Assembly: GCA_945881905.1 (NCBI GenBank)
Contig: CAMCVV010000025.1
Span: 1 to 32,239, forward strand
From: Paenibacillus alvei
GTDB lineage: Bacteria > Bacillota > Bacilli > Paenibacillales > NBRC-103111
Reading direction: 5' to 3'
Length of the DNA stretch: 32,239 bases
Shown here: positions 1-32,239 of the stretch, piece after piece
How positions within the stretch are numbered: the first letter of the stretch is position 1
Layout of the letters: each line of letters begins with the position of its first letter
The notes under the pieces: generated by a model
Seen by the model: only the letters and a program-made list of their open reading frames with translations
What the model was told of the DNA's origin: nothing
Database searches by the model: none
Program-made: the position numbers and the translations under genes

Positions 1-2398
1 CCCCCGCCCTCACACCCTTAAAATCAAACTGCAATCCACCGCCATTGCCCCATTGGGGAAGCTTGTTAGCTATACTTGCTTGCATGACGGTATTTGCGGG
101 CACTTCGACATTCTGTACTAACGTTGGCATATGGGGTATGGCAAACTTATCCTTGATTTGTGCAGCTGTTAGATAGTTTCCTCTACTGTCCTTAATATCC
201 TCTAATTTAATAATAAATTGTCCTTGGGGCTCTTGATACGCAGGATTATAGACTCTAACAAAATGGGTTGTCTTCGCTAATGTGTATTCAGTGACCTTGG
301 TACCGGGCATATAAGGAGATTCTGTATATCTGCTTGTTTTCATATCTTCATTGGCTTTTTCAGCGGTTTTTATCTTTTTATGGATCGCTGGGATATCTCG
401 TAGGCCATGCCGTATTTTATACTCTGGTGTGTTCTTCAACTTCACGGAACTGAATTGATGGGACCTCAATGCATTCGCTTTTAGAACTCGTATCGGATTG
501 ACCCATCGACTCACACTGAGGATACTGGCGAGCTGCGTCAGTTCACCTGATCCTAGCTCGATTGCCGTTGCACCGATGACGGTGACCGTGAGTACCATCG
601 TAATCGGTAATCCTGCAGTTCCCATCGCGATGGCTGCTGCAGTGAGTGAAGCATATTCACTGACATAGAAGATGTAATAGAACGCTGAATCCATGAACGC
701 TTTGGCTCGCCAATAGTAATAGTCATTTTCCCGATCTTGGACGTCTAGCAGATCCGTCCATTTCAACAATCCAAATAAGACATTGTCATCAAAGCTGGCT
801 AGTATTCCATGCTTGATCTTTTGTTTATTTTCTTCTGTGAGTTCATCAGGCGTCATGCCCACCATCGAATACAGTGTAGACATCCCGCGTTTGACGCCAT
901 CTTCCATCCAGGCTTTCATCGGAATGATACTGGGGGGGATCACTAACTTCTTCCCATACGAGCTATACGGTGTAGTGATCGGATTGTACGTCCACGTCGT
1001 GCCGGTTTTGACCCATGTGTCATTGCGGTAGACGAGCTCTGTGTAATACTGTTCGTCGCTTCGTTTGGCGATGGCTTGTATAGGTGAAGTCTTCCCTTCG
1101 ATACTGCCGCCGAGCTCGGAGAGGTAGAAGTCGGTCGTGATGCCTTGTGCATCGACTTGGCTGTAGATATACCAGTCGGGTTGCGTCGCTTGTTCGAGTG
1201 TCAGGGAGTTCCCTGAGACATTTCCCGCTGCATCGACAGCTCGGACATGATAGCGGTACTTCGTATTGGAGGTCAGTCCTGTAACGGTATACATGTTACC
1301 GGGGATGGTCGTGATGCGTTGGTCGTTTTGGTAGATGTCATAGCCTGTCACGCCGACATCGTCTGTCGAGGCATCCCAAGATAGCATCAGACTGGTTTTG
1401 CCGATCGTCTCTGCACGGAGGTTCGTTGGTATCGTTGGGGGCTGTCGATCGATATTCGGCGATTCGATCCTTAGGCCATATGCCCCTGTTTGGCTACTTG
1501 AGTAATGTTTGACTTTCAGATGATACACTTGTCCTGCTGTGAGGGTATACGTGATCTTGAAGTTGAGCGATCCTTCACTGTCATCGTTCGAAGCGAGGGT
1601 CTGCCCTTGGGCATGGAGCAGATACCCATACATATCACTTATCCCTGTTGAGCGGAAGGTATGGCTTCCGCTGGTGATGGCGGTATACGTAAAGAAGTCG
1701 ATATCTCCAGCATAGTTGATCTTGGCTGTGATTTCGCTACGGTCTGAAAGTGCATACGCGCCTAAAGATGTATTGGCATAGTCATCGCTAGCTGTCGGTA
1801 GAGGGGTAGGTGTAGGCGATGGAGTCTGTGTCGGACGAATCGATGAAGAGGGTGTGGTTGTCGGTCTTATCGTCGGTGTCGGTGCAGGTGTTGCAGAGAC
1901 GACATAGATCGTAAATACATCGTCGTATGCATGCGTATTCGTATCTGGACAATGATAGCGGATCGAATATACGCCTGGTGTAGTGAACCTAGATGACGTG
2001 TACGTGATATACGCACCATTACCGGCCACGTTGGTATATGTCGATGATCGTAGGGTATTGCCGTATGGATCTTCTTCTGTGACGATACAGGAAGCATGTG
2101 GAGTATAGAACCCTGCTCGGACGGTAGCGGATTGTCCGACTTGGATGGTCTGCCCATTGCCATAGATCTGGAATCGTGTATTTCTCGTGTCGGATTGCAG
2201 ATCTCCGCTACGGGTTTCGGAGTATGATTCGAGTGGTGTGATGTCTGAACCTATAGATGAACGGATGGAAGCCATCGTGGCTTCTTGGAGAGATTCTAAC
2301 TGAACGGATTGCACCGCTTGCGCATGGACAGCTAGTAGCGGCGTCGTCAAGAGCGTGATCGTCAGCAATAGGGAAAGTGTTTTGTGCAGAAAAGGCAT
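1..2398 (-). CDS. Secreted modular PPC/FN3 protein with toxin-like C-terminus (partial, runs off left edge)
   Basis: The minus frame is open from ATG at 2398 to the window edge, about 799 codons without a stop; the C-terminus is missing. AAGGAG lies nine bases upstream; an in-frame ATG at 2404 is a poorer alternative. Residues 1-26 form a signal peptide ending in AHA. A beta-rich segment follows, then a Thr/Pro linker (about 172-203), a PPC-like domain (about 203-318, with GDIDFFTY), and an FN3 domain (about 320-406, with LSWDASTDDVGVTGY). Next comes a long region with a hydrophobic stretch near 580-618, like the pre-toxin part of polymorphic toxins. The last visible segment (about 710-799) has FVRVYNP, TAAQIKDKFAIP and GNGGGLQFDF. 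This spacing recalls small toxin tips of RHS/LXG-type proteins, but I cannot name the family. Signal peptide and FN3 are firm; toxin activity is inferred. Confidence 0.8.
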   Translation of the reverse strand, partial: MPFLHKTLSLLLTITLLTTPLLAVHAQAVQSVQLESLQEATMASIRSSIGSDITPLESYSETRSGDLQSDTRNTRFQIYGNGQTIQVGQSATVRAGFYTPHASCIVTEEDPYGNTLRSSTYTNVAGNGAYITYTSSRFTTPGVYSIRYHCPDTNTHAYDDVFTIYVVSATPAPTPTIRPTTTPSSSIRPTQTPSPTPTPLPTASDDYANTSLGAYALSDRSEITAKINYAGDIDFFTYTAITSGSHTFRSTGISDMYGYLLHAQGQTLASNDDSEGSLNFKITYTLTAGQVYHLKVKHYSSSQTGAYGLRIESPNIDRQPPTIPTNLRAETIGKTSLMLSWDASTDDVGVTGYDIYQNDQRITTIPGNMYTVTGLTSNTKYRYHVRAVDAAGNVSGNSLTLEQATQPDWYIYSQVDAQGITTDFYLSELGGSIEGKTSPIQAIAKRSDEQYYTELVYRNDTWVKTGTTWTYNPITTPYSSYGKKLVIPPSIIPMKAWMEDGVKRGMSTLYSMVGMTPDELTEENKQKIKHGILASFDDNVLFGLLKWTDLLDVQDRENDYYYWRAKAFMDSAFYYIFYVSEYASLTAAAIAMGTAGLPITMVLTVTVIGATAIELGSGELTQLASILSVSRWVNPIRVLKANALRSHQFSSVKLKNTPEYKIRHGLRDIPAIHKKIKTAEKANEDMKTSRYTESPYMPGTKVTEYTLAKTTHFVRVYNPAYQEPQGQFIIKLEDIKDSRGNYLTAAQIKDKFAIPHMPTLVQNVEVPANTVMQASIANKLPQWGNGGGLQFDFKGVRAG

Positions 2399-2613
2399 GG
2401 ACATAGACTCCTTATGGAAAAGTGAATCTATTATTGAATACCCATGAAGCTATAGAATCGAAATCGCAGAACATGAAGACGAACATACATCGAACAATCA
2501 TATACATAATCGCACACAGTACAGGAAGGCATCATGAGATCGCGTAAGCATGAAACCCAAGATTCCACAAACGACTCGAACATACAGAGAAGATTCAAAA
2601 TAGATGTTGAAGT

Positions 2614-2642
2614 ATTCTACCATTCATATATATATTTTACAA
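2614..2642 (-). promoter_or_regulatory. Sigma-A-type promoter of the secreted PPC/FN3 gene
   Basis: On the minus strand TTGTAA (2642-2637) and TAGAAT (2619-2614) are separated by exactly 17 bases in an AT-rich stretch. The predicted transcript would start near 2607, giving an untranslated leader of about 200 bases before ATG 2398. I see no recognisable riboswitch in the leader. Confidence 0.6.
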
Positions 2643-3430
2643 TAGTTGCTATAAATATATATGAATAGGTTATTATTGCATGTACATGGTAGACCCCGAT
2701 GAACAACAAGAATCCTCCCTGGAAGATTTCTATTAGAAGATCGTTCAACTATCGTAACCACAGTGCAGTTCAACCTGCACCATCACATAGCATTTCATCG
2801 AATTCTCTCTGCTTGCTTGATCTTTCGCAGGTGAATAGCCGTAGATGTATGGAAATATTAGCATTAATATTTTTATGTATTATATATATAAATATTTGTA
2901 TGAATTTTTTCTGTCGCTTCGATACACTTCATAAAAAAATAAGCCTCGCACAGGCTCCCTTTCCCCCACTCTTCAACGAAACTGGTCTTCGATACATATT
3001 GGCCTTGCACGATCTAGCTGTAGCTCTTTTCGATGGAAGCTGGTTAGTGACCAGCGATATGGACTGACTTGTGCGAATCATGCGCATCCAGCCGACGTCA
3101 TTTCCCATTAACATTCACCTCCACATACAAGTGGATTCCGACTTGTGTTTGGTGTCGTTGGTTTTAAATCGACTTCACCTGAATTACCACCATACCCGAT
3201 TCATATATTGATCCATAGCGTTGAATCTTGTATTACGGGTGAACGTTCTTTCCCATGCAAAAAGCGATCCATCTGTTGATTGTTTTGTAACAGAATCAAA
3301 TGAGTCAGTCTCTGTAACAATATAACATCCGGCCGATACAGCGCACTGACATCACCTTATCTGTTTCTTCTGAACAATCATTGACTAGCCATGCAGTACA
3401 CTGCGGTACTTAAGGGAAAAAGAGATGTGT
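2643..3430. other. Intergenic stretch without a recognised gene
   Basis: No convincing gene. A minus-strand frame of 61 codons (3114-2929) has GGAGGTGA upstream but with unsuitable spacing, resembles nothing I know, and its end overlaps a terminator-like hairpin. Just upstream on the same strand another short frame ends in CGGEC and a further one contains LILLQNNQQMDRFLHGKE. These scraps suggest a decayed minus-strand gene that I cannot identify. Confidence 0.4.
2933..2956 (-). terminator. Rho-independent terminator (minus strand)
   Basis: The minus strand reads AGCCT-GTGCG-AGGCT (2956-2942), a 5-bp stem, followed by TTATTTTTTT. The stem is short but the U-tract is strong. It would end transcripts entering from the decayed region to the right before they reach the secreted-protein promoter. 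Confidence 0.5.
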
Positions 3431-3682
3431 ATCGGATTGGAAGCTGAACATTAATTGATCAGCCGACCTTCCACACCACCGTAAGTACCGTTCGTTATAC
3501 GGAGGTTCCTACGTTTACACTTTTACAGTCCATAGATAATCCGAGAAAATTACGTATCCTACCTGCTTTAGGCGGGTGTTGGTTACAGCGATAGATCGCA
3601 TATGGCTCTTGGCTAATGGTGGGCAACTGCCAGCCCCCATAGCGGACTTTCACCACCTCTTTACGCGCCATACGTGGCGCAC
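3431..3682 (-). ncRNA. ORF-less group II intron-like RNA (probably class C) or remnant
   Basis: The minus strand begins with GTGCGCC at 3682, the typical bacterial group II intron 5' end, and continues with GGTGGTGAAAGTCC, a domain I hallmark. Near the other end it reads TTACGGTGGTGTG and GGTCGGCTG...CAGCTTCC, like the 3' strand of domain V followed by a domain VI hairpin. CCGTA pairs with TACGG across a short loop. The element is only about 250 bases, with no reverse-transcriptase frame, so it is either a deletion derivative or a degenerate copy. It sits directly after a long hairpin (3683-3732), the insertion context known for class IIC introns. The 3' boundary is approximate, and domain V departs from consensus. 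Confidence 0.5.
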
Positions 3683-3732
3683 AAGAAGATACGCCTACCG
3701 TCACAAGTGCGTGTCGTTAGGCGTATCATCTT
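3683..3732 (-). terminator. Long hairpin, likely terminator and intron insertion target
   Basis: AAGAAGATACGCCTA (3683-3697) is matched by TAGGCGTATCATCTT (3718-3732) with one mismatch. The inner arms CGTCAC/GTGTCG extend the stem. On the minus strand it ends in TCTTCTT just before the GTGCGCC intron start. It would terminate transcripts arriving from the right. Confidence 0.6.
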
Positions 3733-3841
3733 GTTCATGGCGTGACTAAAGTTGAAAGTTCGAAATCCTTGAATGACGAAAACCTATTATCTCAGTAAAT
3801 ACTGAGAGCATACGGTCTATCTTCGAAGATTTGTTCTGCGT

Positions 3842-4095
3842 TTACACTTCATGATTCGACTGCTCATGTAGATCACTTGCATCTAAATGTGCTTTGCCAT
3901 GCTGTGCAATGATCATCTTTTGGAAGGCTCGCCCTTTTTGGTATTTAATGCTTCCAATTCAACAGGAATCCCTTGGTCTTCACCGAAATAACACTGATAA
4001 CCAATTGGCGTGTGGACATGCTCTATAATTCCGTCTTTATGGGTAATCCCATTCAATGAATCAAATGAACAACCAGGAACGCATCAATACATGTT
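3842..4095 (-). pseudogene. Frame-broken gene fragment, family not recognised
   Basis: A minus-strand reading SFDSLNGITHKDGIIEHVHT...CYFGEDQGIPVELEALNTKKG shifts frame at an A-rich run and continues as RAFQKMIIAQHGKAHLDASD to TAA at 3842. The text looks like genuine protein, but an in-frame stop lies just upstream (about 4095) and the frame breaks in the middle, so it cannot be expressed intact. I do not recognise the family. Confidence 0.45.
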
Positions 4096-4099
4096 TTTT

Positions 4100-4231
4100 G
4101 AATGCAGCGTATCTCCTCATCTTGCTTTATTCGAACGATTACCTGTATTTCCAGTGATTAAGCTAAGCGATCCCAATAAATATTGTCAATTGTTTAGAGA
4201 GATTCTCAATTTGAACCTTTTCTCGTCTTAA
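4100..4231 (+). pseudogene. Possible AraC-type regulator N-terminal fragment
   Basis: The plus-strand frame reads FECSVSPHLALFERLPVFPV followed by DPNKYCQLFREILNL, a spacing that recalls the end of the sensing domain of AraC-family regulators. No helix-turn-helix part follows; the frame stops at 4231. It is divergent from the fragment at 3842-4095, which would fit an old regulator/target pair. This is a weak resemblance only. Confidence 0.25.
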
Positions 4232-4279
4232 AACGTACTATAGATGATTGGAATTCACTTATCCAAAGGAGGAATACCC

Positions 4280-4603
4280 TTGATCGTCACGACTACAGAG
4301 AACATCATTGGTTATGAAGTAACAGAAGTATACGGAACAACATTCGGAGTTGTCGTTCGAGCGCGTGGACTTGGTGGTGACATCTTGGCTACATTGAAAG
4401 GAATTGTTGGCGGCGAAATCAAGCAATACACACAAATGATTGAAGATGCTCGTAAGCAAGCTATGGATCGATTAGTGAAGAATGCTCATGCGATGGGTGC
4501 CAATGCCATCATCATGATGCGTTTCGATAGTGGAGACATCGGTTCGACTATGAGTGAGATTGTTGCATATGGTACTGCAGTTCATGTAGAGAAACGATCG
4601 TGA
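4280..4603 (+). CDS. YbjQ/UPF0145 family protein
   Basis: A 107-residue protein beginning TTG at 4280, chosen because AAAGGAGG (4265-4272) lies seven bases upstream and because the family begins with (M)IVTTTENI. The frame is open further upstream (to 4244), but those residues are not family-like. Visible family features are GYEVTEVYG, VGGEIKQYT, AMDRLVKNAHAMGANAI and the terminal EIVAYGTAV. Members form small oligomeric cytoplasmic proteins described as putative heavy-metal binding; the function is not established. The stop overlaps the GTG of the next, broken gene, so the two were co-translated. Confidence 0.9.
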   Translation: MIVTTTENIIGYEVTEVYGTTFGVVVRARGLGGDILATLKGIVGGEIKQYTQMIEDARKQAMDRLVKNAHAMGANAIIMMRFDSGDIGSTMSEIVAYGTAVHVEKRS

Positions 4604-4786
4604 CTGGACTAGGTACTTCTGCAACATTGTTACTGATCACAGTCATGATCGAGATCGGGGGATTGCTCTTCTTGATCTGGTCAGTTGGAGCGCACAGGAG
4701 AAGTATTCATTGATCCTTCAGATGGCTTTACCTATCGGGTACACTACAATCGATCCACAGGTGAGCGCGTGTACAAACAGGAATAA
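4600..4786 (+). pseudogene. Small membrane protein gene with a frameshift
   Basis: GTG at 4600 overlaps the ybjQ-type stop (GTGA). The first frame gives a hydrophobic helix, ATLLLITVMIEIGGLLFLIW, then SVGAHRR before stopping. The adjacent frame continues TGEVFIDPSDGFTYRVHYN to GERVYKQE and TAA at 4786. Joined, they would make a protein of about 60 residues with one membrane helix and a short cytoplasmic tail. A one-base indel near 4693-4705, or a sequencing error, explains the break. The overlap suggests a partner of the YbjQ-type protein. Confidence 0.55.
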
Positions 4787-4859
4787 CGCAAGGAAACCCC
4801 TATGCGTCTCTTGCAGAACGTGTCCCTTGAATTACTTACGATCCCGTGCTCCTTGAATT

Positions 4860-5225
4860 TCATTTCTTGACTTTATAATGTTCATGATACAGTTTCATGA
4901 GCGCCCTCTTCTCAATCCGGGACACATACGAGCGAGAAATGCCGAGCTCCTTCGCGATCTCTCGCTGTGTGCGTTCCTCCCCACCTTGCTCCAATCCGAA
5001 TCTTCCCATGACGACTTCCTTCTCACGATCATCAAGAATAGTTAAATGTTCATAAAGTTTGACCCGCTCCATATCCAATTGGACTTGCTCGTAGATCACA
5101 TCTGCATCTGAACCCAATACATCGATCAGTGTGATTTCATTGCCTTCTTTGTCTTTGCCAATTGGATCGTGTAAGGATACATCTTTACGCGATTTCTTGA
5201 GTGAGCGGAGGTGCATGAGAATCTC
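4860..5225 (-). CDS. sigK: sigK 3' half (SpoIIIC-type): C-terminal part of sigma-K
   Basis: Encodes the C-terminal half of the late mother-cell sigma factor: [26 protein letters not shown], a region 3 linker, then region 4 with [20 protein letters not shown] and the helix-turn-helix [20 protein letters not shown]. The N-terminal half is absent here; upstream of GAGA (5225-5222) the frame runs into non-sigma sequence. A start at ATG 5315 would fuse unrelated residues, so this half is not expected to work alone. Joining the GAGA at 5225-5222 to that at 13790-13787 gives an uninterrupted frame of 340 + 362 = 702 bases (233 aa), close to B. subtilis SigK (241 aa). Confidence 0.93.
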
Positions 5226-5238
5226 GAACCTACTGTCT
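5212..5238 (-). other. Recombination (att) site at the sigK 3' half
   Basis: On the plus strand TGCATGAGAA-TCTC-GAACC. TCTC (5222-5225) is shared with the other boundary. The element-side arm, GAA-N5-TGTCT (5226-5238), pairs as an inverted repeat with AGACA-N5-TTC of the other boundary around a central TC (5224-5225), as expected for a serine-recombinase crossover dinucleotide. Confidence 0.75.
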
Positions 5239-5275
5239 AGACTAATGATGCTGAACTCGTCTGTACGATATGTGT

Positions 5276-6757
5276 TCAGAAGCTTCGAATTTCGATGGCT
5301 TGAGGATAGACCCATACTTCTTTCACCACTTGACGCATCATCACTTGCTTGTCATCTGTTGTCAGGAGCTTCTCATTCTCGTCAGCGCATTGCAAGAGGC
5401 ATTCCACTAGAGAACATGACACGACGGATGGCAAGGATAAGGAGTGAATGGCGAGCGTCTCTATCTGCGATTGAAGTATTCGTTCTTGACCGACTAACTG
5501 TTCGAATTCAGCTTGCACGAGTTCATCGGCGAGATCTTCATGAACGGTGAACAATCTGATCAGTCGTTTCTTCTGCTGTTGGATTCGCTCTAGTTGAATC
5601 TGTAGCATCATGTGTTGATCAGGCTTCGAAGTAACTTCAGGTTGTGGAGCAGATGCGATCTCTGTCGCATCAAACAACCACTGCGCAACACGATCCCAAA
5701 CTGCTTGATCAAGAAGTTCACACTTCATGGTCATTCCGCATCCTCTATGTCTAGCACCTGCTGTATTCTTTACATCTGTATATACGAATTCATCTTTGCT
5801 CCAATGCCGTCTGCGTCTTCCTGTCATCGTGTTCCCACATTCACCACAGCGCACAAGACCCGATAAGAAATAAGAATGAGAACCCGCTTGCACATGTCGT
5901 CGTTTGCATACTGCTAATAATGCTTGTGCTCGATCGAATTGCTCGATTGAGATAATTTCTGGACACTTGACAGCGATCCATTGTGATTCAGGTCGAAGTT
6001 TCATGGTGATTTTCTCTTGCGAATGACGATTAGCGAGCATGCCTTCGGTATTCCACTTGTTCTGATAAAAAGTTCCCGTATAGGTGTGATTCATCAATAT
6101 CTGGCGCACGACTTGCCGATGCCACACCCGTGCTCCGCGTTTGGTCGGTACTGCTTGTTCCGTTAAATGAAGAGCGATCCCATTCATCCCTCTGATCGAA
6201 GGGTGAGGTGAAGTGAATACATCGAATATATAGCGTACAATGGAAGCTTCGTTTTCTACAATCTTCAGTTGTGCATGGTGGCGATCGAAACTGTATCCAT
6301 AAATGTGATAATCTTTGACAACTTTGCCTTGGCGAGCTTTCTCCGTTCGTCCACGACTCATCCGTTCGTTGATTTTCGCTTTTTCGAATTCTGCGATCGC
6401 ACCGCGCATTTGATAAAACAACGAACCCTCAGGTGTTTTTTCATAAGATGCACTGACGAATCGGATGACCACTCCGCGTTTTTCCCATTCTTCTGTGATA
6501 ATCAGTTGGTTCATCAGTTTGCGTGACAGTCGATCAGGATCATAACATATGACTTCGCCGATCACCCCTTGCAAGATGTCTTGGCGAAGCTGTGTGAGTG
6601 CAGGACGATCAAGGAACTCCCCTGAGTATCCATCATCGACATAGGTTTGGATGTGTTCGCTACAAGCGATTTGGCGACACGCTCGTAACTGGTCGCTCAA
6701 AGAATGACCTTTCTTCGCTTGTTCCTCGGTCGATACTCGCGCATACAGTGCGATCAT
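5276..6757 (-). CDS. spoIVCA: Large serine recombinase, SpoIVCA-type (sigK element excisionase)
   Basis: A 493-residue protein. The N-terminal resolvase domain has the catalytic serine in ALYARVS (Ser9), the EEQ motif, YDPDRLSRK, and E-helix residues around [15 protein letters not shown]. It is followed by a recombinase domain (about 150-290), a zinc ribbon (CGECG...RGCGM, about 310-345), and a C-terminal coiled region rich in Gln/Leu (about 375-430). ATG 6757 follows AAGGAGGTG at good spacing. The gene is codirectional with sigK and its stop lies about 50 bases from the att core. In B. subtilis spoIVCA sits beside the 5' half (spoIVCB) instead, so the arrangement differs. It would be expected to be made in the mother cell, but I could not identify a sigma-E promoter. 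It could also mediate integration, as for phage serine integrases. Confidence 0.92.
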
Positions 6758-6943
6758 TCACACACCTCCTTGCGTATTTCGCGTACAGATATGCATAACA
6801 CGCTTGCCGGATTTCCGGCGCAGCTTCGCTAGCTATGAATGTTACCATCCGCATCCCCTCCGCATATAGCATATGACAGGTATCCGTTCACTACCACCTT
6901 GATTCTTTACGCCAGAAGGAATCCTTTAGGCACATACGTATAA

Positions 6944-6972
6944 ACCGACTTCTCAGCATACGAGGAGTCGGT
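6944..6972 (-). terminator. Terminator-like hairpin after the ROK kinase gene
   Basis: ACCGACTTCTC (6944-6954) pairs with GAGGAGTCGGT (6962-6972) across a 7-base loop, with one G-T pair. On the minus strand it is followed by TTTATACG, a weak U-tract. It lies about 65 bases past the kinase stop and would separate it from the recombinase gene. The remainder of 6758-7038 shows no gene. Confidence 0.55.
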
Positions 6973-7038
6973 CTCATCTTCATGGTGTATCGATGTTCAC
7001 TATGATACAGTTCTTATCCATTGGGATCACTGGTTCAA

Positions 7039-7914
7039 TCAATACGTTTGTGCGTTAAGGCCAAGTGCTACAGCGCCACATAGTCCGGCATTGTCTCCTA
7101 GACCAGGTGGTACAATATACTGATCCATACCGTGAAGTATCGCTTCCGCATTCACATAGCCGTTCAATTGTGTGTAGACGTGTTGTCGAATCATGGGGAA
7201 TAAGTGAAGTTGCTTCATGACTCCTCCGCCCAAAATCACTTTCTTCGGAGAAAGCGTAAGGATCGTTCCCGCTACTGCTTGCGCAAGATAGTAAGCTTCC
7301 ATCTCCCAAGCCGGGTGATCGATAGGCAGTTCGCTTCCCTTCTGCTTCCATCTCGCTTCAATCGCTGGACCTGCTACTAAACCTTCTAAGCAATCCCCAT
7401 GATAAGGACAGAATCCTAGGTAATGATCATCGGGATGCCGTCTTGTCATCACATGTCCACCTTCAGGATGCACCAAGCCGTGAACCAACTTGCCTTCTGT
7501 GTATATACCAAGACCGACACCTGTCCCAATCGTATAGTAAACACAGCTATCTAACCCTTGCGCTGCACCCCAACAAGCTTCCCCGAGCGCAGCAGCATTC
7601 ACATCGGTATCCCATCCATAAGGGACAGCGAACTGTTGCTTCAATGCACCTAGGAAATTGTAATTAGACCACCCCGGCTTCGGTGTCGTCGTCACATAGC
7701 CATACTGCGGACTGGCTGGATCTATATTGATCGGACCGAACGTACCTATACCTATCGCTTGCACATGCTTATCACGAAAATACGCGATCACATTCTCCAT
7801 CGTCTGCTCGGGGAGCTCGGTAGGGAAACTGACGCGCTCTTCGATCACACCATGCTCATTTCCAATCCCACACACAAACTTCGTGCCACCTGCTTCAATC
7901 GCACCAATTCTCAT
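7039..7914 (-). CDS. ROK-family sugar kinase (fructokinase type)
   Basis: A 291-residue cytoplasmic kinase phosphorylating a hexose, probably fructose, at C6 with ATP. The N-terminal phosphate loop is GAIEAGGTKFVCGIG. Further features are GIGTFGPINID, the catalytic Asp in GWDTDVNAAALGE, GTGVGLGI, and a zinc-binding ROK motif GGHVMTRRHPDD..GFCPYHGDCLEG (H-C-H-C). GGGVM near the C-terminus belongs to the ATP site. It is most like the B. subtilis GmuE/YdhR group. ATG 7914 (MRIGAIEAGG) is preferred over ATG 7950 because GGAGTG precedes it at 5-6 bases and the family starts there. It lies inside the sigK element, codirectional with the pump operon but about 420 bases downstream, so probably separately transcribed. 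Confidence 0.92.
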   Translation of the reverse strand: MRIGAIEAGGTKFVCGIGNEHGVIEERVSFPTELPEQTMENVIAYFRDKHVQAIGIGTFGPINIDPASPQYGYVTTTPKPGWSNYNFLGALKQQFAVPYGWDTDVNAAALGEACWGAAQGLDSCVYYTIGTGVGLGIYTEGKLVHGLVHPEGGHVMTRRHPDDHYLGFCPYHGDCLEGLVAGPAIEARWKQKGSELPIDHPAWEMEAYYLAQAVAGTILTLSPKKVILGGGVMKQLHLFPMIRQHVYTQLNGYVNAEAILHGMDQYIVPPGLGDNAGLCGAVALGLNAQTY

Positions 7915-7996
7915 ATGAACACTCCATTTAATTTCGGATGAATACCTCATAAAAATTATACGCTATTCAGCGAAAGTTACAAGATGAAGCTTTCCA

Positions 7997-8158
7997 TTAT
8001 TTGAGAAACTGAAATAGCGATTCATAAGGATTTCCGGAATCATCGTTTTGGTTCTCGTTACCTGATCCTTCGGGAAAACTCGGATGCTTAGCCATAAAGT
8101 GAAAATAATCACCGGGATACACTTTATGTCGCCGCCGCCATGTCGCTAATCTTGTGAG
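7997..8158 (-). pseudogene. Fragment of an unrecognised gene inside the sigK element
   Basis: The minus frame is open for about 53 codons: LATWRRRHKVYPGDYFHFMA..., then a run rich in Gly/Asn/Asp and ESLFQFLK before TAA at 7997. It reads like the C-terminal tail of a real protein. It is cut off by TAG at 8159-8161 and has no start. No family recognised. From 8162 to 8333 I see nothing further. Confidence 0.3.
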
Positions 8159-8333
8159 CTATATGTTTTTCTGTGCATAGAGAAGCCCCCCTCACAGCAA
8201 CAAGTTTGAATGATTTAACCTGTCTACCGTATGGGGAGCATATCATTGATCTACTTCGGGGAAGCCTCTATTCATCGACGAGCTAGGCTTCTATCCTTAT
8301 ATTTATCACTACATCTTTCATCTGAGCTACATC

Positions 8334-11300
8334 CTACAATTCATCTTGTCCTACTGTAATCTTACGATATTTCCCGAATATCGAATACAACACAGGAACG
8401 AAAATCAATGTCAGTAGCGTAGATGTCGTCAATCCGCCAATCACGGTAATCGCTAATCCTTGAGAGATGAGACCTGAGGTCGATGTCGAGAAGGCAAGCG
8501 GTAACAATGCACATATCGTTGCAGCTGCCGTCATCAGAATCGGACGCATTCTCGTTTTACTTGCTTCAATCAGAGAATCCTGAATTTCCATTCCTGATTT
8601 ACGATTTTTCTCTACACGATCTAACAACACCACGGCATTGGTAACTACGATACCGATCAACATTAAGATACCAATCATTGCACTAATCGAAAGCGTTTGA
8701 CCACCAATCAATAGCCCCGATAATGAACCGATCGGAATGAAGATCAATGATGAAAGAATGATCATTGGCGTTAACAAACCACCAAACGTAATACTCAATA
8801 CAAGGAATACAAGTCCAATCGCTACTAAGACAGCAATCCCGAGATCAATGAATCCATCAATAATATCATCCGACCCTCCGCCACTGCTATACTCAACTCC
8901 TTGAGGTAACGTCAATGCGGCCAAGTCAAGCTTGACTTTATTCGATACTTGGGTCACATCAGAACCTTTGATGATTGCACTTACTTGTGCAGCTGATCGA
9001 CCATCTTGATGGTTAATCGACACAGGCGCTTCAGCTTGAGATATGGCTGCGATATCTCCGATTTTCTTCATTCCTTGTGCAGTCATAATGTTGATCGCTT
9101 CTAACTGTGCTTGCGTCGTTACGAGTTCAGCATAGGACACAGTAACTTTCCAGTCTACTTCATCGAGTTTGAATTCACCTGCATCGAGTGCACGTAAATA
9201 GGGGTTCACCGTCTCCACAATTTGGAAAGCATTGACGTTCGCTGCTTTACCTGTTTCATTGATCGTCATGATCCATTTTGGTTGAACTTCCTTCAAATTA
9301 TTCGAAATGTTTTTCAAATTATCATTAAGCTTCATATAACTTTCAATTTGAGAAGCAGCGAGTGTTAGTTGCTTCGGATCATTACCAAATAAATTTACAG
9401 TTACATTGTTTCCTGAAGGAGGTCCGCCACCTTGTTGTTGTTGCACATTAATTTGTGCATCTGGATCAATTTCTTTGACGAACACATTTAATTCTTCGGT
9501 TAATCGTTCTAATACAGGATCAACTTCCGTGTCTACATTTAATTTGATCGTGATAAGGGCTTCATTGGTTTTTGGTATTCCAAACGAAGATGGATCATTG
9601 CCTTGTGAACCAATCGCTACTTGTCTATCGGTCACTTCAGGAACACTTTCTAGATAGGTTTCGATTTGTTTCACGACGACGTCGGTTTCATCTAACTTCG
9701 TATTCGCAGGTAATTTCAATTTCACTTCAAGCGTAGGCTCTGCATTGGATGGCAGGAAAGATAACCCGAGCAAAGGGATGAAACCAAATGAACCAAACAG
9801 TAAGACCACAGCAGTGATAATGACGATCGCTTTACGTTTCAATGCGCCTATCAAGACTCTTTCAAACCAGAGAATGAATCGACTTTCCTTTTCTTGATGC
9901 TTGACTTTATTCAGGAATAAATGTCCCAACACAGGAATCACTGCAACTGCAACGAGCAATGAACTAATAATGGCAACTACAACCGTCACTGCAAATGGAC
10001 GGAAGAATTCCCCGATAATCCCTGAAACAAAGGCTAAAGGAAGAAACACGACGACCGTAGCGAATGTAGAGGAAGAAATTGCACCTAATACTTCAGATGT
10101 CGCTTTATAAATAAGCGCTTTTCCTGTAACATCCTTGCCTTTATCTGTGCGCCAACGGAATATATTCTCGATGACCACGATACTATCATCTACGATTCGA
10201 CCAATCGATACCGCTAATCCTCCCAAAGTCATAATATTAAGCGTGTAGCCGAATTGATCGATCACCGTAATCGTGATAAATATCGATAAGGGAAGCGAGA
10301 AAATCGCAATCAACGTCGCACGGAAATTACGTAAAAATAACAAAATCACAAGCGATGTGAATAAAGCACCATACAGACCCTCTTTGACTAAGGTAGATAC
10401 AGATTTCTCTACTTCCGCACCTTGGTCAAAAATAACATTTAAATTCAACTCTGTTGTTTTTTGAATTTCTTCGATTTCAGATTTCACAGCATTCGCGAGT
10501 TCAGCTGTATTCGCTTCTTGAGACTTCGTGACTTCAAGAATTAAACTCGGTTGACCGTTATATCGCGAAATTTCGGTTTGTTTATTGATCATCACCACTT
10601 CAGCGATGTCTGATAATTTGGTTACAACAGGTGTTGCAGGAGTATTCGTGTCGGCTGCAGTAGATGTTCCAGATGCTGAAGGTGCTCCAGGAAAAGAAGC
10701 GCCACCAAATCCGCCACCGAATCCAGCAGGAAGTTCCATATCTTCTAATTGCGCCAAGCTATCCATGCTTGAGCTCAAGCTTACGGGAATTGACCCACTT
10801 GCTTGCTGAACAGAACCTAGTGACAATACATAATCTTGCGATTTCATCGTCGATAGGATGCTTTGAAGCGTAATGCCCAACGCTGATGCTTTGGTCTGAT
10901 CAACTTCTACACGGATTTCTTGTGAGGTCGTACCTATTAACTTGATGGTTCCAACACCATCTATTTTTTGCAATTGAGGCAATAACTCATTTTCTAGTGT
11001 AGTTTGGATATCACCGTTATCTTGCGTCGAAATTGCAGCTTGATAGATCGGTACGGAGTCAAAAGATAAGCGCAGTACGCTTACTTTGGCTTGCTCAGGT
11101 AAATCCAATTTTGCAATCGCATCTTCTGTCTTGTTTACGAGTTCATCCAAATCCGATCCGAACGGATATGAGATGAATACCGTTGCAAAATTCTCTGCAG
11201 AAGTACTTGTAATGGATTCGGAATTTTTGAGACCTAGTAAACTTTGTTCAATCACTGTAACTACATTTTTCTCAATATCTTCAGCGCTTTCACCGAAATA

Positions 11301-11453
11301 TTGTACTTGCACAAAAAGTGCAGGAAACGTAATATCCGGGAAGGTCTGTAGTTTGATTTGCGTCGCGGACAAATATCCACCGCCTAATACAAAAACCGAT
11401 AAAATAATAACTGCAATGATGTTTTTCAAACTAATTTTAGTCAGAAATTGCAT
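8334..11453 (-). CDS. RND-family efflux permease, SwrC-type
   Basis: A 1,039-residue inner-membrane proton/drug antiporter. It has the duplicated RND plan: TM1 (about 10-30), a first periplasmic-type loop, TM2-6 (about 355-560), a second loop, and TM8-12 (about 870-1030). The proton-relay pair is in GRIVDDSIVVIENIF of TM4. TM1 is followed by LQTFPDITFPAL, the RND porter-loop start. A low-complexity Gly/Ser/Thr linker (about 238-270, with GGFGGASFPGAPSASGTS) precedes VVTKLSDIAEV, as in B. subtilis SwrC, the surfactin self-resistance pump of Gram-positive bacteria. AGGAGAG precedes ATG. It follows the sensor kinase by 76 bases with a likely regulator-binding site between them. No membrane-fusion partner is adjacent, normal for this group. 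Exported substrate unknown: a lipopeptide, detergent or drug is plausible. Confidence 0.93.
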   Translation of the reverse strand: MQFLTKISLKNIIAVIILSVFVLGGGYLSATQIKLQTFPDITFPALFVQVQYFGESAEDIEKNVVTVIEQSLLGLKNSESITSTSAENFATVFISYPFGSDLDELVNKTEDAIAKLDLPEQAKVSVLRLSFDSVPIYQAAISTQDNGDIQTTLENELLPQLQKIDGVGTIKLIGTTSQEIRVEVDQTKASALGITLQSILSTMKSQDYVLSLGSVQQASGSIPVSLSSSMDSLAQLEDMELPAGFGGGFGGASFPGAPSASGTSTAADTNTPATPVVTKLSDIAEVVMINKQTEISRYNGQPSLILEVTKSQEANTAELANAVKSEIEEIQKTTELNLNVIFDQGAEVEKSVSTLVKEGLYGALFTSLVILLFLRNFRATLIAIFSLPLSIFITITVIDQFGYTLNIMTLGGLAVSIGRIVDDSIVVIENIFRWRTDKGKDVTGKALIYKATSEVLGAISSSTFATVVVFLPLAFVSGIIGEFFRPFAVTVVVAIISSLLVAVAVIPVLGHLFLNKVKHQEKESRFILWFERVLIGALKRKAIVIITAVVLLFGSFGFIPLLGLSFLPSNAEPTLEVKLKLPANTKLDETDVVVKQIETYLESVPEVTDRQVAIGSQGNDPSSFGIPKTNEALITIKLNVDTEVDPVLERLTEELNVFVKEIDPDAQINVQQQQGGGPPSGNNVTVNLFGNDPKQLTLAASQIESYMKLNDNLKNISNNLKEVQPKWIMTINETGKAANVNAFQIVETVNPYLRALDAGEFKLDEVDWKVTVSYAELVTTQAQLEAINIMTAQGMKKIGDIAAISQAEAPVSINHQDGRSAAQVSAIIKGSDVTQVSNKVKLDLAALTLPQGVEYSSGGGSDDIIDGFIDLGIAVLVAIGLVFLVLSITFGGLLTPMIILSSLIFIPIGSLSGLLIGGQTLSISAMIGILMLIGIVVTNAVVLLDRVEKNRKSGMEIQDSLIEASKTRMRPILMTAAATICALLPLAFSTSTSGLISQGLAITVIGGLTTSTLLTLIFVPVLYSIFGKYRKITVGQDEL

Positions 11454-11484
11454 GGTTCACTCTCCTAAAATATTTATATAAACA

Positions 11485-11517
11485 AGTATATCCATGATTT
11501 GTGAACTCAATATGAAC
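11485..11517 (-). promoter_or_regulatory. Promoter with OmpR-type operator upstream of the RND pump
   Basis: The minus strand has two GTTCA half-sites (11517-11513 and 11506-11502) in direct repeat at an exact 11-base period, then TATACT (11490-11485). The -35 position has no good TTGACA and overlaps the repeats, the usual layout for activation by OmpR/PhoB-type regulators. This would give the pump its own inducible transcript in addition to read-through from the regulator genes. Confidence 0.4.
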
Positions 11518-11529
11518 AACTCCGAAACA

Positions 11530-12921
11530 TCATCCTTCATTTTGATTCCCAAGCCAATGTGAAACGTTCTTAGCAGGTACAGGTAACTTGATTTCCAAAG
11601 TCGTCCATTGACCCAGCTTACTCGTTACATGTATCGTTCCGTGATGAAGACTGATGATTTTGTGTGCAATCGCTAAACCTAATCCACTTCCACCTTGCGT
11701 TCGATTACGTGCTGTATCCCATTTGTAGAAACGTTGAAATATATGTGATATTGCTTCGTCTGATATCCCTATACCTTGATCCGTAAAATGGATCACAACA
11801 AATTCTTGATCCCTTCTAAGCTGAATCTCGATATGTCCTCTATCTTTTGAGAATTTGATACAATTGCTCATGATGTTGGTCCACACTTGCATCAGTTGAT
11901 CTCGATCTGCAAGAATGTCACTATCATTCAATTCAAGCTTCACCGTCAATTGTTTCTCGCGCCACAGAGGTTCTGAATGAATGACGGCTTGACGCAATTG
12001 CTCATCGAGTCGATACGTCTGCATATGGAGTGGATGATGATCTGAATCTAATGAAGCAAGCTTCAGTAAATTATCTGTAAGCTTAGACAGCCGTTCACTT
12101 TCAATTGCAATAATCTGTAAATACCGCTTGCGATCAGCAGCATTCGCATCTTCATTCAACAACATCAGCGAGAACCCTCGTATCGATGTAAGTGGTGATT
12201 GAATCTCATGTGAGACGTCAGATACAAAATCTTGACGCATTTGCTCGATTTGCTTCAATTCACCTACCATGTGGTTAAAGCTCTTGGCAAGCATCCCTAG
12301 CTCATCTTCTCGATTCAATCGAAGATTGACTTGGTAGTTCCCTTGTGCGATTTTTTCGGTTGCTTGTATAATTGAGCGAATCGGGGTAACCAAATAACGG
12401 GAAGAAATCAAGATCAATATGCTCCCGATAACGAGAATCACGATAAATAAAGAAGTGAATATCTGATCGAATTCACGAAACATGTTTTTGATATCTGGAC
12501 TGACGAACAAAGCGAAATGCTGATTCCCCACTTCAAAAGGTAATCCAATCACCACTTCATCTTGGTAGAAGTAAGGCCAACTGATTTCGCTGCGATACAC
12601 ACCACCTCGCATGACATGCTCAATTTGTTCAAGTTGAATCCCTGGATCGCCTTCATCCGTATGATCGATCTTACGATACACCTTATAATTGTAGGATTTC
12701 GGTACTTCAGGGCTTTCTAAGTAAGTTTGTGCATCTTCATCAGGATTATCCAGTATATATCTGACGATTTGTTTGCCTTGAATGAGCGAATCTTGCTGCA
12801 AGCGTTCGAGTACTTGTTGACCATACACTAAGCGCGTGATGATCAAAGAAACCATCAAGCTCACCACAACGACCAATATAAAAGTAATGACCATTCGTGC
12901 ATATAAGGATCGAATTCTCAT
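11530..12921 (-). CDS. Membrane sensor histidine kinase
   Basis: A 463-residue kinase with TM1 (about 10-30), an extracytoplasmic sensor of about 125 residues, TM2 (about 155-174), a HAMP domain (about 175-228), and a dimerisation/phosphoacceptor domain with His238 in DVSHEIQSPLTS. The catalytic domain has NIMSNCIKFS (N box), DQGIGI (G1) and GGSGLGLAIAHK (G2). It overlaps the response-regulator gene by four bases (ATGA), so the two are translationally coupled. The neighbouring pump and its upstream repeat suggest that the pair induces efflux in response to envelope stress or a surfactant; the signal is not visible in the sequence. Confidence 0.95.
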   Translation of the reverse strand: MRIRSLYARMVITFILVVVVSLMVSLIITRLVYGQQVLERLQQDSLIQGKQIVRYILDNPDEDAQTYLESPEVPKSYNYKVYRKIDHTDEGDPGIQLEQIEHVMRGGVYRSEISWPYFYQDEVVIGLPFEVGNQHFALFVSPDIKNMFREFDQIFTSLFIVILVIGSILILISSRYLVTPIRSIIQATEKIAQGNYQVNLRLNREDELGMLAKSFNHMVGELKQIEQMRQDFVSDVSHEIQSPLTSIRGFSLMLLNEDANAADRKRYLQIIAIESERLSKLTDNLLKLASLDSDHHPLHMQTYRLDEQLRQAVIHSEPLWREKQLTVKLELNDSDILADRDQLMQVWTNIMSNCIKFSKDRGHIEIQLRRDQEFVVIHFTDQGIGISDEAISHIFQRFYKWDTARNRTQGGSGLGLAIAHKIISLHHGTIHVTSKLGQWTTLEIKLPVPAKNVSHWLGNQNEG

Positions 12922-13592
12922 CGCATGACCTCCAGACGATAACCAAGCCCACGAACAGTTGTGATTCGAAACTGATCACGATAAGGGAGGAATCTTTCTC
13001 TGAGTCGTTTGATGTGCACATCAATGGTCCGATCATCACCTTCGTAATCAAGACCCCAGATATCGACAATACATTGTTCTCTTGTAAAAATTTGACCTGG
13101 ATGGCTTGCGAGTTTAAATAACAGTTGAATTTCTTTCAGTGGTAAGGAGTGTGTTTTCTTATCGATAATGACCTCTAAGTTCGAGTAATCTAACAATACT
13201 TGACCGAATTGCACTTGCTGCGATTGAATAATTTGCGTTCGTTTCAATATCGCTTTCACGCGCGCAACCAATTCAAGAGGATCAAAAGGCTTCACGAGAT
13301 AATCATCAGCACCGAGCTTAAATCCTCGCATTTTGTGGGTGACTTCACTTTTTGCTGTAATCATTAAGATGGGGATGTCTGAAATCGCTCTCAACTGTTG
13401 GCAAAATACAAAACCGTCCATATTCGGCATCATGATATCGAGGACCACAAGATCAATCTGTTCCTGAGTGATCACTTCCATCGCTACTACGCCATCGCTA
13501 GCTTCAAACAGCTGAAAACCTGCTTTATGTAAGTACACGCGAATCAATTCTCGAATATACGGATCATCATCAACAATCAACAGCTTGACCAT
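12918..13592 (-). CDS. OmpR/PhoB-family response regulator
   Basis: A 224-residue protein. The receiver domain has the acidic pocket DDD (8-10), phosphoacceptor Asp52 in VVLDIMMPNMDGF, Thr/Lys in MITAK and KPFDPLELVARV. The winged-helix effector domain has FTREQCIVDIWG and RTIDVHIKRLRERF. First gene of the regulator-kinase-pump set. It starts at ATG 13592 with a weak CAGGAA site, only about 170 bases from the truncated 5' half of sigK and inside the sigK element. A TATAAT (13676-13671, minus) lies about 80 bases upstream without a recognisable -35. Its probable target is the GTTCA direct repeat before the pump gene. Confidence 0.96.
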   Translation of the reverse strand: MVKLLIVDDDPYIRELIRVYLHKAGFQLFEASDGVVAMEVITQEQIDLVVLDIMMPNMDGFVFCQQLRAISDIPILMITAKSEVTHKMRGFKLGADDYLVKPFDPLELVARVKAILKRTQIIQSQQVQFGQVLLDYSNLEVIIDKKTHSLPLKEIQLLFKLASHPGQIFTREQCIVDIWGLDYEGDDRTIDVHIKRLRERFLPYRDQFRITTVRGLGYRLEVMR

Positions 13593-13763
13593 TTACAATT
13601 CCTGCTTTCTTCATGCTTGATAGGGACTTTCAGCCCGTTATCCTTAATACTCAGGTATGCTTCCCTCATCATTATACCTTACTGCGTTCTTATCTAGCTA
13701 GTCAGTTAAACCCTTGGTGTAGGGAGTTCCCTTGCATGATATGGTGGATTTGCTCTGTCCTAA

Positions 13764-14126
13764 CTAACGCACCACAGACATTACGTTCTCATTCTCAATG
13801 CATCGCGCTGCAAACGTAGCGAGCTTCGTCCCTTTATTCGGAGAATAGGATTCTATCGCTTTAATTAATCCAATCGTACCGATCGAAATTAAATCCTCTT
13901 GGTCTTCACCTGTATTGTCGAATTTCTTCACAAGATGTGCAACAAGTCTTAAGTTATGTTCGATTAACCGATTGCGTGAATCTTGATCCCCTTCTGCCAT
14001 GAGCTTCAAATGCAACATTTCATCCGCTTCAGATAACGGTTTTGGAAAAGCATTGTTCTTCACGTACGCAACGAGCCAATGAAGCTGCTTGATGACAATA
14101 GCTGTCAAAGTTAACCATCCTAGCAT
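13764..14126 (-). CDS. sigK: sigK 5' half (SpoIVCB-type): N-terminal part of sigma-K
   Basis: Encodes the sigma-K N-terminus, including the pro-sequence-like hydrophobic start and [16 protein letters not shown], then region 2 with [28 protein letters not shown] and [13 protein letters not shown]. After the crossover GAGA (13790-13787) the frame diverges (NVMSVVR) and stops at 13764. Unrearranged, it would give a 120-residue truncated sigma lacking regions 3-4. ATG 14126 is preceded by GGTGAT at eight bases. The first 20 or so residues resemble the B. subtilis pro-peptide that SpoIVFB removes, suggesting the same processing. Confidence 0.94.
13776..13800 (-). other. Recombination (att) site at the sigK 5' half
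   Basis: On the plus strand AGACA-TTACG-TTC-TC-ATTCTCAATG. TCTC (13787-13790) is shared with the other boundary. The element-side arm AGACA-N5-TTC (13776-13788) forms the left half of the dyad predicted in the excised circle; the chromosomal arm ATTCTCA pairs with TGAGAAT of the other site in the repaired gene. Confidence 0.75.
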
Positions 14127-14157
14127 ATAAGCACATCACCGTTCCTTTCCCCCCTAT

Positions 14158-14183
14158 ATTGTATTTAGACTCTTGCCTATTCG
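14158..14183 (-). promoter_or_regulatory. Possible sigma-E-type promoter of sigK
   Basis: On the minus strand AATACAAT (14165-14158) resembles the sigma-E -10 (CATACAAT), and CGAATAG (14183-14177) lies about 11-14 bases upstream, where a weak -35 would fall. sigK is a sigma-E gene in Bacillus, so an early mother-cell promoter is expected here. The -35 match is poor. Confidence 0.35.
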
Positions 14184-14368
14184 TGCCTGTACGACATCGT
14201 TCGAATCAAAAATTTTTACATCGATAACTCCAAACATGATGTGAATTCATTACAACACCAATCACGAAGACGCAAATAGAAAATATTGGTGCTATAAGTC
14301 GTATGGGTATTATGGTAAAATGAGAGAGCTTAATGAGTATCGTTATATAGTAAAAAGGGGGGATAACG

Positions 14369-14701
14369 ATGAGTTTAGCAACAGAGTCCATGAATACGTA
14401 TGAAGAGTTCCAGCTCGAGAAAGACATCTTATTTTTTAGAGTTGGTCAACACGGGTTAGTGAGTTTCCATGGTAGAAATTTCAATATCAAAAAACGAATT
14501 TCTTCAGATGAGCTTATAAGAATGATCGAACAACCTGTATTTTTTAAAGTGAATACCGACTGTTATGCCAATCTCCGGAAAATCGAAGCAGTATCAGACG
14601 GCCAAGTTTACTTCAGCGCAACAGACCGCATCGTCAAGCATGTGCCGATTACGAAGCTTCGACAACATAATTTGCAACACATCCTTACTGCGCAAAAATG
14701 A
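14369..14701 (+). CDS. LytTR-domain-only DNA-binding protein
   Basis: 110 residues consisting of little more than a LytTR DNA-binding domain. Visible features are an early beta strand (ILFFRVGQHGLVSFHGRNF), KRISSDELIRMIEQPVFFKV, NTDCYANLRKIEAVSDGQVYF and VPITKLRQHNLQHIL, the pattern of LytTR proteins. No receiver, membrane or sensor domain precedes it. AAGGGGGGAT lies about six bases before ATG. It is divergent from sigK across about 240 bases. Stand-alone LytTR proteins usually regulate themselves or a nearby gene; the target here is unknown. Confidence 0.85.
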   Translation: MSLATESMNTYEEFQLEKDILFFRVGQHGLVSFHGRNFNIKKRISSDELIRMIEQPVFFKVNTDCYANLRKIEAVSDGQVYFSATDRIVKHVPITKLRQHNLQHILTAQK

Positions 14702-15090
14702 TCTACATAACGTAAGCCACTTGCATTCAGCTACGACATAAGCTCCGACATTCTTGGCTACCCCAATTGCGCCTTCATTATTGTATGCGTTTACAACTAT
14801 GGAGTCGCAATCTCTCTATTACTCTTCAAAACCACACTTCATTGATCTTACATCGCATATCGCACATCGTACATCGCATAGAATAGCGCATAGACCTTAA
14901 GCATGCTTGTTTTTGCATAAGCGCAAGGATGTCGACAATACGATCTTGTGCACGTGTCGATCGATGCATCGATATACCTCAATGACAAGATCGTGATACA
15001 ATATGCAAAATAATATTATATTCATTATAGATAACTCATCATATATAATAACAATATAATGAAATTTACATACTGAAGGAGTTGAAGTCT
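14702..15090. other. Intergenic region with dyads upstream of the oxidoreductase pair
   Basis: No gene. A simple run of CATCGCATA-like repeats (about 14848-14892) is followed by an inverted repeat, ACGATCTTG (14940-14948) and CAAGATCGT (14986-14994). Between these arms lies a perfect 14-base palindrome, ATCGATGCATCGAT (14960-14973). Then comes a very AT-rich stretch with two TATAAT copies (15044-15049, 15055-15060), probably the promoter of the next gene. Confidence 0.5.
14940..14994. promoter_or_regulatory. Nested dyads, possible operator
   Basis: The outer 9-base perfect inverted repeat encloses a 14-base perfect palindrome. There is no U-tract and the enclosed distance is 37 bases, so a protein-binding site is more likely than a terminator. 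It lies about 100 bases before the start of the Gfo/Idh/MocA gene. Confidence 0.4.
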
Positions 15091-16095
15091 ATGACCCAGC
15101 CAAAACTGAAGTGGGGCATCATGGGGTGTGCAGGTATTGCACAGGGTGCTGTGATCCCAGGCATACATGCGTCACAGACAGGTGAAGTTGTTGCGATTGC
15201 AAGTCGTCATCTAGAGAAAGCTCAACAAACTGCACAAAAATGGAATATTCCGATTGCTTATGGAAGCTACGAGGAACTTCTCGCTGATTCCCAGATTGAC
15301 GCTGTGTACATTCCACTGCCGAATCACCTTCACAAACCATGGACGATCAAAGCCGCACAAGCGGGCAAACATGTATTGTGTGAGAAACCCGCAGCTCTGA
15401 ATGCACGAGAAACTCAAGAGATGGTTATTGCTTGTCATCAAGCAGGCGTTCAATGGGCTGAAGCTTTCATGTATCGTCATCATCCACGCTATCAATTAAT
15501 GAAAGACGTGATTCGCTCTGGTGAAATCGGAACGCTACGAGGTATACATAGTAATTTCACATTTAATAGCTCATCTAATAAAGGGAACTTTCGATTTGAC
15601 CGCAGTATGGGCGGAGGGTCCATCTATGACGTCGGTGTATATCCGATCAGTGCAGCAAGATTCATTCTAGAAGAGGAACCTGAAGCCGTTACCGTGCATG
15701 CGTTATTCTCCCCTGAACACGGTGATGTCGATATGATGGCATCGGGATTAATCGAATTCCCTGATGGAATGTCTCTGACATTTGATTGTGGCATGTGGGG
15801 GTATTACCGCAATGAACTCGAAATCTTGGGAACGCAAGGAAGAATCGTCGTCCCATCTGCATACGTGGATCCCCGAGATGCTGGCAGTAACTTCTATATA
15901 CAGACAGATCAAGGAAAGCGAGACATTGAGGTACCTCAAGTCAATCAGTTCGCATTAGAAGTAGATGATCTCGCCTATGCCGTCTGGGGTCAAAAACCGC
16001 TTCACTTCTCTGCATCCGACGCTATCATGAATATGCGAGTTGTCGATGCTTGCTTACGATCCGCGAGAGAACGCTGTCGCGTTGTATTATATTAA
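15091..16095 (+). CDS. Gfo/Idh/MocA-family NAD(P)-dependent oxidoreductase
   Basis: A 334-residue dehydrogenase of sugars or cyclitols. The N-terminal Rossmann fold has GIMGCAGIAQGAVIPG, DAVYIPLPNHLH and the family motif CEKPAAL (EKP about 98-100). The C-terminal GFO_IDH_MocA domain has GGGSIYDVGVYPISAAR with the catalytic Asp-x3-Tyr-type residues. ATG 15091 is used because AAGGAG (15076-15081) precedes it by nine bases; the in-frame TTG at 15082 abuts that site and cannot use it. It is followed after 47 bases by an aldo/keto reductase gene, so the pair is probably an operon acting on the same sugar. The substrate cannot be told. Confidence 0.93.
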   Translation: MTQPKLKWGIMGCAGIAQGAVIPGIHASQTGEVVAIASRHLEKAQQTAQKWNIPIAYGSYEELLADSQIDAVYIPLPNHLHKPWTIKAAQAGKHVLCEKPAALNARETQEMVIACHQAGVQWAEAFMYRHHPRYQLMKDVIRSGEIGTLRGIHSNFTFNSSSNKGNFRFDRSMGGGSIYDVGVYPISAARFILEEEPEAVTVHALFSPEHGDVDMMASGLIEFPDGMSLTFDCGMWGYYRNELEILGTQGRIVVPSAYVDPRDAGSNFYIQTDQGKRDIEVPQVNQFALEVDDLAYAVWGQKPLHFSASDAIMNMRVVDACLRSARERCRVVLY

Positions 16096-16142
16096 TTCAT
16101 GATTCCTTACACATTCCAAGAAAGTTAGAGGTGTATCCACAG

Positions 16143-17069
16143 ATGAATTCGATCCAAATCGCAGGTGTGAACAAATCCGTAAGTCAATTGATCATGGGTA
16201 CAGACTTTTTTAACCTCAGTAATCCAGACACCGTGCATGAAATCATGGAGCTTTTTATGCAAATGGGTGGAAATACGTTAGATACTGCTCATATTTATAG
16301 TGGTGGTGAAAGTGAAGCAGCGATTGGTTTGTGGTTGGAAGCAACCCAGAAACGGAAGGATATCGTGATTCTGACCAAAGGCGCTCATCATGATCGTTCC
16401 GGACCACGTGTGAATCGCCAAGGCATATATGAGGACTTAATGGAAAGTCTAGAACGATTACGTCTTGATAGCGTAGAATTATATGGACTGCATCGTGATG
16501 ACCCCCTTACACCTGTCGGGGAAATTATGGATGCGTTGAACGAACATATCGAAGCAGGACGAATCCAAGCGATTGGTGGATCTAACTGGTCACACCAACG
16601 TTTGCAAGAAGCGAATGACTATGCCCGTCAACATGGACTCATTGGATTCAGCTTCAATAGCCCGAATCTTAGTTTAGCCAAAACGAATGAACCGTTTTGG
16701 ACAAACTGTTTGTCTGCTGATGCACACACACTCGAATGGCATACCCACACACAGATGCCTTTGCTTTCTTGGTCATCGCAAGCTAGAGGGTTCTTCTCCG
16801 ACCACGTATCGCCTAGTGATCGCACGAATGAAGATCTGGTACGCGTGTTTTACCATGAAGCGAATTGGCAACGTCGCCATCGCGCAGAACAGCTTGCTGA
16901 GCAAAAAGGTGTCAGTCGTATCCAAATTGCATTAGCGTATGTATTGAATCAGCCATTCCCTACATGTGCATTGATTGGTCCTCGTAACCAAGCCGAAATG
17001 ACTTCTTGCCAACAAGGTGCACAAATTAAATTAACGCAAGCAGAAATCTCTTGGCTCGTGGGTACGTAA
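16143..17069 (+). CDS. Aldo/keto reductase
   Basis: A 308-residue TIM-barrel NADPH-dependent reductase. The catalytic tetrad is visible: Asp47 and Tyr52 in LDTAHIYSGG, Lys79 in ILTKGAH, His117 in LYGLHRDD. GGSNWS (about 147) and the C-terminal coenzyme loop with ALIGPRNQAEM follow. ATG 16143 (MNSIQIAG) fits the family start, and AGAGGTG lies about ten bases upstream. The frame is open further upstream, overlapping the preceding gene, but that part is not family-like. Probably cotranscribed with the upstream Gfo/Idh/MocA gene. Confidence 0.92.
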   Translation: MNSIQIAGVNKSVSQLIMGTDFFNLSNPDTVHEIMELFMQMGGNTLDTAHIYSGGESEAAIGLWLEATQKRKDIVILTKGAHHDRSGPRVNRQGIYEDLMESLERLRLDSVELYGLHRDDPLTPVGEIMDALNEHIEAGRIQAIGGSNWSHQRLQEANDYARQHGLIGFSFNSPNLSLAKTNEPFWTNCLSADAHTLEWHTHTQMPLLSWSSQARGFFSDHVSPSDRTNEDLVRVFYHEANWQRRHRAEQLAEQKGVSRIQIALAYVLNQPFPTCALIGPRNQAEMTSCQQGAQIKLTQAEISWLVGT

Positions 17070-17121
17070 GCATGTATGGACTTATCGGTGATAGATATCC
17101 TAGACCAGTAACACATAAGGA

Positions 17122-17591
17122 CTATTCACTTGTTGGATGATCCACAAGTCCATTCAACGGTTCAACTTCGAGAACAATGTGAGCTTCCTCATAACAGAGG
17201 TGTGCAACGTTTAAGCGTTTCAACCACTGCTTTGTGTTGGATTTCTCTAGACACTTCGAGGCGTTCATTCCCTGTTTGTGTAATGATTGCTTGGATATTG
17301 AGTTTCTTACAAGCTGCTATGGTTTCTTTCAAGTCTGCGATATAGGAGTCTCGGAAAGCTGGATCAACCAAATTAAAGATTTTTTGCGCGTGCCCGTAAT
17401 CCCTACACCGATCTTCTCTTGTACTTTCACGATTTGATCGAGGTTTCCTAGATTCCACCAAGAATCATATTCAAGACCTTGCAAACCGTGCTCTTTCACT
17501 ATGTCCAAATGAAACAACACATCTTCTTGAGGATATGCACCTATACATAAGGTGAATTTCGAGCAATTGTTTACTTGTATTCGATCAGCAT
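17122..17591 (-). pseudogene. Sugar isomerase (xylose-isomerase-like TIM barrel) pseudogene
   Basis: Read across frames on the minus strand, the sequence gives SKFTLCIGAYPQEDVLFHLD, then GLEYDSWWNLGNLD and KIGVGITG. It shifts to HAQKIFNLVDPAFRDSYIAD and KLNIQAIITQTGNE, and shifts again to AHIVLEVEPLNGLVDHP before a stop at 17122. These are hallmarks of the hydroxypyruvate isomerase / sugar phosphate isomerase-epimerase fold. At least two frame breaks (near 17390 and 17195) and loss of the last third make it non-functional. It lies 36 bases beyond the fucU-type gene on the same strand, so it was the last gene of that operon. Confidence 0.8.
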
Positions 17592-17626
17592 GTCACGATT
17601 GCGCGGACTTCACCATTGGACGAATT

Positions 17627-18058
17627 TCAGGGCTGGATGACGCCTTTTTTTAGCAATATATTGGCATAAAGCGCAGTTTCTCCGGTAGCTACAATCGCAT
17701 ACGCTTTTCTTGCGCGCTCATAAAAAGCAAATTTTTCGATGTAATCCATTTGAACCGGCTGTCCTTGGCTCTGTTCGATGATCTTCGCATATGTATCCCA
17801 AATCGGTGTCTTAACGGTGTCTCCAGGGACTACAGCCATCAATCCTACAGGCTTGGGGTCGTATGAGTCTAATGGATATAGCGCCAAGATCGCTTGCAAC
17901 AGCTCTGGGATGGGGTGTCCATCTAAGCGAATTAAGCGCTGTGCATGGCTTGCAGCTGGAAAGTTTCCATCTGCTAAGATGATTTCGTCTGTATGTCCCA
18001 TTTCCATCAAGATGCGAAGTAATTCAGGTGAGATCAACGATGAAATTCCTTTTAACAT
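17627..18058 (-). CDS. RbsD/FucU-family sugar mutarotase
   Basis: A 143-residue protein that interconverts sugar anomers, probably of L-fucose. It begins MLKGISSLISPELLRIL; EMGHTDEIILADGNFPA carries the conserved His22 and Asp/Asn of the active site. Family features near the end are EKFAFYERARKAYAIVATGE and NILLKKGVI. The start was moved to ATG 18058, because AAAGGATG lies about seven bases before it while the upstream ATG 18067 directly abuts that site. It lies 52 bases after the HPr-kinase-like gene, codirectional. No fucose isomerase or kinase is in view. Confidence 0.9.
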   Translation of the reverse strand: MLKGISSLISPELLRILMEMGHTDEIILADGNFPAASHAQRLIRLDGHPIPELLQAILALYPLDSYDPKPVGLMAVVPGDTVKTPIWDTYAKIIEQSQGQPVQMDYIEKFAFYERARKAYAIVATGETALYANILLKKGVIQP

Positions 18059-18110
18059 ATGTGACATCCTTTCTCTTACATAGGGAATATGGAGATTATA
18101 TCATTGCGAT

Positions 18111-19028
18111 TCATTGCGGTTCGTTAAACTTAAGGCGCTTCATGAAGTCTTCAACTGCACTATACCCTTGTTGTCTTAAATACCAGTTGTTCGCAGCAGC
18201 TTCGACAAGTTCTGCAACATCTCGTCCTGGTTGCAGTTGGATTTCAATCGTTGGGATATTCACATCCATATATTCTGTGAATTTGTCAGCTAATTCGAGT
18301 TCATTATTCAACTTGTTATCTTCCCACTTCGTAAGCTCGATGTCAAGTACTATCCGTGTTTCATCTTGAAATGCACTACGACCATATAAGCGTGACACAT
18401 TAATTAATCCTACACTGCGTAAAGCAAGAAATTCACGTGTTTTGCCATCGTGTGTACCTAATATCGTCTCGGGGTTGATTTTCTTTAAGACTACTACGTC
18501 ATCTGCAACTAATCGATGTCCTTTGCGAATAAGTGAATGTGCCGTTTCGCTTTTACCTACTCCTGATTTGCCGCGCAATATAATGCCAATACCTGACACA
18601 TTAACACAGACGCCATGAATGGAGATTTCTTGTGCTAATTCTTTTGCCAAATAGTTATCGCTTAAACCAATGAATTTGGAAGTAGCCATTTGCGTACGCA
18701 ATAAGGGAATATTCTCTTGCTCGCAAAATTTCGTCAAGTATTTAAGTTCATCTTGTCCTCTGGTTACCACAAAGCAAGGTGGATGGTAATTGACTACGTT
18801 CCCAATCCGTTCACTGCGTTCATCTTCATTTAATTGAAGCAAATATGTGATTTCTTTTCTACCTAGCACTTGCACATGGTTTTGTGGGAAGAATTCAAAG
18901 TATCCGACGAACTCTAGCCCCGGACGATACGTCAGTGGTTTGGTAATCAGTCGATCTACGAATTGATGACCTGCTAGTATCTCTAATTGGAACCGCTCGA
19001 TTAACTGAGCGACAGTGATTGCTTTCAT
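18111..19028 (-). CDS. hprK: HPr kinase/phosphorylase paralogue with altered signature motif
   Basis: A 305-residue homologue of the bifunctional enzyme that phosphorylates HPr on Ser46 in carbon catabolite control. The N-terminal domain has RPGLEFVGYFEFFP. The catalytic domain has SIHGVCVNVSG (His138), the P-loop GKSGVGKSE (153-161), GHRLVADD (Asp176/177) and the C-terminal IQLQPGRDVAELVEAAA. In the family signature the usual EIRGLGIIN reads ALRSVGLIN (202-210): Glu and Gly are replaced. It is followed by a mutarotase gene, not lgt/ppaX as for the housekeeping hprK of Bacillales, so it may be a second, specialised copy. ATG 19028 is preferred for ribosome spacing (AAAGGAT); ATG 19034 is possible. 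Confidence 0.88.
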   Translation of the reverse strand: MKAITVAQLIERFQLEILAGHQFVDRLITKPLTYRPGLEFVGYFEFFPQNHVQVLGRKEITYLLQLNEDERSERIGNVVNYHPPCFVVTRGQDELKYLTKFCEQENIPLLRTQMATSKFIGLSDNYLAKELAQEISIHGVCVNVSGIGIILRGKSGVGKSETAHSLIRKGHRLVADDVVVLKKINPETILGTHDGKTREFLALRSVGLINVSRLYGRSAFQDETRIVLDIELTKWEDNKLNNELELADKFTEYMDVNIPTIEIQLQPGRDVAELVEAAANNWYLRQQGYSAVEDFMKRLKFNEPQ

Positions 19029-19034
19029 GATCAT

Positions 19035-19448
19035 GTATCCTTTCTATGATTGACTAGCTGATTAGGCAAATGGTTGATTCATTATCATGAGTATTCGAGG
19101 TTTGCAAGCATTTACCTCTTATTGTACATGTGATTCTTGGAGATGTGAATGTCGGAAATGTGAATGTCGGAAATGTGAATGAGGTGCGGGTTTCTATCCT
19201 GTTGCCTCACCCACTGCAATGAGATCTAAGACATGTGCCAACACATCGAGTGGAATAAGACTTCGACGCAGAGGGTAGGTGAAATAATCTCTGTGGACAC
19301 ATGATCGAGTTACTGCGGTTTGCTACTTGCAACGAAGTGACATAGAGCGAAGTGTTCTGCCAAAAATATGGTGTATCCTTGCACCAAAATCGGATATGAT
19401 GAATTCATAGTTATGTAAACTAATATATGGACAAAGGAGGCCTACCTG
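19035..19448. other. Intergenic region between divergent genes
   Basis: No intact gene. It holds a three-copy 15-base tandem repeat (19141-19185). A minus-strand frame of about 40 codons (about 19199-19320, containing RDYFTYPLRRSLIPLDVLAH) looks protein-like but has no start and matches no family I recognise. The strong site AAAGGAGG (19433-19440) belongs to the lipid-kinase gene. Confidence 0.4.
19141..19185. repeat. 15-base tandem repeat, three copies
   Basis: The unit AAATGTGAATGTCGG occurs three times in a row: the first copy differs at one base, the third diverges at its last four bases. It is in non-coding DNA upstream of the HPr-kinase-like gene. Confidence 0.8.
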
Positions 19449-20387
19449 TTGATTGGCTTCATCATTAATCCTCAATCAGGACATGGAAAAGGAACTGCAG
19501 TATGGCATCAGGTGCAGCAACTTTGGAACAAACATCCTTCAACATACGTCTATCGCATCACAGCTCAAGCTTATGATGCAACGCATTTTGCGATACAACT
19601 CATTCAAGAACATAACATCGAAACACTGATTGTCATCGGAGGAGACGGGACGATCCACGAAGTGGCGAACGGGATATGGCGATGCCTTGCCCTAGGCCAT
19701 ACGTGTGTAATGGGTGTCATTCCTGCAGGTACAGGTAACGATTATGCCAAAGCACATGGTATTCCGACTGATGTTCGATTAGCCGTCGCATTGCTGATGG
19801 GGGAACCTTCCCTGAAGCGCTTGGATGTGATTCGATACGATGAACAGCATGATCTCATTGCGTTGAACAGTGTAGGTGTAGGTTTTGATGGTCTAGTTGC
19901 ACACTTGATTGAAACATCAAGATACAAAAAAATGTTAAATCGATTCGGTCTAGGGAAGCTTATCTACTTTCTCACGATGTTCAAGGTGTTTTGGGTATAC
20001 CAGCCGTCCGTCATTCGGTTAACTGTAGATGGAGTTCTGTATGAGCTTCCCGATACATGGTTCGTCGTTACCGCGAATATTTCATATTTTGGAGGTTCGA
20101 TGAAGATCTGCCCCCATGCTGCCGCAGATGATGGTGTTCTTGATGTAGTCGTCATTCAAAGCTCAACGAGATTACGATTATTACCGCTGATGTTATCCGT
20201 ATACAAAGGGATGCATATCCACCATCCTGCTGTCACAATGTATCGCGGCAAACATATAGAAGTAAGCTCGACAGGACCCCTCATGATGCAAGCTGATGGT
20301 GAACAAGCAGGCATTACACCGCTGAATGCTACTATCATTGCAGGTGCGATTCAGATCATCGTCAAAGGAAATACACAGGATTCCTGA
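19449..20387 (+). CDS. Diacylglycerol kinase-family lipid kinase
   Basis: A 312-residue DAGK-catalytic-domain protein that would phosphorylate a lipid such as diacylglycerol. The N-terminus is IGFIINPQSGHGKG. The nucleotide site GGDGTIHEVANGI (64-76) and GTGNDYAKAHGIP are diagnostic, and GGSMKICPHAAADDGVLDVV is the C-terminal beta-domain motif. The start is TTG 19449, because AAAGGAGG lies eight bases upstream and INPQSG must follow closely. It is like B. subtilis DgkB/YerQ and YtlR; lengths are similar. It stands alone, divergent from the HPr-kinase-like gene. Confidence 0.92.
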   Translation: MIGFIINPQSGHGKGTAVWHQVQQLWNKHPSTYVYRITAQAYDATHFAIQLIQEHNIETLIVIGGDGTIHEVANGIWRCLALGHTCVMGVIPAGTGNDYAKAHGIPTDVRLAVALLMGEPSLKRLDVIRYDEQHDLIALNSVGVGFDGLVAHLIETSRYKKMLNRFGLGKLIYFLTMFKVFWVYQPSVIRLTVDGVLYELPDTWFVVTANISYFGGSMKICPHAAADDGVLDVVVIQSSTRLRLLPLMLSVYKGMHIHHPAVTMYRGKHIEVSSTGPLMMQADGEQAGITPLNATIIAGAIQIIVKGNTQDS

Positions 20388-20607
20388 TTTCATCGTGATT
20401 TATTTGTATTTGCAACGACTCTACATTTCACTTTATTGGTATAAGCTCATCCTGCAAACCACTCATTGCGCTTAGAGGTTTTCTTTATTGCCGCATGTTC
20501 TGGATCACAGTATTCAATGATGTGCGTATCGTTGCCTTTATACATCGACTTGTATATTCAATATAAGTGTCCCCTGTATGTATGTCTTCAACTTTGCGAT
20601 AGGTGAG
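20388..20607. other. Short non-coding stretch
   Basis: I see no gene or clear signal between the lipid-kinase stop and the dehydrogenase fragment. Confidence 0.3.
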
Positions 20608-20820
20608 TTATCTGTTGACGACATGAGTTGGATTTCCTTGCACATAGTACTTAAGATTGTCTATAGCTACTTGCAACAAGCGACTTCTTGCTTCCAATGT
20701 TGCCCACGCCAGATGAGGAGTAATGATACAATTATTCGCTGTAAGAAGGGGATGGTCATCCGAAGGAGGTTCAACAGATAACACATCTAGCGCGTGATCG
20801 TATCGAAGTTCTTCCCTCTA
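20608..20820 (-). pseudogene. D-2-hydroxyacid dehydrogenase, C-terminal fragment
   Basis: The minus strand reads HALDVLSVEPPSDDHPLLTA, NNCIITPHLAWATLEARSRL and NLKYYVQGNPTHVVN before TAA at 20608. This is the unmistakable end of a glycerate/phosphoglycerate dehydrogenase-type enzyme, with the catalytic His in TPHLAWAT. The region before HALDV is not dehydrogenase-like, and the usual text between the nucleotide fold and ALDV is shortened. The first two-thirds of the gene are gone, so it is a remnant. Confidence 0.8.
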
Positions 20821-20865
20821 GTATTCACTTTTCTTACACGAGAAGTTTATTCTATGTAGAAAGCG

Positions 20866-20929
20866 GGGAATCCTGATATTCAAGAAACACAGGATATCCT
20901 GCGTTTCTTGAAATATAATTATGATTCCC
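20866..20929 (-). terminator. Large nested hairpin after the Imm53 array
   Basis: The inner near-perfect dyad 20879-20912 has TTCAAGAAAC paired with GTTTCTTGAA, continuing through CAGGATATCCTG. The outer arms GGGAATC (20866-20872) and GATTCCC (20923-20929) pair again. It begins two bases after the last stop codon of the array. There is no long U-tract, so strength as a terminator is uncertain; it may also protect the transcript end. Confidence 0.6.
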
Positions 20930-20930
20930 A

Positions 20931-21644
20931 CTAAGGATGTAAAGTCACGTCTAGGGCCCATGTGCGGAAGACCTCTAGAAGTTGTGTCAAGTTGAGTGGA
21001 GCACATGATCCTTGAAACTTGAGGTCCTTCACGTAACATTGCAACCAATCCTGTTCACTATGATAGATCGACAACGCTTCGAATGAACATGCTTCTAGCT
21101 CTGTTTCTTCAATATTGATCTTCAACTTCCAACCTTTATTCCCATCAGTTGATATTTTGATTAAACCTACGTGTTCTTCCCAAGACCCATCACATTGAGA
21201 GCAAAACCACTCTTGAAGCCATTGAAGTAATAGGTGTCTATTTCTCGTATCATCTAAGTTCACGATTGACCCGGTTGACGTTACCCAGTTCTGATACGTT
21301 TGAAGGAGTTCAAACAACTTGAATGTGTCGCCTGCTGAATCAAATCTCCCATCAAATATTCTGCAAAAGTACCATTCATGTTCACTTAGGACTATATGAA
21401 TTTCTTTGAAAGGTATTGCTTCTAATGCAGTACCTTTCAGTTTAACTTCAAACCTCCACCCTGGATTAGCTTGAGTTTCAATCTTAATATCCACAATATT
21501 ACCGTCATGTTGAGATAATTGATCGGAATACCACTGTTGAAGCCAGTTCAAAGGATTCAGCCTTACCTCCAGTTGATTGGCGTACCACTGTTGAATGCGG
21601 TTCGGTTTCCAAAGTTGAAACTGGTGCTTATTCAGGAAATCCAT
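20931..21644 (-). CDS. Double Imm53-domain immunity protein, copy 3
   Basis: A 237-residue cytoplasmic protein, last of three tandem paralogues. It contains two consecutive Imm53-like domains: about 30-130 (NWLQQWYSDQL, ETQANPGWRFEVKLKGTALE, SEHEWYFCRI, FELLQTYQNWV) and about 140-235 (LQWLQEWFCSQCDGSW, STDGNKGWKLKINIEETELE, SEQDWLQCYV, APLNLTQLLEVFRTW). The first 28 residues hold a third, truncated motif (RIQQWYANQL). Imm53 proteins neutralise secreted polymorphic toxins and are recognised by these Trp-rich motifs. It differs from copies 1-2 mostly in the first domain and at the C-terminal end. Confidence 0.82.
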   Translation of the reverse strand: MDFLNKHQFQLWKPNRIQQWYANQLEVRLNPLNWLQQWYSDQLSQHDGNIVDIKIETQANPGWRFEVKLKGTALEAIPFKEIHIVLSEHEWYFCRIFDGRFDSAGDTFKLFELLQTYQNWVTSTGSIVNLDDTRNRHLLLQWLQEWFCSQCDGSWEEHVGLIKISTDGNKGWKLKINIEETELEACSFEALSIYHSEQDWLQCYVKDLKFQGSCAPLNLTQLLEVFRTWALDVTLHP

Positions 21645-21687
21645 GATTACCTCCTATAGTTAAACATATATCTTCAGGAAGAAATGA

Positions 21688-22404
21688 TCACACGGGATCT
21701 GAAGACACATATTCGACCCATGTGCGGAAGACCTCTAGAAGTTGTGTCAAGTTGAGTGGAGCACATGATCCTTGGAACTTGAGGTCCTTCACGTAACATT
21801 GTAACCAATCCTGTTCACTATGATAGATCGACAACGCTTCGAATGAACAAGCTTCTAGCTCTGTTTCTTCAATATTGATCTTCAACTTCCAACCTTGATT
21901 CCCATCGGTTGATATTTTGATATGACCTACGTGTTCTTCCCAAGACCCATCACATTGAGAGCAAAACCACTCTTGAAGCCATTGAAGTAATAGGTGTCTA
22001 TTCCTCGTGTCATCTACATTCACGATTGACCCGGTTGACGTTACCCAGTTCTGATAGGTTTGAAGAATTTCAAAAAACTTGAACGTGTCGCCTGATCCAC
22101 TAAATACCCCTTCAAGCACTCTGCAAAAGAACCATTCATGTTCACTGCGGTCTATATGAATTTCTTTGAAAGGTACTTCTTCTAAAGCAGTTTCTTTCAG
22201 TTTAATTGTTAACCACCACCCAGGATTAGCTTGAGTTTCAATATTAATATACACAATATTACCGTCATGTTGGCATAGTTGATCGGAGTACCACTGTTGA
22301 AGCCAGTTCAATGGATTCAGCCTTACCTCCAGTTGATTGGCGTACCACTGTTGAATGCGGTTCGGTTTCCATAGTTGAAACTGGTGCTTATTCAGGAAAT
22401 CCAT
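21688..22404 (-). CDS. Double Imm53-domain immunity protein, copy 2
   Basis: A 238-residue paralogue of its neighbours with the same two-domain plan. Domain 2 differs from copy 3 at only a few positions (for example HVGHIKISTDGNQGW), while domain 1 carries replacements such as YINIETQANPGWWLTIKLKE and CRVLEGVFSGSG. ATG 22404 follows TAGGAGGCAATC. The 43-base gap to copy 3 is nearly identical in sequence to the gap before this gene, showing that each duplication included the spacer. Confidence 0.82.
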   Translation of the reverse strand: MDFLNKHQFQLWKPNRIQQWYANQLEVRLNPLNWLQQWYSDQLCQHDGNIVYINIETQANPGWWLTIKLKETALEEVPFKEIHIDRSEHEWFFCRVLEGVFSGSGDTFKFFEILQTYQNWVTSTGSIVNVDDTRNRHLLLQWLQEWFCSQCDGSWEEHVGHIKISTDGNQGWKLKINIEETELEACSFEALSIYHSEQDWLQCYVKDLKFQGSCAPLNLTQLLEVFRTWVEYVSSDPV

Positions 22405-22447
22405 GATTGCCTCCTAAAGTTAAACATATATCTTCAGGAAGAAATGA

Positions 22448-23161
22448 TCACACGGGATCTGAAGACACATCTTCGACCCATGTGCGGAAGACCTCTAGAA
22501 GTTGTGTCAAGTTGAGTGGAGCACATGATCCTTGGAACTTGAGATCCTTCACGTAACATTGCAACCAATCCTGATCACTATGATGGATAGACAACGCTTC
22601 AAATGAACAAGTTTTTAATTCTGTTTCTTCAATATCGATCATCAGCGTCCAACCTTTATTCCCATCAGTTAATATCGTGATTCCATAAGCTTCTTCCCAA
22701 GACCCATCACATTGAGAGCAAAACCATTCCTGGAGCCACTGAAGTAATAGGTGTCTATTTCTCGTATCATCTACGTTCACGATTACCCCTGTTGACGTTA
22801 CCCAGTTCTGATAGGTTTGAAGAATTTCAAAAAACTTGAACGTATCGCCTGATCCAATAAATTCCCCTTCACGTACTCTGTAAAAGAACCATTCATGGTC
22901 ACTGCGGTCTATTTTAATTTCTTTGAAAGATACTGCTTCTAATGCAGTACCTTTCAGGTTAATTTCCATCCGCCACGCTGGATTAGCCTGAGTTTCAATA
23001 CTAATATCCACAGAATTACCGCCATGATGGCATAGTTGATCGGAGTACCACTGTTGAAGCCAGTTCAAAGGATTCAACCTTACCTCCAGTTGATTAGCGT
23101 ACCACTGTTGAATGCGGTTCGGTCTCCAAAGTTGAAACTGGTGCTTATTCAGGAAATCCAT
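22448..23161 (-). CDS. Double Imm53-domain immunity protein, copy 1 (toxin-adjacent)
   Basis: A 237-residue paralogue, first of the array and 15 bases after the toxin stop, with TAGGAGGC before ATG 23161, so it is cotranscribed with the toxin. It is the most divergent copy, with YGITILTDGNKGWTLMIDIE in domain 2 and SIETQANPAWRMEINLKG in domain 1. As the gene nearest the toxin, it is the likeliest cognate immunity. Its second domain (CDGSWEEAYGITI) is closest to the canonical Imm53 sequence. Confidence 0.84.
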   Translation of the reverse strand: MDFLNKHQFQLWRPNRIQQWYANQLEVRLNPLNWLQQWYSDQLCHHGGNSVDISIETQANPAWRMEINLKGTALEAVSFKEIKIDRSDHEWFFYRVREGEFIGSGDTFKFFEILQTYQNWVTSTGVIVNVDDTRNRHLLLQWLQEWFCSQCDGSWEEAYGITILTDGNKGWTLMIDIEETELKTCSFEALSIHHSDQDWLQCYVKDLKFQGSCAPLNLTQLLEVFRTWVEDVSSDPV

Positions 23162-23176
23162 GATTGCCTCCTAAAG

Positions 23177-24142
23177 TTATGGTTTTCGTGGCATTTCGTC
23201 GGGTCTTGGATGTCTAACGCCACCAGGAACAGTTCTATCATGCACATGAGGTACGCCAAATTTTTCGCCTGTTGCTTTATTTTCATGAGTCCTGTTATTT
23301 TCAGCTCTGCCATGATATGCATTACCGGGTGCAAAGGGATTTGGGTTTTGATTTGTAGGTTTGTTAAATGCCTGCCAATGAGTGACTTCTTGCGTAATCG
23401 GATCTCGCTTGATTACTGTATGATTACCAGTAGCAGTGGAGTCATACTTCATATTGTTTATCCCGCGTCCTGAATTAGCAACTTGCTTGGCACTCGTGGC
23501 GTTATCCGCTATTGCTTTAACACCTTTAGCGGCATAAGACCCAGGAACAAAAGGGATAGCGGTTGCTGCTGCATCCCATGCCATGAATAAACCATTGGTT
23601 AATGTGGGTTTCTTGTTGTACTCATATATACTATGTCCTAAGCTAGCAGCGTCAAAGACGGTTTCTAACGCTCGTTTGCTTCGTATTGAAGGGTTCTGTT
23701 CATCAGATGGTGTTGCATCTGCAAGATCTGTTAGAACTTCTTCCTCAGTTACACGTTCTTCCTCAGTTACAAGTTCTTCTTCAGTTACAAGATGATTCGT
23801 TACTTCAATTTCTGGAGCAGGAACAGAGGCTACCTCAGGATTAAGAATTTGAAACAAATTGATACAATCAAAAAGTTTCGATAAGTCGAGTAAGTCGTCT
23901 AGCTCTGCAGGCGATAAAGATGCAAGGTCTTCTAATTGCTGTTCGACTGATTGTTCTACTTGCTGTTCTACTTGTTGTGCTACTGATTGTTTGACTGATT
24001 GTTCGACTGATTGTTCTACTGGTTGTGCTACTTGCTGTGCTACTGGAGCTTGATCCGTCATCCCGAAGATGGCTTGAGTGGGGATCATCATCGTAGCGAG
24101 TAACATGGTCACGATGATTTTACTGAATAATTGGGTAAACAT
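23177..24142 (-). CDS. Secreted polymorphic toxin-like protein
   Basis: A 321-residue protein. Residues 1-30 form a Sec signal peptide (IIVTMLLATMMIPTQAIFG). Residues 33-72 are Gln/Val/Ser-rich short repeats, and residues 115-135 contain three VTEEE units. A hydrophobic Gly/Ala pre-toxin-like segment (FMAWDAAATAIPFVPGSYAA) leads to the C-terminal domain: GNHTVIKRDPITQEVTHW, NPFAPGNAYHGRAENN, PHVHDRTVPGGVRHPRPDEM. His-rich PHVHD with GGVR resembles toxins labelled polymorphic toxin type 24, a predicted nuclease; I hold that label loosely. GGAGG lies eight bases before ATG. Three Imm53 genes follow at once, supporting a toxin role. Unusually short for a contact-type toxin, with no LXG, RHS or WXG domain. 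Confidence 0.75.
   Translation of the reverse strand: MFTQLFSKIIVTMLLATMMIPTQAIFGMTDQAPVAQQVAQPVEQSVEQSVKQSVAQQVEQQVEQSVEQQLEDLASLSPAELDDLLDLSKLFDCINLFQILNPEVASVPAPEIEVTNHLVTEEELVTEEERVTEEEVLTDLADATPSDEQNPSIRSKRALETVFDAASLGHSIYEYNKKPTLTNGLFMAWDAAATAIPFVPGSYAAKGVKAIADNATSAKQVANSGRGINNMKYDSTATGNHTVIKRDPITQEVTHWQAFNKPTNQNPNPFAPGNAYHGRAENNRTHENKATGEKFGVPHVHDRTVPGGVRHPRPDEMPRKP
23735..23792 (-). repeat. 18-base tandem repeat coding (L/R)VTEEE units
   Basis: Three copies of an 18-base unit encode VTEEEL, VTEEER, VTEEEV in the toxin gene, in an acidic linker. The copies differ by single bases. Confidence 0.75.
23930..24052 (-). repeat. 12-base-period repeat coding Val-Glu-Gln-Ser units
   Basis: About nine degenerate four-residue units (VEQS, VKQS, VAQQ, VEQQ) follow the toxin signal peptide. 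The 12-base period is visible in the DNA, so copy number may vary between strains. Confidence 0.7.
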
Positions 24143-24771
24143 GATGAAACCTCCGTTGATTCTAGTTGTAAAATGGATATAATTACCATTTCCATCTTAT
24201 ATAATAACAAATGAAGGCCTAAATCACAAATGCAGGTATGTTCGTGTGTTATCAATGGATAACAGAAGCTTGTGCGTTATCCTCTGTCCAAGGCGTTATC
24301 TCGTCTGTAGCCGTAAGACGGGGAAGGGGATTTCTGGGAATGAAGATTCCTGATGATGAAGACCATCGTTGCATGACAATAAGAGCAGGAAAGATCCTGC
24401 CCACGTGTCCCATCTTAAAGATCTCCTGTTAGACGAAAGAAATCATACAATAATGATACGATTGATACCCCCCTAATTAATCTAGCTGTGACAGATCTCT
24501 AGAATGAGTAGAGTTAGCATAGAGGGCTCTAGCGGCGATGAGAAAGCATCAGAACGTTGGAGTACAGCAGTTACGTTCTCCATTGTTGTTGATGCGGACT
24601 TGCTGACGAAGGTGATGATATAGCTTCAGAATCTACGTTCTACCGAGATCAGTCAGGCATTAATCCGACATAGACGAACTGCTTAACGCATACATGGGCG
24701 AGAGATCTGCGACAACTTGTATAACAATCGCCGTTGTAGAACTATGCCAAGCAATATTCACTTCAATGCAA
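24143..24771. other. Intergenic region between the restriction operon and the toxin operon
   Basis: No intact gene. It has a perfect hairpin GCAGGA-AAGA-TCCTGC (24385-24400) without a U-tract. Near 24545-24690 the plus strand reads, across a frame break, VVDADLLTKVDDIA and STEISQALIRHRR, faintly like a ribbon-helix-helix antitoxin; this is not strong enough for a gene call. The minus strand just upstream of 24142 is AT-rich and presumably carries the toxin promoter. Confidence 0.4.
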
Positions 24772-27700
24772 TCAAACTTTACCACCCACGCCTCTAAACT
24801 TCTCAACAATCGCAGCAATTTTTTGGAAAACACTCTGTTTTTTAGTTAAGTATTCAGGATTGATAACGCTCATTTTAGGCAGAATCCCGTTAAGTTCCGT
24901 ACCATTTTCACTAGCATACTCTCTTTTTAATGAAATCAATATATACCTTTTTGCTGCTACTTCATTAAGTTTTTCCGTATTAATCAACTCTTCTACTTCA
25001 CGTTTTTGCTCAATTTGGGCAAATGAAAAGAATGCATCAATAATACTTGCTTTATCTTGAATCTTGTCTAAGTCTGTTTGGTTGATGAAGTCGACTACTA
25101 AGCTTTCTTTTGCTCGGTTCCCTACACTAGAACGAATTAAACGACGCACCTCATCAACCAATAAACTTTTATCTTTTACATTTTTGTTTTTTTCAAATAT
25201 CAATTCAAGAATGTAATCTAGATTGATTTCTTGTGATTTGAGAAGCTCTACCTCAAAGACAATATCATCCCAATCCATAGAGGGATTGTCTTTTTCTTGC
25301 CCAGTATTTTCACGACGAAGCCATTCGCGAATATCATTATATGAAGAACGATAATCCTGAATGGTTCTTTCTTCTGGTACTCGAATTTCTTGCATCGCTG
25401 CTATATCTTCATCTGTCACATAATAAGTTGTTTTGAAATTTTCCTTTGCTTCAGGATCAGTCATATCTACCGATTGTAAAGCTTTTAAACCTGAGAATTC
25501 ATCATAGTTCTGCAAGATGTGTTCAATACGCAGATATTCACCAAAGAGTTTAACAAAATCTTTTTTATCCTTTTCAGTATCGATCTCATCCATATGAGGA
25601 AACCGTTCCGTTAACTCTTTTACGACCTCTACGTATCCACGACGAGCTTCACCGGTTGCCACTTCAGTGAATCCTTCCATATATGCATTATAGCTTTTTT
25701 CTAGCACCACATTTTTAGTGTTCTTATCTCCAAATAGCGTAATGGCGTCTATGGTTGCTTGTTCCAAATTTCTGAATGTCACAATATTGCCAAAGGTTTT
25801 CGTCGAATCATAAATACGATTTGTTCGAGAAAAAGCTTGAATTAAACCATGAAACCTCAGATGTTTATCAACAAATAATGTATTTAAGGTAGGCGCATCA
25901 AAACCCGTTAGAAACATACCTACAACAATCAACAAATCAATTTCTTTGTTTTTGACTCGTTCCGCGAGGTTGCCATAATAATTTTGGAATTCTTTGCTCT
26001 CTACACCATAATTGGCTTTAAACATAGCATTATAGTCTTGAATCGCCATAGTCAAGAACTCCTTGGCACTGCTATCCATTGCTGAGGGTTCAAACGTTTC
26101 ATCTTGAATTTCACCTATCGCATGTTGCTCTTCATTAGCAGCATAGGAGAATATGGTAGCAATCTTAAGGGGTCGATTACTTTCCTTTTGTAAATGATTT
26201 AATGATTCGTAGTAGAGCTTGGCTGCGTCAACACTACTCACAGCAAACATGGCATTAAATCCTTTTCCATTCGCAAGTAGGCGATGTGTTTTTGCTCTAT
26301 ACTGATTAAGAATGTATTGAGAAATCTCTTTGATCCGTTCAGGATGAAGTAAAGCTTCTTTAATTTCTGCTGCAGATAGCTTCTTCTCGTCCTGTTCTGC
26401 TTCAACCGATTTGAACTTGGGACGCACATCGATATAATCCACTTTGAACTTTAACACTTTCTCATCTCGAATGGCATCGGTAATGACATATGAATGCAGC
26501 TCTCGACCAAAGACAGTCGCAGTGGTGTCCGAACCTAACGCATTTTCTGTAAAAATAGGCGTACCTGTAAATCCAAATGGATAGAACTTCTTAAACTTTT
26601 TCTTGATATTTTTTTGAGCTTCTCCAAATTGTGAACGGTGCGCTTCATCAAAAATAAATACGACTTGCTTATGATAAATAGCTAGATCTGTTTCGCTTTT
26701 CATGAGGTTGTTCAGCTTTTGAATCGTCGTCACAATAATTTTATTATCATTTTTTTCAATGTTATGCTTCAATCCTGCAGTATTCTCTGAACCATTCACA
26801 CTATCAGGAGAGAATCGCTGATATTCTTTCATCGTCTGATGATCTAGATCTTTCCGATCTACAACAAAGAATACTTTATCGATAAAATCCAGTTCCGTAG
26901 CCAAGCGAGCTGCTTTAAAGCTCGTCAGGGTTTTCCCTGAACCCGTGGTATGCCAAATATATCCGCCACTTTCAAGGGTACTCCATTGTTTTGCTTGGTA
27001 GGTACTCTTGATTTTCCATAATATTCTTTCTGTAGCGGCAATTTGATATGGACGCATAACCAGCAGATGATCGCTCACATCAAACACGGAATATTTCAGG
27101 AGTACATTCAATAACGTATCTTTCTGAAAAAATGTAGCAGTGAAATCTTTTAGATCTTTAATCAGGATATTATCCGCTTTGGCCCAGTTCATCGTAAAAT
27201 CATAACTGTTCTTATCCCGTTTTGTCGTATTCGCAAAATAACGGCTATCGGTACCATTAGAGATCACGAATATCTGTAGATACTTATATAGAGAGTTTTC
27301 CGAATTGAAGCTTTCTTTACTGTACCTGTGAACCTGATTGAAGGCTTCTCGAATCGCAATCCCACGCTTTTTGAGCTCCACTTGTAAGAGTGGTAAGCCA
27401 TTGACTAAGATCGTAACATCATATCGATTAGATTGCGTTCCTTGTTGTTCGAATTGGGATATGACCTGCACTTTATTACTCACCATATTCTTTTTGTCTA
27501 CGAGGTAAATGTTCTGAATACGTCCATCATCAAAAACAAAATCATAAACATAATTGTCGTGAATTTTACGGGTTTTATCGATGTAATTATCACTTGGTTT
27601 ATCCAAAAACTCCTGACAGAATCTCATCCATTCCGCATCTGAGAATTGCACATGATTAAGTAATTGCAGCTGCACACGAACATTAGCAAGCAACTGTTCA

Positions 27701-27870
27701 GGAGTGGTTATACGGGGTAGATGTTCATAGCCTTGATTGATTAGATCTTGAATGAGTTCGCGTTCTAAATTAGCTTCTGTCTGATAGCCAACCCCTTGTT
27801 CTACGATCTTGGTATATTTATCTAGAACGATAAAGTTATTTGATTCTGCGATGGGTTTATACTCGATCAT
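24772..27870 (-). CDS. hsdR: Type I restriction enzyme R (HsdR) subunit
   Basis: A 1,032-residue motor-nuclease subunit that translocates and cuts unmodified DNA in complex with M2S. The N-terminal PD-(D/E)xK nuclease is visible in [21 protein letters not shown] (about 150-170). The superfamily 2 helicase has Walker A TTGSGKT (about 310), [21 protein letters not shown], and motifs V-VI near [13 protein letters not shown] and QAFSRTNR. The C-terminal helical part (about 800-1032) contacts the methylase. Length and sequence style match the type IC (EcoR124-like) group. Its ATG overlaps the hsdS stop by four bases. Intact as far as can be seen. Confidence 0.95.
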
Positions 27871-29078
27871 TCATTTCCCTCCTCTTTGGGAAAGCTAAGG
27901 AGCTTGTTACGGTAGTATTCGTATTGTTTTTGACGCAACTTGATTTCACGAGGTAACCCCTCGGTGATTGAAGTGGTCCAGGCATCGAATTTATCTAAGA
28001 TAGAGACGATGCGGGCTTGTTCTTGAAGGGGGGGGATGGGGATTTTATATGCTTTTATAATTCCAGCATTCAAGTCTCCTCTTGCACCTTGCCCAAGGTT
28101 TTTTATATATTCGTACTGACTGCTAACCCAATGAAACACATATCTATAATTGGCTTTATTTGCGTTAATTTCTAAACATAGACAGTGTTGATTTGTTGTA
28201 AGTTGAATTTTATTTATTGCAGATCGACCTGCAGTAGCACCAGAAATTGCTATGATCACGCAGTTTTCTGGAACCCATTTCACTGCAGTTTTTTTTAATG
28301 CGCTTTCTGTTATTTTTATCTCTGTTTCATATATATCTACAAAACGCACTTCTTGTGTTCTTAACCAAGGAATACTCCCGTTATTGTAATAACCCGCACT
28401 ATTTGCAAGTGGTGTTGCGCCTGAATATGATTTAATTATTATGTCACTCAGCGAACCCATCGGCACTCCCTCGTCAAAAGTCAACAACTGATCGCGGTAA
28501 TAAGTGTATTGCTTTTTACGAGCTGTAAGCTCTGCTGTAAGCTCTGCTGTAAGCTCTGTGAAGGTGTCCAAGATACGGACGATTTCGTTTTGGATGTGAA
28601 GGGGGGGGATGGGGATTATGAATGTTCGTAGAGCTTTCAATCCCAAGTTTTTGATTGTTGAACCTGTTTTTTGAATTTCAAAATATTTTTTAGAAAAATC
28701 TGTTTGTAAGAAATAAAAAAGGTATTTTGAATAGAGTTCGGATGATTTAATATTAAAAAAGGCAACAGATTTCCCAAGTACAATTTTTTCATTATTAAAT
28801 AATGAAACGCTCCCAATGGTGCCGTTGATAGACAAAAAAACAGTGTCTTTAACTGTAAAAACAATCCCATATTTTTTAAACATCGAATCATCCACTTTTT
28901 TTGTTTTGTCATTATAAACAATTACTCCATTATCTAGATTATTTCCATTTATGAACACATATCCCCCATTATCATCATATATTGGAGTTCCATGTAAACC
29001 GTCTCCAATTACACACAAATCACGCAACGTCTTCCACTCCACCTCAACCCCATCCAGCAATTTCTCCATAATGTCCAT
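27867..29078 (-). CDS. hsdS: Type I restriction specificity (HsdS) subunit
   Basis: A 403-residue DNA-recognition subunit with two target-recognition domains, each followed by a conserved helical spacer. TRD1 is about 15-150, then [17 protein letters not shown] and the central spacer with ELTA repeats and [16 protein letters not shown] (about 165-200). TRD2 is about 205-335, then [17 protein letters not shown] and [15 protein letters not shown]. The two spacers are the type IC pattern. TRD sequences are not known to me, so the target cannot be predicted. ATG 29078 lies three bases after the fic stop; an in-frame ATG at 29069 is an alternative. Confidence 0.94.
28522..28557 (-). repeat. 12-base tandem repeat (x3) in hsdS coding ELTA
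   Basis: Three perfect consecutive copies of GCTGTAAGCTCT (plus strand) encode [12 protein letters not shown] in the central spacer of HsdS. In EcoR124I versus EcoR124II, two or three copies of the equivalent TAEL unit set the spacing of the recognition site by one base. Confidence 0.9.
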
Positions 29079-29080
29079 AG

Positions 29081-29682
29081 TTAAACCTCATCCGTCTTGA
29101 ATTCACTATATCCCTCATAGTAATAACTGACATCTATCCCTTTCATAAATAAATCACGGTTATCAATGTCAGGGGTAAGGGCTTGTTTCAGGAAATATTT
29201 AATCTCTACATCTTGAACAACACTTCGTCGCATAGCGGATAGATACTCCTCTTTGTCTACAAGATTCCAATCGATCACCTGTGTAATCTCTTGTTTGAGT
29301 ATAAGGTCAAGCCATATCCGAGTAGCTCGTCCATTCCCTTCACGAACAGGGTGAGCAATGTTCATCTCCACATATTTCTCAATGATTTGATCAAAGGTCG
29401 TTTGAGGCATTTGATCAATATGCGTGAGTGAAGCCTCCAGATACATCACAGGAGCAAAGCGGAAATCTCCTTTGGACATATGGACCGTTCTCATCTTTCC
29501 GGCAAAGTCATATATATCTTCAAATAAATAATTGTGAATGTAGGCCAGTCCCTTATAAGTTCCTACTTGTACCTTGGCAATATCTCCAGAGTCAAACAGC
29601 TGTTTGGCTTTTTGTTTGCTTATTTTCTCTTCTGCTTTTGAGAGTTCGATCTGATTGGTAATATTCAATTTATTATCGATCA

Positions 29683-29686
<4 letters not shown>
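29081..29686 (-). CDS. Fic-domain protein with C-terminal inhibitory motif (class III-like)
   Basis: A 201-residue protein whose Fic active loop is [12 protein letters not shown] (His112-Arg123). This is the catalytic core for AMP transfer (HxFx(D/E)GNGRxxR), with Val in place of the usual Phe at position three. Upstream are [20 protein letters not shown] and FAPV, the beta-flap and helix region. At the C-terminus S187-YYY-E191-G192 fits the (S/T)xxxE(G/N) inhibitory motif, placed C-terminally as in class III Fic proteins, so activity is probably self-restrained. It is encoded inside the restriction operon, overlapping hsdM by four bases and three bases before hsdS. Whether it modifies the restriction enzyme, the host or something else is unknown. 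Confidence 0.92.
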
Positions 29687-31230
<1,544 letters not shown>

Positions 31231-31546
31231 TGGTATACCTCCAATTATGAGTATGAGCACTCTCGGAAACTCCAAAACTCCGAGATTGATCTGTTTTTTA
31301 TTCTACTATTTCAACCAAATATACTTGAACATGAAGTGAAACTTACCGCGAGGTCCTTACCTACATACTGTTCCTAGACCTGCTATTGGGTTTAGAATAT
31401 GTCCTTCTCCGCACGGATGTTCTTCTACACGTAAATGATTGGGATTCTCAATATATCCAACATTATCCTGAAGCTCTGTTACATGATGATCAGGTATAAA
31501 GACCTGAGATTTTTATTGATATGCATACGTAGACAGCTGTTCATTG
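31231..31546. other. Region upstream of hsdM without a gene
   Basis: No gene is visible; the hsdM promoter should be here. I find no strong -35/-10 pair. Confidence 0.3.
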
Positions 31547-31690
31547 TTATAACAGCTTTAACAGTGCTTCTTTCTTTTCCGAGTTAAGTGTAGATTGTGA
31601 TACGCCAGAATCTTTTGCTAGCTTATATATGGATCAATTTCGTTCATCTAGTAATTGTTTGATTCTGCTTAAACTATCCACAATGCACAT
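31547..31690 (-). pseudogene. XRE-type helix-turn-helix regulator, decayed
   Basis: Minus-strand ATG 31690 begins MCIVDSLSRIKQLLDERN, then TGA where Trp (TGG) is usual, then SIYKLAKDSGVSQSTLNS and an unrelated short tail. The SIYKLAKDSGVSQSTL helix-turn-helix is typical of XRE repressors. The stop and the truncated C-terminus show inactivation. Confidence 0.65.
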
Positions 31691-32207
31691 GCCTTATATC
31701 ACAAATGATATAACTACCATAATACAACATTAATGTAATATATTAAAGTATTTGTAATATATGGAAGTTATTAATTGAATTCTATTCAAATAAGTAGTCA
31801 TCCATAGCGGTCTAACTTTTATATGTCATATATATCTATCAATTTCCAGAACGTATATCATACTTCGATTTCAATATCTAATTCCTAATAGTGTGTAGTT
31901 ATGGGTGCGTCATCCTGACACCCCTCGTCTAAAAATTGTTAATACGTGTTTATTGGGTATTGTCATTCTACGTCGAATAAGGGAATGAATCGTTCTTCAT
32001 TATTGAATATGACTTTGACTATTGATCTTGAGAGATATTGAGTAAAGATTAGGGTTGGTATCTTGGTCGTTAATGGCTTGTTCATCTCACGAAGGTATAA
32101 ACTTTCTAGGATTGGGTGTAATTGCTATTCGATGTGCTTCATTTCGTCACAGGAAAGCTCATCACTTTTTTTAATCGAGAAGTGAATTATTCAGTGGTGA
32201 AAGGAGG
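31691..32207. other. AT-rich non-coding stretch
   Basis: No gene. A small hairpin, GGGTG-N11-CACCC, lies near 31902-31922. Confidence 0.3.
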
Positions 32208-32239
32208 GTGTTCCTGAAAACAAAAAAACGCAGGAAATT
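32208..32239 (+). CDS. Possible 5' end of a further gene (cut by window edge)
   Basis: AAAGGAGG (32200-32207) is followed by GTG 32208 at no spacing and CTG 32214 at six bases, then Lys/Arg-rich codons (KTKKRRK) to the edge. Spacing favours the CTG. Too little is visible to identify the gene. Confidence 0.25.
   Translation, partial: MFLKTKKRRK

Follow-up and report, generated by a model that had tools for sequence, protein, structure and literature searches.

Does a second HPr kinase homologue with an altered family signature represent a degenerate copy, an ordinary duplicate or an enzyme with a function of its own? The question is raised by a gene, here called hprK2, on a 32,239-nucleotide stretch of the Paenibacillus alvei contig CAMCVV010000025.1 (assembly GCA_945881905.1), to which we refer as the window. 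The source genome is 2.40 Mb in size and 99.6% complete. To address the question, we combined profile searches, genome comparisons, phylogeny and promoter scans.

The gene and its surroundings in the window

The original prediction of an HPr kinase homologue was correct in coordinates and strand (Table 1), and the encoded protein is full-length, matching NCBIfam TIGR00679 with 342.5 bits (cut-off 240) in a profile search and containing both PF02603 and PF07475, so that the N- and C-domains are kept. Two in-frame start codons are available, the ATG given in Table 1 (MKAITV...) and one at 19034, from which the minus-strand reading frame (18111-19034) would give 307 aa; the former is the better start because of the AAAGGA upstream of it. 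By sequence, the nearest solved structures are PDB 1ko7, 1knx and 1jb1, the HprK of S. xylosus, M. pneumoniae and L. casei, respectively (PMC9399212, PMC9138534), and the alignment to 1ko7 is full-length (phmmer E 1e-58). An AlphaFold model of the monomer was of low confidence (mean pLDDT 61.6) and no conclusion rests on it.

Numbering of the C-domain coincides with that of L. casei and E. faecalis (P-loop 155-162, His140, Asp178/179). The claimed retention of the P-loop, the histidine and the Asp pair is borne out by GKSGVGKS at 155-162, His140 (residue 138 when counted from the later ATG) and Asp178-Asp179. Likewise, where ALRS-GLIN had been read in place of EIRG-GIIN, the protein has A204-L-R-S-V-G-L-I-N212 (ALRSVGLIN) against the canonical EIRGxGIIN.

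Table 1 Positions of hprK2, its upstream elements and other features of the window
Feature	Position	Strand	Details
hprK2 (divergent HprK paralogue)	18111..19028	-	305 aa from ATG at 19028
RBS-like AAAGGA of hprK2	19038..19043	-	9 nt before ATG at 19028; read from sequence
Sigma-H-type promoter-like element AGAGGTAAA-N10-CCTCGAATAC	19091..19119	-	91 nt upstream of hprK2 start codon; matrix scan
FucU-type L-fucose mutarotase gene	17627..18067	-	43 nt downstream of hprK2, same strand; profile match
Xylose-isomerase-like TIM-barrel gene remnant	17125..17592	-	split over three frames; weak Pfam match
Gfo/Idh dehydrogenase and aldo-keto reductase pair	15082..17069	+	
cre-like match	14782		away from hprK2
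Three tandem genes with Imm53 immunity domain	20931..23161	-	about 237 aa each; spacing 757-760 nt
ORF beside the Imm53 genes	23177..24142		no Pfam match
Type I restriction-modification set (R, S, M)	24772..31275	-	complete
PDC-S04-type gene	29081..29686		between S and M
Large serine-recombinase-like ORF	5276..6757	-	judged by sequence reading
Sigma-factor-like ORF	4860..5315		151 aa; adjoins the recombinase-like ORF

The sugar mutarotase named as a neighbour is a real FucU, scoring 150.9 bits against NF011949 (cut-off 141). The isomerase pseudogene is a plausible reading of the TIM-barrel remnant, whose match to PF01261 is weak (E 0.0098) and confined to one of its three pieces. The hint that these sugar genes explain hprK2 was not borne out, because in other genomes hprK2 is a solitary gene whose location varies: no FucU homologue was found in the flanks of 112 further HprK2 loci, and among the neighbours listed for them, which differ from locus to locus, no family recurred apart from one gene pair. 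With mechanical gene calling, a same-strand ORF lay within 60 nt upstream at 18 of 106 loci, and hprK2 is mostly a stand-alone gene. The Gfo/Idh and aldo-keto reductase pair recurs, at 59-69% identity, at two of the 112 loci, about 3.6 kb from HprK2 in L076 and adjacent to it in L225, and an operon link to hprK2 was rejected on that count. Elsewhere in the window, the three Imm53 genes are 75-95% identical over sampled blocks, and the ORF beside them resembles a polymorphic-toxin type protein.

A conserved paralogue subfamily beside canonical HprK

Exactly one further PF07475 match was found in the genome. It lies on contig C43, adjoins lgt, has the signature LEIRGVGIIN and is 40% identical to the window HprK2. 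The original prediction had pointed to a canonical hprK next to lgt as the gene to look for, and with its discovery hprK2 is not the only copy; the remark that the neighbours of hprK2 are unlike the usual lgt context also holds, with lgt sitting by the other gene. Together with the residue replacements found throughout the clade, this argues for a second copy with probably altered activity or substrate, as had been proposed.

For comparison we assembled 113 HprK2 proteins (the best 80 loci of the search, every one of the 22 copies from beyond the order, a further 10 from within the order or family, and the window) and a hand-picked set of 29 canonical proteins, or HprK1 (20 from the family list, eight from the class list and the genome's own copy), which is not all that exist. 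A maximum-likelihood tree of 82 proteins, comprising 53 of the HprK2 proteins thinned by locus number and the 29 canonical ones, placed all HprK2 on one side of a 100/100 branch and all HprK1 on the other, with long branches flagged by the tree program. The phylogeny of the paralogue group, suggested as a check, thus gives HprK2 as its own clade, separated by a fully supported branch. Within the set of 113, the main clade K2a has 104 sequences including the window, and its sister group K2b has nine (L223-L231). HprK2 is therefore a real, conserved and old paralogue subfamily of HPr kinase. It occurs alongside canonical HprK and either split from it before the compared families diverged or spread among them. 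Our searches of open-licence PMC papers listed no paper describing this clade. The window protein departs from the 95%-conserved positions of K2a at three sites only, and is therefore not decaying; the genome's canonical HprK departs from the corresponding canonical positions at two.

Published work on HprK names His140, Lys161, Asp179 and Arg245 as active-site residues and Ser162 and Glu204 as Mg2+ ligands, with residues 203-212 used in both reactions and 266-271 in dephosphorylation (PMC9399212). HPr is held by two subunits, the second of which supplies Arg245 and the C-terminal helix (PMC9399212), and the V267F mutant of L. casei HprK takes the kinase conformation (PMC9138534). All 113 HprK2 proteins retain the P-loop 155-162 as well as His140, Lys161, Ser162, Asp178, Asp179, Arg206 and Gly209. 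Glu204, in contrast, is found in 29 of 29 HprK1 and in no HprK2 (A in 105, S in 4, H in 3, Q in 1), and the same is true of Arg245 (E in 57, D in 46, L in 4, A in 3, and Q, S and G in one each), so that the charge at 245 is reversed in 103 of 113. In the window protein the flexible-loop motif YDRLG, which contains Arg245, reads NNELE.

Further differences are widespread but not universal. Gly207 is replaced by Ser in 104 of 113, with K2b keeping Gly, and the dephosphorylation loop PVRPGR has become QLQPGR in the main clade and the window (Q266 in 100, L267 in 101 and Q268 in 104 of the 113). The nine K2b members keep P(V/I)RPGR but lose Glu204 and Arg245, and those two losses are therefore common to the whole clade. 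Leu198/Ile199 are mostly Lys/Thr in HprK2, and the tail past residue 301 has a median length of four residues compared with 12 in canonical proteins. At 38 of the 51 positions that are near-invariant in both groups the residue is the same. The signature had been called degenerate, a description that does not fit: ALRSxGL(I/V)N is a conserved alternative (A204 in 105 and S207 in 104 of 113) and a hallmark of the HprK2 clade.

HprK2 is present in 86 of 104 genomes of the same family, as tallied by hand from the score table, with 296 to 529 bits apart from the genome's own copy. The 18 genomes without it are G002, G003, G004, G013, G017, G028, G043, G055, G057-G061, G078, G087-G089 and G102, of which G004, G013 and G078 fall short of 90% completeness; a stop interrupts the gene of G035, and the copies of G025 and G068 are incomplete. 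In a sample of 398 genomes from across the class, HprK2 occurs in 34: the source genome, 15 of the 36 genomes belonging to the sister family f2, whose genus g24 has it in none of 16, and 18 of 360 elsewhere. Scores in these 398 genomes are bimodal, with HprK2 at 325-482 bits (684 for the own copy) and canonical proteins at most at 248. At least two HprK matches occur in 85 of the 86 HprK2-bearing family genomes, the sole exception being G006 with an assembly that is 68% complete, and in all 34 of the class; an HprK match of any kind occurs in 389 of the 398. Several genomes lacking HprK2 are far larger than the 2.4-Mb source genome, and its retention in the latter therefore suggests that it is of some use to the host.

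Each of two genomes, G252 and G273, carries a K2a copy together with two K2b copies and so has three HprK2-type genes (L214, L215, L223, L224, L226, L227). Phage records matched HprK2 at no more than 37% identity and are unannotated, while plasmid matches comprised one from Paenibacillus (66.7%), one from Priestia megaterium (47%) and 13 weaker, canonical-like ones.

A predicted sigma-H promoter and candidate substrates

The sigma-H consensus of B. subtilis is of the type RNAGGRAWW-N10/11-NGTNGAATAW. Within 200 nt upstream of HprK2, the pattern AGGNA-N16/17-GAAT occurred at 40 of 113 loci, with a sharp spacing peak, compared with 25 of 1677 control upstreams, which were taken from the remaining ORFs that mechanical gene calling gave at these loci. 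Because the spacing of the pattern was set from the very upstreams in which the 40 were counted, the weight of the promoter rests on a leave-lineage-out test and on spo0A and spoVG as controls. In this test, close relatives of the locus being scored were left out when the matrix was trained. At a threshold of 12.4, which 1% of controls passed, 47 of 113 HprK2 upstreams scored higher, in 23 of 67 protein clusters. These were 42 of the best 80 loci (the element is missing at the other 38), four of the 10 further order or family loci, all four in family f2, and the window, which was barely over with 12.6; among the copies outside the order there were none (0/13 other K2a, 0/9 K2b).

With the full matrix, in which the window site was part of the training, that site scored 15.1 and was the best on both strands, the next reaching 11.8. 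The same matrix gave 19.2 for a site 85 nt before spo0A and 22.2 for one just before spoVG of the same genome. Upstream of the canonical hprK there was no sigma-H-type site, nor was there any over the threshold on either strand in the 20 kb around it. In B. subtilis, the Ps promoter of spo0A is SigH-dependent (PMC3084206), and the SigH-controlled genes of C. difficile include spo0A and spoVG, with printed SigH promoters of the same form (PMC7438776). The source genome has both sigH and spo0A. Given the element, the positive controls and the presence of sigH, we predict sigma-H control of hprK2 in much of the order. The single cre-like match in the window is a number expected by chance; allowing one mismatch, cre-like sequences were found upstream of 31 of 113 HprK2 genes compared with 11.2 in simple shuffles, although the loci are not independent.

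Only two proteins of the HPr type are encoded in the genome. One, whose gene follows whiA where contig C43 ends, is an HPr with His15 and Ser46; the other is an HPr-like protein (L004:347-589, contig C78) in which the His15 motif is absent and KSILG is present. The latter was found in 103 of 104 family genomes (G075 gave a weak match only) and in all 36 genomes of family f2; beyond the order, most genomes with HprK2 have nothing closely similar to it. KSILG is invariant in 49 aligned loci whether HprK2 is present or absent. As a dedicated partner of HprK2 the protein was rejected, since its presence regardless of HprK2 makes co-occurrence non-discriminating; judged by eye, the number of HPr paralogues per genome showed no visible relation to HprK2 either. 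The His15-less protein may be a target of either kinase, HprK1 or HprK2.

Possible functions and relation to known systems

We tentatively prefer the explanation that HprK2 is an ATP-using, kinase-like HprK paralogue with a shifted target, working off the HPr(Ser46) kinase/phosphorylase cycle and expressed from a sigma-H promoter as growth ceases; in our judgement this is nearly as apt to prove right as wrong. With the P-loop, His140 and Asp178/179 intact, the protein would still bind ATP and transfer phosphate, but the lack of the metal ligand Glu204, of Arg245 as a clamp on HPr, of the customary loop at 266-271 and of a complete C-terminal helix would put an end to the normal HPr(Ser46) cycle. 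It would thus act mainly as a kinase, perhaps on the His15-less HPr-like protein or on HPr itself, and in Paenibacillaceae the sigma-H promoter would time its production to when growth ends or sporulation begins. For the many soil-dwelling relatives of Paenibacillus that carry HprK2 in addition to HPr kinase, the normal sugar-sensing enzyme, this suggests that HprK2 has a separate task as cells enter stationary phase or sporulate. Somewhat less probable is the formulation that a widespread, sigma-H-controlled second enzyme of the HPr kinase type in Bacilli, its active site rewired by the loss of Glu204 and an acidic residue in place of Arg245, either has a target other than HPr Ser46 or turns the HprK1 hexamer into a different regulator, and so couples carbon or energy state to entry into stationary phase or sporulation.

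Counting against a shifted target, TIGR00679 labels the window protein an equivalog of HPr(Ser) kinase/phosphatase. The score over that cut-off, the complete retention of the P-loop and Asp residues, and a genome with no candidate targets beyond HPr and one HPr-like protein would all suit an ordinary second HPr(Ser46) kinase/phosphorylase that differs chiefly in the timing of its expression and tolerates the replaced residues. However, an acidic residue at 245 in 103 of 113 proteins and the loss of Glu204 in every one of them concern positions described as active-site and Mg2+ ligands (PMC9399212), and we consider this explanation unlikely. Despite its match, the protein is not safely filed as an HPr(Ser) kinase/phosphorylase because two defining residues that were tested are not there.

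Of similarly low probability is a regulatory subunit, whereby HprK2 would enter mixed hexamers with HprK1 and, as growth ends, upset or skew the balance of HprK1 between kinase and phosphorylase. Both Arg245 and the C-terminal helix work on a neighbouring subunit, in trans; HPr is bound across two subunits, the second of which contributes Arg245 (PMC9399212). HprK2 itself has Glu/Asp245, a short helix and both domains. The co-occurrence of at least two HprK matches in 85 of 86 family and 34 of 34 class genomes agrees with such a role but is trivial if canonical HprK is near universal (389 of 398 genomes have an HprK match), and just 38 of the 51 near-invariant positions share the same residue. 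A pseudoenzyme or nucleotide sensor that binds ATP or another phosphate ligand and signals through protein contacts, without phosphotransfer, would explain why a metal ligand and the catalytic Arg are lost in all HprK2; we regard it as the least probable, since a non-catalytic sensor would hardly need the Asp179, His140 and Lys161 that are invariant in all 113.

The HprK2 clade means that HprK annotation and models of catabolite repression are incomplete for Paenibacillaceae and some other Bacilli, with databases hiding these proteins under the HPr(Ser) kinase/phosphatase name. It also represents a natural experiment on the roles of Glu204 and Arg245, and suggests a way, amenable to testing, in which carbon sensing may be tied at the molecular level to the sigma-H/Spo0A stationary-phase transition.

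With the known HprK/P (TIGR00679; PDB 1ko7, 1knx, 1jb1/1kkl), HprK2 shares the two domains, the P-loop, His140, Lys161, Ser162, Asp178/179 and Arg206, and differs in the replacement of Glu204 and Arg245 in all members and of Gly207, the 266-271 loop and the end of the C-terminal helix in most. Unlike the canonical gene, hprK2 is not located by lgt and is an extra copy in addition to the canonical one. Crh is a His15-less HPr paralogue of B. subtilis. The HPr-like protein resembles it in lacking the His15 motif and keeping the KSILG serine motif, and is perhaps its counterpart; over 64 residues it shares about 31% identity with the HPr from these genomes, and its gene is not near hprK2. The passage on ptsK in a 2008 account of 222 genomes notes a second copy only for Oceanobacillus iheyensis, and reports no analysis of its function, residues or promoter (PMC2405797). 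That protein, oiehyk2, is likewise an extra HprK in a Bacilli genome and is placed apart from the Bacilli cluster in the HprK tree (PMC2405797).

Follow-up and report, generated by a model that had tools for sequence, protein, structure and literature searches.

Does a short perfect repeat in a type I specificity gene act as a switch of restriction specificity, or does it set the length of a molecular spacer on a slower time scale? The question is raised by three 12-bp units in the hsdS gene of a stretch of 32,239 nucleotides, hereafter the window. An earlier note on this DNA proposed that the operon may switch specificity through slippage or unequal crossover at these units. The mechanism of EcoR124 is textbook knowledge; what we add here is population evidence on the spacer repeat.

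The operon and its surroundings

A complete type IC operon, in the order hsdM–fic–hsdS–hsdR, lies on the minus strand at the right end of the window:

29683..31230, minus strand, hsdM (79% identity to an E. coli plasmid HsdM; TIGR00497, 636 bits)
29081..29686, minus strand, Fic protein adenylyltransferase of NmFic type, between hsdM and hsdS (NF046029, 302 bits, cut-off 230)
27867..29078, minus strand, hsdS, 403 aa, two target-recognition domains (Methylase_S, Specificity_I and 7bst_A fold match)
24772..27870, minus strand, hsdR, 1032 aa, in overlap with the stop of hsdS (E. coli plasmid HsdR, 75% identity; EcoR124I HsdR, 1703 bits)

The hsdM reading frame is listed to 31275 from a TTG, and the ATG at 31230 fits the start of the homologue. 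The E. coli plasmid system to which HsdM and HsdR are 79% and 75% identical is of EcoR124 type. EcoR124I chains match the two subunits at 905 and 1703 bits, and the identities fall within the range of about 70% or more that marks the type IC family. HsdS shows two Pfam Methylase_S stretches (E 4e-52) and a PADLOC Specificity_I match of 428 bits. For all three subunits, the closest solved structures are EcoR124I chains; the 7bst chain is named EcoR124II by its depositors, while the entry title reads EcoR124I and the sequence has two TAEL units. The Fic motif of the window reads HPVREGNGR, compared with HPFREGNGR in relatives, and four related loci (L030, L031, L074 and L081) hold a Fic motif at an equal distance before hsdS.

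The G+C content of the operon is 37-40%, against 43% in the genes further left. Together with the similarity across phyla, this low value suggests that the operon was acquired by horizontal transfer. A close relative of the window hsdS allele was sought in plasmids and not found: the best DNA matches are from Enterococcus plasmids, which are ~79% identical across hsdR and a portion of hsdS and carry a different hsdS allele whose linker is one unit longer. Among 60 relatives, no HsdS comes closer than 40% identity. Inversion or shuffling, as known from other phase-variable hsdS genes, was considered and rejected, as the genome yields no hsdS copy beyond the single match and no long inverted repeats occur within 24500-32239.

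Other repetitive features are present to the left of the operon. Three tandem near-identical genes occupy 20931-23161, and the one that was scanned matches Imm53. Their neighbour, a predicted secreted protein (23177-24142), holds low-complexity repeats whose period is 12/24 at 23930-24046 and 18 at 23730-23791. A 15-bp tandem repeat of 3.6 copies (19128-19181) is located between HPr kinase-like and diacylglycerol kinase-like genes, both named by eye.

The repeat array and the architecture of HsdS

The array and the domains around it are placed as follows:

28522..28558, minus strand, three perfect 12-bp units (37 nt, period 12; TRF and period-12 run)
28608..29039, minus strand, N-terminal target recognition domain, roughly residues 14-157 (placed by model and alignment)
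28485..28601, minus strand, first spacer helix (CR1), residues 160-198, holding the repeat (AlphaFold2)
28035..28460, minus strand, C-terminal target recognition domain, about residues 207-348 (model)
27900..28028, minus strand, second spacer region (CR2), helices 351-369 and 374-393, repeat-free (model; 18-aa linker in 86/86 CR2 sequences)

The repeat is observed directly. Tandem Repeats Finder (TRF) reports 3.1 copies of period 12 with 100% match at 28522-28558, and the longest period-12 identity run of hsdS is exactly this perfect stretch of 37 nt, which bears out the three perfect 12-base copies of the earlier note. The coding strand reads GAG CTT ACA GCA / GAG CTT ACA GCA / GAG CTT ACA GCT, encoding ELTA three times (12 residues, 175-186 of HsdS). 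Since the third alanine codon is GCT instead of GCA, the register of the perfect 37-nt array begins immediately ahead of the first GAG. With the protein sequence and the codon usage of the window taken as given, the chance that three ELTA units agree at every codon is ~1e-4, and synonymous shuffling of the whole gene produced a run of this length in 3 of 5000 trials. Both figures argue that the window repeat is a duplication at the DNA level; codon habit is ruled out as its origin by these statistics and by the codon identity seen in relatives (see below).

The AlphaFold2 model of HsdS (mean pLDDT 90.9) predicts residues 160-198 as one continuous helix containing the ELTA units. Its fold, with two target recognition domains and two spacer helices, matches the EcoR124I S subunit 7bst_A at a TM score of 0.74. 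The repeat is thus located in the predicted first spacer helix of a type IC HsdS, and its assignment to the central spacer, already made in the earlier note, was correct. The C-terminal target domain has a close counterpart in an E. coli plasmid allele (L105). The ends of both target domains are joined by a direct repeat of 65 nt with 72% identity (27987-28051 and 28560-28624). The two copies are spaced by 573 bp, a multiple of three, and recombination between them would leave an in-frame HsdS with one domain. A half-length HsdS exists in nature: an E. coli plasmid hsdS (L113:739-1353) encodes 205 aa and lies beside hsdM and hsdR; of the two target domains its product has the N-terminal one alone, together with a fused spacer end.

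Spacer length and the predicted recognition gap

Relatives were collected as 80 loci, one genome per species, supplemented by a phylum search. Cleanly parsed CR1 linkers from many phyla have 6 (1 sequence), 10 (2), 14 (49) or 18 (25) residues; L036, with 14 residues, is counted with CR1, though the script had filed it under CR2. These lengths always differ by whole repeat units, a stepwise pattern that is read directly from the sequences. The CR2 linker has 18 residues in all 86 sequences. Homogenisation at the DNA level is likewise directly visible: of 64 pairs of adjacent units that encode the same residues, 60 are identical in DNA, and the codon identity of adjacent units is 0.97, compared with 0.37 expected from the codon usage of each locus. 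Unit spellings differ from gene to gene. Based on the identity of adjacent units, we conclude that repeat units keep being re-copied, by recurrent duplication and loss.

How many units does the window gene have in the terms of EcoR124? In type IC enzymes the gap of the target is 6 bp with two TAEL units and 7 bp with three, an effect established experimentally in EcoR124I/II and in EcoDXXI hybrids (PMC3874165); the one-base shift stated in the earlier note is therefore confirmed by the literature. The window linker equals that of EcoR124I (two TAEL, N6) in length and aligns to it without gaps, so the window gene has two TAEL by EcoR124 counting. Three ELTA units remain the right count on the DNA, but the equivalence to the three-TAEL EcoR124II falls, and by this alignment the 'three' of the earlier note is the same helix counted in another register. 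As a member of the EcoR124I length class, the window enzyme is predicted to recognize a target with a 6-bp gap, and one more unit would give 7.

Natural copy-number variants in E. coli

Copy-number variants are directly observed in E. coli. In complete genomes, one allele carries 2, 3, 4 or 5 copies on otherwise identical upstream sequence. Ten of its 11 intact genes have 3 units and are identical over 1239 bp; the remaining intact gene has 2 units and corresponds, letter for letter, to the 3-copy gene minus 12 bp. Strains PAR (3 units) and PG20180057 (2 units) are such a pair, and their predicted gaps would be 7 and 6 bp. Six hsdS genes of this allele are disrupted by ISEc45 and hold 4, 5, 2, 4, 2 and 5 units. 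Four disrupted copies (L109, L115, L117 and L118) and the intact 3-copy L116 show zero differences in the 1236 nt upstream of the array.

In a second allele the intact gene holds 2 units, and a copy cut at its 5′ end by IS1 holds 8. One base differs between the two downstream of the array and none over 508 bases upstream. The 8-unit copy belongs to strain 33-6 (L114:1537-1632), and its perfect 12-bp units form the largest array seen. Among the records of a plasmid-borne allele, 21 show 3 units by span, and a further one, with a stop codon in the gene, shows 2. For a third chromosomal allele the count is 2 units throughout (15 of 15), and all six assemblies of the NC101 lineage have 5 copies by BLAST span.

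Overall, 46 of the 47 intact genes keep the number of their group (10/11, 15/15 and 21/21 in three allele groups), most of these copies being counted from BLAST spans and not base by base. A Fisher test of intact against disrupted genes, computed without the disrupted strain H233, the insertion of which was left unread, gives 11/19448, about 6e-4, uncorrected for descent. Shared ancestry makes the counts non-independent, and ISEc45 may have inserted only once. That working genes keep their unit number while broken ones drift points to selection on length. Read in this manner, the E. coli pattern fits slow, selected length change better than a phase switch.

Tuning element or switch

We consider it probable that the array is the spacer-length element of a type IC specificity subunit, mutable, and serving slow tuning more than routine switching. 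With each 12-bp unit, the helix between the two DNA-reading domains would lengthen by four residues, or roughly one turn. A unit added or removed by slippage or unequal crossover would shift the domains by about one bp of DNA and alter the gap of the bipartite target. The array would mutate readily, with copy number mostly held constant while the gene works. For the window itself, the gap of the enzyme is a prediction, and any switching in the species would be hypothetical.

A rapid phase-variable switch, with frequent gain and loss of units and several specificities within a clonal population, would also fit the perfect repeat and the range of 2 to 8 copies in E. coli. Neisseria gonorrhoeae strains with 0-3 LEAT units and different motifs (PMC6789123) point in the same direction. 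Nevertheless, we regard such a switch as unlikely. Intact E. coli alleles are nearly constant, as is the NC101 lineage, and three 12-bp units make a short array. Moreover, a new specificity in an active system would presumably expose unmethylated self DNA. Of the switching claim in the earlier note, natural change of copy number in related arrays stands, whereas the near-constancy of intact E. coli alleles, with most variants found in disrupted genes, argues against routine switching. At the other extreme, the units could be kept purely for protein reasons, their DNA identity having no dynamic meaning. E183, L184 and R187 of the spacer helix are indeed invariant in 55 aligned HsdS sequences, but neighbouring units share far more codons than expected, spellings differ between genes and natural copy-number variants exist. 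This structural reading is already disfavoured and is the least probable of all.

A further reading arises from two homopolymer tracts, each located before a spacer helix:

28601..28608, minus strand, C8 tract in the first IPIPPL motif, codon 157 (sequence)
28028..28035, minus strand, C8 tract in the second IPIPPL motif, codon 348 (sequence)

In this case hsdS would be a two-tier contingency gene: the 12-bp units set the gap, and frameshifts at the C8 pair turn the enzyme off or yield truncated forms. The window hsdS holds two of the six C8/G8 tracts of the 2.4 Mb genome, at homologous places. No run of at least seven C occurs in the IPIPPL motifs of the 80 relatives, CCC is used least among the proline codons of the window, and a poly-G tract acts likewise in the hsdS of NgoAV (PMC6789123). 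A slip at either tract, however, gives products of 186-199 residues with the helix out of frame or of 360-362 residues, neither with the correct following helix, in contrast to the functional half subunit of NgoAV. Eight bases are also near the lower limit for fast slippage, and gene conversion between the halves of hsdS would explain both copies. We therefore hold a two-tier device to be very improbable; the C8 pair may reflect gene conversion between the gene halves, which share the 65-nt direct repeat, or a frameshift switch. If the device were real, the tracts would allow a passage with restriction off during a change of specificity and so avoid self-cutting.

The population evidence added here consists of helix changes by whole repeats only, across many phyla, with units kept identical in DNA. 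Copy number in E. coli appears free in broken genes and nearly fixed in working ones. It thereby becomes testable whether changes of the repeat serve as an adaptive switch or arise as mutations that selection removes, one conceivable reason being the exposure of self DNA by a new gap.

Comparison with known systems

EcoR124I and EcoR124II (type IC, plasmid R124) have the operon core and the central-helix repeat in common with the window system. HsdR and HsdM are closely related, and the linker of EcoR124I has the length of that in the window HsdS. The N-terminal target domain is different, and the window operon has an internal Fic gene, unlike EcoR124I/II. The repeat is spelled GAGCTTACAGCA in the window and CTTACCGCTGAG in the EcoR124 type, the latter read in E. 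coli relatives. The host of the window system also differs from that of EcoR124, being apparently a member of the Bacillota as judged from gene content.

EcoDXXI and EcoPrrI (type IC, three TAEL) share the kind and the position of the repeat (PMC3874165) and are one unit longer than the window gene. NgoAV of Neisseria gonorrhoeae combines central tetrapeptide repeats in HsdS with a homopolymer tract in the gene, as the window does, and its change of gap with repeat number has been linked to methylomes (PMC6789123). Its units are LEAT, and its poly-G tract leads to a functional truncated HsdS, whereas the C8 tracts of the window precede each spacer helix. The tandem tetrapeptide repeat in the first spacer helix by which type IC is recognized is present here as three ELTA units, residues 175-186 within 160-198. 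The window system is thus a further member of the type IC (EcoR124 family) spacer-repeat kind.
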